The notes under the pieces are model-generated. The model saw only the letters and a list, made by a program, of their open reading frames with translations, was not told the origin of the DNA and did no database searches. A stretch of 64,000 nucleotides of DNA, taken from Burkholderiaceae bacterium (GTDB taxonomy: Bacteria > Pseudomonadota > Gammaproteobacteria > Burkholderiales > Burkholderiaceae_F). Below are positions 1-64,000 of this stretch, piece by piece. How positions within the stretch are numbered: position 1 is the first letter of the stretch; every line of letters begins with the position of its first letter. Both the position numbers and the translations under genes were made by a program. The stretch covers positions 1-64,000 of the forward strand of contig JAFAIM010000026.1 of NCBI GenBank assembly GCA_019236735.1, in the 5' to 3' direction.

Positions 1-228
1 CGTCTGTTCCAAAGGGGAAACTGCAGGCCGCGACGATCGCCGCCAAGGCAGGCCCGCCACCCGGCACCAATCGGCACGCAAATCGCCAGACATCTTGAAC
101 CACCAGCGTCCCTCCCCCGAAGGCCGCCCGCTTGCGACTGTGAGGCAAGCGAAGTGACGACGACAGAACTGCGGCTTCGGACGGTCGCGAACCTACAGAC
201 GAGATATTTGCCTGCAGGCAGACACGGG
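1..228. other. Non-coding stretch at window edge
   Basis: This stretch lies downstream of the serS stop codon. I see no convincing reading frame, tRNA or strong hairpin. A tRNA-Ser is often near serS in related bacteria, but none is recognisable here. It may hold the 3' flank of a gene outside the window. Confidence 0.4.
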
Positions 229-2871
<2,643 letters not shown>

Positions 2872-2875
<4 letters not shown>

Positions 2876-3543
2876 TGCTCTTGCAGCACGTCCGCTCCCT
2901 TGGGAGGTTCAAAGCGGAATCGTGACGGGTCGATTCGAGGATTGCGCTGCAAGCCCGAAAATCGCAGCTGTGTTACGTGGCCGAAACTGTCGACCAGCTC
3001 CATCCGAACCGGAAGAGCGCCTTGAAAGCCGATCCGGATCCGCTCGAACGAGGAGTCCTGGGAGCGCGGCTTGGCCGCGATCCAGTCGACGCCGTCCTGC
3101 TCGCCGTCGCTGGTCACCTGGAAGTCTCTTTCGAGATCGTTGGAGCCGAAAAGAATCGACGCGGGCGAGGCCGGAATGGCCCCCTTTAATTTCTTGACCG
3201 TGACCTGGTTCAGTTCCGGGTCATAGACGTACAGGCTGGAGCCGTCGCTGACGATCGTCTGCTGATACGGTTCGGCGTAGACCCATCGGAAGCGTCCGGG
3301 GCGCGAGAATTCGAACGAACCTCGGCTTGTCTGTGACGCCTGCTTGCCCGCAGCCTCGGTCGTCTGCGAAAAGTCTCCGCGGGCGCTGCCGGTCTGCGCG
3401 ACGAACTGCCGCAACTGCTCCAACGAATCGGCGCGCGCCGCGAGTGAGGCGACGGTCAGCAGCAATGCAAGCGCCCCCGCCTTCGCCGTACCGGCTACGG
3501 CGGGCCTGCCCGCCGAAGCGCCGAAGGCGCGAAGGCGGGTCAC
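2872..3543 (-). CDS. lolA: Outer-membrane lipoprotein carrier protein LolA
   Basis: LolA is the periplasmic chaperone that takes lipoproteins from LolCDE to LolB. The mature part, from about residue 39 ([10 protein letters not shown]), is a normal LolA with GDFSQ, the RPGRFRW motif and a [12 protein letters not shown] strand. The start is GTG at 3543, which overlaps the ftsK stop codon (GTGA). The first ~26 residues ([20 protein letters not shown]...) are encoded by two palindromic repeat units at 3476-3539. The positively charged n-region of the signal peptide is therefore made from repeat DNA. The hydrophobic core is [16 protein letters not shown] later TTG start inside the core would leave no n-region. 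The gene lies between ftsK and rarA, overlapping both by 4 nt. Confidence 0.94.
3476..3539. repeat. Two palindromic repeat units at the start of lolA
   Basis: Two imperfect palindromes lie side by side. The one at 3476-3504 opens with CCCGCC and closes with GGCGGG. The one at 3509-3539 also opens with CCCGCC and closes with GGCGGG, with GAAGCG and GCGAA inside. Related elements occur at 24290-24322, 43228-43258 and 59235-59326. Both units here are translated as the LolA N-terminus. They resemble REP-type extragenic palindromes; membership in a named family was not tested. Confidence 0.75.
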
Positions 3544-5903
3544 GGGTCGCCCCGGGATGGCACCAGGATCTCGCGGTTTCCGTTCGATTGCATCGCCGAC
3601 ACCAACCCGGCGCGCTCCATGTCTTCCAGCAGGCGCGCCGCCCGGTTATACCCGATCCGTAGATGGCGCTGCACCAGCGAGATCGACGCGCGCCGATTGC
3701 GCACGACGATGTCGACTGCCTGGTCGTACAGCGGATCGGCCTCGCCGCCGGGCTGCCCTCCGCCGGCTTCGTCCGTGCCAGCCAACTCCTCGGGCGCATC
3801 GAGAATTCCCTCGACGAAATTCGGCTGGCCGAGTGCCTTGAGCCACTCGACCACGCGGTGCACCTCCGCATCCGACACGAATGCACCGTGTACGCGCGTC
3901 GGGAAACCTGCGCCGGCGGGCATGTACAGCATGTCGCCCTGTCCGAGCAGCGTTTCGGCGCCCATTTGGTCAAGGATCGTTCGCGAGTCGACCCGGCTGG
4001 ACACCTGGAACGCGATACGCGCCGGGATATTGGCCTTGATCAGCCCGGTGATCACATCCACCGAAGGCCGCTGGGTCGCCAGAACCAGGTGCATTCCGGC
4101 GGCGCGCGCCTTCTGCGCAATGCGAGCGATCAGCTCCTCGACCTTCTTGCCGGTCACCATCATCAGGTCGGCCAGCTCGTCGATCACGACCACGATCACC
4201 GGCAGCGTTTCGAGGGGAGCAGCGGTGAACGGATCGGCAGCGAACGGATCGACGATCGGCTGGCCGCGGTGGCGAGCCTCCGCGATCTTCTGGTTGTAAC
4301 CGCCCAGGCTGCGCACACCGAGCCGGCTCATCAGTCGGTAGCGCCGGTCCATCTCACCCACGCACCAGTTCAGCGCATGGCCCGCTTCCCGCATGTCGGT
4401 TACGACCGGCGCGATCAGGTGGGGAATGTCCCCATACGCCGACAACTCGAGCATCTTGGGGTCGATCATCAACATGCGGACCTGCGACGGATCCGACTTG
4501 TACAGGATCGATAGGATCATCGCGTTAATGCCGACCGATTTGCCCGAGCCGGTCGTTCCCGCGACCATCAGGTGCGGCATCCGGTTCAGATCGACCACGA
4601 CCGGTTTGCCCGAGATGTCCTTACCGAGTCCCAGCGTGACCGGCGAGTGGCTCTCGGCGTATACGGCCGAGCCCAAGATTTCGGACAGTCGCACGACCTG
4701 GCGGCGCGGATTGGGTAGCTCCAACCCCATCAGGTTCTTGCCGGGGATCGTCTCCACGACCCGAATCGACACGAGCGACAGCGCGCGTGCCAGATCCTTT
4801 GCGAGATTGACGACCTGGCTGCCCTTGACTCCAGTGGCGGGCTCGACCTCGTAGCGCGTGATCACCGGACCGGGGTAGGCCGCGACGACCGTGACATCAA
4901 CGCCGAAGTCCCTGAGCTTGCGCTCGATCAGGCGCGAGTTGAATTCGAGCGTATCGGCCGGGATCGCCTCGACGTCGGCGTTGTGTTCGTCCAGAAGATC
5001 GAGCGGAGGCAGCTTGCTGGAGGCCAGCTCGGAAAACAGCGGCACTTGCCGCTCGCGCTGGCGCCGCTCCGACGGCAGCGGGTGCGCTTCGTGCCGCTCG
5101 ATATGGACCGGTGGCACCTCCTCCAGGCGTTCCCGTTCGTGCGCGACGCTCGCGGCACGTTGCGCGACCGCTTCCTCGCCGATCGAGCGGTCGATCTTGG
5201 CTTCGCGCACCCGTCGAACGCGGCCGGCTATCGCTTCGAGAACCCGTCCGACCCGCTCGGCCAGTCCCAGCCAGGAAAATCCGAAATGCAGGCTCGCCGC
5301 CAGAGCCACCAGCGCGAGCAGAACGACGGCTGAGCCTGTAGAGCCGAACGCCTCGGTCGCAAACGGCGCCAGCCAGTCGCCGAGCGCTCCGCCGGCCGAT
5401 CCCGGGAGCACCGCTTCGCGACTATGTAAACGCAGCGTGGAAAGCGCGGCGAACGCCGCCACCAGCACCAGCAGCGAGAGCGCCCGCAGCCAGCGGGCCA
5501 CGCCGTCTGTCACATGCGCATGCGCAGCCTCGGCAGGCGTTGGATGCACGAACAGCTCTCGCCACGTTCGCCCCGACCATGCCAGCGCCGCCACCACCCA
5601 CACGTATGCGGAGAAGCCGAACGCGACCAGTAGCGCGTCCGCCACCCAGGCGCCGACGCGCCCAGCGAGGTTTCCGATCTGTGAAACGGCTACAGAATGC
5701 GAAAAACTAGGGTCGCCGCGCTGGTATGACACCAGCGCAACGCCGAGTGCCAGAGCCACCAGCGTTCCCGCAATCCAGGCGGCCTCGACCAGCAGCCGAG
5801 TCCCTCGGCCGCCCGCGGACCACGCGGTGCCCACCTTAGGTTCCAGCTGAAGCAGCGTCGACTCCCGGCCGGCGCTGCGCAAATGCCTCCGAGTCTTCTT
5901 CAT
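3540..5903 (-). CDS. ftsK: DNA translocase FtsK
   Basis: FtsK is the inner-membrane, septum-located motor that pumps chromosome dimers and activates XerCD at dif. The 787-residue protein has four predicted membrane segments (about residues 37-60, 84-108, 137-157, 191-213). A short charged linker (~215-300) follows, then the RecA-like motor with Walker A GTTGSGKS at 449-456 and a Walker [14 protein letters not shown]. The C-terminal winged-helix gamma domain (about 715-787, with [20 protein letters not shown]) reads KOPS sequences. The linker is much shorter than in E. coli FtsK (1329 residues), which is usual for this group. The window also holds its partner XerD. The gene heads the ftsK-lolA-rarA-serS unit. 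Confidence 0.97.
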
Positions 5904-5952
5904 GGAAGATTATTGATTTTTCCCCGACCTAAGACAAACAAGGCCATATTGG

Positions 5953-6003
5953 TTACCCCGCGGGTGATATCGAATGCCAAATCACCGTGATTGCCCGCGG
6001 GTC
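5953..6003. promoter_or_regulatory. Repeated CCCGCGGG boxes between divergent genes
   Basis: Two copies of the self-complementary octamer CCCGCGGG lie at 5957-5964 and 5994-6001. Between them, GGTGAT (5963-5968) and ATCACC (5981-5986) form a second inverted repeat. The arrangement sits in the 173-bp divergent spacer between ftsK and the small gene at 6077. It could be an operator, but no regulator is identified. Confidence 0.35.
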
Positions 6004-6076
6004 ACTAATCCGCGAAGCTGAGTTCGTACCCCAAAAAGTGCCCAGTATCCGCTAGGGCAATCACCAGGAGGAAGAA

Positions 6077-6289
6077 TTGACGCAACCGGCAATCACGCTC
6101 ACGCGTGAAAAGGAAATGCAGCTTCTGGAGCAGGCGATTGTGAAAGCCGAGAACGAGGGCCTTCAGGTTTTGCTACGGGATCCCGAATCGCGCGTGCTGA
6201 CGTGCGCGTTGTGTGCTGCCGAAAGCGACCATCCCTCAATGATTCGCCACCAGCCGGGCTGCTCGTACGCCCCCGTCAAACGCGTGTAA
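6077..6289 (+). CDS. Small Cys-containing protein of unknown function
   Basis: This 70-residue protein of unknown family starts at TTG 6077, supported by a strong AGGAGG ribosome-binding site at 6066-6071. The N-terminal half is helical and charged (TREKEMQLLEQAIVKAENEG). The C-terminal half has CALC (residues 43-46) and, about 15 residues later, HQPGC. This could be a zinc or metal site with ligands C43, C46, H57/H58 and C61. It lies alone between ftsK (divergent) and trxB, 180 bp upstream of trxB. No function is claimed. A small zinc-ribbon-like regulator or a redox partner of thioredoxin reductase are the obvious guesses. Confidence 0.65.
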   Translation: MTQPAITLTREKEMQLLEQAIVKAENEGLQVLLRDPESRVLTCALCAAESDHPSMIRHQPGCSYAPVKRV

Positions 6290-6337
6290 ACAGAGCCTGT
6301 CTCGAACATCGATCGGCGGCAGCCCACGGCTGCGCCT

Positions 6338-6366
6338 TTGCACCGGGAGTTTTGAGGCCCCATAAT
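6338..6366 (+). promoter_or_regulatory. Candidate sigma-70 promoter for trxB
   Basis: TTGCAC (6338-6343) and CATAAT (6361-6366) are separated by 17 bp, about 100 bp upstream of the trxB start. Both boxes are one or two bases from consensus. Confidence 0.5.
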
Positions 6367-6406
6367 CGCGGCAGTTGAATTGCCGTGCACGCGACCTCAT
6401 CTGTAG

Positions 6407-7477
<1,071 letters not shown>

Positions 7478-7483
7478 GCCGCA

Positions 7484-8155
7484 ATGAAGCGGCCGGCGGC
7501 GCGCGGGCCGCTCAGGAGCCTGGCTGAGCTCAAATCGATCCGAGTCATCCGGCCGAGGGCTCCGGCATCCGAGTCCCCGCAAGCTACGTCCGAAGCGCCC
7601 GCGCAATCCCAGTCCCGCCGGCAGGCACACGCCGAATTTCGGGCGGCGGTGCAGGACGTCTCCCCGCTGCAGAACGCCGCAAGCGCACTGCACAACTCGC
7701 GAGCACCGTCGCAGACCAACCCTCAGGCGCTACAACGCGAACGTGACAACCGGGCCGTGCTGGCCGAGTCGCTGAACGACTGCATCGGCGTCGACAGCCT
7801 TTTGGAAACCGACGAGGCGCTGTCCTACCGCCGCCCCGGCGTGAGCGCCGATTCATTGCGCAAGCTTCGCCGCAGCTTCTGGGTCGTGCAGGCCGAGCTC
7901 GATCTTCATGGACACCGCGTCGCCGAAGCGCATGAGGCGCTGGGCGAGTTTCTGCGCGAATCGATCCAGCACGGATTGCGCTGCGTGCGGATTGTGCATG
8001 GCAAGGGTCGCGGCTCGCGCGACGGCGTGCCGGTGCTCAAGGGCAAAGTACGTGTGTGGCTCGCCCGGCGCAGCGAGGTCATCGCCTTCTGCCAAGCCCG
8101 GCCTGCCGATGGCGGCGCCGGCGCGCTGCTGGTGCTGCTGAAGCCGTCGGGCTAA
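7484..8155 (+). CDS. Smr-domain protein (SmrA-like putative endonuclease)
   Basis: This 223-residue protein ends in a Smr (small MutS-related) domain, a fold with nicking-nuclease activity in several relatives. The signature is LDLHGH at residues 139-144 and HGKGRGS at 172-178, the two conserved loops of the fold. The first ~90 residues are Pro/Ser/Gln/Arg-rich and look disordered. A linker with SYRRPGV precedes the domain, as in proteobacterial SmrA/YdaL. The gene lies 6 bp behind trxB, an arrangement common in Burkholderiales. Its cellular role (RNA or DNA processing) is not settled. Confidence 0.88.
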   Translation: MKRPAARGPLRSLAELKSIRVIRPRAPASESPQATSEAPAQSQSRRQAHAEFRAAVQDVSPLQNAASALHNSRAPSQTNPQALQRERDNRAVLAESLNDCIGVDSLLETDEALSYRRPGVSADSLRKLRRSFWVVQAELDLHGHRVAEAHEALGEFLRESIQHGLRCVRIVHGKGRGSRDGVPVLKGKVRVWLARRSEVIAFCQARPADGGAGALLVLLKPSG

Positions 8156-8194
8156 GTACGCGCGGGAAAAGTCCCACGGGCCGAAGCTACGGTG

Positions 8195-10224
<2,030 letters not shown>

Positions 10225-10238
10225 TATCGAACGGACCG

Positions 10239-11450
10239 TTGAAACCGCCCGTCCATTATCGCACGCAGATCGTCGCAGACCTCGAGTGCATCGGCGCGCG
10301 GGCATGGAACCAGCTCGCCCTCGCCGACCCGGACTCGAACCCGTTCCTGCGCTACGAGTTCCTGCACGCGCTGCACGCGACCGGATGCGCAAGTGCGCGC
10401 ACCGGCTGGACACCCGCCTACCTCACGCTCGATGACGACGCGGGCCTGGCAGCCGCAGTGCCGCTGTATCGCAAGGACCACTCGTTCGGCGAATACGTGT
10501 TCGACTGGGCCTGGGCTCGTGCCCACGAGGAGCGCGGCCTGGCGTACTACCCGAAATGGCTGGCTGCCGTGCCGTTCACACCGGCACCCGGCAGCCGCCT
10601 GTTGGCGCGCGACGCGACCGCTCGTGCCGAACTGGTGCGACGGCTGATCGGCGTTGCGCGCGAATCGCAGCTGAGCTCGCTGCACGTACTTCTGGCTCCA
10701 GGAGCGCAGATCGAAGCGCTTGCGCACGCCGGGCTGATGATCCAGCGCGGCATGCAGTTTCACTGGCGCAACCGAGGCTACGAAGGCTTCGAGCAGTTCC
10801 TGCAAGCACTGTCGCACGACAAGCGCAAGAAGATCCGCGCCGAACGGCGCAAGGTGCGCGAAGCCCAGGTGCAGATCGAGCGGCGCGTAGGCGTCCAGAT
10901 CCGCGAGCAGGATTGGCGCTTTTTTCACCAGTGCTACCGGATCACCTACGCGCAGCACGGATCGGCCCCGTACCTGAATCTGGCGTTCTTCCAGCGAATC
11001 GCCAGCTCGATGCCCGACAGCCTGCTGCTGGTACTGGCGCACCGGAACGGGCATCCGGTTGCCAGCGCGCTGGGCGTGTTTTGCGATAGCTCGGCCGACC
11101 AGTCGGCCGCGCGCGGCGCCGACGGCGCGCTCGGCGGCACTTTGTACGGGCGCTACTGGGGTGCGACCGAATTCATCCCGTGCCTGCATTTCGAATGCTG
11201 CTACTACCAGATGATCGAGTTCGCAATCGAGCGCGAAATCGCCGTCTTCGAGGGTGGCGCCCAAGGCGTGCACAAGGTCGCACGCGGGCTGGAACCGGTG
11301 CCGACGCACTCGGCCCATTTTGTCGCCGATGCGGCGCTGTCGCGGGCGATTGCGGCGGCGCTCGCTCGCCAGGAGCGCCAGCTCGGCGGCGTGCTGGACG
11401 AACTGGCCGAGCACACAGCCTTTAAGGTGTCGGGTTCGCCGTTACCGTGA
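10239..11450 (+). CDS. COG3146-type GNAT-fold acyltransferase
   Basis: This 403-residue protein belongs to the COG3146 (DUF482) family, a FemAB/GNAT-like group annotated as involved in peptidoglycan-like biosynthesis but without a proven reaction. Family signatures include SNPFLRYEFLHAL near the N-terminus, WLAAVPFTPAPGSRLL, SHDKRKKIRAERRKV in the middle and YWGATEFIPCLHFECCYYQ near the C-terminus. The start is TTG 10239, 14 bp from the divergent nadE start, so the two promoters must overlap the coding regions. It ends 16 bp from the convergent cysC stop. The substrate cannot be named from the sequence. Confidence 0.85.
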   Translation: MKPPVHYRTQIVADLECIGARAWNQLALADPDSNPFLRYEFLHALHATGCASARTGWTPAYLTLDDDAGLAAAVPLYRKDHSFGEYVFDWAWARAHEERGLAYYPKWLAAVPFTPAPGSRLLARDATARAELVRRLIGVARESQLSSLHVLLAPGAQIEALAHAGLMIQRGMQFHWRNRGYEGFEQFLQALSHDKRKKIRAERRKVREAQVQIERRVGVQIREQDWRFFHQCYRITYAQHGSAPYLNLAFFQRIASSMPDSLLLVLAHRNGHPVASALGVFCDSSADQSAARGADGALGGTLYGRYWGATEFIPCLHFECCYYQMIEFAIEREIAVFEGGAQGVHKVARGLEPVPTHSAHFVADAALSRAIAAALARQERQLGGVLDELAEHTAFKVSGSPLP

Positions 11451-11469
11451 CCGGCGCCGCACCCGGTCA
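11448..11469. terminator. Palindrome built from two convergent stop codons
   Basis: TGACCGG (11448-11454) pairs with CCGGTCA (11463-11469) around an 8-nt loop. The first TGA is the stop of the plus-strand acyltransferase and the last TCA is the complement of the cysC stop. It could act as a bidirectional terminator, though there is no T-tract. Confidence 0.35.
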
Positions 11470-12099
11470 GCGCCGCGCGGTCTGCGCCAGCGGCCCCTGC
11501 AGCCACTCGAGGATGCGCTGCACGCACGCCGCGCTGCTTTCCACGTCGGTGAGCAAGTGCAGGTCGGGCTGCTCTGGCGGTTCGTACGGACTGTCGATCC
11601 CGGTCATTTGCGCCAGCTCACCCCGCCGCGCCTTCGCGTACAAGCCCTTCGGATCGCGCTGTTCGCACACCGACAGTGGTGCATCGACGAAGATCTCGCA
11701 AAAGCGCCCAGTGGCGAAGCGCGAACGGGCAAAGGCCCGATCCGTACGAAAAGGACTGATCAGCGACACCACGACGATCAGCCCGGCATCCACCATCAAG
11801 CGAGCCACCTCGGCGGTGCGTCGGATGTTTTCCGAGCGGTCGCGGTCGCTGTATCCGAGGTCGCTGTTCAACCCCCGCCGCAGTACATCTCCGTCCAAGT
11901 TATAGGCCGGAACGCCGATCGGGCGCAGCCGTTCGAGCAGCAAGTCGGAAAGGGTCGACTTGCCTGAGCCCGGCAGCCCTGTCATCCACAGGCAACCCGC
12001 GTCCAACCCTGACGAACCTCCCAGGAACCTTTCAGGAGCGTATAAATATTCTGTCAATGGCCTGTGATTCGCCATATCTATGGCCGATCGTTGCGACAA
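11467..12099 (-). CDS. cysC: Adenylyl-sulfate (APS) kinase
   Basis: APS kinase phosphorylates adenosine 5'-phosphosulfate to PAPS in sulfate assimilation or sulfonation. The 210-residue protein has the P-loop GLPGSGKS at 41-48, then [27 protein letters not shown], the APS-binding region, and the lid stretch [25 protein letters not shown] is the typical C-terminal signature. ATG 12099 or ATG 12075 are both possible starts. No cysN/cysD is nearby, so the ATP sulfurylase must be elsewhere. It lies 55 bp downstream of ppa on the same strand. Pyrophosphatase removes the PPi made by ATP sulfurylase, so the pairing is logical. Confidence 0.94.
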
Positions 12100-12154
12100 C
12101 GCAACGGTCGAGTGCGGTTCCTCCGCCCGCTGCAGTCCCGACTGCCCTGGAACC

Positions 12155-12703
12155 TCAAAACGCCGGCTTGTCCTTGGCGCTTTGATACTTCGCGACCGCC
12201 TCGTTCAGCAGGGCACGCGCACGCTCCGGACCTTGCCATCCGTTGATGCGGACCCACTTGCCGGCTTCCAGGTCCTTGTAGTGCTCGAAGAAGTGCCGGA
12301 TCTGTGCCAGGCGTTCCGGCGCGATATCTTCCGGCGACCGCCAATGTTTGTACCAGGGCAGGATTCTGTCGATCGGGACCGCAAGCAGCTTCTGATCCCC
12401 GCCGGCTTCGTCCACCATGTCCAGCACCCCCAGCGGCCGGCATCGCACCACAACCCCGTGCTGCAAAGCGAACGGCGTGATTACGAGAACGTCGATCGGA
12501 TCGCCATCGTCGGAGAGCGTACGGGGCACGTAGCCGTAGTTGCAGGGGTAGTGCATCGCGGTGCCGATGAAACGGTCGACAAAGATTGCGCCTGACTCCT
12601 TATCGACCTCGTACTTGATCGGGTCGGCGTTCATCGGGATCTCGATGACGACGTTGAAATCGTCCGGCACGCTGCGGCCGGAGCTGACCCGATCCAGACC
12701 CAT
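12155..12703 (-). CDS. ppa: Inorganic pyrophosphatase
   Basis: This soluble family I pyrophosphatase hydrolyses PPi to phosphate and pulls biosynthetic reactions forward. The 182-residue protein has the metal-binding signature [10 protein letters not shown] with Asp66, Asp68 and Asp71, and the substrate-binding [10 protein letters not shown] just before. ATG 12703 is chosen because GGGGGAGAAG lies just upstream as a ribosome-binding site; an upstream TTG (12718) adds five residues that contain that site. The hemY stop is 19 bp upstream. Confidence 0.96.
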
Positions 12704-12722
12704 TTTCTTCTCCCCCAATCAG

Positions 12723-13958
12723 CTACCAGGTCGCCTCGCGCCGGATCGTGCGCGGCGGCCGTGGCGCGAGCGGCTCCGGTGGCGCCTGCCGCCCCAACCC
12801 GAGCGCAGCTTCCCGAAAATGGCGTGCGGCTCCTTCCGCGTCTCCGATCGCTTCGGACAGTTCGGCGAGCGCAAGCGAGGTCTGTGCGTCCTCGCCCAGG
12901 CGCCGACATTCCTCCAAATAGGCGCGCGCCTTGCCCCACAGCTGCTCGCGCAGGCAGATCCGCGCGAGGCAGCGCAGCAGCGGCTGGCTGCGCGGATGCT
13001 CCTTTAGCCACGACTCGGCCCGCTCGATCGTCGCGCGCGAGCCCGGCTCGGCACAGTGGGCGTACTCGTCGAGTAAGCGCTCGTCCCAGTTTCGCTCGAG
13101 CACAGCCTCCAGCGCCAGCGCCGCGGGCCGGCCGCGCCCTGCCTCGTTCAGCCGCCGTGCCGCGTCGAGCGCGACCTCCGGCACCAGGCGGTCGGACGCA
13201 TCGACCTGGTCCCAGGTACGTTCCAGCGCCTGCGCGTCATCACCCGCGTCCGCCAACAGACCCCGCACTGCGATCCGGCGCACGCGCGCTGCCGCCTCGG
13301 CCGTCAGCGCGTGGCGCTTCTCCAGCGTACGCACGATTCGCACCACATCGTGCCAGTGACCGGCCTGCACGTGTGCGCTCAATGCGATGCGCATCGCGTG
13401 CAGGTGTCGCGCTCCTGACGACTGTAGCGACTCGATCGCATGCAAAGCGCGCGCCGGCTGGCGCTGTTCGGCCCACAGCTCCGCGCTTACGACCTGCCGC
13501 GCCGTGGTCAGTTCCTGGTCCGATCCAGCCTGCTCCAGCCACTGGTCGCGCCGTTCATACTCGCGCATCCGATGGGCGGCGCGGGCTCCGATCAGGGCCG
13601 CCATGCCGGCGACCTCGGGCGTGCGCTGGGCGTCCTGCGCAGCGCGCTCGGCCCGCACGAAACGACCCTCCAGCAATGCACGCAGCGCCTCGTACAGCGC
13701 CCGATGCGCGCCGAGCTCCGTGCGGCGCGCGCGATAGATTCGCACGCGCTCGGGAAACGCCGCCAGGCGCTGCAACGCCCGGCCGAGCCAGAACGCAAGC
13801 CATAAGGCGGCCATCGCCGCCAAGATGAACAGGCCGAACGATAAATCGACCCGTTTCGGCGGCACCAGAAACACCACGTCGCCAATGCTCTCCTTCAACA
13901 GCATGCCCGCCAGCACAGCCAGCAGCGCCCACAGTAGGAGACCGACGAGCGATCTCAT
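12723..13958 (-). CDS. hemY: HemY: TPR membrane protein of the haem cluster
   Basis: HemY is an inner-membrane protein with a large TPR domain, linked to protoporphyrin metabolism by gene position. It is not the protoporphyrinogen oxidase also called HemY in Gram-positives. The 411-residue protein starts with two membrane helices (about residues 4-21 and 41-60) and the Arg/Ala-rich alpha-helical repeats follow. It overlaps hemX by 4 nt. The order hemC-hemD-hemX-hemY is the standard proteobacterial cluster. A direct catalytic role is not established for this family. Confidence 0.9.
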   Translation of the reverse strand: MRSLVGLLLWALLAVLAGMLLKESIGDVVFLVPPKRVDLSFGLFILAAMAALWLAFWLGRALQRLAAFPERVRIYRARRTELGAHRALYEALRALLEGRFVRAERAAQDAQRTPEVAGMAALIGARAAHRMREYERRDQWLEQAGSDQELTTARQVVSAELWAEQRQPARALHAIESLQSSGARHLHAMRIALSAHVQAGHWHDVVRIVRTLEKRHALTAEAAARVRRIAVRGLLADAGDDAQALERTWDQVDASDRLVPEVALDAARRLNEAGRGRPAALALEAVLERNWDERLLDEYAHCAEPGSRATIERAESWLKEHPRSQPLLRCLARICLREQLWGKARAYLEECRRLGEDAQTSLALAELSEAIGDAEGAARHFREAALGLGRQAPPEPLAPRPPRTIRREATW

Positions 13959-15007
13959 GGCACGTGCGCGGCGCGCAGCGCGGCCAGGCTGTCGTCGAGC
14001 GTCGGCATTGGGACATCGACCGCAACCGCCGCCAAGGACTTGATCTGCGCAACCGCAAAAGCAACCTTGGGGTCGCTCGTATCGAAATAGCGGTTGATGA
14101 TCGCCAGGCTATCGGCCAGGTCGGTGCGAAACAGCGTCTGATTGCGCATCAGCATGGCTTGCCGCGCCATCAGAAGGCGCACGCGCAAGTGTTCGCGCAG
14201 CAGTGGCTGTTGATCGGCAGGCAGCAGCAGCGAGTCCGGCGCCTCGACCTCGCGGATTCGCACCAGATCACGCAACGTGTCGTTTAACTCGCGTCCAAGC
14301 CAGCCCATGTGAGTCGGTGCAGGATTGGCGGCCGGTTTCGGCGGCAGCGCCAAGCGGCGCGTCGGGTCGGCCAGCAGGTGCCAGGAATCCACGCCTTCGG
14401 GTCCCTGGACCAGGCGGTCGAGCCGGATCGCGGTGCCTGCGACATCCGCCACCTGGGTGCGGCGCAGCCGTTCGATGTCGCGCGCTAGCGCCTCGCGCAG
14501 CGCGTAGAACTGCGCGCGCGGCATTCGCGCCAGGCGCCCATCGGCGCTCGACAAGGCCGTGATCGCTGCCGCGGGATCATGCGTCACCTGCAGTTGGCTG
14601 GCGGCCAGCGTCAGCAGTTCGTCGACCTCGGTCAACACCTGCTGCTCGCGCAGGTGGCGCAACTCGCTATCGGCCGCCGTGTCCCGGCCAGCAATCAGCG
14701 TCAGCTCCTGCTCCAGTTGCCCGGTGCGCCGCGTGGCCGCGTCGATGCGTTCCTGCAACGCCTGGCGCTCCGCCAGCTCGTTCGCCCGCATCGCGGCCAT
14801 CTCGCCCGCGCGCTGCTCCACGCTCGTCAGTGAGCGCTGCAGCGAGGCCAGCCGCAGCGCGACCACCGCTCCGGCAACTGCGAGTGCGGCGAGCGCGAGC
14901 GCCCAGATCCATGCGCTCGAGGTGGCACGCATAAGACGGGGCGCCTCCGGCGCCGCCGGTGGGAGCGTCGGCACCTGTGCGCCGCCGCCTGCGGCAATAT
15001 CGCTCAT
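13955..15007 (-). CDS. hemX: HemX: uroporphyrinogen-III C-methyltransferase-like membrane protein
   Basis: This 350-residue protein has one membrane helix (WIWALALAALAVAGAVVAL, about residues 32-52). A long coiled coil follows, rich in Glu/Arg/Gln (SLQRSLTSVEQRAGEMAA onwards), then a periplasmic helical domain. Annotation as a C-methyltransferase in databases is traditional, but no SAM-binding motif is visible, so the enzymatic label is doubtful. ATG 15007 begins MSDIAAGGG; the frame is open 48 codons upstream but these are the hemD 3' end. It overlaps hemD and hemY by 4 nt each (ATGA). Confidence 0.88.
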   Translation of the reverse strand: MSDIAAGGGAQVPTLPPAAPEAPRLMRATSSAWIWALALAALAVAGAVVALRLASLQRSLTSVEQRAGEMAAMRANELAERQALQERIDAATRRTGQLEQELTLIAGRDTAADSELRHLREQQVLTEVDELLTLAASQLQVTHDPAAAITALSSADGRLARMPRAQFYALREALARDIERLRRTQVADVAGTAIRLDRLVQGPEGVDSWHLLADPTRRLALPPKPAANPAPTHMGWLGRELNDTLRDLVRIREVEAPDSLLLPADQQPLLREHLRVRLLMARQAMLMRNQTLFRTDLADSLAIINRYFDTSDPKVAFAVAQIKSLAAVAVDVPMPTLDDSLAALRAAHVP

Positions 15008-15849
15008 AGCGCCTCCGCCGGCCGCGAAAGGGTTTCGGCGTCGCGACGAGGCGCGATCGCTTCGATCACCGCCGAGGCCGATGCTTCGCATTCGCGCACG
15101 TCGCCGTAGCCGGCAGCGCGCAAGGCTTGCGCGATGCGCGGGTGCGAACAAAGCGCAAGTCCGCTGCGCAGCCAGGCTTTTTCGTCCGGGGCCTGCGCGA
15201 ACTGCCGGTCCAGCGCCGCCACCGCCTCGGAACTCGTGACGAGGGATGCGGCGCGTTCGCCTCCGCTGCGGCAGGCAGCCAGCGCAGCGCGCTGCTCGCT
15301 GCTCGGCACGTGCACGATTCGGCGGTACACGCCGATGGTTTCAACCTGGCAGCCAGCCTCGCGCAGGCGCTCGCCGAGCCATTCGCGCCCCGTCTCGGCG
15401 CGGACGATCAGCACACTGCGCGGCAATGCGGGGGCGCTGCGCAACACCTCCCAGAGCGCTTCGGACCCGGTGCCGCCTCCCGCATGCGTTCCGATCGAAC
15501 GGACGCAACGCGCCCCCGGCAGCAAACTGTGCGCCAGAGCCAGCGTACCGGGCCCTACTGCCGCAATCGCCGTTTGCGATGGCCATTGCGACGGCACCGC
15601 GGCGGGCGCCGCCAGAGCGGCCAGAGAGCGCACGGCTTGCACGCTGACGAATATGGCCAAATCGAAATCGGCCAGGTGCCGAAGCGTTGCCAGCAGTGGC
15701 TCCTTCTGCTCCGGCGCCAGCAGATCGAAGGCGGGCCACCACAGCGCGCGCTGGCCGCGCGCGCGCAGCTCGCACGTCAAACGCTCGCCCGCCTGCGCGG
15801 GGCGGGTGACCAGAACGAGGGTGTCGCGCGCGTCGACTTCACTTGCCAT
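15004..15849 (-). CDS. hemD: Uroporphyrinogen-III synthase
   Basis: HemD cyclises hydroxymethylbilane to uroporphyrinogen III with inversion of ring D. The 281-residue protein is very diverse in sequence, as always for HemD, but shows the family pattern: an N-terminal LVLVTRPAQAGERL strand-turn, FVSVQAVRSL, AAVGPGTLALAH and VLIVRAETGREWLGERLREAGCQVETIGVYRR, then LVTSSEAVAAL. The start ATG 15849 shares one base with the hemC stop (TGATG). The assignment relies on these patterns plus position directly behind hemC. Confidence 0.93.
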   Translation of the reverse strand: MASEVDARDTLVLVTRPAQAGERLTCELRARGQRALWWPAFDLLAPEQKEPLLATLRHLADFDLAIFVSVQAVRSLAALAAPAAVPSQWPSQTAIAAVGPGTLALAHSLLPGARCVRSIGTHAGGGTGSEALWEVLRSAPALPRSVLIVRAETGREWLGERLREAGCQVETIGVYRRIVHVPSSEQRAALAACRSGGERAASLVTSSEAVAALDRQFAQAPDEKAWLRSGLALCSHPRIAQALRAAGYGDVRECEASASAVIEAIAPRRDAETLSRPAEAL

Positions 15850-16781
15850 CAAGCTGCCTCCGGCGCCGCAGTCAGCAATCGCTCGACCCCCTGTGCCCTC
15901 ATCTGTTCGACTACCTCCCGCCCGAGAGCATCGGGCTGGTCCATAGGTCCGCTCGCTTGGCCGACGACGGCCTGTCCCAGCACGACGCTGCCTGCCCACG
16001 CTCGCAGGCTCAGCCGGCCGTTTTGGACCTCAGCGTACGCGGCCAGCGGAATCTGGCAGTTGCCGCCAAGCGCCCGCGACACGGCTCTTTCCGCACTCGT
16101 AGCGGCGCGCGTTTCTCGATGTTCCAGATGGGCGATCCACGCGCCTACTTCCCGGTCGCCGGCACGAATCTCGATCGCGAGCGCACCCTGCGCCGGAGCC
16201 GGCAGGAATTGCGTCGGCGACAGGATGGCGCGGATGCGATCGGCCATTCCGAGACGCTTCAAGCCGGCGGCGGCCATGATCAAGGCGTCGAACTCGCCCC
16301 GGTCGAGCTTGGCCATGCGCGTGCCGACGTTGCCGCGCACCGGACCCACCTGCAGGCCCGGATGGTGGATCCGCACGGCCAACTCGCGGCGCAAACTGGA
16401 GGTACCCACGCGCGAGCCCTGTGGCAAGTCCTCCAGCGCGCCGAAGCGCGGGCTTACGAAACAGTCGCGCGGGTCCTCGCGCTCGAGCACCGCACCGATC
16501 TCGAACTGCGCTTCCAGCAGCATGGGCACGTCCTTGAACGAGTGCACGGCCAGATCCGCGCGCCGATCCGCCAGCGCGACTTCGAGCTCCTTCACGAACA
16601 GCCCCTTGCCGCCGATCTGCGCGAGCGACCGGTCCAGCACCTGGTCGCCGCGCGTCGTCAGTTGCAGCAGGTCGACCTCCAGACCCGGGTGTGCTTGCCG
16701 CAGTCGATCCCGAACATGCTCGGCCTGCCACAGCGCAAGCGGGCTGGCACGAGTAGCGATGACAATGGCTGCACGGCCCAT
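15849..16781 (-). CDS. hemC: Porphobilinogen deaminase (hydroxymethylbilane synthase)
   Basis: The enzyme polymerises four porphobilinogens into hydroxymethylbilane on a dipyrromethane cofactor. The 310-residue protein has IATRASPLALWQAEHV at the N-terminus, TTRGDQVLD, HSFKDVP with the catalytic Asp, and GTSSLRRELAVR. The cofactor-anchoring Cys is in ALGGNCQIPLAAYA. ATG 16781 overlaps the last base of the algR-type stop (TGATG), so it is coupled to the regulator gene. This argH/algZ-algR-hemC-hemD order matches that known in Pseudomonas. Confidence 0.97.
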   Translation of the reverse strand: MGRAAIVIATRASPLALWQAEHVRDRLRQAHPGLEVDLLQLTTRGDQVLDRSLAQIGGKGLFVKELEVALADRRADLAVHSFKDVPMLLEAQFEIGAVLEREDPRDCFVSPRFGALEDLPQGSRVGTSSLRRELAVRIHHPGLQVGPVRGNVGTRMAKLDRGEFDALIMAAAGLKRLGMADRIRAILSPTQFLPAPAQGALAIEIRAGDREVGAWIAHLEHRETRAATSAERAVSRALGGNCQIPLAAYAEVQNGRLSLRAWAGSVVLGQAVVGQASGPMDQPDALGREVVEQMRAQGVERLLTAAPEAA

Positions 16782-17554
16782 CAGACTCCTGCCGCCGATT
16801 TCACCGCAGGCCACTGCCGGCGGCTGATCGGCAGGCGCTCGGCAACCGTCTTCAGCAGCACTTCCCAATGGCCCTCGCCGGCATCGCTTTCGCCGTCGGC
16901 ACGCGCCCGCACGCGCTGGAATCCCTGAATCGCCGTGCGCGCGACCAGCGCATTGCGATGGATTCGAACGAATCGATCGCCGAACTCCTGCTCCAGCGCT
17001 GCCAGCGACTCCTCGGTCAGGTGTTCCTTTTGGGACGTGCGGATCGTCACGTACTTTAATTCCGCGCGCAGGTACACGATCTCATCGATCGGCACCAGCA
17101 CCATGCGGCCGCGCTCGGACACGGTCAGGTGGCTGCGCCGTGAGCCGAGCGAACGCGCCAGTTCCTCGATGCGCGGCTCGTTGCGCTTGAGGCGATGCAC
17201 GCGCCGCAACGCTTCCAGCAGCCGCTCGGTGCGCACCGGTTTGAGCAGATAGTCGAGCGCCTGCACTTCGAACGCCGGCAGCGCATGCTCGTCGAATGCC
17301 GTCACGAACACGATCGCCGGAGGCTCGTCGCGAGCGACCAAATGACGCGCCACTTCGATTCCGCTCATGTCCGGCATCGTGATGTCCAGTAGCACCGCGT
17401 CCGGGCGCAGGCGATCGACCGCCTCCAACGCTGCGAGCCCCCCTTCGGCGGTGCCGGCCACGTTCAGCTCGATCTCGCGGCTGCATTCGGCGAGCTGCTG
17501 GGTCAGCCGCGAGCGGGCCAGCGGCTCGTCATCGACGATCAAAACGTTGAGCAT
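16781..17554 (-). CDS. algR: AlgR/LytR-type response regulator
   Basis: This 257-residue DNA-binding response regulator has a receiver domain (1-~120) with acidic Asp8/Asp9 and phosphoacceptor Asp57 (LLDITMPDMSG). The switch Lys is in YLLKPVRT. A LytTR DNA-binding domain follows (about 145-240), with the typical YLRAELKYVTIRT and FVRIHRNALV strands. In Pseudomonas the equivalent AlgR controls alginate, twitching and virulence genes; that role is not assumed here. Its kinase gene lies 26 bp upstream. The symbol is by synteny and domain match. Confidence 0.9.
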   Translation of the reverse strand: MLNVLIVDDEPLARSRLTQQLAECSREIELNVAGTAEGGLAALEAVDRLRPDAVLLDITMPDMSGIEVARHLVARDEPPAIVFVTAFDEHALPAFEVQALDYLLKPVRTERLLEALRRVHRLKRNEPRIEELARSLGSRRSHLTVSERGRMVLVPIDEIVYLRAELKYVTIRTSQKEHLTEESLAALEQEFGDRFVRIHRNALVARTAIQGFQRVRARADGESDAGEGHWEVLLKTVAERLPISRRQWPAVKSAAGV

Positions 17555-17580
17555 GCGTCGGAACTATCGCGTCTAGCTCG

Positions 17581-18666
17581 CTAACTTGCCTTGTGCTCTA
17601 CCGGAAGCGTCATCGTCAGCTCGAAGCGTCCGCGCCGCACGCGCGTCTCGAGCCGCGCTTCCAGATCGTAAATCAGAGCCAGCCGGCCACGGATGTTGTT
17701 CAAACCGATCTGGTTGCCTTCCCGTTGCACCGGCTCCCGCGCGATCGGATTCGTCACGCCGATTTCGAGCGCAAAGCCGCGCTGGCGCACCTTGACCTCG
17801 ATCTCGCAACGTCCGGCCACACGTTCCGCGCCGTAGCGCACGGCATTCTCGATGATCGGTTGCAGAAGCAGCTGCGGAACACGCGCGCGCGGGTGCACCG
17901 GGGCGATTTCCCAGTTCACCTGCAAGCGCTCTCCCAGGCGCGTCTGCTCGATCTCGACATACCTGCGGCACAGATCCAGCTCGTGTTCCAGCGACACCAG
18001 CTGGCGCACGTCGCCCATGACGGCGCGGAACAGCTCGGCCAGATTCTCCAGCATGCGCTCGGCGCGCGCCGGATCCGACTGGACGACGGCCAGCACCGCG
18101 TTCAGGCTATTGAACAGGAAGTGCGGGCGGATGCGCGACTGCAGCGCTTGCAGCTTGGCTTCCGCTACCGTTGGAGAGAAGGCGCGCGCGCGCAGCTCCA
18201 GGTAGTGCTGCACCGCCACGCCGCCGGCGAGGGCAACGATGGTGCCAGCCCACGCAGCGCCGGCGGGCGATCCACCTGGCCCCAACAGCAGGCGCAAGAT
18301 CGGGTACGCGATCAGCGCAGGCACGAGCCACGTAAGCGCTCGCACGGCGCTGATGTTTCGAGTCAACGGTAGTCCCACCAGCACGCGCCGCAGCAGGCAC
18401 CAGGCAAGCAGCGTCAGCAAGATCACCGGTTCCAACACAGCGGCGGCCGACAGAAACGTCGGACCGAACTGGCCGGTCTCAGAGGTGGCCGCCAACGTCA
18501 CGATCAAAGCCGCCACATTGACGCCCAAAGTCACTCGAAGCAGCGTACCGAGATTGCAACCGTCGGGAATCGGAGCCGCGGGCGCGCCGCCGGCCGGGCG
18601 AACGCGCCCGGCGTCGGTGCCACTGCTGACAGCGGCCGGTTTGAAGGCGGAACCATCGCGCATCAT
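17581..18666 (-). CDS. algZ: LytS/AlgZ(FimS)-type sensor histidine kinase
   Basis: This membrane sensor kinase partners the AlgR-type regulator downstream. The 361-residue form starts at ATG 18666; a GTG at 18723 would add 19 residues and reach within 23 bp of the divergent argH start. Four membrane helices lie in the N-terminal half. The phosphoacceptor is the His in [13 protein letters not shown], the hallmark of the His_kinase (LytS) family. The ATP-binding domain has [17 protein letters not shown] (N-box) and GIGL-like [12 protein letters not shown]. The ligand is unknown. Confidence 0.88.
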
Positions 18667-18746
18667 GCGGGCCGGGGACGGCGTTCGTTCCCGACTCCCT
18701 TCATCGCTACACTTCGGGGTCACAGTCTTGCATAGCCCGCGCCGAA

Positions 18747-20213
18747 ATGACAGACAGCGCTTCCCGCCGGCCTGCGGGCTCTCCCGATGGGTCGCCTCTG
18801 CACGACAAGGATCGCGCCTGGTCCGGTCGCTTCACCGAGCCGGTCGCGCAGTTCGTGTTGCAGTACACGGCCAGCATCGGTTTTGACCGGCGGCTGGCCC
18901 ACGCCGACATCCAAGCATCTCTCGCGCACGCCTCGATGCTCGCAGCCGTCGGCGTACTGGACGCGCAGGATCTGACGCGCATCGAACAGGGACTGCGCCA
19001 AGTGCTGGCGGAGATCGACGCCGGAACCTTCCGCTGGCAGGTCGCGCTGGAGGACGTGCATCTGAACGTGGAAGCGCGCTTGACCGAGCTGGTGGGCGAC
19101 AGCGGCAAGCGGTTGCACACCGCGCGCTCGCGCAACGACCAAGTCGTCACCGATCTGCGGCTGTACCTTCGCGGCGAGGTCGATCGCTTGCTCGAGGGTA
19201 TCGACGCCTTGCAGCGGCCGCTGCTCGCGCTCGCTGCAGCAAACACCGACACAGTGATGCCCGGTTACACGCATATGCAGGTGGCTCAGCCGGTCACGTT
19301 CGGCCATCACCTTCTCGCATACGTCGAGATGCTCGAACGCGATCGCGAGCGCCTGATCGAGGCGCGCCGGCGCGTCAACTGCCTGCCGCTGGGTGCCGCT
19401 GCGCTCGCCGGCACGACCTTTCCGATCGACCGCGAGCGAGTCGCCCGCGAACTGGGGTTCGAGCAGGTATGCCGCAATTCGATCGATGCCGTGTCGGACC
19501 GGGATTTTGCGGTCGAGGTGTGCTCGGCCGGCGCGTTGGCGATGGTGCACCTGTCGCGGCTGGCCGAAGAGCTCGTGCTATGGGTGAGCCCGGGGTTTCG
19601 CTTCGTCGAGTTACCCGATCGGTTCACCACCGGCTCCTCGATGATGCCTCAGAAGCGCAACCCCGACGTCGCCGAGCTGGCGCGCGGCAAAAGCGGCCGC
19701 GCCATAGGAAACCTGGTCGCGCTGTTAACGGTGATCAAAGCGCAACCGCTCGCGTACAACAAGGACAACCAGGAGGACAAGGAAGCGCTGTTCGATACGA
19801 TCGACACGCTGCGCGCGACGCTGCGTGCGTTCGCCGAGATGCTGCCCGGGATGCGCGTGGATCGCGACGCAATGCGCCTCGCCGCGCTGCAGGGTCATTG
19901 CACCGCGACCGATCTGGCCGAATACCTGGTGCGCCGTGGCATGGCGTTCCGCGATGCCCATGAGGCAGTGGCTCGCGCGGTGCGACGTGCGGACGAGCTC
20001 GGCTGCGCCCTGCCCGACCTGCCGCTGCAGGAGCTGCAAGCGTTCGCCCCGAACGTCGGGCCCGACGTGTTTGCCGTGCTGACACCCGAAGGTTCGGTTG
20101 CCGCGCGCAACCATCTCGGCGGCACCGCGCCGTCACAAGTGGCGACGCAGGTGCGCCTCTGGCAGAAAACTCTGGACCAACGCGCGTCCGGGTCCGCAGC
20201 TGCCCCTGAGTAA
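18747..20213 (+). CDS. argH: Argininosuccinate lyase
   Basis: ArgH splits argininosuccinate to arginine and fumarate, the last step of arginine synthesis. The 488-residue protein has an N-terminal ~24-residue extension (Ser/Gly/Pro-rich) before WSGRFTE, where most relatives begin. The superfamily signature [12 protein letters not shown] is at residues 296-307, with the catalytic Ser in the flexible loop. [13 protein letters not shown] (124-136) is the conserved C1 region. The stop codon lies in a 12-bp tandem duplication (CCCTGAGTAACA twice), so a second in-frame TAA follows four codons later. Confidence 0.97.
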
Positions 20214-20236
20214 CACCCTGAGTAACATCGTGGCGG

Positions 20237-21586
20237 TCAGCTCCCGCCCACGGTCATCCTCTCTATCAGCACCGATCCGCTGATTCGCCCGCCGCGGACG
20301 ACCTGATCCGTGCCGACAGCGACGATTCCGCCGAACATGTCGCGCAGGTTGCTCGCGACGGTGATCTCTTCGACCGGATAGCGAATTCGCCCGCCCTCGA
20401 CCCAAAAGCCGCAGGCGCCGCGCGAATAGTCGCCGCTGACCAGATTCACCCCCTGGCCGATCAGCTCGGTGATCAGCAAGCCGCGGTCGAGCTTGCGCAG
20501 CATCTGGATGAAGTCGTCGCCGGGGTCGGTGCGCGACGACAGCAGCTCAAGATTGTGCGCGCCGCCGGCGTTGCCGGTCGTCTTCATTCCGAGTTTGCGG
20601 GCAGAGTAGCTCGACAGAAAATAGCCGTTCAGAACACCGCGTCGGACGACGTCGCGCTTGAGCCCACGCACCCCCTCCTCGTCGAATGGGCTCGATCCGA
20701 GCGCACGCGCCAGGAAAGGATCTTCGCGGATCGCGACGTGGTCGGCAAAAAGAGGCTTGCCCAGCGCGTCGACGAGGAAGGACGCGTTGCGGTACAGCGC
20801 CCCACCGCTGGCAGCTTGGATGAAATTTCCCAGCAGTCCGCACGCCACCGGCGCTTCGAACAGAACCGGGCACTGGCGCGTCCGCAGCTTGCGCGCCCCC
20901 AACCTCGCAAGCGCGCGATGCGCAGCATACTGTCCGATTGCCTCCGGCTCGCCCAGTTCCCCCGGCACGCGCGAGGACGTGTACCAATCGTCGCGCTGCA
21001 TCCCGCTGCGATCGCGCGCGATCGGCGCCACCGAGATCGAATGGCGCGAATACGGATAGCCCGACACGAACCCGAGCGTGTTGGCCAGCACAAAGTGCCC
21101 ACCCGAGGCATACACATTGGCGCCCTCGGAGTTCTCGACGTGGGAGCTGACGTCGAAGGCCGCCTGCTCGGCGCGCTGAGCGATACCGATCGCCTCGTCG
21201 GTATCGATCGGCCACGGGTGAAACAGATCCAGGTTGACCGGCGAGCGTTCCAGCGCATCTTCGTCGGGCAGACCGGCCGCCTCGTCCTCGGCGGTGAAGC
21301 GGGCGATGTCGTACGCCGCCTGAACCGCCTCGCGCAAAGCCGCAGGCGCGAAATCCGACGTCGACGAATGCCCGCGGCGTCGGCCGACATAGACGGTGAT
21401 CGCCACGCCCTTGTCGCGCGTGTTCTCGATCGTCTCGACCACCGTCTTGCGCGTGGTCACCGATAGGCCGCTCGACTCGCTTGCTTCGCACGCGGCCGCA
21501 CTCGCGCCCAGCTGTGTGGCCATCGCAAGCGCCTGCAGCGCGATGTCGCTCAGTTCTTCGCGTGGGATCGACAGTTGTACCGGCAT
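20237..21586 (-). CDS. pmbA: Metalloprotease PmbA (TldE)
   Basis: PmbA/TldE forms a heterodimer with TldD that cleaves unfolded or modified peptides, such as microcin precursors. The 449-residue protein shows the family stretches GVAITVYVGRRRGHSST, RDDWYTS, LFEAPVACGLLGNF, GMKTTGNAGGAHN and SRGACGFWVEGG. The metal site is in TldD, so this subunit is not expected to carry HExxxH. ATG 21586 is chosen; 119 more codons are open upstream but cross the divergent yjgA. No tldD is in the window. Confidence 0.95.
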   Translation of the reverse strand: MPVQLSIPREELSDIALQALAMATQLGASAAACEASESSGLSVTTRKTVVETIENTRDKGVAITVYVGRRRGHSSTSDFAPAALREAVQAAYDIARFTAEDEAAGLPDEDALERSPVNLDLFHPWPIDTDEAIGIAQRAEQAAFDVSSHVENSEGANVYASGGHFVLANTLGFVSGYPYSRHSISVAPIARDRSGMQRDDWYTSSRVPGELGEPEAIGQYAAHRALARLGARKLRTRQCPVLFEAPVACGLLGNFIQAASGGALYRNASFLVDALGKPLFADHVAIREDPFLARALGSSPFDEEGVRGLKRDVVRRGVLNGYFLSSYSARKLGMKTTGNAGGAHNLELLSSRTDPGDDFIQMLRKLDRGLLITELIGQGVNLVSGDYSRGACGFWVEGGRIRYPVEEITVASNLRDMFGGIVAVGTDQVVRGGRISGSVLIERMTVGGS

Positions 21587-21691
21587 GGGCGCCTGCTGGT
21601 TGTTGTTGGTTCCGGAGCGGATGTGCGCCTGCAATCCCGACGAGGTGACTATGATAGCGACCTCGCTTGGCGGCCTGCAGTCGATCGAAAC

Positions 21692-22045
21692 GTGAAGGGC
21701 ACACCACCTCCCGCAACCCCTTTGGAAAACCCGAGTCCTCGGCCAGCGCCGGGCGCAGCCGGTGTGGACGAACGCCCGAGCAAGACGCAGCGCAAGCACC
21801 AGATGCACGAGCTGCAGAGGTTGGGCGAGCGGCTGGTGGCGCTTGCTCCGCAGCAGCTCGCCCGCATCGATCTGCCGGACGCGCTGCGCGAGCAGATCGA
21901 GCTCGCGCACCGGATTCGGGCGCGAGAAGGGCTGCGCCGCCAACTGCAGTACATCGGGCGCCTGATGCGCAGCGCGAACGTGTCCGCCGACGCGATCCGC
22001 TCGGCCCTTGCGCGAATCGGTGCAACTGGCGGGGCGGCACGATGA
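21692..22045 (+). CDS. yjgA: YjgA-type ribosome-associated protein, C-terminally short
   Basis: YjgA (DUF615) binds late 50S ribosomal precursors. This protein has only ~117 residues from GTG 21692, or fewer from GTG 21764. It retains the N-terminal core (ERPSKTQRKHQMHELQRLGERLV and LRRQLQYIGRLMR) but stops at GRLMR plus ~20 residues. Typical YjgA proteins (~180-200 residues) continue with a second helical domain ending in QQLRTLIRNARKE. The missing part is not seen in another frame; instead mog starts inside the stop codon (ATGA). The pmbA/yjgA/mog order is normal for the group. It may be a trimmed but functional protein. Confidence 0.75.
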   Translation: MKGTPPPATPLENPSPRPAPGAAGVDERPSKTQRKHQMHELQRLGERLVALAPQQLARIDLPDALREQIELAHRIRAREGLRRQLQYIGRLMRSANVSADAIRSALARIGATGGAAR

Positions 22046-22686
22046 CGCGCGCCGCCCGCCATCACCCCGACGAACTGGTGGTTGGACTGGTATCGGTCTC
22101 CGATCGCGCGTCGGCCGGCCACTATGCCGATGAGGGTGTTCCAGCGCTGCGCGGCTGGCTCAGCGCAGCGCTCAAATCGCCCTGGCAGGCGCACGAGCGA
22201 CTGATCGCCGATGACCGGTCTCGGATCGAGGCGGCGTTGACCGAACTGGTCGACGACGTCGGCTGCGACCTGGTGCTGACCACCGGGGGCACAGGCCCGG
22301 CGCGGCGCGACGTGACGCCCGAGGCAACGTTGGCTGTAGCCACGCGCGAGCTGCCCGGATACGGCGAGCACATGCGGCGAATTTCGCTCGAGTTCGTTCC
22401 CACTGCGGTGTTGTCGCGCCAGGTGGGCGTACTGCGCGAAACTGCAAACCACTGCGCCCTGATCCTGAACCTGCCCGGACAGCCGAAGTCGATCGCCGAG
22501 ACGCTGGGAGGGCTGCACGAGCCCCACACTGGCCGCACCGTGCACGGGATCTTTGCCTCGGTTCCGTATTGCATCCAATTGATCGGCGGACCCTACGTCG
22601 AAACCAACGAACAGATCGTCCGAGCGTTTCGCCCCAAAGCCGCGACTCGTGCCCCAACCTCCTCTGCACCCGGAGCGACTACTTGA
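22042..22686 (+). CDS. mog: Molybdopterin adenylyltransferase (Mog/MoaB-type)
   Basis: The protein adenylylates molybdopterin before molybdate insertion. The 214-residue protein has the MoCF_biosynth domain with VSVSDRASAGHYADEG at the N-terminus, then LTTGGTGPARRDVTPEAT, the nucleotide and pterin site. NHCALILNLPGQPKSI is the other conserved loop. The ATG overlaps the yjgA stop by 4 nt and the following esterase start overlaps its own stop. A ~20-residue Ala/Thr/Pro tail ends the protein. Confidence 0.93.
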   Translation: MTRAARHHPDELVVGLVSVSDRASAGHYADEGVPALRGWLSAALKSPWQAHERLIADDRSRIEAALTELVDDVGCDLVLTTGGTGPARRDVTPEATLAVATRELPGYGEHMRRISLEFVPTAVLSRQVGVLRETANHCALILNLPGQPKSIAETLGGLHEPHTGRTVHGIFASVPYCIQLIGGPYVETNEQIVRAFRPKAATRAPTSSAPGATT

Positions 22687-23378
22687 GCGGCAGCCAAGGA
22701 GGCCACGGAAGCGACGGTCTGCTCGAATGCGTCGAGCTGCAGACCCACCCGAACCCTGGCGCGTCGATCGTGTGGTTGCATGGACTGGGCGCCGACGGGT
22801 TCGACTTCGTTCCGATCGTTCGCGAGTTGCAAACGCTCGGCGCGCCTGCGGCGCGCTACGTGTTTCCACACGCGCCCGAGCGGCCGGTGACCGTCAACGG
22901 CGGTTTCCGGATGCGCGCCTGGTACGACGTCTTGGGCACGCGGATTGATCAGCGCGAGGACGATGCCGGAATCCGGCAATCGCAGGCGCAGGTGCAGGCG
23001 CTGATCGAACGCGAGGCGGCACGCGGAACCGCACGTTCGCGAATCGTTCTGGCCGGCTTTTCCCAAGGCGGCGCGATCGCGCTGCAAACAGGCCTGCGAC
23101 AGCACGAAAAACTGGGCGCACTGGTCGTGCTGTCGGCATATCTGCCCCTTGCCGACAGCGCGGCGGCCGAATCGAGCCCCGCCGGACGGTCAACCCCGAT
23201 TTTCATGGCACACGGAACCGAGGACGGGATGATCCCGATCCAGGTCGGATGCACCTCGCGCCAGGCGCTCGCTGCGCTCGGATGCAGCGTTCAGTGGCAC
23301 GAATACGCGATGGCGCATTCCGTGTGCGAGGACGAGTTGCGTGACCTCGCCCGCTTTCTGTCCGAAGCGCTCAAATAG
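22683..23378 (+). CDS. Alpha/beta-hydrolase carboxylesterase (phospholipase/carboxylesterase family)
   Basis: This 231-residue alpha/beta hydrolase belongs to the PF02230 group of small carboxylesterases and lysophospholipases. The catalytic triad is Ser127 in GFSQGG, Asp181 in HGTEDGMIP and His212 in YAMAHSV. The oxyanion region is WLHGLGADG at 31-39. TTG 22683 overlaps the mog stop (TTGA) and is preferred; the frame is open for 38 further codons inside mog. The natural substrate is unknown. Confidence 0.88.
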   Translation: MSGSQGGHGSDGLLECVELQTHPNPGASIVWLHGLGADGFDFVPIVRELQTLGAPAARYVFPHAPERPVTVNGGFRMRAWYDVLGTRIDQREDDAGIRQSQAQVQALIEREAARGTARSRIVLAGFSQGGAIALQTGLRQHEKLGALVVLSAYLPLADSAAAESSPAGRSTPIFMAHGTEDGMIPIQVGCTSRQALAALGCSVQWHEYAMAHSVCEDELRDLARFLSEALK

Positions 23379-23596
23379 GCGGCGAATCCGGCTCAGTTGG
23401 GCCAAATCGCCGCCGCGCCCGTGCGCCGCAGGCGTTATCCCGTACGAATTTGGCTGACAGGCTCGCGCCTCAAGTCCCTCTCGGACCGACCTTTTTAAGC
23501 ACTCGTCCGTCCAGCCGATCCCCATAATGCGCTGCAGTTTGCCTCGTGCTACCACGTTTGCGCGACAGTGAGCAGGTTTTTTTAGGGGGAAGAGCC
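23379..23596. other. Intergenic region, hairpin and possible promoter
   Basis: A long-range palindrome (GGCGGCGA near 23379 with TCGCCGCC near 23407) follows the esterase stop and could act as a terminator. A CATAAT at 23523-23528 is a possible -10 box for the next gene, but no good -35 is seen. No coding frame is supported. Confidence 0.4.
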
Positions 23597-24283
23597 ATGA
23601 GCGCAATCTTGACACCTACATCCGCGGACGGCCGCACCTACGGGCAGCTGCCGCGCTATTTTCGCTGGTTCACCGAGCACTGCGTGCTGCGGCAGCTCGA
23701 CGGCACCGACGTGCCCCGGATCTGGCGTGCGGTCGTTCAACCGGCGTTCCGCCATTGCTGGTCCGATCAGGCGCCGCGCAGCGAGCGCGAGGTAAAGGAC
23801 CTGGTGCGCGCGGCAACGGTCGACTGGCTGCACGGAGTCGAGTACGCGATGGCGGTGGTCAGGCGCCACTCGCACGAGTTTGTCGGGTATGTCGCGATGC
23901 GCTCCGTCGGGGAAACGCGAACCGTTTGGACCACAAACTGGTTTGTCCACCCGAACTTCCTGGGAAGCCCGATCGCCGTCGAAGCGATCATGGCGACGGG
24001 TGATCTGACCTTCGCGGCGCTCGGCGCGCAAAAACTATATGCGGGCTGTCCCGCCGGGCACGAGGCGTTCGAACAGATGCTCAACGACGCCGGTTTCATC
24101 GAGCTGATTCCCGCAGGCAGCCTCGATCAGCACACGCAAGCGCCCCGCGACTCGAGCTTGTTCGAGATGAGGCGCGAGGACTGGAAAGCGATCCGGCGCG
24201 CGTACAGCGATCACACCGGCGCGCCATCGCTGGCTTCGCTCGGTTTGGCGAGCGTGCACCGCCCCGCTTTCGAACTGCTCTGA
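23597..24283 (+). CDS. GNAT-family acetyltransferase (RimJ/RimL-like)
   Basis: This 228-residue protein matches the RimJ/RimL-like (Acetyltransf_3) pattern, with LRQLDGTDVPRIWRAV at the start, VGYVAMRSVGETRTVWTTNWFVHPNFLG, a central beta-bulge where acetyl-CoA binds, and GAQKLYAGCPAGHEAFEQMLNDAGF. ATG 23597 is supported by an AGGGGGA ribosome-binding site at about 23585. The target (protein N-terminus or small molecule) cannot be inferred. It ends near a palindromic repeat shared with the convergent diguanylate cyclase. Confidence 0.75.
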   Translation: MSAILTPTSADGRTYGQLPRYFRWFTEHCVLRQLDGTDVPRIWRAVVQPAFRHCWSDQAPRSEREVKDLVRAATVDWLHGVEYAMAVVRRHSHEFVGYVAMRSVGETRTVWTTNWFVHPNFLGSPIAVEAIMATGDLTFAALGAQKLYAGCPAGHEAFEQMLNDAGFIELIPAGSLDQHTQAPRDSSLFEMRREDWKAIRRAYSDHTGAPSLASLGLASVHRPAFELL

Positions 24284-24289
24284 CGGGTT

Positions 24290-24322
24290 GCTAGCCGAAG
24301 CTGCGAAGCAGCGAAAGCTGGC
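24290..24322. repeat. Palindromic repeat between convergent genes
   Basis: GCTAGC opens and GCTGGC closes this imperfect palindrome, with CGAAGC and GCGAAAGC inside. It is a diverged member of the family at 3476-3539, 43228-43258 and 59235-59326. It sits between the stop codons of two convergent genes, where a hairpin could end transcription from both sides. Confidence 0.55.
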
Positions 24323-24324
24323 GG

Positions 24325-27051
24325 TCAGGCGCGCTGCGCCAGTTCGTCGGCGAACGCGCCGCCCGCGGAAAACACGACCCGGTTGCCGCCTTCCATTTTC
24401 GCGTCGTACATGGCGCGATCGGCCAGGCGCATCAGCCACTGTGGTTCGTCGCCGTGTTCGGGCGCCATCACCACGCCCAGGCTTGCCGTCAGGTGTGCTC
24501 CACCCAGGTCCGATGCGGCCAGCGCCAAAGGCTGCGCCAGCTCTCGAATAATCCGCTGCGCGATACGCCGAACGTCCTGCACGGACCCACAATCGGGCAT
24601 CAGCAGCGCGAACTCGTCGCCGCCGATACGCGCGACGGTGTCCTGAGGCCGCACGATCGCGCGGAGCCGCTGCGCGATCTCCCGCAGCACCAGATCGCCG
24701 GCAGCGTGGCCGAAGCGGTCGTTGATCGGTTTGAAGCCATCCAGGTCGAACACCAGGATTGCGCAGCCCGAATTGCGTAGCGCACTCGTTGCCAGCGCAG
24801 CCCGCACCCGCTCCGACAGCAGTCGTCGGTTCGGCAATCCGGTGAGCTCGTCGTGGCGCGCATCGTGATGCGCATGCGCCTCGCGGCGCCGGATCAGGTC
24901 GATGTCGGCCAACGCGATCACGTACTCGCGCGGGCCGATCGCTCGCACCGTCACCTGGCACCACACCGTCCGGTCGCCCCCGCCGGCACCAGCAGCGCGG
25001 CGCACCCGCATTTCGCGGGTCACGGCGCCGTCCGACGCCGCCGCCCGTTCGGCGGCGCCGGTCGCCTCGTTCCAGTAGCTACGCTCGGCGAACAGATCCG
25101 CCACCGGCGCCTGCGCCAGCTGCTGCGGCGTCATCTGCAGCAGGTGCAGGAATGCGTCGTTGCAGCGCGCCACCGACCCGTCCTTCACAACGGCGATCGG
25201 CTGTCCAGTCGAGTCCAATACGCTGCGCTCCACGCGCAGCGCCTCGGCCAATCTGGCTTCGCGCTGCTTCAGCGTCGATACATCGACGTTGATGCCGATG
25301 GCGCCGGCAAAGCCGCCATCGGACGAACGTAGCGCCACCGCGCTCACTGCGGCGGTAATGTGGCGGCCATCCTTGCCGATATGCGCCATTTCGAAGTCGC
25401 GCAGCGGCTTGCCGCTGCGAAGACCGAGCAGCGCCTGGCGCGTGGCGCTCTGATCGGCCTGTGGATCGAGCAGCACGCTCAGCGGTTGTCCCACGATTTC
25501 TTCGACGGCCCGGTCATATACGTCGCGGCAAGCGCGGCGGCTCGCGAACGTAAACCGGAAAGCCGAATCGCAGGCCCAGATCAGGTTCGGCGAGGCCTCT
25601 ACCAGGTCCTTGTATTGCGCCTTGCTCGCTCGCAGGCGCTCGACCTCCAGCAGCTCCGAGACCGACGCGATCGTGTCCATCACCATCACCGCGCCGATTC
25701 CTTGCGCTCCCGGCGGCTGTAGCGGAACGAAGTGCGTGCGCAGCGCAAGCTTGCCCCCGCTGCGCCCGGTCCGGTAGTTCAACAGATCGTAAGTCGCCTT
25801 GCCCTGCCGCGCCCGCGCAACCGCCCGTTCAAACGCGTCCTGCGAATCCGGTTGAAGTGCCAGCGCATTGGCCCAGGGCGGCCGTAAGCTGGGCTCCGTC
25901 CGGATCCCCCAGCGCCCGACGTCGCTGGCGTGAGCTTGGGCCACCCGTCCATCGCCGTCGATCAACCAGATCAGCGCCGGCAACTGTCCCAAAACCCGCC
26001 GTGACAAGCCCGTGTGCAGCTCGAAATCCGCGACGAGCTCCGAATTCGGTGCAAGCGCAACGACCGCTACAGCGGCTTGCCCGCCCGCGCGCCCGACTCG
26101 GATCCGCGCTGGCGCCGGCGCCGGCGGAGCCGCCCCGTTGGCGTGCCCGTTCAGCACCGGCGCGACCAGCGCATGCCGCTCGGCCGCTGGATAAGCGGCA
26201 TCGAGCGCTGAGGGCGGATCGAGCACCAGCAGTTCGGCTGCAGCCCGTCCGATGCATTGTTGCGCGGCACGTCCCAGGAAGACCTCAGCGCTGCGGTTCA
26301 CCTCGAAGATACGTCCGTCGTACACGCCGATCATCGGCGTGCTGCTGGCGTGAATTGCCAGCTGCATCCCGCGCCGTGTCGAGCCGCCGGAGGCCGTCGC
26401 GACCGGCATTGACGTGCGCGTCTTTGTCGTCGCCGGGGCTGCCTTCGTCGCCGGCTTGCCAGGTCCCAAACCCGCCCACGCGATAATCGGCATCAGCACC
26501 AACAGCGCCACGCACACCGCCGGCTGCGAACCCCAAAGCGCGGCGGCAGTCGCGAGAGCCGCTGCAACCCACCCGCCCATTGCGATCAGCCACCCTCGTC
26601 GCCATCCCCGCAGGCAGGCAGACGAGAGCCCCATCGCGAATATCAACCCGACCGCGCCGCGCATCGACGCGCCTGGCGTCGACGGTCCGCCCAGCAACAG
26701 AACCCACAGCAAGGCCTGTGTCAAATGGGTCGAAACGAACAGCGCAGCAAGCTCCGAATCGGTGCCGGGCGCGCGCCGAGGCGACAGCGCACGTATCGCG
26801 ATTAGCGCTCGAATGAGGGCGATGCCGCCTGCTGCAGCCACCCAGGACCAGCCCTCGGCTCTTCCGAGCCGCGCCCCGGCGTCGCCCAGCACAAAGATCA
26901 GCAGCCAGGCAGGAAACGCCGGTGGCTCGCGCAGAAATACGCGCCGCAGCTGCGGTGGCAGCGCCGGGGCCGGCACCGGACTCGGCGCCGGCACGGCAGC
27001 CGCTTCAGCCGCCGCTACACCTCGGCGGCTTATGGCCCCACTTTCATCCAT
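24325..27051 (-). CDS. Membrane PAS-GGDEF diguanylate cyclase
   Basis: This 908-residue protein makes c-di-GMP from two GTP. It has ~6 hydrophobic segments in the N-terminal third, a Thr/Ala-rich linker, and then at least three PAS-like domains (one with DLVEASPNLIWACDSAFRFTF, another with VLDSTGQPIAVVKDG). The C-terminal cyclase has TGLPNRRLL and an intact GGDEF at 810-814. RPQD lies five residues before GGDEF, the spacing expected for the RxxD inhibitory I-site, so product inhibition is likely. No EAL domain is present. ATG 27051 begins MDESGAISRRG; 49 more codons are open upstream but look like leader. Which ligand the PAS domains sense is unknown. Confidence 0.9.
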   Translation of the reverse strand: MDESGAISRRGVAAAEAAAVPAPSPVPAPALPPQLRRVFLREPPAFPAWLLIFVLGDAGARLGRAEGWSWVAAAGGIALIRALIAIRALSPRRAPGTDSELAALFVSTHLTQALLWVLLLGGPSTPGASMRGAVGLIFAMGLSSACLRGWRRGWLIAMGGWVAAALATAAALWGSQPAVCVALLVLMPIIAWAGLGPGKPATKAAPATTKTRTSMPVATASGGSTRRGMQLAIHASSTPMIGVYDGRIFEVNRSAEVFLGRAAQQCIGRAAAELLVLDPPSALDAAYPAAERHALVAPVLNGHANGAAPPAPAPARIRVGRAGGQAAVAVVALAPNSELVADFELHTGLSRRVLGQLPALIWLIDGDGRVAQAHASDVGRWGIRTEPSLRPPWANALALQPDSQDAFERAVARARQGKATYDLLNYRTGRSGGKLALRTHFVPLQPPGAQGIGAVMVMDTIASVSELLEVERLRASKAQYKDLVEASPNLIWACDSAFRFTFASRRACRDVYDRAVEEIVGQPLSVLLDPQADQSATRQALLGLRSGKPLRDFEMAHIGKDGRHITAAVSAVALRSSDGGFAGAIGINVDVSTLKQREARLAEALRVERSVLDSTGQPIAVVKDGSVARCNDAFLHLLQMTPQQLAQAPVADLFAERSYWNEATGAAERAAASDGAVTREMRVRRAAGAGGGDRTVWCQVTVRAIGPREYVIALADIDLIRRREAHAHHDARHDELTGLPNRRLLSERVRAALATSALRNSGCAILVFDLDGFKPINDRFGHAAGDLVLREIAQRLRAIVRPQDTVARIGGDEFALLMPDCGSVQDVRRIAQRIIRELAQPLALAASDLGGAHLTASLGVVMAPEHGDEPQWLMRLADRAMYDAKMEGGNRVVFSAGGAFADELAQRA

Positions 27052-27300
27052 CTGCAAAAGGCTCGGCGCGCCACTCGTGTTCAAACCCACGATGCCAAGG
27101 ACGCGCTGCACGTCCCAACCTCCGATGAACCTTGCCGAATACCATAATTTCGGTACGCGCGAGTCGGTGGCGTTCTGCTGCCGACTGGATCCTGCCAACC
27201 ATGAATTAACGTCGCCACTCCTGCACTCGCGATGCCGTCCCCCACGCCAAACTTACCAGCCTTTCGGCACGACCGGACATCCGCTGCGGAAAACTTGAAC

Positions 27301-28254
27301 GTGAAAGGCGGAAATGAGCCGTCCGGCGGCCGGCCCGTGCGGGAATATTGTGGTCGATTCGCGCCCTCGCCGACCGGACCACTGCACCTGGGCTCGCTGG
27401 TGGCCGCGCTCGCCAGCTGGCTGGACGCGCGCGCACATAACGGCCGTTGGCTGGTGCGGATCGAAGATATCGACCCGCCACGCGAGGTGCGCGGCGCTGC
27501 CCGGCTTCAGCTGCGCGCCTTAACGGCGCTCGGGCTGGTGCCAGATGAGCCCCCCACCTACCAGAGCGCCAGTTCCGACCGCTACGGGCGCGCTCTTCAG
27601 CTTCTACGAGCCGCGGGCAACGTCTATGCATGCGTCTGTTCGCGCGCCGCGGCGCACCGGGCAACCCGGCAGGAAGGTCTTGCCGCCGCCGTGTATCCCG
27701 GAACATGCCGCAACCTCGCTCTACCGGATGCGGAGGCCGCGCTGCGCGTACGTGTGCCGGCCATTTTGATGTCGTTCGTCGACCGGGCTTGCGGAGCGTT
27801 TTGCCAGCACCTGGAGAGCGAAGTGGGAGACTTCGTCGTTCGGCGCGCCGATGGACTGTGGGCCTACCAGCTCGCAGTCGTGGTCGATGATGCCGCGCAG
27901 GCGGTCACGGACGTGGTGCGCGGCGCCGACCTGCTCGAGAACACTCCTCGCCAGATCTACTTGCAAGGGCTGTTGCAGCTGCCGACGCCCCGCTACCTGC
28001 ACGTTCCCGTCGTTCGCAACGCTGCCGGCGAGAAGCTGTCCAAGCAAACCGGCGCGCAGCCGCTGCGCCTTGACGAGCCTGTTATGGAGCTCGAGCGCGC
28101 ATGGCACCTGCTGGGTTTCGCAGACACCGGCGCATCCACCGTCGGCGAATTGCTTGCACATGCGGTGCAGGCGTGGCGCGCGCGCTGGGTTGCAGGAGGC
28201 GATCTGCAGCGTGCCGATACAATCGGCTCCGGCACGCTGCCGCTGTCTCCCTGA
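27301..28254 (+). CDS. gluQ: Glutamyl-Q tRNA(Asp) synthetase
   Basis: The enzyme charges the queuosine base at position 34 of tRNA-Asp with glutamate. The ~317-residue protein resembles the catalytic half of GluRS but lacks the anticodon-binding domain. RFAPSPTGPLHLGSL carries the HIGH-type motif, VRIEDIDPPREV the glutamate site, and GEKLSKQTG the KMSKS-type motif. The zinc site residues are in YACVCSR and, further on, YPGTCRN. GTG 27301 is preferred for its fit to the E. coli length; ATG-like 27232 would add 23 residues. The 250-bp spacer to the divergent cyclase gene may hold both promoters. Confidence 0.93.
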   Translation: MKGGNEPSGGRPVREYCGRFAPSPTGPLHLGSLVAALASWLDARAHNGRWLVRIEDIDPPREVRGAARLQLRALTALGLVPDEPPTYQSASSDRYGRALQLLRAAGNVYACVCSRAAAHRATRQEGLAAAVYPGTCRNLALPDAEAALRVRVPAILMSFVDRACGAFCQHLESEVGDFVVRRADGLWAYQLAVVVDDAAQAVTDVVRGADLLENTPRQIYLQGLLQLPTPRYLHVPVVRNAAGEKLSKQTGAQPLRLDEPVMELERAWHLLGFADTGASTVGELLAHAVQAWRARWVAGGDLQRADTIGSGTLPLSP

Positions 28255-28286
28255 CGGGTAGCCGCCGAATTCTTCCGCAAACCGCG

Positions 28287-28775
28287 ATGAGCGACAGCAC
28301 CGACGAGGCCACGCTGCGCAGGCTGCTGCAGCAATGCCGCCGGATCGCGGTGGTAGGCGTTTCGAGCGACTGGAACCGCCCAAGTCACTTCGTGGCCAAG
28401 TACCTCATCGAGCACGGCTACACGATGATCCCGGTCAATCCGAAGTACCGCGAAGTGCTCGGGCGCCCGTGCCACCCGGACCTTCAAGCTGCGTTTGAGG
28501 CGAGCGGGCCGATCGATCTGGTCGATTGCTTTCGGCGCGCAGCTGACATCGAGCCGATCGCACGCGCGGCGATCGCAATCCGGGCGCGTTGCCTATGGAT
28601 GCAGCTGGGCGTGGTCAACCTTGCCGCTGCCGAGATCGCTCGTGCGGCGGGACTGGAGGTCGTGATGGATCGCTGCGTGAAGATCGAGCACGCGCGCCTG
28701 TTCGGCGGTCTGGGATGGGCCGGAGTCAACACGGGAATCGTCTCGGCCAGGCGCCCGCGCCAATTGCCCTATTAG
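28287..28775 (+). CDS. CoA-binding-domain protein (YccU-type)
   Basis: This 162-residue Rossmann-like protein belongs to the CoA_binding_2 family (E. coli YccU), which binds CoA or a related nucleotide. The signature is IAVVGVSSDWNRPSHFVAKYLIEHG, followed by VNPKY and a C-terminal DRCVKIEHARL. No enzymatic activity is known for the family. It starts 32 bp behind gluQ and ends 21 bp before metY, so it may be part of the same unit. Confidence 0.88.
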   Translation: MSDSTDEATLRRLLQQCRRIAVVGVSSDWNRPSHFVAKYLIEHGYTMIPVNPKYREVLGRPCHPDLQAAFEASGPIDLVDCFRRAADIEPIARAAIAIRARCLWMQLGVVNLAAAEIARAAGLEVVMDRCVKIEHARLFGGLGWAGVNTGIVSARRPRQLPY

Positions 28776-28796
28776 ATTCGATAAAAGGACCGACAC

Positions 28797-30098
28797 GTGC
28801 CGGACCGACCCTACGGCATCGAAACGCTGTGCCTGCACGCCGGTCAGCTTCCCGACCCGGTTACCGGCAGCCGCGCAGTGCCCATTTACCAGACGACGTC
28901 GTATGTTTTCGACTCGCCCGACCACGCCGCCAGCCTGTTCAACCTGGAGACGTTCGGCAACGTCTATTCCCGCATCAGCAATCCGACGGTTGCGGTACTC
29001 GAAGAGCGGGTTGCAGCGCTCGAGGGCGGGCGCGCTTGCCTGGCCACGGCGAGCGGGATGGCGGCACAGCTGACCGCGATCGCGACGCTGCTCGGCCCCG
29101 GCGATCACATCGTCGCCAGCAGCTTGCTGTACGGCGGCACCTACGCGCAGCTGGACGTGACGCTTCGCAAGATGGGAATCGACACGACGTTCGTCGACCC
29201 GGACGATCCGGAGAACTTCCGGCGCGCGATGCAACCGCGCACTCGTCTGGTCTATGCGGAGACGCTTGGCAATCCGAAGATCAACGTGCTCGACATCCCG
29301 CCAGTGGCCGCAGTGGCGCACGAGCACGGCGTTCCACTCATGGTCGACAACACGATGGCCTCGCCGTACCTGTGCCGCCCGATCGAGCTCGGCGCCGACC
29401 TGGTCGTGCACTCGCTCACGAAATACCTGGGGGGGCACGGGACCACGCTGGGAGGAGCGATCGTCGAAAGCGGCCGCTTCGACTACGCCAACGGCAATTT
29501 TCCCGACATGGTGGCACCGTCGCGCGGCTACCACGGAGTGATCTTCTGGGAGACGTTCGGCGACTTCGCCTTCACGATGAAGGCGCGCATGGAGGTGCTG
29601 CGCGTGCACGGGGCGGCGCTCGCACCGCTGGCGGCGTTCCTTCTGCTGCAAGGGGTCGAGACGCTGGCGCTGCGGATGCAGCGCCATTGCCAAAATGCGC
29701 GCCAGGTCGCGCAGTTTCTCGAAGCGCACCCGCGTGTCGCATGGGTGAACTGGCCAGGTCTTCGTTCCAGCCCGTACTATGAGCTGGCTCGGCGCACGTT
29801 CCGCCTCGTCGACGCCGAGCCGGGTGCCTCCGGTGTGCTCGCGTTCGGGATCCGCGGCGGAGCCCGTGCCGGGGAACGCTTCATCGAGGAACTGACACTG
29901 CTGTCGCACCTGGCCAATATCGGCGACGCCAAATCGCTGGTGATCCACCCGGCATCAACCACGCACCGGCAGCTCTCGGAGGAGGAACAGCGACGCGCCG
30001 GGGTCACCGGCGACATGGTCCGGATCTCGGTGGGCCTGGAGTCGATCGAGGATATTCTGTGGGATCTGGAGCGGGCCCTGCAGGCAAGTGCCAGCTGA
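28797..30098 (+). CDS. metY: O-acetylhomoserine sulfhydrylase (MetY)
   Basis: MetY is a PLP enzyme that makes homocysteine from O-acetylhomoserine and sulfide, bypassing cystathionine. The 433-residue protein follows the Cys/Met metabolism PLP family. Lys209 in HSLTKYLGGHG is the PLP Schiff-base lysine, with the VDNTMASPYLCRP stretch (184-195) before it. NVYSRISNPT (56-64) is the conserved phosphate-binding loop. The start is GTG 28797 with AAAAGGAC upstream. With cysC and ppa it adds to sulfur metabolism in the window. An O-succinylhomoserine-specific paralogue is possible but less likely for this length. Confidence 0.93.
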   Translation: MPDRPYGIETLCLHAGQLPDPVTGSRAVPIYQTTSYVFDSPDHAASLFNLETFGNVYSRISNPTVAVLEERVAALEGGRACLATASGMAAQLTAIATLLGPGDHIVASSLLYGGTYAQLDVTLRKMGIDTTFVDPDDPENFRRAMQPRTRLVYAETLGNPKINVLDIPPVAAVAHEHGVPLMVDNTMASPYLCRPIELGADLVVHSLTKYLGGHGTTLGGAIVESGRFDYANGNFPDMVAPSRGYHGVIFWETFGDFAFTMKARMEVLRVHGAALAPLAAFLLLQGVETLALRMQRHCQNARQVAQFLEAHPRVAWVNWPGLRSSPYYELARRTFRLVDAEPGASGVLAFGIRGGARAGERFIEELTLLSHLANIGDAKSLVIHPASTTHRQLSEEEQRRAGVTGDMVRISVGLESIEDILWDLERALQASAS

Positions 30099-30153
30099 GA
30101 CGGCCCGGTGCGGCGCGCAAGCAGATGCGGCAACACGCGGGACGGCCTGGAAA

Positions 30154-30903
30154 ATGACGATCGCGTTGCTGACCGATATTCACGCCAACCGCGAGGCTCT
30201 TGAAGCGTGCCTCGCGCACGCCGCCGAACACGCCACCGATCAATACGCATTCCTGGGTGACTTCGTTGGCTACGGCGCCGATCCGCAGTGGGTGCTGGAC
30301 ACGCTGATCGAGCACGTCGGCCGCGGCGCGATCGCGCTGCTGGGCAACCACGACGCCGCTGCGCTGGGAACGCTGAGCGGGCGTCTGAATCCTGGCGCGC
30401 AGGTGTGTATCGACTGGACACGCGAGCAGCTGAGCCCCGCGCACCTGGAATTTCTTTCGCGACTGCCGCTAACGGCCGAGGACGGTCCGTGCTTGTTCGT
30501 GCATGCGAACGGCTGGGACCCGGGCAATTTCGAATACGTGTTGGGCCCGCCCGAGGCCGGACGCAGCATGCGGGTGGCTCGCTCGCGAATCACCTTCTGC
30601 GGCCACATGCACGAGCCGATGCTGTACCACATGGGGCTGGCGCAGCGGGTCGAGGCTTTCCAGCCGGTGCCGGGTTCGCCGATTCCGCTGTCGGCAGCGC
30701 GCCATTGGCTGGTGCTTCCCGGATCGGTCGGGCAACCGCGCGATGGCAACCCCGCGGCCTGCTACGCGACCTTCGACGAGCTCAGCGCGATGCTGACGTA
30801 CTGGCGCGTTCCGTACGACCACCAACGGGCAGCGGCCAAAGTGGTTGAAGCCGGCCTGCCGGCGTATCTGGCCAGGGTCTTGATGACCGGGGGCACGCTG
30901 TGA
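30154..30903 (+). CDS. Calcineurin-like metallophosphoesterase
   Basis: This 249-residue protein has every dimetal motif of the calcineurin-type phosphoesterase fold: Asp8 and His10 in TDIHAN, Gly-Asp 35-36 in [12 protein letters not shown] at 64-67, His117 in LFVHANG and GHMH at 150-153. ATG 30154 is preferred over an upstream start, since the upstream ~22 residues do not match the fold. The GTG of the following Ser/Thr kinase overlaps its stop (GTGA), so the two are made together. The pair may be opposing phosphatase and kinase, but the substrate is not known; it could equally be a nucleotide phosphodiesterase. Confidence 0.85.
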
Positions 30904-32324
30904 GCGCGACTGCACTGGCTGCCGGCCAGCGCATCAACGGTTTTGAATTGCTCGAGCACGTGCATCGAGGCGGAATGGCGTCGCTCTGGCGTGTCGCGCG
31001 CGACGATGGTGGCGAGCCGGCGTTGATGAAGGTGCCTGCGGTACAGGATGATCCGGCCGCGATCGTAGGCTTCGAAGTCGAGCAAATGATCATGCCGCTG
31101 TTGAGCGGCATACACGTGCCGCGCTTTATCGCCGCGGGCGGTTTCGAGGCGCAGCCGTACATCGTGATGGAATACGTTCCGGGCCCGTCGCTGCGAGGCA
31201 GGCTGGAGGATGCTCCGCTGCCATCGGAGCAGATCGCAACGATCGGCGCGTCGATTGCGGAGGCACTGCACGATCTGCACCTTCAGCATGTGATCCACCT
31301 GGACGTGAAGCCGAGCAACGTCCTGTTTCGGCCAGGCGGGGAGGCGGTGCTGATCGACTATGGCTTGGCACGCCACGAGAGCTTGCCCGACCTGCTGGCC
31401 GAGGAGTTCCGCTTGCCGCTCGGCACCGGTCCGTACATTTCCCCCGAGCAGGTGCTGGGAGTGCGCGACGACCCGCGCAGCGACCTGTTCGCCCTTGGCG
31501 CGATCCTGTACCACCTGGCGACCGGCCAGCGCGCGTTCGGCAGCCCGTCGTCGGTCGCCGGATTGCGCAAACGTCTGTACCGCGCGCCCGTTCCGCCGCG
31601 CCAGCACAACCCGCAGTGCCCGCCGTGGCTGCAGGAGATCGTGCTGCACTGTCTGGAGGTGGATCCTGAGTTGCGCTATGGCTCTGCCGCCCAGGCCGCG
31701 TTCGAACTGGCACACCCGGATATGGTCGCTCTGACCGCTCGTGCGCATCGCCGGGCAGATAACAGCCTGGGGCAGCAGCTGCGCCGCTGGTTCCGCTCGG
31801 TCAGACCGGCGCCGCTGCCGCTGCCGCTCAGCGTCGCGCGCCAGCTGCGGCGCGCACCGATCGTGCTCGCGGCGGTGGACGTGTCCGAGGAGTGGGAGGC
31901 CCTGGCGGATGCGCTGCGCAACGCCTCCGACCGCGTGCTGCAGGCCGAGCCGCACGCGCGCCTGGCCTGTGTGTCGGTGCTGAAGACGGCGCGTATCGGT
32001 TTGGACGATCTTAACGACGAAGCCGGGAACAACCGCCACATCCAGCGCCTGGTGCAGCTTCAGCACTGGGCGCGCCCGCTGGCGCTGCCTGCGCAGCGCC
32101 TGACCTGCCACGTTCTCGAAGCGCCGGACCCGGCAGCTGCGATTGTCGAGTTCGCGCGCAGCAACCGCGTCGATCACATCGTGATCGGCTCGCGCGGCTC
32201 CTCCGCACTGCGCCGCTATCTTGGAAGCGTCTCGACGCAGGTCGTCGCCGAAGCGCCGTGCAGCGTCACCGTCGTGAAGGTGCCGCAGCCGGATGCCGCG
32301 GGCGAGCTGGCGTCGGTGCAGTAG
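30900..32324 (+). CDS. Ser/Thr protein kinase fused to a universal stress protein domain
   Basis: This 474-residue protein has an N-terminal eukaryotic-like kinase domain (about 12-270). Its Gly-rich loop is HRGGMAS, Lys44 is the ATP lysine, and Glu60 is the helix-C glutamate. The catalytic loop is HLDVKPSN (133-140, Arg replaced by Leu, so a non-RD kinase), the metal site is DYG (153-155), and SPE (181-183) ends the activation segment. Residues ~319-460 form a USP domain ending [16 protein letters not shown]. Its nucleotide loop has eight residues between the second and third glycine rather than the usual nine. No membrane segment is visible. GTG 30900 couples it to the phosphoesterase. Confidence 0.88.
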
Positions 32325-32333
32325 CCTTTACCC

Positions 32334-33704
32334 CTACCGCCTGCTTCCCCCCAGCAAGGCCGGCACTCGAACTTTGCCGGCCGCCTTACCGGTCGCGGCC
32401 GGCTCAGGCAAGGGCTCCTGTGCGGCCGATGGCGCCGCCGGTTCGTACGGCTTCAGAAAGAACTCGTCGATCGGCGCCGACGCTGGGGCCGACGCTGCGC
32501 CCGGAGCGCGCCGCTGCCGCTCGTCCTGCCCGCCGCGCCTGCGCGAGCGCGGCACAGGGCGAGGCTCGATCCGAGATCGGTCGATCGTGCGTTTGAGCAG
32601 CTTTTCGATCGCGGCCACTGCCTTGTCGTCGGCGCCGGTGGCAATCGTGATCGCGCGGCCTTGCGCGCCGGCGCGCCCGGTCCTGCCGATCCGGTGGATG
32701 TAGTCTTCCGGCGCGTAGGGCACGTCGTAGTTGACAACGGCGGGCAGCTCGGAGATGTCGAGGCCGCGCGCAGCCACGTCGGTCGCCACCAGCACCTTCA
32801 GCCCACCACTCTTGAAGGCCTCCAGCGCCTTCATCCGTTCCTCTTGGGTCTTGTCGCCGTGAATGGCGTCGGCATTTACCCCTTCGCGTTGCAGCTGACG
32901 CGCCAAGCGTCGCGCGCCGATCTTCGTATTCACGAACACGAGCACCTGCGGCAGCTGTGGATCGGCCAGCAACGCCAACAGCGCCGACTGCTTGTCCGAT
33001 TCGTGCACATGCAACAGCTCCTGGCGCACCGTGTCGGCCGTCACGTTCGGACGGGCGACTTCGACCATCACCGGTTCGCGCAGAAAGCCGGCAGCGAGCT
33101 TGCGGATCTCGACCGAGAAGGTCGCCGAAAACATCAAGCTCTGCCGCTCGCGCGGCAGCAGGTTCAAGATGCGCGAGATGTCGGGCAAAAAGCCCATGTC
33201 GAGCATCCGATCGGCTTCGTCGAGCACGACCACCTCGACCTGTCCGAGCGAGGTGTTCTTCTGCTGCAGGTGATCGAGCAAGCGCCCGGGTGTGGCGACC
33301 AGCACTTCGACGCCCGCGCGAAGCGCCTGCGTTTGCGGATCCATGTCGACTCCGCCGAACACGACCGTGCTGCGCAGCGCGGTATGCGAGGCGTACTGGC
33401 GAACGTTGTCGGCGACCTGGTCGGCCAGCTCGCGCGTCGGCGTCAGGATCAGCGCGCGCACCGGATGGCGTGCAGGCGACATGCTGGCGTTTGCATGTGG
33501 AAGAAGCCGGTGCAGGATCGGCAGCGCAAACCCCGCGGTCTTTCCGGTGCCAGTTTGGGCCGCCCCCATCACGTCGCGGCCCTTTAAGACGATGGGAATC
33601 GCCTTGGACTGTATCGGCGTAGGGCGGCGGTAGCCCATCGCGCGCACCGCCTCGATCAGGCGCAGATCCAGCCCGAAATGGTCAAAGTCCGAATAGTCGG
33701 ACAT
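32334..33704 (-). CDS. rhlE: DEAD-box ATP-dependent RNA helicase (RhlE-type)
   Basis: This 456-residue helicase has the full motif set: the Q-motif region RPTPIQSKAIP, AQTGTGKT, PTRELA, TPGR, DEAD in VVLDEADRMLDMGF, SAT and HRIGRTGRAG. The C-terminus (about 375-456) is basic then Ala/Pro-rich and disordered, as in RhlE. The role is RNA remodelling, in ribosome assembly or mRNA decay. It lies convergent with the kinase gene, 9 bp away. Confidence 0.93.
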   Translation of the reverse strand: MSDYSDFDHFGLDLRLIEAVRAMGYRRPTPIQSKAIPIVLKGRDVMGAAQTGTGKTAGFALPILHRLLPHANASMSPARHPVRALILTPTRELADQVADNVRQYASHTALRSTVVFGGVDMDPQTQALRAGVEVLVATPGRLLDHLQQKNTSLGQVEVVVLDEADRMLDMGFLPDISRILNLLPRERQSLMFSATFSVEIRKLAAGFLREPVMVEVARPNVTADTVRQELLHVHESDKQSALLALLADPQLPQVLVFVNTKIGARRLARQLQREGVNADAIHGDKTQEERMKALEAFKSGGLKVLVATDVAARGLDISELPAVVNYDVPYAPEDYIHRIGRTGRAGAQGRAITIATGADDKAVAAIEKLLKRTIDRSRIEPRPVPRSRRRGGQDERQRRAPGAASAPASAPIDEFFLKPYEPAAPSAAQEPLPEPAATGKAAGKVRVPALLGGSRR

Positions 33705-34014
33705 CAGTGGGGGAACCGGCTACGGCGGGGGGCGCGTACGGTCATAGGCCCTCCGCACCCGCGCACGAGGCGTCATTTAGCCGGCAGTGGCGATCCAACC
33801 AGAACATCCAGGCTTGAGTGTAACGCGTGGGCGCACGTTTTACGTCAACGAGTTGCGGACCCTCATCCTGACCTTCTCCCACGCGTAGCGCGGGAGAAGG
33901 AACTGTCCAGCTCCCTCTCCCGTCGGGAGAGGGTCGGGGGTGAGGACCCCCTGCCCAGCATCTCGACGGCTTCCCACCGGTAGGATCGCTTCCTTTCGCC
34001 TGACGGAGTTGCGC
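33705..34014. other. Intergenic spacer between divergent rhlE and TerC genes
   Basis: This 310-bp spacer has no credible gene. It begins with an ACCGGCTACGGCGGG stretch close to the sequence in the lolA repeat, then holds a complex inverted-repeat element at 33861-33942. Promoters for both genes should lie here but none stands out. Confidence 0.5.
33861..33942. repeat. Nested inverted-repeat element
   Basis: CCTTCTCCC (33872-33880) pairs with GGGAGAAGG (33892-33900). A second perfect stem, CCCTCTCCC (33913-33921) with GGGAGAGGG (33925-33933), follows. CCCTCATCC and GGGTGAGG at the ends can close the structure. A half-copy with CCTCTCCC and GGGAAAGGG is at 53509-53528. This type of extragenic repeat is widespread in Beta- and Gammaproteobacteria; its family name was not tested. 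Confidence 0.65.
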
Positions 34015-34713
34015 GTGTTCGCAACGGCGGGCTCGGTTTTCGACGCTCTGGTGCCAGCGCTGCAGATCGTGCTGATCGATCTACTGCTCGGCGGGGACAA
34101 CGCGGTCGTGATCGCGATGGCGTGCCGTGGCCTTCCGCGCGAGTTGTGGCGACGGGCGGTGTGGCTCGGAACCGCTCTTGCGATCGTGCTGCGAATTGCG
34201 CTGACCGTGTTCGCGGCGCTGATGTTGCATCTTCCGTACGTGAAGCTCGTCGGGGCGCTGCTACTGGTGGTGATCGCGGTGCGCTTGGTCGCGCAAGACG
34301 AACCAAGCGATGCGGCGGCGGATGATGCGGCCCCGCAGTCGAACGTATGGTCCGCTATCACGACGATCGTCGTGGCCGACACGGTGATGAGCCTGGACAA
34401 CGTGCTGGCGGTGGCAGCGGCGTCGCGCGGCAGCCTGTGGCTGCTCTCTTTCGGACTGGCGCTCAGCGTGCCGATCGTAATCTTTGGAAGCCTTGCCGTG
34501 GCACGCGCGCTCGACCGCTACCCGGTGCTGGTGCTCGCCGGCGGCGCGCTGCTCGGCTGGGTGGCAGGCGACATGGCCGTTACCGATCCGGTCATCCAGA
34601 GCTGGGTCGACGCCAATACGCCCTGGATGTCGACCGCGTGCCCCCCGATCGTCGCAGCAACCGTGGCGATCTACGGCGAGGCGTCGCGCGCGCGCCGACG
34701 CCAGCTGCGCTAA
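34015..34713 (+). CDS. TerC/YjbE-family integral membrane protein
   Basis: This ~232-residue protein has about seven membrane helices and the two acidic signature motifs of the TerC family: LLGGDNAVVIA near the N-terminus and MSLDNVLAVAA in the middle. Members include Mn-efflux or Mn-linked proteins and tellurite-resistance TerC. GTG 34015 has a GGAG ribosome-binding site at 34005-34008 and gives the standard N-terminus; an upstream start would be too long. A manganese role is plausible by family but not shown here. No yybP-ykoY riboswitch is recognised upstream. Confidence 0.88.
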   Translation: MFATAGSVFDALVPALQIVLIDLLLGGDNAVVIAMACRGLPRELWRRAVWLGTALAIVLRIALTVFAALMLHLPYVKLVGALLLVVIAVRLVAQDEPSDAAADDAAPQSNVWSAITTIVVADTVMSLDNVLAVAAASRGSLWLLSFGLALSVPIVIFGSLAVARALDRYPVLVLAGGALLGWVAGDMAVTDPVIQSWVDANTPWMSTACPPIVAATVAIYGEASRARRRQLR

Positions 34714-34737
34714 TCCGCTCCGGATCGGCCGCGTTTG

Positions 34738-35511
34738 CTATTGCGAGGCCTGCCGGCGCGCAAGCCGCATGTGCCGCACCTGCGCATCGAACAGAACCTG
34801 CGCGAGCCGGCCGTCGGGATCGAAACGCCGCGAGTCCATGACAGTCTGAGTGCGTACGGCATCCGTGAGCACACGGTCGGCTCCGTCGATCGCCGCTGCC
34901 GCGGCCTGCACCTCGCACGCCCGTTGCAACGTCCAGTACAGCAGGAACGCCGAAGGCAGGTCCGGGCCGAGCGCGAGCAGACCGTGGTTGCGCAAGATCA
35001 GCACGTGCTTGTCGCCCAGGCTCGCGATCAGCCGGCTGCGCTCGTCCGGACGCACAGTGATGCCTTCGAATTCGTGATACGCGACCTGCCCGTACAACAG
35101 TGCTCCATAGAAGTTGTCATGGCTCAGGCCGGCCACCTTGCAAGCGACCGCCATCCCAGCCGTCGTGTGCGTGTGGATCACGCACTTTGCATCGGGGCGC
35201 GATTCGTGGATCGCGCCGTGAATCGCGAACCCAGCCGGATTGCCGCGATACGGGCCCGGGTCGACGTTCTCGCCGTTCACGTCGACCTTGACCAGGTTCG
35301 ATGCGCTGATTTCGTCGTAATTGAGCCCGAACGGATTTACCAGGAAGTGGTGCTCGCGTCCCGGAATTCGCAGCGAGATGTGATTGAAAATGGCCTCGCT
35401 CCAGCCGATGTGCTGGAACACGTGGTAGCAGTCAGCGAGTTGCTGGCGCAGCGCCCACTCCTCGGTGCTGATATGTTCGGGCCTGCTGCGCCCGCTTTCA
35501 TCGGTTCCCAT
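34738..35511 (-). CDS. Class II aldolase/adducin-domain protein
   Basis: This 257-residue protein is of the AraD/FucA fold. Zinc ligands are HTHT (about residues 114-117) with a downstream HGLLALG His. WSEAIFNHISLRIPG is the conserved N-terminal stretch. Such proteins act as fuculose- or ribulose-phosphate aldolases, or as decarboxylases of unknown substrate. It overlaps the AhpD-like gene by 14 bp, so they form one unit. The neighbouring gene remnant of an amino-acid binding protein suggests a small-molecule catabolic cluster. Confidence 0.88.
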   Translation of the reverse strand: MGTDESGRSRPEHISTEEWALRQQLADCYHVFQHIGWSEAIFNHISLRIPGREHHFLVNPFGLNYDEISASNLVKVDVNGENVDPGPYRGNPAGFAIHGAIHESRPDAKCVIHTHTTAGMAVACKVAGLSHDNFYGALLYGQVAYHEFEGITVRPDERSRLIASLGDKHVLILRNHGLLALGPDLPSAFLLYWTLQRACEVQAAAAAIDGADRVLTDAVRTQTVMDSRRFDPDGRLAQVLFDAQVRHMRLARRQASQ

Positions 35512-36091
35512 CGCTTACCTCCTGCGGCCCGCGCGCGCCTGCACCCTGTGCCGGTACGAGACAGAAGCCCTGGGCGGGCACGTCCAGCGCGCTGTTGAAT
35601 TTGCTCGACATGTTCTGGAACGCGACCAAGCCAGTCAGTTCGACGATTGCGTCTTCATCGAAAAACTCGCGCAAACGCTGCATCATCGCATCGGTGACGC
35701 TTTGGGTCGAATCGGTCATCGCCTCGGCGTATTCGAGCGCGGCTTTCTGGCGGGCGTCGAAGCGGTCGCTATCGCGCCACGTCGGCAGCGCTTCGAGGCT
35801 GTCGAAGGTACCGGCGCGCTGCGCCAGCGTTGCCGAGTTGATGTCGACGCAAAAGCGGCAGCCGTTGATTTGCGACACTCGCACCGTCACCAGCGAGCGC
35901 AGCACCGGGTCGATCGGGCTCGCGCGCCGGTCCAGAACACCATACAGGGTTCCCACTGCAAGGAACAGACTGGGGATGCGTCCCCACAGCAGCCCCGGCA
36001 CGAGCACTTGCCCGTACTTGCGCCTTTGGTTCCAGAAGAATGGGGCGAGGTACCAGGGATAGTTGCCGATCGGCTTGCTAGGCACCCTCAC
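35498..36091 (-). CDS. Carboxymuconolactone decarboxylase (AhpD-like) protein
   Basis: This 197-residue alpha-helical protein is of the CMD/AhpD-like fold. The redox or catalytic site is CRFCVDINSA (CxxC plus His/Asp region), about residue 80. The rest (LRSLVTVRVSQING and the QKAALEYAEAMT helix) is typical of the family. The start is GTG 36091, which overlaps the TGA of the binding-protein remnant (GTGA). This tells that the gene was once translated behind that larger gene. Its substrate is unknown. Confidence 0.85.
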   Translation of the reverse strand: MRVPSKPIGNYPWYLAPFFWNQRRKYGQVLVPGLLWGRIPSLFLAVGTLYGVLDRRASPIDPVLRSLVTVRVSQINGCRFCVDINSATLAQRAGTFDSLEALPTWRDSDRFDARQKAALEYAEAMTDSTQSVTDAMMQRLREFFDEDAIVELTGLVAFQNMSSKFNSALDVPAQGFCLVPAQGAGARGPQEVSDGNR

Positions 36092-36190
36092 GGGTTCACT
36101 CGCGCGAGCCGCTCAAAGGTGTGGTTCACCAGAGCGGCAAAGTCGGGATCGTCTCTGCGGTACATGATGCCGTATGGATCGTAGGAAACG
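36088..36190 (-). pseudogene. 3' remnant of an amino-acid ABC transporter binding protein
   Basis: Reading the minus strand from 36190 to 36088 gives about 33 codons ending at TGA: YDPYGIMYRRDDPDFAALVN, then HTFERLARVNP. This matches the C-terminal region of GltI/family 3 periplasmic amino-acid binding proteins, in the conserved EPYxIMLRKDDPxF stretch. The frame ends abruptly at the CheB-CheR stop codon, with no start or upstream part. Its stop overlaps the start of the CMD gene as in an intact operon. The gene has been cut by insertion or deletion. Confidence 0.7.
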
Positions 36191-36196
36191 CTTCGC

Positions 36197-39100
36197 CTAG
36201 CTGGTGGCCGGTTCCTGCTCCTGCAGCGGTACGCTCAGAGTCACTTCGGTACCCTGCCCCGGGATCGCGAACATCTCGGCGCTGCCGCCGATCAGCGTCA
36301 GCCGCTTGGACACGCTGGTCGGGCGGAAGTCGGCACTGTCGGAGGCCGCGCCGGCGTGACGAATCTTCGCCACCAGGGTGTCGTCGACCCGCCGCACAGA
36401 GATCTGCGCAGTCGCCACCCTGGCTTGCCTGCCGATGTCGATCAACAGTTCCCGGAACGCACCGAACAGGATCGCGCTGACAGCGCGGCTCATCGGCTTC
36501 GGCTTGCCGTCGTCGCTGCATTCGACTCCAAGGCCGTAGGCCGTCTTCATTTCCTCGGCGAACCGTCGCAGCGCCGTGATCAGGCCGCGGTCGCTCAGCA
36601 GGTCCGGGCTGAGCTGGAACGCGAGCGAATCAACACCTTTCGCGGTGCTCGTGATCAAATCGGCCACCTCGCCGATTTCCCGGTCGAATTCGCCCACGCT
36701 GCCGCCATCGTCCAGCCTGGAAAGGCTCGTCCGGATGATCGAATGCATCCGGGCCAGGTCGCGCTGTAGATCATGCGCGATTGCCCGCCGTTCATCGTCG
36801 TCGCCGCGCGCGACGTCCACCGCCAGCAAACGGATCTGCTCGGCACGTTCCTCCTCGCCGCGTTCGCGCGTTGCGGCGGCCCGTTTGCCCACCTCGAGCG
36901 CGAGGTTTGCCGCGCGTTTGCCGTCCGTGATATCGGTAAAAGTGACGATGACTCCATCGACCCGTTTGTCCTCGGTGTGATACGGCAGCGTGCGGCGCAG
37001 ATACCAGCGGTCGTCGTCGACACGGATCTCGATCTGAATCGACTCCAACCGGTCCAGCACCGCCCGGGCATCGCTGATCAGCGTTTCGCCCAGCAACGGC
37101 ATCCCGAACACCCCGATCGGCCGGTTGACGTCGCCCGGCAGCAGCGACAGCACACCACGTGCGGCCGGGCTGAACCATTTGATCTTCAAGTCGCGATCCA
37201 GGCACAGCGTGGCGACATCGTTGCTCGCGAGAAGGTTGCGCAGATCGTTGTTGGCAACCTCCAGTTCCGCGACCTTCGTTTGCAGCTGCTGGTTGACAGT
37301 GTTGAGTTCCTCGTTCAGCGACTGCAGCTCCTCCTTCGAGCTCTGCAGTTCCTCGTTGCTCGACTGGAGCTCTTCGTTGATCGAAATCACTTCCTCGTTG
37401 GCGACCTTCAATTCCTCGTTCGAGGTTTCCAGCCCCTCGACGGTCGCGCGCAGGTCTTCGCGCGTCGCTTGCAGCTCTTCCTCGAGCTGGCGCACCAGCG
37501 TTCCCTCTCGCGGGGACACACCTCGTCGTACTGGTCCGGCGAACTGGTCCTCAAACACCACAAGGAACAGCCTGCGCGCCTCTTCGCTCATCGCCGGAAC
37601 GATCGTCAGGCGCACCGATTCGTAGCCCGTGGTGCGCCGCACCTGGGCATCGCGAACCGCCACACTGGTACTGGTGGCAGAGGCCTCGCTCATGGCGCTG
37701 CGCAGGCGCGAGCGCAACCCCTCGCGCAGCAGCGCGAGCAGGTTATGCGTGGGCGCGCCGCGCGGATGGGTCAGAAAACGGTCGGTCGGGCCGGAGAAAT
37801 ACAACGTGTTGAACTCACGGTCCACCAGCACGGAGGCGGGAGCGAAGCGATCGAAGATGATCTGCTGCGCAACGCGCGCGGCCTGGGTCAGTTGCGGCGC
37901 CGACGGGCGCGGCTGGAACCCCGCGGGCGGTACGGGCGGCTCGGGGGCGATCGCGCGGAATTCCAGCTTGTCTCGCGGCGTCGGACCCACGCGCCGGTAT
38001 ATGCGGTGTGATTTCGATACCGACTTGAACATCTCGTCGCTCGGGCCGAGCGTCTCGGCACTACCCAGGAACAGGTAGCCGTCCGGCCGCAACGCAAAAT
38101 GCAGCAGCAGCAGCACTCGCCTCTGCACTTCCGGCTCGAGATAGATCAGCACGTTGCGGCAACTGACCAGATCGACGCCAAAGAACGGAGGATCCGTAAA
38201 CAGGTTCTGCAGACCGAACACCACGCGCCCTCGCAGGTCGCTCGTCACCTGGAAATGGCGGCCGTCGTCGACCTCGTTGAAAAACCGATGCAGGCGCGTC
38301 GCCGAAACCTGGGCGGCGATTCCGGCCGGATAAATTCCCATCCGCGCGACGTTCAGCGCATCGGCGCTGGTGTCGGTCGCGAAGATCTGCAATGGGCACC
38401 GCCTACCGGCTGCTTCGAGACCTTCGATGATCATCATCGCGACCGAGTAGGCCTCTTCGCCGGTTGATGCACCGGCTACCCAGATCCGGATCGGCTCGTT
38501 GTCGCGCTTCGACGCGATCAGTGGCGCGATCACCTCCGTTTCGAGCGCCAGCCAGTTTTCCGGATCGCGGAAGAACTCGGTCGCGCCGATAAAAAGGTCC
38601 TTGAAAAGCGCGTCGATCTCCATCGGCTCCTTGCGCAGCTTTGCCGCGTAATCGCCCATGCTTTCGATATAGCTCAGCCCCATTCGCCGGTGGATCCGAC
38701 GCAGCAGCGTGGCGCGCTTGTAACCGGTGAAGTCGTGGCCGCGTTTCACACGGACCAGCTCGAGGATCGTGCGCAGCAAGGGCTCCTGGGACTCGGCGTC
38801 GGGCGCAGGTTCCTCCGGGCGCGCAGCGTACGGGTGGCGCGCATAGCTGGCGAGCACCGCAGGCATGTCCTCGACCTCCAGCACGTGGGTCACCAACCCG
38901 GTGGCGAGTGCTGCGTGCGGCATGCCGTCGAACTGCGCCGTGTCGGGGCGCTGCACCAGCACGATCCCGCCATTTCCGACGATGCTCTTGACACCGAGCG
39001 CGCCGTCGGCACCGGTGCCGGAAAGGATCACCCCGATCGCCTTCTGTTGCTGGTCCTCCCCAAGAGAGTGGAAGAAATGGTCGATCGGCATGCGCTGTCC

Positions 39101-39640
39101 GCGCACACGCGACGGGGGCGCAAGATGGAGCACGCCATTATGAATCGTGGCCTCCACGCCAGCCGGAACCGTGTAGACATGGTCTGGTTCGACACGCACG
39201 CCTTCGGTGACCTCGGTCACGGCCATGTGCGTGCGCCGTCCGAACAGCTCGGCCGACAGGCTCTTTTGCGTCGGATCAAGGTGCTGGATCACCACGAAGG
39301 CCAGCCCGCTATTGGGCGGCGCGGTCGACAGCAGCTGCTTGATCGGGTCGAAACCTCCCGCAGAAGCTCCGATGGCGATGATGCACGGACCGTTGTTCTG
39401 GCTGCCGCTGCCGATCGCAGGCGCTTCGTCGGCAAGCACGAGTTGCGCTACCGAGGAAGCGTCGTATGCCTCGGTAGCAATGACCTCTCGCGCTGATCGC
39501 CTGACTGCCGCGCCCGGCGCCTTCGTCGCCCCCTTCCGAGTGGGATTCGCCCGCTTCACGCCGCGTCGACGTTTGCGTGCATCCCCGGCCTGCGCTGCGC
39601 GCTTGGGCGCTTTGCCCCCCTTACCTTCCGAGCCCGCCAT
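36197..39640 (-). CDS. CheB-CheR-PAS hybrid with degenerate kinase-like C-terminus
   Basis: This 1147-residue protein begins with a Lys/Arg/Ala-rich ~80-residue tail. A CheB methylesterase domain (about 84-275) follows with triad Ser93, His120 and Asp212. A CheR methyltransferase domain (about 290-560) has VAGASTGEEAYSVAM and a LVSCRNVLIYL motif. Next come a PAS-like region, a long Glu/Asn/Gln coiled coil (EELQSSNEELQSSKEELQSL) and a second PAS domain. The C-terminus (about 940-1147) has a DHp-like helix (DERRAIAHDLQRDLARMH) and an ATPase-like domain. The N-box reads RELLIDIGRQAR, with Asp for the usual Asn. No chemotaxis operon is near. It could be a signal integrator working by methylation. 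Confidence 0.88.
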   Translation of the reverse strand: MAGSEGKGGKAPKRAAQAGDARKRRRGVKRANPTRKGATKAPGAAVRRSAREVIATEAYDASSVAQLVLADEAPAIGSGSQNNGPCIIAIGASAGGFDPIKQLLSTAPPNSGLAFVVIQHLDPTQKSLSAELFGRRTHMAVTEVTEGVRVEPDHVYTVPAGVEATIHNGVLHLAPPSRVRGQRMPIDHFFHSLGEDQQQKAIGVILSGTGADGALGVKSIVGNGGIVLVQRPDTAQFDGMPHAALATGLVTHVLEVEDMPAVLASYARHPYAARPEEPAPDAESQEPLLRTILELVRVKRGHDFTGYKRATLLRRIHRRMGLSYIESMGDYAAKLRKEPMEIDALFKDLFIGATEFFRDPENWLALETEVIAPLIASKRDNEPIRIWVAGASTGEEAYSVAMMIIEGLEAAGRRCPLQIFATDTSADALNVARMGIYPAGIAAQVSATRLHRFFNEVDDGRHFQVTSDLRGRVVFGLQNLFTDPPFFGVDLVSCRNVLIYLEPEVQRRVLLLLHFALRPDGYLFLGSAETLGPSDEMFKSVSKSHRIYRRVGPTPRDKLEFRAIAPEPPVPPAGFQPRPSAPQLTQAARVAQQIIFDRFAPASVLVDREFNTLYFSGPTDRFLTHPRGAPTHNLLALLREGLRSRLRSAMSEASATSTSVAVRDAQVRRTTGYESVRLTIVPAMSEEARRLFLVVFEDQFAGPVRRGVSPREGTLVRQLEEELQATREDLRATVEGLETSNEELKVANEEVISINEELQSSNEELQSSKEELQSLNEELNTVNQQLQTKVAELEVANNDLRNLLASNDVATLCLDRDLKIKWFSPAARGVLSLLPGDVNRPIGVFGMPLLGETLISDARAVLDRLESIQIEIRVDDDRWYLRRTLPYHTEDKRVDGVIVTFTDITDGKRAANLALEVGKRAAATRERGEEERAEQIRLLAVDVARGDDDERRAIAHDLQRDLARMHSIIRTSLSRLDDGGSVGEFDREIGEVADLITSTAKGVDSLAFQLSPDLLSDRGLITALRRFAEEMKTAYGLGVECSDDGKPKPMSRAVSAILFGAFRELLIDIGRQARVATAQISVRRVDDTLVAKIRHAGAASDSADFRPTSVSKRLTLIGGSAEMFAIPGQGTEVTLSVPLQEQEPATS

Positions 39641-39811
39641 ATGCGCCCCGACGAGGTTATCCGGCTAAGGTTGACAGCGACGGAGTCGAGGGTCAAGCCG
39701 CCGGAAGCCGCCCCGAAGGAAGCTCCCAGACAGAGCGCATCCTGTAACGGAACGCGGTCCCACCCTGGCGCTGACCGTCCAGTCTGCGCTCAGGTGCTGC
39801 CGACGTCTCGC

Positions 39812-39829
39812 CTCAGGGTATCCCCTGAG
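39812..39829. promoter_or_regulatory. Hairpin/operator-like inverted repeat
   Basis: CTCAGGG (39812-39818) and CCCTGAG (39823-39829) form a 7-bp stem with a TATC loop. It lies between the divergent CheB-CheR gene and the small gene at 39924. Two direct TGGCAC copies lie a little further downstream. Function unknown. Confidence 0.3.
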
Positions 39830-39923
39830 ACGTTTCGCTCGCTCGGACAGCTGCTTCGGACTAGGCTGCCCGAAAGAGGGGTGCCAGAGTGGCACAAACT
39901 GGGTGGCACAGGGTGAACCAATA

Positions 39924-40268
39924 GTGATCGCCGCGAGGCTGGACGAAATTCGTGCCGCGCATCGGCAGTTGGTCGTTGCCCACGGCGAGCTTCTTCGCAC
40001 GTTGCGCGAGACATCGGAATCGCTGAGCAGAGCCGAGGTGCGCGGTGCCTGCCAGGAGGTGGACGAAGCGTTCGTACGTTTCGTCGATGCGACCGAGTCC
40101 TTCTGGCTGGTCGCCGCTAGGTCAGAAGCCGTCGCCCGCAGCAAGCCTACGCTCGAACACACGAACGTCGATGCGACGTTCTCGGCCTTGTCGCGAAGCT
40201 CCGCCATCCTCCGGCGCAACGGCTTCTATCTGGCAGCCGGCGCGATCCTGCAGCCGTGGCCCGGGTGA
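39924..40268 (+). CDS. Small helical protein of unknown function, convergent paralogue A
   Basis: This ~114-residue, mostly alpha-helical, charged protein has no recognised domain. GTG 39924 with an AGGGTG site upstream is preferred; GTG 39903 would add seven residues. Landmark motifs are EVDEAFVRFVDATESF and FSALSRSSAIL. The same two landmarks recur in the opposite-strand neighbour (40275-40685), which suggests distant paralogy. It ends 6 bp from that gene's stop. Both lie in the accessory region near the CheB-CheR hybrid. Confidence 0.55.
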   Translation: MIAARLDEIRAAHRQLVVAHGELLRTLRETSESLSRAEVRGACQEVDEAFVRFVDATESFWLVAARSEAVARSKPTLEHTNVDATFSALSRSSAILRRNGFYLAAGAILQPWPG

Positions 40269-40274
40269 GCCCCG

Positions 40275-40685
40275 CTACGTCGACCTTCCGAGTTCGCACG
40301 CCAGCCGCCGATAAGGCTTGGCAGACAGTTGCATCGCGTCGGAAAGAACGTTCAGCCTGCCGCTTCCGACCAGCAGATCAAGGCTCCGAGAGAAGGCGAC
40401 AAAGCTGATATCGAGGAGCCCGAGGTCGACCTCGCGCTCGGCAAGGCGCATCTGCTTGAGCATCGAAGCCGCAGCCTCGCCGCCCGAAACGGCCCTACTC
40501 CCGCGCAGGTACCCATATGCGTCCGCGAACTGCCGGAACGCTTCATGGATGCGGGTTGAACTCGCCCGCAGGTCGCAGCACCTTAAGGCTGTGCGGGCAT
40601 AGCGAGTTTCCCGGTCCCAGACGGCCTGAGCGGCAACGAGTTCCTCCCGTGCGAAGCTCATAACTTCCGGGTCAGAAGGGATCAT
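40275..40685 (-). CDS. Small helical protein of unknown function, convergent paralogue B
   Basis: This 136-residue helical protein starts at ATG 40685 with a good GGAGGAAAC ribosome-binding site. It shows STRIHEAFRQFADAYGYL and ISFVAFSRSLDLLVGSG, which align with EVDEAF.RFVDA and FSALSRSSAIL of the convergent neighbour (39924-40268). The two are separated by 6 bp. The spacing between the landmarks is nine residues longer here. No family was recognised. Confidence 0.6.
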   Translation of the reverse strand: MIPSDPEVMSFAREELVAAQAVWDRETRYARTALRCCDLRASSTRIHEAFRQFADAYGYLRGSRAVSGGEAAASMLKQMRLAEREVDLGLLDISFVAFSRSLDLLVGSGRLNVLSDAMQLSAKPYRRLACELGRST

Positions 40686-40943
40686 TCGTTTCCTCCAGGG
40701 TTGTTTGGCCCGCCCTCGGACCGCATCGGAGGCCCGGTGGCGATCTCAAGGCGCGTGCGCCTCCGGCGCATGGTTTACCACGCCGGCAACGTCGATACAA
40801 CCCTTGGACTTACCCGGAGAGTGTGGTCTTCTGGCAGTGTGGTCTTTTCGACCCTTAGCGGCGTTCGATCGCCAGCCGTGGCCCCGGAGTCGGCCGCTAG
40901 TTTGACGCGGGCGTGACGGCGTCGATCTTGATCGGAGGCCCTG
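40686..40943. other. Intergenic stretch with a short direct repeat
   Basis: This ~258-bp spacer shows no convincing gene. An 11-bp direct repeat AGTGTGGTCTT occurs twice near 40820-40850. Two short plus-strand frames cross the region, but neither has a supporting ribosome-binding site. Confidence 0.35.
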
Positions 40944-41237
40944 TCACTGCATTGCAGTCGTGGGGGACTGCACTCGGGCCGGAGAGATCATCTGGGCCTT
41001 GCCGCTTTGCCGCTGGAGTGCGACACGCTGCGACTGAATGTCCGCACGAAGCTCCTTTATTTGCCGGCGCTGTACCTCTACTTCACGCCGCGCCAGCGTC
41101 ATTTCGCGCTGCCGCTCGATCCGCTCGAGCTGATCCTCCCGGTTGAGCTCGCGCTGCGTGAGCTCCGAAATCGTCTGTGCGACCGATCCCGAGGAAACGA
41201 TCGCAAGGAAAATCAGAACAGCAATCTTCGGGCGCAT
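40944..41237 (-). CDS. Small periplasmic coiled-coil protein
   Basis: This 97-residue protein has a signal peptide (MRPKIAVLIFLAIVSSGSVA, cleavage after the VAQ region). The mature part is a Gln/Arg/Glu-rich helix (LNREDQLERIERQREMTLAR) that looks like a coiled coil. It has no enzymatic motif. The likely location is periplasm. It sits between the orphan pair and the GFA gene, and its function is unknown. Confidence 0.55.
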   Translation of the reverse strand: MRPKIAVLIFLAIVSSGSVAQTISELTQRELNREDQLERIERQREMTLARREVEVQRRQIKELRADIQSQRVALQRQSGKAQMISPARVQSPTTAMQ

Positions 41238-41349
41238 AACGACTTGTCCTTAAGGGGAGCGCGCAAGGCTTCGGCGAAGATTGCAGGCGTGGCACCTTAT
41301 GTGAAACGCAAATAACACGGGGGAAATCTGTCTTTGGTTGGAAATCGAC

Positions 41350-41742
41350 CTACCCCTCGAAGCGACTCGTGGCGTCACGATCGCGTTCGTATCGTCTGGT
41401 AAGCGGAAACGGCGGCAACCAGGACTCGCGACGCTTGATCCAGATTTCGTAGGTCGGCATCAATTGGTCAGGGGCGTCCAGCGACCCTAGATTCACTTCG
41501 ACTTCGTCTGCGCTGCGTGCGAAAACAGAGGAGCCGCAGCGGGGGCAGAAAGACCGCCCGGCGTAGTCGCGCGTTTCGCCATCGATCGTCACCGCATCCT
41601 GAGGGAACACCGCGAAAGCCTGAAAAAGCGCCCCATGATGCTTGCGGCAGTCCAGACAGTGACAAATGCCGACCCGGTAGGGGGGTCCCGAGGCAACGAT
41701 TCGGACGTTGCCGCACAGGCAACCTCCGGTCAATCGGTCCAT
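41350..41742 (-). CDS. GFA-family (glutathione-dependent formaldehyde-activating-like) zinc protein
   Basis: This 130-residue protein is a GFA/centromere-protein-V type fold with paired zinc ligands: GGCLCGNVR, CHCLDCRK and FCPRCGSSVF. The family includes formaldehyde-glutathione adduct activators, though most members have unproven roles. It lies 18 bp from the VOC protein gene on the same strand, which may be an operon. No formaldehyde dehydrogenase is nearby, so a link is only inferred. Confidence 0.88.
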   Translation of the reverse strand: MDRLTGGCLCGNVRIVASGPPYRVGICHCLDCRKHHGALFQAFAVFPQDAVTIDGETRDYAGRSFCPRCGSSVFARSADEVEVNLGSLDAPDQLMPTYEIWIKRRESWLPPFPLTRRYERDRDATSRFEG

Positions 41743-41760
41743 GCTCTCTCCAGTTGATCT

Positions 41761-42132
41761 CTATCCACCGGGTTCGTGGCAAACCACTTCGATGTTGTGC
41801 CCGTCCGGACCAATGACGAAAGCCGCATAGTAGTTCGCGTGGTAACGCGGGCGCAGACCCGGTGCACCATTGTCTTTGCCACCTGCCTCCAGAGCCGCGT
41901 GATAGAACGCTTCGACTTGCTGGCGATTGTCGGCCGTGAACGCCAAGTGAAGATGCGCCGGCTTCTCCTGCGTTTGGAACAAGCACAATGAAGCCTTACC
42001 CCCCTTTGGGCTAAGTTCGACACCGAGCGGACCCTCCAGCACAACCGCTACGCCGAGCGGTTCGAGCGCCTGGAGGAAGAACGCTTTGCTCGCCGCATAG
42101 TCGCTGACTCCGAATACGACGTGGTCAAACAT
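41761..42132 (-). CDS. VOC-family (glyoxalase/bleomycin-resistance-like) protein
   Basis: This 123-residue protein is a VOC metalloenzyme-fold protein with MFDHVVFGVSDYAASKAFF at the start and FVIGPDGHNIEVVCHE at the end, the latter carrying a Glu metal ligand. It reads as two beta-alpha-beta-beta-beta repeats. The substrate is unknown. It is followed by the GFA gene. Confidence 0.85.
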   Translation of the reverse strand: MFDHVVFGVSDYAASKAFFLQALEPLGVAVVLEGPLGVELSPKGGKASLCLFQTQEKPAHLHLAFTADNRQQVEAFYHAALEAGGKDNGAPGLRPRYHANYYAAFVIGPDGHNIEVVCHEPGG

Positions 42133-42226
42133 GAGCTCTCCTGAGAGCTAAAGCCGGATGCCACATTAGCGGATGTCGAGAGACGAACGGCTGGCAAAGC
42201 TGGACTCGCACTTGCGGGAGGGTCCG

Positions 42227-42301
42227 ATGAAGAAATCGAAGTTCAGCGAGGCGCAGATCGTAGCGACTACGAAAGCGGCCGCGGTGCCCGCCGTTGCTTA
42301 G
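42227..42301 (+). pseudogene. Fragment of an IS3-type transposase OrfA
   Basis: ATG 42227 starts MKKSKFSEAQIVATTKAAAV and stops at TAG 42299-42301 after 24 codons. MKKSKFSEAQI is the classic opening of IS3-family OrfA proteins. GGAGGG upstream serves as a ribosome-binding site. The rest of the transposase is missing, so this is a decayed insertion sequence end. Confidence 0.7.
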
Positions 42302-42313
42302 TCTAGGCCGGTG

Positions 42314-42700
42314 TCAGTTGCCGTAACCGTCGGGCTCGTAGGTATCGAGTTCCTCGACGATGCGCCGCGTGCCGGGAACGCGACCGGCCGTGCGTATGGC
42401 GTCCAACAGGTCCCCCGTGTCGCCGACCAACCCCTCCAGATGCACGACACCCTCTCTCGCGGTGACCGTTATGCGCGAGGCGTCCAGGTAGGGGTTGGCA
42501 TCGAGCGCGGTCTCGACCCGCCGGGTCAGCTCTCCGTCGCTGGCCGCGGATCGTGCGCCCGTAATCACGACCACCTCTTCGTCGCCGGCCGGCACTCCGG
42601 CGACTGCCTGCGCGAACGCCGGCATCACGGAAAAGACGGATAGCCCGAGCGCCGTCGAGAAGATGGCGACGCTGGAAAGAAGGGCTCCGGATCGATGCAC
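42314..42700 (-). CDS. BON-domain periplasmic protein
   Basis: This ~128-residue protein from GTG 42700 has a signal peptide (VHRSGALLSSVAIFSTALG, with MPAFAQA ending the region). A BON domain follows (about 55-125), with DGELTRRVETALDANPYLD and ITVTAREGVVHLEGLVGD. BON domains bind phospholipid or peptidoglycan and are common in periplasmic stress proteins. An AGGACA site upstream of GTG 42700 supports this start; 21 more codons are open upstream. Confidence 0.8.
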   Translation of the reverse strand: MHRSGALLSSVAIFSTALGLSVFSVMPAFAQAVAGVPAGDEEVVVITGARSAASDGELTRRVETALDANPYLDASRITVTAREGVVHLEGLVGDTGDLLDAIRTAGRVPGTRRIVEELDTYEPDGYGN

Positions 42701-43103
42701 GGGCGCTTGTCCTATCTTGTTGTGCGCTCGATAGCATCGATTGTACGGGCTGCAACTGCGCACTCAGCGGGCCGTTTGTAAGCTTTCCAATCTGGAATTT
42801 TGCGGACAGCAAGCGCCAAGCGGCGTTCCCCTATCAGCAGCTCTCGAAAACTCCGCCAGGCATCGCGACCGCGAACGACCTTCTCCGCTTCGATATTCTT
42901 CAATTCAGCCAAAGGATCGAAGCCGCTCTGCCAACTCTTACAACTGACGTGCCCCTGTACGCTGTCAGCGAAGCGATGCAAGCAGCAAGATGCTTTGCAA
43001 AGGGCGCGTGTCCGTGAAGATCGTCTTTCGGAAGCAGTCGCGCTGCGTCATCAGAAATCGTCATTTACAAAGCGCCCATCGTCCACGAAACTTTTCGTAG
43101 CCA
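42701..43103. other. Intergenic region, no supported gene
   Basis: Between the BON gene and the tRNA terminator, several short frames exist on both strands. The minus-strand one at 42712-42981 would begin with TTG and lacks a ribosome-binding site. No family match is recognised. The plus-strand frame that runs into the tRNA is an artefact. Confidence 0.5.
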
Positions 43104-43131
43104 AAGAAAATGCCGCAGAAGTGCGGCATTT
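43104..43131 (-). terminator. Rho-independent terminator behind tRNA-Ile
   Basis: A perfect 10-bp stem (AAATGCCGCA at 43108-43117, TGCGGCATTT at 43122-43131) with a GAAG loop is followed on the minus strand by TTTTCTTT. It lies 18 nt downstream of the tRNA 3' end, so it likely ends the rpoD-tRNA transcript. Confidence 0.85.
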
Positions 43132-43148
43132 CAATTTGCCTGTAATTC

Positions 43149-43226
<78 letters not shown>

Positions 43227-43227
43227 G

Positions 43228-43258
43228 CCCGCCTTCGCCGCTTCGCGGCTTCGACGGG
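43228..43258. repeat. Palindromic repeat at the tRNA 5' end
   Basis: CCCGCC opens, with CTTCGC and GCTTCG inside, and CGGGC closes an imperfect palindrome right beside the tRNA 5' end, between it and rpoD. It belongs to the repeat family at 3476-3539, 24290-24322 and 59235-59326. Confidence 0.6.
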
Positions 43259-43293
43259 CAAGCTCTCGAAGCCACGAAGGCGCGCTGGCGAAT

Positions 43294-45588
<2,295 letters not shown>

Positions 45589-45818
45589 GTGAACCTGCCT
45601 CGTCGCTTTGTAACTCTGAAAACTCAGAAAAAACCGAACTGAGCGAAACCGCCCCGCAGTTGCCCAGCTGTTTGCTCAGTTTTTCGCTCCGCGGTCGCGC
45701 ACGGCGACATGCCGAACCGACCGCAAGGGGCCACTACCCAACATGCAGGCGGTTCCTAGCAATTCCAACTGCCGCGGCGCCAAGCGCCACAATGCGTGCG
45801 GGGCTGTCCGCCGCCAAA

Positions 45819-45910
45819 GCGGGCCCGCAACGCGGGGGCCTGCTGCCCCCGGTTTCGCGTCAAACGCGAAATAGCCGAAGAGTTTACCATGAAATTCAAG
45901 GCCTTGCCAA
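45819..45910 (-). promoter_or_regulatory. Possible rpoD internal promoter and structured leader
   Basis: On the minus strand, TTGGCA (45905-45910) and TAAACT (45881-45886) are separated by 18 bp and overlap the dnaG 3' end. Downstream in the leader, two hairpins follow: TTTCGCGT/ACGCGAAA (45853-45871) and CGGGGGC/GCCCCCG (45833-45851), then the palindrome GCGGGCCCGC (45819-45828). The dnaG-rpoD gap (45589-45895, 307 bp) has no gene. Its role in rpoD expression is inferred. Confidence 0.4.
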
Positions 45911-47677
45911 GCCCGCTCCACGCTGGTGCTTCAGGTCCGCCAGCCGGCGCAGCAACGCGCGGCTACGTTCCCGAACTTGCTCCGAGAGCTCCAACTGCTC
46001 GAGTGCACTGAGCTCCAACCTCACGCGCGCCTCCTCGATCGCCAACACGCCGTCGCGCAGCTCCTCTCGTACCGCCTCCACGTCGTCATCCAGCTGCAGA
46101 TCGCGCGCTCGAAGCGTCCGGTACTGCTGCGCAAACTCGCTTTCAGCCAGCGCCTCGAGCAATGCCGCACAACTCGCACGGGGATGCGCACATGCGGCCG
46201 CCAGCACCTCGGCGATCTGGCGGTCGACCTGGTCGCTGCGGTCGGCCAGAAACGCGTTCAGCGCCGGGGCGAACTCGCGTGCGAGTTCCGGGAACGCCAG
46301 CAGCCTGCGCAGCAGCTGTGCCTTCAGGCTTTCCACCGGCCTGGCGGAACTGGGCCGAGCGGCAGTGGCGCCCGCGCCTGCCGCCGCGCCGGGCAAGCGG
46401 CGCGCGGGCGCCAACCCATAAAGAGCTTCCAGGTCCGCGGCAGCGGCTCCGACAACCTCAGCCAGGGCACGCACGAGCTGCATCCGCAGGCCGCCCGGCG
46501 GCATCGATTCCAGCAGAGGCCGCGCCGCGGCGGTCGCCGCAGCACGACCCTCGGGTGCAGAAACGTCGATCTGCTCGCACAGCGACTTCAGGAACCACTG
46601 CGACAACGACAGAGCGCGCGAAAGCTGCGTTTCGAACGCAGCAGCTCCGAATGCCCGCACCAGAGAGTCCGGATCCTCACCCTGGGGAAGCAGCGCGAAG
46701 CGCACAGTCTTGGTGTCCGGGATCACCGCCAGCGTCGCCTGCAGAGCGCGCCGGGCCGCATTGCGGCCGGCGTCGTCGCCGTCGAACGCGAACACGACCG
46801 TGTCGGTCAGCTTCAGCAAAGCGGAGACGTGGTGCGGCGTAATTGCAGTGCCGAGTGCCGCGACCGACTCTTCGAAGCCCGCCTGTGCAAGCTGAATTAC
46901 GTCCAGGTATCCCTCGCACACCAGCACGCGGCTTTTCTTTCGCACCGCCTCGCCGCCTTCGAACAGCCCATAGAGCTCCTGCCCCTTGTGAAACAGCGGC
47001 GTCTCGGGCGAGTTCAAGTACTTGGGCTGCGAGTCGTCCAACACGCGTGCGCCAAAGCCAATCACGTTGCTGCGACGGTCGCGGATCGGAAACATCAGCC
47101 GGCCGCGAAAGCGGTCGTATCGCTTGCCCTCGGCCTCGATCACCAGGCCGGCTTCGACGAGTCTGGCGTCCTGGTACGAGTCGAACGCTCCCGCCAGAGC
47201 CTGCCACTGATCCGGCGCAAAGCCGAGTGCGAAGCGGGCGGCGGTCACACCGGTCACGCCGCGCGACTTCAGATACTCGATCGCGGGGGCGCTCTGCTTG
47301 AGCTCCCGCCGGTAAAAAGCGCAAGCAACCTCGTTGGCTTCGAGCAGCGATTGACGCATGCCGGCGGCGCGCCCGTCGCGCACCGGCTCGCTCGGCACCG
47401 CGACCCCGGCCATCTGTGCCAGTTCGTGCACCGCCTCGACGTAGCCGAGGTTGCGGTGGTCCATCAGGAAACTGATCGCGCTGCCGTGGGCTCCGCAGCC
47501 GAAACAATGGAAGAACTGCTTGGACGGGCTAACCGTGAACGAAGGAGTCTTCTCGCCGTGGAACGGACACAGGCCTAAGTAGTTGCGCCCGGCCTTTTTC
47601 AAGGTGACGGCACGTCCGACTACGTCGACGATGTCGACTCGCGCCAGCAGATCCTGGATGAAGGCCTGCGGAATCAA
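45896..47677 (-). CDS. dnaG: DNA primase
   Basis: Primase makes RNA primers for replication. The 593-residue protein has the zinc-binding CPFHGEKTPSFTVSPSKQF and HCFGCGAHG (about residues 37-62), an EGYLDVI and FDGDDAGR TOPRIM domain near the middle, and a C-terminal helicase-binding domain. The C-terminal part is diverged, rich in Glu/Leu. Start is TTG 47677 with GGAGCG upstream. It sits between yqeY and rpoD. Confidence 0.96.
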   Translation of the reverse strand: MIPQAFIQDLLARVDIVDVVGRAVTLKKAGRNYLGLCPFHGEKTPSFTVSPSKQFFHCFGCGAHGSAISFLMDHRNLGYVEAVHELAQMAGVAVPSEPVRDGRAAGMRQSLLEANEVACAFYRRELKQSAPAIEYLKSRGVTGVTAARFALGFAPDQWQALAGAFDSYQDARLVEAGLVIEAEGKRYDRFRGRLMFPIRDRRSNVIGFGARVLDDSQPKYLNSPETPLFHKGQELYGLFEGGEAVRKKSRVLVCEGYLDVIQLAQAGFEESVAALGTAITPHHVSALLKLTDTVVFAFDGDDAGRNAARRALQATLAVIPDTKTVRFALLPQGEDPDSLVRAFGAAAFETQLSRALSLSQWFLKSLCEQIDVSAPEGRAAATAAARPLLESMPPGGLRMQLVRALAEVVGAAAADLEALYGLAPARRLPGAAAGAGATAARPSSARPVESLKAQLLRRLLAFPELAREFAPALNAFLADRSDQVDRQIAEVLAAACAHPRASCAALLEALAESEFAQQYRTLRARDLQLDDDVEAVREELRDGVLAIEEARVRLELSALEQLELSEQVRERSRALLRRLADLKHQRGAGLARP

Positions 47678-47701
47678 AAACGGACGCTCCGATTGTCGCG
47701 C

Positions 47702-48157
47702 CTAGCGGTTCAGGCGAGCCTTGACCAGCGCAGATACGCGGCTCATATCGGCCTTGCCGGCGAGGCGCGCTTTTAACAGCGCCATCACCTTTCCCATCGC
47801 CTGCGGTCCCAGTGCGGCCGCCCCGGCAGCCTCCGCGATCGCAGCTTCGACAGCAGCCTCGATCTGTTGTTCCGAAAGAGGCTGCGGCAGATATTGCTTC
47901 AGAAGATCCAGCTCCGCGGTCTCCTTTTCCACCAGGTCCATCCGCCCTGCTGCCTGGAACTGCCCGATCGAGTCTCGCCGCTGCTTGATCAGGCGTTCGA
48001 CGACCGCGATCACGGCCGCATCGTCCTGCACCGCGCGCTCGTCGATCTCCTTTTGCTTGATGGCCGCCATCAGCAGCCGAATCGCGGACAGCCGCTCGCT
48101 CTGTCGAGCTTTCAGCGCCGCTTTCATGTCCTCGTTGATCCGCTCTTTCAGGCTCAT
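47702..48157 (-). CDS. GatB/YqeY-domain protein
   Basis: This 151-residue protein has the YqeY/GatB C-terminal helical domain, with LKERINEDMKAALKARQSERL, IRLLMAAIKQKEIDER and MGKVMALLKARLAGKADM. It is linked to tRNA-dependent amidation by homology but its role is unproven. ATG 48157 is supported by GGGAA; 11 more codons are open upstream. It lies between rpsU and dnaG, the classical position. Confidence 0.9.
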   Translation of the reverse strand: MSLKERINEDMKAALKARQSERLSAIRLLMAAIKQKEIDERAVQDDAAVIAVVERLIKQRRDSIGQFQAAGRMDLVEKETAELDLLKQYLPQPLSEQQIEAAVEAAIAEAAGAAALGPQAMGKVMALLKARLAGKADMSRVSALVKARLNR

Positions 48158-48220
48158 GGCGTTCCCGTTCGCCTGAACCAGCCCGGGCATGGGTGCCGGG
48201 CCGCCCTCCTTACGTGCCTT

Positions 48221-48433
48221 TTAATACAGCTTCTTCGGCAGCATCTGGCTGCGCAGCCGCTTGAAGTGCCGCTTGATCGCAGCCGACTTCTTGCGCTTGC
48301 GCTCGGCGGTGGGCTTCTCGTAGTACTCCCGGGCTCGCAGTTCGGTCAACAGTCCGCTTTTTTCGATCGTGCGCTTGAAACGCCGCAACGCGACTTCAAA
48401 AGGCTCGTTTTCTTTCACGCGGATGGTCGGCAT
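48221..48433 (-). CDS. rpsU: 30S ribosomal protein S21
   Basis: This 70-residue basic protein matches S21 throughout: [21 protein letters not shown] at the start and [16 protein letters not shown] at the C-terminus. S21 helps initiation at the 30S subunit. It is the first gene of the rpsU-yqeY-dnaG-rpoD unit, and diverges from tsaD with a 104-bp spacer. Confidence 0.97.
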
Positions 48434-48537
48434 CGCTCCAACTGTCTCCCAGATTTCGCCCGGCGCCCGGTCGGCGGTAAATTCGGAACCGGAGAGTGTA
48501 ATGCAAAGGCGCTAGTAGCGCGAAAGGCGACCGTGCG

Positions 48538-49578
48538 GTGAAGGTTCTGGGAATCGAGACCTCTTGCGACGAAACCGGCGTAGCCCTGTTTAACAGTGCG
48601 ACGCGCGAGATCGTGCATGCGGTCCATAGCCAGATCGATCTGCACCGGGACTACGGCGGCGTGGTTCCCGAACTTGCTTCGCGCGATCACATCCGGCGCG
48701 TTCTGCCGCTTGTGGAGGACGTGTTGGCCCGCGCACATGCGCGCCGCAGCGACATCGATGCCATCGCAGTCACCGCCGGCCCGGGGCTGATCGGAGCTTT
48801 GCTGGTCGGCTGCAGCATCGGATCGGCGCTCGGTTACGCGCTCGGCAGGCCGGTGGTGGGAGTTCACCATATGGAGGGACACCTTCTGTCGCCGCTGCTG
48901 GCGGAGCCGGCGCCGCAGTTCCCCTTCGTCGCCCTGCTCGTTTCCGGCGGGCACACGCAGCTTCTGCAGGTCGAGCGGATCGGCAGCTATCGGCTGCTGG
49001 GAGAAACGCTCGACGACGCGGCCGGCGAAGCGTTTGACAAGGCCGCCCAGCTGCTCGGCCTGGGCTACCCCGGCGGCCCGGCGGTGTCCCGGCTGGCGCA
49101 ATTCGGAACGCACGGCGCGGTGACGCTGCCGCGTCCGCTCCTGCACAGCGACAGCCTCGATTTCAGCTTCAGCGGGCTGAAGACTGCCGTTCGCAACGCA
49201 GTGCGGCAAGCGACGAACCTGTGCGACCAGGTGCGGGCGGACATTGCGCTGGGCTTTGTTGAAGCCGCGGTCGATGTGCTGACCGCGAAGTCGCTCAAGG
49301 CGCTGCGTCAGTGTGGCAGTACGCGCTTGGTCGTCAGTGGGGGCGTTAGCGCCAACAGCCAATTGCGCGAGCGCCTACTGACGGAAGCGGAACGCGTTGG
49401 TGCCGAAGTGTTTTTTCCTCCGCCCGCGCTATGCACGGACAATGGGGCAATGATCGCGCTGGCGGGATGGGCAGCGCTCGAGCGCGGAGTTGGCGTCGCC
49501 GCCGCCGGTCAAGTGCCTGCGATCGAAGTGCGGCCCCGCTGGCCGCTCGAGTCGATTGGGGTGGCGGCAAGCGGCTGA
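48538..49578 (+). CDS. tsaD: tRNA N6-threonylcarbamoyladenosine transferase (TsaD)
   Basis: TsaD, with TsaB/TsaE, makes t6A37 in ANN-decoding tRNAs. The 346-residue protein has the ATPase fold with [15 protein letters not shown] at the N-terminus, the metal-binding HMEGHLLS (about 115-118), VSGGHTQLL and the C-terminal [12 protein letters not shown]. Start is GTG 48538. The classical divergence from rpsU is conserved across the group. Confidence 0.97.
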
Positions 49579-49586
49579 AGAGCTCT

Positions 49587-50228
49587 TTACTGCCCCCGCT
49601 CCTGGCTTCGCGCCGCTTCGTCCTCGCGCTGCGGCTTGCTTTCGCTCGTCGATGCACCGATGCGGGCTTCGGTTCCGGCGCGCAGGCGCGCGATGTTCTC
49701 CCGGTGCCGCCAGAAAAGCAGCGCCGTCATCGCCACAACCAACAGCAGCTGCGAATCGCCCCCACCGGCGAGAGTCAGCAGAAGCGGGGCGCTTGCGGCA
49801 GCGCAGAGCGAGGCGAGCGAAGACAATCGGCTCAAAACCGCCACTGCAAGCCACACCAGTGAACAGCCCAGCCCCACCCAGACTTGCAAGGCGAACGCAA
49901 CGCCGAGGAACGTTGCGACCCCCTTGCCGCCTTTCAACCGGAGGAAGAGGGGGAAGACGTGTCCGACAAACGCGGCCGCTCCGCACGCAGCCGCGAGCGT
50001 CTCGCCGCCTGCATAGCGTCCGAGCCAGACGGCTAGCGCCCCCTTGCCGGCATCACCGAGAAGCGTGAGTGCGGCGGCAACGCGGCCGCCGCCCCGCAAC
50101 ACGTTGGTGGCGCCCGGGTTTCCCGACCCATACGTGCGCGGGTCGGGGTACCGCAGACCGCGACTGACCAACACCGCGAACGGCAGCGAACCGAGCAGGT
50201 AGCTAACAGCGAGCAGCAGCGCAGCCAT
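49587..50228 (-). CDS. plsY: Glycerol-3-phosphate acyltransferase PlsY
   Basis: PlsY transfers acyl groups from acyl-phosphate to glycerol-3-phosphate in phospholipid synthesis. The 213-residue integral membrane protein has the family motifs GSGNPGATN (about 35-43) and LKGGKGVATFLG (about 97-108), and six or so hydrophobic segments. The C-terminal ~30 residues are charged. It lies convergent with tsaD, 8 bp away, with a 10-bp palindrome AAGAGCTCTT at the boundary. Confidence 0.95.
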   Translation of the reverse strand: MAALLLAVSYLLGSLPFAVLVSRGLRYPDPRTYGSGNPGATNVLRGGGRVAAALTLLGDAGKGALAVWLGRYAGGETLAAACGAAAFVGHVFPLFLRLKGGKGVATFLGVAFALQVWVGLGCSLVWLAVAVLSRLSSLASLCAAASAPLLLTLAGGGDSQLLLVVAMTALLFWRHRENIARLRAGTEARIGASTSESKPQREDEAARSQERGQ

Positions 50229-50236
50229 CGGCGCAC

Positions 50237-51157
50237 TCAGCCGCGCGGGTGATGCCGCGCGTGCAGCTCCTTCAGGCGCTGGCGCGCCACATGCGTGTAG
50301 ATCTGCGTGGTCGAAATATCCGCGTGTCCGAGCAGTAGCTGAACCACGCGCAGATCCGCGCCATGGTTCAAAAGGTGCGTCGCGAACGCGTGGCGCAAGC
50401 CGTGCGGCGAAAGCGGAGCCGTGATTCCCGCCTTGTACGCGTAGCGCCGGATCAGTTTCCAGAACATCTGACGGCTCATCGCGGCGCCGCGCACGGTCAC
50501 GAATACGGCATCGCTGCTTCGCCCCGCCAACAGGGCCGGCCGCGCGCGTTTCAGATAGCGTGCCAGGGCGAAACGAGCCTGCTCGCCGATCGGGACGACC
50601 CGTTCCTTGGAGCCCTTTCCGATCACGCGAACCAAGCCGTCGGTCAGCGACAACTCGACTGCGCGAAGGCGAATGAGTTCGGACACCCGCAATCCGGTCG
50701 CATACAGCGTCTCCAGCATCGCTCGATCGCGCACCGCTTGCGGTGCGTCGCCTTCGGGAGCCGCCAGCAGTGCTTCGACCTGCGCTTCACTGATCGTCTT
50801 CGGAAATCGCGCCGGGCGCCGCGCACCGGCAAGCCGCACGGTCGGGTCGGACCGGACCGAACCGTCGCGCAGCGCCCACCGATAAAAGCGCCGCAAGCTG
50901 GCCAGACGCCGGTTCGCGGTGGCGGCGCTGGTGGTCGAGTGGCGGGCGGAGAGATACTGGGTCAGCGCGCGTTCGTCGGCCTGGATCAGGCGCCGCGGCC
51001 GCAGCCAGGTGGCCAAGTCGCTCAGGTCGCGCCGATACGCGGCGAGCGAGTTTGCCGCGAGGCCGTCTTCCAGCCACACGGCATCGATGAACAGGTCGAT
51101 TTGCGGGTCGATCTGAGAAGCAGAGGGCGTTCGGGGCTCAGGACGAGCCATCGGCAA
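50237..51157 (-). CDS. xerD: Site-specific tyrosine recombinase XerD
   Basis: XerD with XerC resolves chromosome dimers at dif, activated by FtsK. The 306-residue protein has an N-terminal SAM-like core-binding domain and the C-terminal catalytic domain. Catalytic residues are in [10 protein letters not shown] (Arg), [12 protein letters not shown] (His-x-x-Arg), GHADISTTQ (His) and the final Tyr in IYTHV. The start ATG 51157 lies inside the ispH end; ATG 51151 is also possible. FtsK is in the same window. Confidence 0.95.
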
Positions 51158-52115
51158 CCGCGTAGTGCGCGTCGCTTTCAGCGCCGGAAGTCCCTCCCAG
51201 CCCCTTTGGCAAAGGGAACACGACCTCCTCGATTACGCCATCGAGCGAACGCACCTCACAAGCGCCCACCTCGCGCAGCCGCTCGACGACGTCCCGCACC
51301 AGCATCTCCGGCGCTGAGGCACCCGCTGTCAGTCCGACCCGCGAGCCGCCCGCCAGCCAACGCGCATCGAGGCCGGAAGCATCCTCCACCAGATACGCCG
51401 GCACACCGACCCTTTCGGCCACCTCGCGCAGTCGATTCGAATTGGAGCTGTTGCGGCTTCCCACGACAATCACGACGTCTACCTGCGCGGCCAGCGCTTT
51501 GACCGCGTCCTGGCGGTTCTGCGTCGCGTAGCAGATGTCGGCTTTCTTGGGCTCGGCGATCGCCGGAAAGCGACGCTTCAGCGCCTGCACGACCTGCGCC
51601 GCATCGTCCACCGACAGCGTCGTCTGCGTCACGTAGGCGAGACGGTTGGGGTCTCGAACCTGCAGTTGGTCGACATCCTCCGGAGTGCCGACCAGGAAGA
51701 TTCCGCTGTCGGCTTGACCCATCGTGCCCTCGACCTCCGGATGCCCGGCGTGGCCGATCATCACGATTTCGCGCCCTTGCGCGCGCATCTTAGCCACTTC
51801 GACGTGCACCTTGGTCACCAGCGGGCAAGTAGCGTCGAAAACGTTCAACCCCCTGCGCCGCGCCGCCTCGCGCACCGCGCGCGACACCCCATGCGCCGAG
51901 AACACCAGCGTGGCGCCAATCGGCACCTCCTCCAGCTCCTCGACGAAAACCGCCCCTTTTGCCCGCAGCTGCGCAACGACGTGCGTGTTGTGAACGATCT
52001 CGTGCCGCACGTAAATGGGAGCGCCATGACGTTCCAGCGCGCGCTCGACGATCTCGATCGCGCGGTCCACTCCTGCACAGAACCCACGCGGCTGGGCCAA
52101 CAGAATTTCGATCAT
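51138..52115 (-). CDS. ispH: 4-hydroxy-3-methylbut-2-enyl diphosphate reductase
   Basis: IspH is the [4Fe-4S] enzyme that makes IPP and DMAPP at the end of the MEP pathway. The 325-residue protein has cluster Cys residues in [13 protein letters not shown] (about 7-19), in [13 protein letters not shown] and in the SNSNRL-containing region (CYATQNRQ). The conserved His are in EIVHNTHV and [11 protein letters not shown] 52115 is chosen; the frame extends 45 more codons with no family match. It partly overlaps xerD. Confidence 0.96.
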
Positions 52116-52271
52116 TTCGCGCCGCTCCGCACTGCGCGGCCGCTTCACCCGGCGCGGCCGAATCCGTCCCCTCGCCCCCGTTGCACGAATCGAGCTCCCA
52201 CCGGCGGCATTGTCGTCGCCGCGCGCATGGGTTCGACTCGTGAACATCACATTCTAACGAAGGAGGCGCCG

Positions 52272-52976
52272 TTGAGGCCTTTGACTCCTCCGAAACGGCC
52301 CGCTTCGGCGCCGGCCGGCCGTCTGCCGACTTCAGAGCGTCCGTGCGCCCGTTTGCACAATCAGGGCGTGCAGGCGCTGAGCGACGCCGAGCTGCTGTCC
52401 CTTCTGATGGGTGGCGGCGCAGTGGGCGCCGTCGAGCTGGCGCGGCGGGCGCTGCATCGCCTCGGGGGCCTGGCAGGTGTGCTGCACGCCTCGCGGCACC
52501 AGTTCGAGTCAGTCGCCGGCGCGAGCGCAGGCGGGCACGCAAGAGTCCAGGCCGTGCTGGAGATCGCCCGGCGCGTGCTGCGCCAGGATCTTGCGCGTGG
52601 CCCCGTGCTGAACGCGCCGGCGCGTGTGCGGGATTTTCTTCGTTTAAGCCTCGGCCGCGTCGGGCACGAAGTGTTCGCGGTGCTCTTTTTGGACGCACAG
52701 CAGCGGCTGATCGCGTGCGAGGAGCTCTTCCGAGGCACGCTGACGCAGACGAGCGTTTACCCCAGGGAGGTCGTTCGCCGAGCGCTGACGTTGAATTGCG
52801 CCTCTGTGATCCTGTCGCACAACCACCCTTCGGGCGTCGCTGAGCCGAGCCGGGCTGATCAAATCCTGACCCGCGAGCTTCAGAATGCTCTGAAGCTGGT
52901 CGACGTGCAGGTGCTCGACCACATCATCGTTGCTGCCGGCGCCAGCGTGTCGTTTGCCGAGCTGGGCCTGTTGTAG
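52272..52976 (+). CDS. radC: RadC-family JAMM metalloprotein
   Basis: RadC/JAB proteins are widespread, but their role in recombination is disputed. The 234-residue protein has an N-terminal helix-hairpin-helix (about 30-75) and a C-terminal MPN+/JAMM domain with SHNHPSG (His-x-His) and a downstream Asp in PSRADQ. TTG 52272 is strongly supported by AGGAGG at 52261-52266. It diverges from ispH with a 156-bp spacer. Confidence 0.93.
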
Positions 52977-52996
52977 CGCACTCGTTCGGGTACAAT
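52968..52996 (+). promoter_or_regulatory. Candidate promoter of rpmB-rpmG
   Basis: A TACAAT box at 52991-52996 lies 39 bp upstream of rpmB. CTGTTG (52968-52973) is a poor -35 at 17 bp. The box overlaps the radC stop region. This is a weak call. Confidence 0.35.
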
Positions 52997-53035
52997 TTTT
53001 GGTTTTCGAAATTCCCAACGAGTTGGAGCACGGAC

Positions 53036-53272
53036 ATGGCTCGGGTATGTCAGGTAACCGGCAAAAAGCCCATGGTCGGGCACAACGTATCGCACGCGAA
53101 CAACAAGACCAAGCGGCGATTCTTGCCGAATCTTCAGTACCGGCGTTTTTGGCTTGAGGAAGAAAAGCGCTGGGTGCGCCTGCGCGTAACCAATGCAGCG
53201 CTGAGAATCATCGACCGGGACGGAATCGAGGCCGTGCTGGCGAAAATGGCCGCGACCAAGCGCGCCGCCTGA
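53036..53272 (+). CDS. rpmB: 50S ribosomal protein L28
   Basis: This 78-residue protein begins [20 protein letters not shown] and has [13 protein letters not shown], the normal L28 pattern. Only one Cys is present, so it is the zinc-free form. It precedes rpmG, its usual neighbour. Confidence 0.97.
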
Positions 53273-53297
53273 ACACAGAAAACTGCGGAGACGTACG

Positions 53298-53465
53298 ATG
53301 GCAAAGGGAGCGCGCGAGAAGATCAAGCTCGAGTCCAGCGCCGGTACCGGGCACTTCTACACCACTGCGAAGAACAAACGCACGACGCCGGACAAGCTCG
53401 AGCTGATGAAGTTCGACCCGAAGGCGCGCAAGCACGTTCTGTACAAAGAAGTGAAGCTGAAGTAG
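53298..53465 (+). CDS. rpmG: 50S ribosomal protein L33
   Basis: This 55-residue protein begins [20 protein letters not shown] and ends [11 protein letters not shown]. There are no Cys residues, so it is the zinc-free C- form. It is 25 bp behind rpmB. ACGTACG-ATG 53298 has a GGAG site upstream. Confidence 0.97.
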
Positions 53466-53508
53466 CGCCGGGCCGGAAGGGGTCGCGTATTTCCCCTCAC
53501 CTCCAGCC

Positions 53509-53528
53509 CCTCTCCCGTAGGGAAAGGG
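53509..53528. terminator. Hairpin between rpmG and desaturase
   Basis: CCTCTCCC (53509-53516) pairs with GGGAAAGG (53520-53527) with one mismatch. It resembles the repeat at 33913-33933. It could stop both convergent transcripts, but there is no T-tract. Confidence 0.45.
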
Positions 53529-53553
53529 CAGGCGTCGGCCTCTGCAGTCGCTG

Positions 53554-54768
53554 TTAGGACGCCGCCGGCGCCGGCGCGTAGCTGCGGATACGCGCCGCCG
53601 CATCCATCAGCGCCCGGATGCCGCTGGCTTCCGCACGCGCGACCCAGCCTTGCAAGCGCCCGAGCATCTCGTCGCGCGACGAAGCGGCGTGCTGCCAGAT
53701 CGACGCCAGCTCATCGCGCATCTCGATCAGTGTCTTGATCACGCCACTATGGCCCATCAGCTCCGCAAGAGTCTTGCGGTGCATTTCGGGCACCGCGGCA
53801 GATCGGCGCGCCACCCAAGTCTTCAGCCCTGCGAAGCGGTCGTAGTCGTGGGCCGAAAGACGCGATGACAGGCGCAGGCGCGCGAGCTCGTCGGACAACG
53901 TCTTGCGCGTGGCGCGTGCATAACGCGACAACAGGTCATAGCGGTTCGACACCAGCGCTTGCAGCGTCTGCAGGTCGACCACGTGGCGCGCACCCGCAAG
54001 GCGCGGAACCGGGGCCAGCCGCAATACCTTGGCCAGCCGCAGCCATTGCAGCGTCCGGATGTAGCACCAGCCCAGATCGAACTCGTACCAGCGCGCCGAT
54101 AGCTTGGCCGAGGTCGGATACGTGTGGTGATTGTTGTGCAGCTCCTCGCCACCGATCAGGACGCCCCACGGAACGATGTTCGCGCTCGCGTCGGCAACGT
54201 CGAAGTTGCGATAGCCCCAGAAATGTCCGATGCCGTTGACGACGCCCGCCGCGAACACCGGAATCCACATCATCTGAACGCCCCATACCGCCAGGCCGGC
54301 CGCGCCGAAAAGGACCACGTCGGCGATCAGCATCGCCCCGCACCCCTGCCAAGTCCAGCGCGAGTACAGGCGGCGCTCCATCCAGTCGTCCGGCGTACCG
54401 TGTCCGTAGCGGTCGATTGTTTCCTCGTTCACCTTCTCGGCCATGTACAGTTCCGCGCCGCGCCACAGCACTGTGCGCAGACCTTTGACCTGAGGGCTGT
54501 GCGGGTCGTCCGCGCTCTCGCACTTGGCGTGGTGTTTGCGATGGACCGCGACCCAGTCGCGCGTCTGCATCCCGGTGCTCAACCAGAGCCACAGCCGGAA
54601 GAAGTGACTGATGATCGGATGCAGGTCGAGCGCACGGTGCGCTTGCGAGCGGTGCAAGTAAATCGTAACGGCGGCGATCGTGATGTGCGTCATCGCCAGC
54701 GTCGCCAGCACCAGCTCCAGCCAGCTCAGCCGAAGCAGTCCCCCGTTCAGAAATTCGAGCGCTTGCAT
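53554..54768 (-). CDS. Acyl-CoA/fatty-acid desaturase (membrane di-iron type)
   Basis: This 404-residue integral membrane protein has the three histidine boxes of acyl-CoA desaturases: HRSQAHR (about 39-45), HRKHHAKCE (about 76-84) and ELHNNHHTYP (about 209-218). Hydrophobic stretches lie between. Such enzymes introduce a double bond, usually delta-9, and adjust membrane fluidity. The C-terminal ~120 residues are soluble, Ala/Arg-rich and helical, not normal for the family core. It diverges from nothing and is followed on the minus strand by a gap to mscS. Confidence 0.9.
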   Translation of the reverse strand: MQALEFLNGGLLRLSWLELVLATLAMTHITIAAVTIYLHRSQAHRALDLHPIISHFFRLWLWLSTGMQTRDWVAVHRKHHAKCESADDPHSPQVKGLRTVLWRGAELYMAEKVNEETIDRYGHGTPDDWMERRLYSRWTWQGCGAMLIADVVLFGAAGLAVWGVQMMWIPVFAAGVVNGIGHFWGYRNFDVADASANIVPWGVLIGGEELHNNHHTYPTSAKLSARWYEFDLGWCYIRTLQWLRLAKVLRLAPVPRLAGARHVVDLQTLQALVSNRYDLLSRYARATRKTLSDELARLRLSSRLSAHDYDRFAGLKTWVARRSAAVPEMHRKTLAELMGHSGVIKTLIEMRDELASIWQHAASSRDEMLGRLQGWVARAEASGIRALMDAAARIRSYAPAPAAS

Positions 54769-54878
54769 GCGATCTCCGGACTCGTTCCCCCAATGTGCAT
54801 TGTACCTGCCCGTAGTGAGGGCGATGAGGAGTGAAAAGCTCCGATCCGGCTGCTTTCAAAGCGCTTTCAAACCGTTCG

Positions 54879-56165
54879 TCAGGATGCTCCGCTGGCAGGA
54901 AGAGTTCCGACAACGCGGATGTCTCGGCGCGGATACGGAATCGAAATGTTCGATTTGCTGAAGAGCTTGTAAGCGGCAATCGCGACATCCGATTGAACGT
55001 TCTGGCGGCCATTTTCGGGGTCACTGATCCAAAAGCTCAGCTCCAATACGAGGCCGTCGGCGCCAAACTCCACCAGCATTGTGGCCGGCGCAGGCTCGGC
55101 GAGCACCCGCGCGACCGAGCGCGCCGCCTGCTGCCCGAGGCGAAGCGCCAGATCGATGTCCGATTCGTACGCAATCGCCACTCGCACTGCCAGCCGCACC
55201 CGCCGGTCGCTGAGCGAATGGTTGACGACCGGGGAGGACACCAGCATTTCGTTCGGGATCACGGTCTCGGTGCCATCCATCGCGTGCAGCAGCGTGTAGC
55301 GCGTGTTGATCTGTGTGACGGTGCCGTAGTAACGGTCGACGGAGCCAGCCACAGTGATTAGGTCGCCAATTCGCAGGCTGCGGTCCAGCAGCAGGATGAA
55401 GCCGCTGACGTAGTTGCTGGCGATGCGCTGCAGGCCCAAACCGAGCCCTACTCCGAGCGCACCTCCGAATACCGATAGGACGGTCAGGTCGATGCCGGAT
55501 ACCGCGAGCGCTGCCAGCACCGCCACCAGAACCAGGCCGCCGCGCGCGATCCTTCCGAGCACCACGCGGAAGTTGCGGTCCAGCCCCGGTACTTCCATCA
55601 GGCGCGACTCCACCAGCGAGCCCACCCACAACGCCGCCAATAGACTTACCAAGGTCGTTACCACTGCCGTCAGCATCGACCATAAAGAGATGGTTTCCTT
55701 GCCGAGCGGAATCTGCGCCGCGCGAAGCCAGTTCACCACATCGGCGAGCGCGCCGGTCAGGTACAGTGCAAAAATGCCCCAGACTGTGATCGCGATGCCC
55801 CGCTCGAACGCGCCGATCAGCGCAACGTTCGACAACGCCCGCCGCATCGCGTACACGAGCACCCGAACGACCGCGAGCGCGACGATCAGCGCCGCCGCCA
55901 TCCGCAACAGGTGCGCATCTGCGGCACGGCTGATCAGGCCAAAAGCTCGCAGCGCCAGATCCCCCGCCGATAGCAGCACGAACGCGGTGACCGGAAACAC
56001 GAGCCTGCGCGCACCCTCGAGTGGGAGCTTGCCCCGCACCACGCGCGACACTGCCCATGCTCCGCCCACAGCCAGCACGAGCACCAGCACTTCCCAGGCA
56101 TGCACGGGCCGGCCAAGCCCCTCGGCAAGCGCGTCCAGGAAGTCGCGCAGCGGCGATGCGTTCAC
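54879..56165 (-). CDS. MscS-type mechanosensitive channel
   Basis: This 428-residue protein has about six N-terminal membrane helices before the MscS core. The pore helix and beta domain are GGALGVGLGLGLQRIASNYVSG (a Gly/Ala-rich pore) then GDLITVAGSVDRYYGTVTQI, typical of MscS beta-domain entry. INTRYTLLHAMDGTETVIPNEM follows. The extra N-terminal helices mark an MscS-like rather than minimal channel. It protects against osmotic downshock, or modulates ion flow. ATG overlaps the RsmB-like stop by 4 nt. Confidence 0.9.
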   Translation of the reverse strand: MNASPLRDFLDALAEGLGRPVHAWEVLVLVLAVGGAWAVSRVVRGKLPLEGARRLVFPVTAFVLLSAGDLALRAFGLISRAADAHLLRMAAALIVALAVVRVLVYAMRRALSNVALIGAFERGIAITVWGIFALYLTGALADVVNWLRAAQIPLGKETISLWSMLTAVVTTLVSLLAALWVGSLVESRLMEVPGLDRNFRVVLGRIARGGLVLVAVLAALAVSGIDLTVLSVFGGALGVGLGLGLQRIASNYVSGFILLLDRSLRIGDLITVAGSVDRYYGTVTQINTRYTLLHAMDGTETVIPNEMLVSSPVVNHSLSDRRVRLAVRVAIAYESDIDLALRLGQQAARSVARVLAEPAPATMLVEFGADGLVLELSFWISDPENGRQNVQSDVAIAAYKLFSKSNISIPYPRRDIRVVGTLPASGAS

Positions 56166-57466
56166 GCGCGTTTCTCCAGCACCGCCGCGAAGAAACCGTC
56201 GCTGCCGTGCAGATGCGGCAGCATCACAAACCAGGGATCGAAGCGCTCGGCATGATCGATATCGATACCTTGCGCGCGCAGCACCTGCGCAGCAGGAACG
56301 ACCGCGAATTGCGGCTGCTCGGACAGGAACGCCGCAACGACGTCCTGGTTCTCCACCGCCAGCAGCGAGCAGGTCGCGTACACGAGTCGCCCGCCTGGTT
56401 TCACCAGCCGCGCAGCCGCACGCAGCAGTTCCGCTTGTACCGCGGTCAGCCGCTCCAATTCCGACTCATCGAAGCGCCATTTGAGATCCGGATTGCGACG
56501 CAAGGTGCCGCTGCCGCTGCACGGGGCGTCGACGAGCACACGGTCGATCTTCCCCGCCAGCCGCTTGGCGCGCACGTCGCCGGTGCTATGCAGGGCCACA
56601 GGGTGCACGTTCGAAAGCCCGCTGCGCGCCAAGCGCGGCGAAAGTCCGGCCAGCCGCTTGGCGTTGACATCGAACGCGTAGATGCGCCCGGTCGATTTCA
56701 TCAGGCTCCCGATCGCCAACGTCTTGCCGCCGGCACCGGCGCAGAAATCGACCACCATCATGCCGCGCCGCGGCGCCAGCAGGCGCGCCACCAGCTGGCT
56801 GCCCTCGTCCTGCACTTCAACGCGGCCCTCCTTGTACATCGGCCAACGCGTCAGCGCGGGCTTCTCGTGCAGTCGAATGCCCTCTGGGCTGAAGCGCGTC
56901 GGCGTCGCCTGCGCGAGGCTGCCGGAGCGCGCCACCGATTCGAGTTCCTTGAGCACTGCGTCGCGCTCGGCCTTGATCGTATTCACTCGCAGATCCAGCG
57001 GAGCCGCCTGTGCGAGCACCTCGAACAGCGGCTGCGCGTCGTGATACTGCACCGTGATCCTCTGGAATAGCCACATCGGCACCTCGGCGCGGATAGCTGA
57101 GGGAGCCAGTCCAAGGTCGACCGTAAGCGCGCCACGCACTGCCCGTTCATCCCCGCGCAGCAACCGCGGCCCCAGCGGCTCGATGCCGTGCTGGCGCGCC
57201 AACTGCACCAGTGAGGCCAGCCGCGGGGCGCGCCGCGGATCCGCCGTCTGCATCATCCAACGCAACGTCGCCAAGCGCCGCAACGCGTCGAATGCGGCCT
57301 CGGCCACGACGCTGCGTTCGCGCGGACCGAGGCGACGGTCCTGCTTGAAATGGCGCGACATCGCGGCGTCGGCCGGCCCGTCGAAACGCAGCAGGCTCGC
57401 CAGCAGGCTTGCCAGGCTCTCGACCACCGTGGCGCTGACGTGTAAATGGCCCATCGTCCATGTCAT
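56162..57466 (-). CDS. RsmB-type 16S rRNA cytosine-C5 methyltransferase
   Basis: This 434-residue protein has an N-terminal NusB-like helical region (poorly conserved) and the C-terminal Fmu/NOL1 SAM-dependent methyltransferase. SAM motif I is VDFCAGAGGKTLAIG, motif IV is DAPCSGSGTLRRNPD with its catalytic Cys, and motif VI is YATCSLLAVENQ with the second Cys. LVNTIKAE marks the N-terminal part of the catalytic region. It may be RsmB or another m5C rRNA methyltransferase; the substrate site is not sure. It overlaps purN and mscS by 4 nt. Confidence 0.88.
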   Translation of the reverse strand: MTWTMGHLHVSATVVESLASLLASLLRFDGPADAAMSRHFKQDRRLGPRERSVVAEAAFDALRRLATLRWMMQTADPRRAPRLASLVQLARQHGIEPLGPRLLRGDERAVRGALTVDLGLAPSAIRAEVPMWLFQRITVQYHDAQPLFEVLAQAAPLDLRVNTIKAERDAVLKELESVARSGSLAQATPTRFSPEGIRLHEKPALTRWPMYKEGRVEVQDEGSQLVARLLAPRRGMMVVDFCAGAGGKTLAIGSLMKSTGRIYAFDVNAKRLAGLSPRLARSGLSNVHPVALHSTGDVRAKRLAGKIDRVLVDAPCSGSGTLRRNPDLKWRFDESELERLTAVQAELLRAAARLVKPGGRLVYATCSLLAVENQDVVAAFLSEQPQFAVVPAAQVLRAQGIDIDHAERFDPWFVMLPHLHGSDGFFAAVLEKRA

Positions 57467-58134
57467 CGCGGCAACGCGAGCAGTTCGTCGGGGCGCGCCC
57501 CCGTGACGACAACGCGCTCGCCGTTGAGCCGAACGCGTCCCTCCAGGATCCAGCGCACGCAGCGAGGCAGCAGCAAATGCTCCTGCCCGAGCACGCGCTG
57601 AGCCAGCGTCTCTGTTGTATCGTCGGGCAGCACTCGCACCGCCGCTTGCGCGACGATCGGACCACCGTCGAGCTGATCCGACACGAAATGGACGGTTGCG
57701 CCGTGCACGCGCACACCGGCCTCCAACGCGCGCCGGTGCGTGTGCAAGCCTGCGAAAGCCGGTAACAGCGACGGGTGAATGTTGAGCAAGCGTTCGCGGT
57801 AGCGCGCCACGAAGCCCGAAGTCAGCACCCGCATGAACCCGGCCAAAACGACCAGCTCCGGCGCGTGCCGATCGATCGCCTCGGCGAGCGCTGCGTCGAA
57901 CGCCTCCCGCGTCGGAAAATCGGCGTGCGCAATCGTGTCCGCCGGAACGCCATAGGCGCGCGCCACTTCCAAGCCCTGTGCCTGGCGCTCGTTGCTCAGA
58001 ACGCGAACGACCTGGATTCCGCAGGCCGCCTGCCAGTTTTCGGCTTGCGCCGTGCGAAGGATCGCCTCCAGGTTGCTCCCGCGCCCGGAGATCAGACAGA
58101 CAACCGGCTTGGATTGGAACATCGAGCGCGGCAT
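57463..58134 (-). CDS. purN: Phosphoribosylglycinamide formyltransferase PurN
   Basis: PurN formylates GAR with N10-formyl-THF in purine synthesis. The 223-residue protein has LISGRGSNLEAIL at the start, ELVVLAGFMRVL, HPSLLPAFAGLHTH with the catalytic His region and VHFVSDQLDGGP with the folate-site Asp. The C-terminus (RILEGRVRLNGE) is family-typical. It lies between ribF and the RsmB-like gene. ATG 58122 is an alternative start. Confidence 0.96.
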   Translation of the reverse strand: MPRSMFQSKPVVCLISGRGSNLEAILRTAQAENWQAACGIQVVRVLSNERQAQGLEVARAYGVPADTIAHADFPTREAFDAALAEAIDRHAPELVVLAGFMRVLTSGFVARYRERLLNIHPSLLPAFAGLHTHRRALEAGVRVHGATVHFVSDQLDGGPIVAQAAVRVLPDDTTETLAQRVLGQEHLLLPRCVRWILEGRVRLNGERVVVTGARPDELLALPR

Positions 58135-58201
58135 TGTACGCGGCAGCGTCTATCGCGCCGAGGAAAGCCGAAGAAAATCAAGATGTTCCGGACTCTCCGC
58201 C

Positions 58202-58207
58202 TATAAT
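58202..58207 (+). promoter_or_regulatory. TATAAT box upstream of ribF
   Basis: A perfect TATAAT lies 48 bp before ATG 58255. Its position overlaps a possible TTG start at 58207, arguing that ATG 58255 is the true start. No clear -35 is seen at 16-18 bp. Confidence 0.45.
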
Positions 58208-58254
58208 TGCCGGTCACCTTTTGGGGCGTACCGCTTTGCCCGACAATGCCGACG

Positions 58255-59190
58255 ATGCACGTTTTCCACGGGCTGCCAGGCATCGCCGAACGGCACCCCT
58301 GCGCGCTGTCGATCGGCAATTTCGACGGCGTGCATCGGGGTCACCGAGCGCTGCTGCAACGCGTCGTCGAAGCGGCCCGCGAGAACGGCGCAACGGCCGC
58401 CGCGATGACGTTCGAGCCGCATCCGCGCGAGTTCTTCGCTCCCGAGCAGGCGCCGGCGCGCATCGCGAACCTTCGGGACAAGATCGGGGGTTTGCGGCAG
58501 GTAGGGATCGAGCGTGTGTTCGTGCAGCACTTTAACCGCGACTTCGCATCTCTGAGCCCTGAGCAGTTCATCCAGCGAATCCTCGTCGAGGGCTGCCAGG
58601 CGCGTGCGCTGGTGGTCGGCGATGATTTTCGCTTCGGTGCACGGCGCGCGGGCGACGTTGCGTTGCTGCGCAGCTTCGGCGCGAGCTGCGGCTTCCGTGT
58701 GGAACAGATCGAGCAGGTCCAGTGGAACGGCGAACGGGTCTCGAGTTCGCGCATTCGCGGCGCGCTGAGCGCTGGGAATCTGCTGCTGGCCTCCGAGCTG
58801 CTCGGGCATGCCTATTCAATCAGCGGTCGCGTTCTGCACGGCTCCAAGCTCGGCCGTCAGCTCGGATTTCCAACGTTGAATCTGCGCGTGGCACACCGCC
58901 GCCCGGCGCTGAACGGCATTTACGCAGTGCTGGTGCATGGGATCCGGTCGAGATCGCTGCCGGGGGTAGCAAGTGTGGGGTTGCGCCCCACAATCGACGA
59001 CAGCGGCCGGTGGCTGCTCGAAGTCCACCTGTTCGACTTCTCCGAGGATATCTACGGCCAACTTATTCGCGTGCAGTTCGTGCAGAAACTGCGCGACGAG
59101 GAGCGCTTTGACACGGTGCAGGAACTCGCCGCCGCAATCCGGCGCGACGCCGATCGGGCACGCGCCATCTTCGACGGGGCGACAGCGTGA
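58255..59190 (+). CDS. ribF: Bifunctional riboflavin kinase/FAD synthetase
   Basis: RibF makes FMN and FAD. The 311-residue protein has an FAD synthetase domain with [13 protein letters not shown] near the start, the [19 protein letters not shown] stretch and [12 protein letters not shown]. The riboflavin kinase domain follows, with [14 protein letters not shown] and [12 protein letters not shown] 58255 fits the normal length; frames upstream (TTG 58207) overlap a TATAAT promoter. GTG of ileS overlaps its stop. Confidence 0.96.
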
Positions 59191-62162
59191 ACGACGGGCA
59201 GCGCAAAGCGAAGGGGCGCCAACCCTCCGACTCGCCCGCCGAAGCGCGAAGCGCGAAGGCGGGAGCCGCTCAAGGAGCGAAGGAGGGCCGCCAGCCCTCC
59301 GAAGCTGCGTCAGGAGCGAAGGAGGGTTACCCGCTGAATCTGCCGCAGACACCGTTTCCGATGCGCGCCGACCTTCCCAAGCGCGAGCCGCAATGGGTAA
59401 AGGAATGGGAGGAGCGCAAGGTGTACGCCGCGATCCGGGCGGCACGCAAGGGTGCGCCGCGCTTCATCCTGCACGACGGTCCACCTTACGCCAATGGCGA
59501 CATTCATCTCGGAACCGCAGTCAACAAGATCCTGAAGGATATCGTCGTCAAGTCCAAGTCCTTGGCGGGCTTCGATGCCGTGTACGTGCCCGGCTGGGAC
59601 TGCCACGGCATGCCGATCGAGATCCACATCGAGAAGCAGTTCGGCAAGGACCTGCCGCGCGCGGAAGTGCAAGCGCGCGCACGTGCGCATGCGACCGCGC
59701 AGATCGCGGTGCAGATGAAGAGCTTCCAGCGCCTCGGTGTACTCGGCGATTGGGGCAACCCGTATCGGACGATGACGTTCAAGGCCGAAGCCGACGAGAT
59801 CCGTACGCTCGGCCGGATGATCGAGCGCGGGTTCGTCTACCGGGGCCTGCGGCCCGTCAACTGGTGTTTCGACTGCGCCTCGGCACTCGCCGAGGCGGAA
59901 GTCGAGTATGCCGATCGAACCTCACCGGCCATCGACGTTGCCTTTGCCCTGGCCGATGACGCGCGCGCTAGGGTGGCTGCCGCTTTCGGCGTAGCCGCGC
60001 TCGTCGGGCCTGTGTTCACGGTCATCTGGACGACGACTCCATGGACGATCCCGGCCAATCAAGCGTTGAACTTCCATCCCGAGATCGACTACGCGCTGGT
60101 GGACTGCGGCGACCGTCGCTTGATCCTGGCCGAACCCCTGGTCGAGCAGTGCCTGAAGCGCTACGGGCTGCGCGGGCGGATCCTGGCTGTGGCGCGCGGT
60201 GCCGCTTTCGAAGGAGTCGAGTTTGACCATCCGCTCGGCGGCGCCCATCCCGGCTATCGCCGCCATGCTCCGGTGATGCTCGGCACGTACGTAAGCGCCG
60301 AAGAAGGCACCGGTGTGGTCCACTCGGCACCGGCCTATGGCGTCGACGACTTCGATTCGGCCAAGCGCTACGGGATGAGCGACGAGCAGATCCTGAACCC
60401 GGTGCAGGGCGACGGCGTGTACTCGCCCGACCTGCCCTTGTTCGGCGGCATGAAGATCTGGGACGCGAACCCGAAGATCGTCGATGCGCTGCGCCGGTGC
60501 GGAACCCTCCTTCATGGTACCGAGCTCAAGCACAGCTACCCGCACTGCTGGCGCCACAAGACGCCGCTGATCTACCGGGCCGCGTCGCAGTGGTTCGTCC
60601 GTATGGACGGACCCACTGGCGACACGCGCGGCGTGATGCAAACCGAAACCGTTGGAGAGACGCTGCGGCAGACGGCGCTGCGAGCGGTCGAAGCGACCGC
60701 CTTTTATCCGGCCTGGGGCAAAGCGCGCCTGCACGGGATGATTGCCAACCGCCCCGACTGGTGCATCTCGCGGCAGCGCAACTGGGGGGTACCGCTGCCG
60801 TTTTTCTTGCACCGCGAAACCCAGCAGCTGCACCCGCGCACGCTCGAACTGCTGGAGCAAGCTGCACGGCTGGTCGAAGCCGGCGGAGTGGAGGCGTGGT
60901 CGCGCGCCCGTGTGGAAGATCTGCTTCCTGCTGCAGAGGCGGGCCAATACGAGAAGATCAACGACATCCTGGATGTTTGGTTCGATTCGGGTTCCACCCA
61001 TCGCACGGTGATGCGCGGCTCGCACATTGAGCAGCTCGGCTACCCGGCCGACATGTACCTGGAAGGGTCGGACCAGCATCGCGGCTGGTTTCATTCCTCG
61101 CTGCTGATCGGCGCGGCGATCGACGGGCGCGCCCCTTACCGGGCGCTGCTGACGCACGGCTTCACGGTCGACGCCCAGGGCCGGAAGATGAGCAAGAGTC
61201 TGGGTAACGGCATCGATCCGCAGGATCTGGCGTCCAAGATGGGGGGCGAGATCATCCGCCTGTGGGCCGCAGCGACCGACTACTCGGGCGAGATGTCGAT
61301 CGGCGAGGAGATCCTGAGCCGCGTGGTCGAGGGCTACCGCCGCATCCGCAACACGCTGCGGTTCCTGTTTGCCAACACCAGCGACTTCGATCCGGCGCGC
61401 GATGCCGTGCCGATCGAGCCGATGCTCGAGATCGACCGCTACGCCATCGCGCTCGCTGCGCGCTTCCAGGCCGACACGCTGGCGCACTACGAGCGCTACG
61501 AATTCCACCCGGTGGTGGCGAAGCTGCAGACGTTCTGTTCAGAGGACTTGGGGGCGTTCTACCTCGACATCCTGAAGGACCGGCTGTACACGACCGCTGC
61601 CACCGGTGCAGCGCGCCGCTCCGCGCAGACCGCGCTCTGGCACATTGCGCACAGCGTGCTGCGCTTAATGGCGCCGTTTTTGTCGTTCACTGCGGAGGAG
61701 GCATTTCGGGTGCTTGTGCGCAACGACCAGGCGACGATTTTCACGCAGCTGTACCACGAACTTCCGCCGGTTGCCGGCCACGAGGCTTTGCTCGCCAAGT
61801 GGGCGCGTATCCGCGCGGCGCGGACCGACGTTTTGAAGAGCATCGAAGTCATGCGTGAGTCCGGACGCCTCGGCTCCTCGCTGCAGGCCGAAATCGACGT
61901 GTACGCCGCCGGCGAGCGCCACGCCGCACTGGCCACGCTGGGCGAAGAGCTGCGCTTCGTGACGATCACAAGCCGAGCCACGCTGCACCGCGTCCAGCAG
62001 GAGTCGGAGCAGCGCGTCGAAGTCGCTGCCAGCGCGCACCAGAAGTGCGAACGCTGCTGGCACTACCGGGACGACGTCGGCGTCGACGCGGCTCATCCGA
62101 CCATCTGCGGGCGTTGCGTCAGCAACCTGTTCGGGCCAGGTGAGCTGCGGGGGTTCGCATGA
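59187..62162 (+). CDS. ileS: Isoleucyl-tRNA synthetase with repeat-derived N-terminal extension
   Basis: IleRS charges tRNA-Ile, including the tRNA-Ile(CAT) of this window. The 991-residue protein has HLGT (107-110) in the HIGH motif, KMSKS in [10 protein letters not shown], and a C-terminal zinc site [10 protein letters not shown]...CGRC. The usual N-terminus ([11 protein letters not shown]) begins at residue 50, so there are about 40 residues more than in most IleRS. These are Ala/Gly/Lys/Ser-rich ([16 protein letters not shown]...) and encoded by the repeat units at 59209-59326. The start GTG 59187 overlaps the ribF stop (GTGA). lspA overlaps its own stop. Confidence 0.96.
59209..59326. 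repeat. Palindromic repeat array inside the ileS N-terminus
   Basis: Two full palindromes are visible: 59235-59263 (CCCGCC opening, GGCGGG closing, with GAAGCG and GCGAA inside) and 59295-59326 (CCCTCC opening, GGAGGG closing, with GAAGC and GCGAA inside). Half-copies lie at about 59209-59232 and 59274-59300. The whole array stays in frame. Related units are at 3476-3539, 24290-24322 and 43228-43258. Confidence 0.75.
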
Positions 62163-62659
62163 TCGCGGTGCCCCTGGGAGCATGGAGCCAGCGGCTGCTG
62201 CCCTGGCTCGGAGTAGCGGCGGCGATCGTTGCGGCCGACCAGTTCACCAAGACGGTGATCGAGCACTCCTTTCACGTGGGCGACGTACGCCAGGTCACCG
62301 GCTATTTCAGCCTGGTGCTGGCCCACAATCGAGGTGCGGCGTTCTCGATGTTCGATGCCGGGCCCGGATGGCATGCAAGCGCCCTCACCGCCGTCGGCAT
62401 CGGCGCATGCGTGTTCATCCTGTACCTGCTCGCGCGCCACGGCTCACAGCGGCTGTTTTCCTGCGCGCTGGCGATGATTCTCGGTGGCGCAGTGGGAAAC
62501 GTGATCGACCGCGTGCTGCACGGGCACGTGATCGATTTCCTGCTGTTTCACTACCGGCAGTGGGAGTTTCCGGCCTTCAATATCGCCGACAGCGCGATCA
62601 CGATCGGGGCCGGCTTGCTGATCCTGGACGAACTGTTGCGGGTGCGCAGGTCGGGTTGA
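62159..62659 (+). CDS. lspA: Lipoprotein signal peptidase (signal peptidase II)
   Basis: LspA cleaves the signal peptide of diacylated prolipoproteins. The 166-residue integral membrane protein has catalytic aspartates in VGNVIDRVL and [11 protein letters not shown], plus the typical four helices. ATG 62159 overlaps the ileS stop (ATGA). With LolA in the window, two steps of the lipoprotein pathway are present. Confidence 0.96.
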
Positions 62660-62664
62660 AGAAA

Positions 62665-63870
<1,206 letters not shown>

Positions 63871-63945
63871 CACGCGTCCCATGAGCGCAGCGCATGGCCC
63901 CCGCGCGTCAGCGCGAATCGTTCGGGTCTTTTCAAAGACTAACTG

Positions 63946-64000
63946 ATGAAACTCGACGTCAAGATCCTCGACGCCAGGCTGCACGACAGTCCGCCCGCAT
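63946..64000 (+). CDS. dut: dUTPase, N-terminal fragment at window edge
   Basis: ATG 63946 begins MKLDVKILDARLHDSPPA, the standard start of trimeric dUTP diphosphatase. It removes dUTP and supplies dUMP for dTMP synthesis. Only 18 codons lie in the window. The position behind coaBC is usual. Confidence 0.85.
   Translation, partial: MKLDVKILDARLHDSPPA

Follow-up and report, generated by a model that had tools for sequence, protein, structure and literature searches.

Copies of a short REP-like palindrome in the reading frames of ileS and other conserved genes in a Burkholderiales genus

Palindromes that reside in frame within genes are best known from Rickettsia, a group of AT-rich, obligately intracellular bacteria whose Rickettsia palindromic elements (RPEs) were reportedly described by Ogata et al. 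in 2000 and 2002. RPEs are described as palindromic repeats of ∼150 bp that have entered unrelated genes with the frame preserved; close to half of all RPEs lie in ORFs (PMC10969869). Tagged REPs are shorter palindromes of 20–40 bp, often arranged as pairs in opposite orientation, and carry an end motif GTAG or CGTC, with the variants TGTC and CCTC allowed (Di Nocera et al. 2013, PMC3733652). Some GTAG/CGTC REPs are situated within ORFs, including those of tRNA synthetases and repair genes, and flexible linkers or loops have been suggested as the encoded product (PMC3733652). Enterobacterial genomes contain small mobile sequences with ORFs, which form units of 103–168 bp and are likewise found intragenically (PMC2759123).

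The element that concerns us here belongs to a GC-rich genus of the Burkholderiales and was encountered in the window, the whole 64,000-nt stretch of DNA that was analysed, where codons 8–47 of ileS are mostly copies of a palindrome of 29–33 nt. Its consensus is CCCKCC-GAA-GC..GC-GAA-GGMGGG: an outer stem CCCKCC/GGMGGG encloses a symmetric internal loop GAA/GAA, followed by a variable inner stem and loop. As with RPEs, the palindromes are in frame in several unrelated conserved genes, but RPEs are ∼150 bp long, whereas this element spans 29–33 nt, is GC-rich and is harboured by Burkholderiales (PMC10969869). It resembles tagged REPs in being a palindrome of 20–40 bp with many copies and with dimers in opposite orientation; compared by description, it differs from them in being untagged, in its outer stem and GAA/GAA loop, in its 33- or 36-nt unit and in its nested insertion (PMC3733652). 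When exact, unpaired tags were counted at the element ends, GTAG was present 5′ in 1 of 72 copies and 3′ in none, and CGTC 5′ in none and 3′ in 3 of 72. REP and BIME sequences accompanied by a RAYT are similar short hairpins paired in opposite orientation, but here the only Y1 gene found in the source genome has no flanking element. As the tag is absent and no linked RAYT was found, the element is not classed as a member of the tagged REPs. The enterobacterial small mobile sequences share the presence of in-gene repeats with reading frames, but at 103–168 bp and in enterobacteria (PMC2759123). A literature search disclosed no description of this element among titles and abstract openings. Its behaviour is that of RPEs and intragenic REPs; the family itself is new, untagged and built on a 33- or 36-nt unit.

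The palindrome constitutes a dispersed repeat family, present in the source genome and in the one same-genus genome searched (G001). The strict pattern yields 13+7 = 20 matches in the source genome against 0+0 for a reversed-pattern control; after merging of overlaps and of a single copy that appears on two contig ends, 17 distinct copies are left, so the genome-wide count that the first-pass annotation had proposed does reveal a family. G001 contains 32 matches, with none in the reversed control, and the 59 other relatives, out of 61 genomes in all, contain none. A covariance model (R1), built on a 14-sequence alignment of source-genome copies, finds at least 57 matches at E≤1 in the source genome and at least 77 at E≤0.01 in G001, both lower bounds with 150 candidates scored per genome. 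Applied to 187,590 bases from other relatives, covering 36 loci of ileS, der and bipA, the model reaches no more than 14.8 bits (E 0.83). The paired structure is evident from covariation: in the 61 distinct rows of 85 R1 matches, 57 cells are altered on both sides versus 17.5 in shuffles. Pairing extends to 97.9% of cells, compared with 42–61% in slid controls, a difference partly due to the model alignment. Rfam covariance models gave no match at E≤1 in seven ileS loci, that of the source genome included. Outside ileS, the window contains three further copies:

3509..3539, plus strand: element within the N-terminal coding part of lolA (lolA 2872-3543, minus strand)
3476..3504, minus strand: inverted partner of the preceding copy, separated from it by a 4-nt spacer, also in lolA codons
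43228..43258, minus strand: element copy outside called genes, 39.9 bits

The rpoB-rpoC spacer also holds elements in both species, with diverged stems (L169:1455-1529 in the source genome, L154:1308-1372 in G001).

The ileS locus is organized as follows:

58207..59190, plus strand: upstream frame, which we take to be ribF; its TGA stop (59188-59190) is overlapped by the ileS GTG (59187-59189)
59187..62162, plus strand: ileS frame of 991 amino acids with a GTG start; TIGR00392 (ileS) 830.9 bits, cut-off 621.4
59208..59216, plus strand: right-arm element remnant GCGAAGGGG, recognised from its sequence; direct repeat D1
59212..59326, plus strand: tandem duplication with a 39-nt unit; the spacing of unit 1 is 72 nt owing to a 33-nt insertion
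59223..59230, plus strand: left arm CCCTCCGA of an interrupted host element, from sequence comparison
59231..59263, plus strand: 33-nt inserted unit, CTCG plus an intact 29-nt element (59235-59263), read as 10 residues
59264..59287, plus strand: remainder of this host element, comprising its inner stem and right arm
59295..59326, plus strand: second intact element of 32 nt, read as 11 residues, 46.6 bits

The overlap of the GTG with the upstream stop had been noticed from the letters alone and is exact, and the frame runs open from the GTG through the palindromes, as had also been stated. The array had been read as two full and two half palindromes. The two intact copies, at 59235-59263 (49.1 bits with R1) and 59295-59326, stand; the halves are better described otherwise, one being a third element split by the segment 59231-59263 and the other the right-arm remnant at 59208-59216. 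Once 59231-59263 is removed, unit 1 equals unit 2 at 37 of 43 positions. Folding of the whole array only modestly surpasses that of shuffles (DNA z −1.66, 12 of 200 as good; RNA z −1.73, 11 of 200), and the evidence consequently resides in the repeat family and its covariation rather than in folding energy.

Is this stretch part of the protein? The IleRS pattern was held to begin only at residue 50, and the five best-scoring solved IleRS chains indeed align from residue 49 or 50. Between the ileS GTG and codon 59 there is no ATG, GTG or TTG in frame, and residues N51, T55, F57 and P58, together with residue 59, are invariant in 24 aligned sequences, the source included. The absence of an alternative start, coupled with the invariance of residues 51, 55, 57 and 58, indicates that the extension is very probably translated, in agreement with the earlier reading, to judge by the sequence. 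G001 ileS conserves the GTG start, the overlap and the next codons, and 37 residues precede its LNL motif. A close relative with an extension devoid of palindromes would have spoken otherwise; the G001 tail itself carries a family element, in opposite orientation (29.1 bits; E 4.8e-6 for 5,955 bases searched). Alignment with relatives does qualify the original proposal: of 28 other loci, the 27 that could be parsed have a tail of 11–35 residues before LNL if the start is placed at the ATG closest to the core, so that relatives normally possess a tail and only its excess length is repeat-derived. Beyond the first codons the tails of the source and G001 proteins align poorly. An AlphaFold model gives residues 1–50 of IleS a pLDDT of 24–28 and no secondary structure, although the lack of a tail in the other 23 alignment rows lowers the pLDDT there by itself.

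The colonisation of an essential gene without breaking it, as first proposed for ileS, is supported, yet it is a genome-wide phenomenon and not particular to this gene. In-frame copies in the source genome are found in ileS (2), lolA (2), der, trmB, motB and mutL (at a contig start), in the genes for a DctQ-type permease, a C26 peptidase, an APH-family protein, a class III aminotransferase and a molybdenum-cofactor oxidoreductase, in a VWA protein gene (2) and in three pseudopilin-type genes. G001 has them in der, priA (2), kdsB, mobB (2), uup, recG, typA/bipA and the gene for a choline-type binding protein. The matches in sucB and in a gene with an Hpt domain are weak and could be due to chance. 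Among the strict copies, 18 of 45 examined lie in frame in called genes, namely 6 of 17 in the source genome and 12 of 28 (of 32 matches) in G001. The candidates were chosen by codon-score gene calls (one, L220, was excluded before the count as probably false), and since they were found via open frames, 'in frame' holds partly by construction. About 52 of the 64 kb of the window are called coding, which makes copies rarer in genes than chance insertion would give. Four of the 12 strict in-gene copies of G001 (L172, L174, L213, L215) have no NCBIfam match at 1e-8 and are defined by codon score and by the frame being open. Curated family cut-offs are missed by Uup, RecG, two pseudopilins and the choline-type binding protein, and the loci of the first two are truncated. 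N-terminal cases, for instance those in recG and the choline-type binding protein, depend on the start codon chosen, and an N-terminal copy may lie outside the coding region if that choice is wrong.

Where solved structures permit a comparison, the G001 elements coincide with irregularities in the alignment: a 10-residue gap relative to structure 5a9v in BipA, residues 171–201 without counterpart in 4xwi in KdsB, and a break between residues 214 and 232 in PriA. The linker between the GTPase domains contains an element in both Der proteins of the genus, and none was seen in the 20 linkers of other relatives compared. For the intergenic strict copies, 10 of 18 same-strand flanking pairs were compared for signs of a split gene; none had a Pfam family in common, two of the proteins having no Pfam match at all. 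In lolA, the inverted pair at 3476-3539 codes for residues 2–12 and 14–23, ahead of the hydrophobic signal stretch. In the three pseudopilin-type genes (L173, L183, L188), element-coded GASAG directly precedes the prepilin site KGFTL (KGFTLIEL or KGFTLVEL), and because of this position the element peptide would leave with the cleaved leader.

The copies inside genes favour one codon phase: 23 of 29 are in phase 0 and the other six in phase 1, phase 2 being unused (p = 5e-7 versus 1/3), and adding six in-gene copies missed by the pattern gives 26 of 35 in phase 0 (p = 1.5e-6), both values being computed on copies that are not fully independent. Stops are few in five of the six element frames. 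Among 59 copies, phase 2 contains a stop in 18 when read forward and in 1 when read in reverse; the corresponding counts are 2 and 5 for phase 1, and 6 and 0 for phase 0. Stops account for the phase preference only in part.

Element length is narrowly distributed. Out of 72 distinct copies, 48 measure 29 nt and 15 measure 32 nt; 71 fall between 29 and 33 nt, and one has 36 nt. A length of 29 or 32 nt is seen in 27 of 29 in-gene copies and in 63 of 72 copies overall; selection of this length inside genes was therefore rejected as an explanation, and the length belongs to the element itself. The 4 nt just 5′ of the element read C..G in 56 of 72 copies and CTTG in 21. In 23 of 72 an inverted GGNGGG arm adjoins the 4-nt spacer, in some cases with a full inverted partner.

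Copies nested within other copies disclose the inserted unit. Deletion of the 4 nt plus element, with the restored host element scored out of 26 and 72 random joins as control, returned a perfect host in ileS minus 59231-59263 (26/26), and 25/26 in L196 (36 nt removed) and 24/26 in L146 (33 nt). The best random join reached 23, so L151 (33 nt removed, 22/26) does not rise above the control; L163 and L172 scored 21 and 20. In der, a 33-nt gap separates the gene from its G001 ortholog at CCGA^AG, the same position as in ileS; the right arm of the der host has decayed in the source genome, so this host element is recognised only through the ortholog. A 33-nt footprint is seen in both ileS and der. 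Insertion points lie in the internal loop of the host hairpin in ileS, der and L196, and in the apical loop in L146 and L151, and such positions would fit insertion into single-stranded DNA. BipA was rejected as a clean empty site: the source ortholog has a loop 5 residues shorter than that of G001, but loop length varies among relatives.

A single Y1_Tnp gene (PF01797) in the source genome, L145:1414-2142, stands alone and is similar to REP-associated tyrosine transposases (52.5 bits against REP_Tyr_transpos, cut-off 80). The best element match in the surrounding 4.5 kb of this 95% complete genome scores 9.9 bits. G001 also has one PF01797 gene and 26 of the 37 genomes searched have at least one, so that transposase presence does not follow the element. 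With flanks free of the element in the source genome, this gene was rejected as the cognate transposase.

Taken together, we consider it highly likely that copies of a short REP-like hairpin, itself non-autonomous, make up the ileS extension, and that the resulting tail is translated and tolerated. What is observed directly is a repeat family whose arms pair, footprints of 33 nt in ileS and der, a frame that stays open, and copies scattered among conserved genes; translation, tolerance, mobility by transposition and the order of events are inferred. The element would insert as 4 bases plus a palindrome of 29 or 32 nt, giving a unit of 33 or 36 nt, each length being divisible by three. As stops are lacking in most frames of the element, such an event would add 11–12 residues to a disordered tail, linker or surface loop and leave the protein unbroken. 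In ileS, an element may have arrived in an already variable N-terminal tail, a 39-nt stretch would then have been duplicated, and another element would have entered the left internal loop of the element in the first unit. Translation of the tail would begin at the GTG and is probably coupled to termination at the end of the preceding gene. More tentatively, the element might be a frame-neutral mobile unit of 33 or 36 nt that enters loops of its own hairpins, duplicates no target and is a continuing source of linkers, tails and leaders for essential proteins of the genus; this broader proposal is possible, though we would not favour it.

Other explanations deserve scrutiny. The tail could have been taken into service, for instance in tRNA binding or, as a hairpin within the coding mRNA, in tuning ileS translation, an idea to which elements in the ileS tail and der linker of both genus genomes, and element-coded leader-region residues in three pseudopilin-type genes, lend some appeal; the poor alignment of the tail between the two species after the first codons, its modelled lack of structure and the presence of similar peptides in unrelated proteins render it unlikely. 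Alternatively, the palindromes might be untranslated leader or mRNA control elements whose hairpins regulate expression, with IleS starting at an unusual codon (CTG 50 or 52). A conserved hairpin does lie just upstream of ileS in 13 of 23 family genomes, the source genome and G001 being without the exact motif, and many N-terminal intragenic REPs may in fact be extragenic according to Di Nocera et al. 2013 (PMC3733652). Against this, the interval from the GTG to codon 59 offers no ATG, GTG or TTG, a start at 59 would discard residues invariant in 24 sequences, the GTG and following codons are conserved in G001, and internal parts of other proteins hold the same elements in frame, so that we regard a leader as improbable. 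Least credible of all is that chance GC-rich low-complexity coding DNA grew by tandem duplication with no mobile element involved: the 39-nt duplication is real and the folding energy of the array only modestly unusual, but a family dispersed over two genomes, a reversed control of zero and strong covariation already contradict it.

In the reading preferred here, short non-autonomous repeats become coding DNA outside Rickettsia as well, in Burkholderiales that are GC-rich and offer a 33-nt unit with exact footprints. Dispersed repeat DNA apparently serves as protein sequence in the tail of an essential enzyme and in linkers, tails and loops of other gene products. Together with the der ortholog that lacks the second insertion, this makes the entry of selfish DNA into proteins, and the sites at which it is tolerated, amenable to testing, as is a possible selection of element length for frame keeping. 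Gene finders should heed the warning that REP-like DNA can be coding in such genomes.

A separate observation concerns the relatives. A hairpin CCTTG-AAGA-GCCC-GAGG-GGGC-CAAGG stands directly before the ileS ATG, for example at L041:2866-2901 and L011:1506-1541. Of the 23 family genomes searched, 13 have a single exact copy of its core, located at ileS; the source genus has none. Rfam returned no match for it at E≤1 in seven loci. Across 18 of the 23 core-bearing loci, 20 cells are altered on both sides versus 5.4 in shuffles, although pair types are no more numerous than shuffling gives; this hairpin is possibly an ileS leader RNA.
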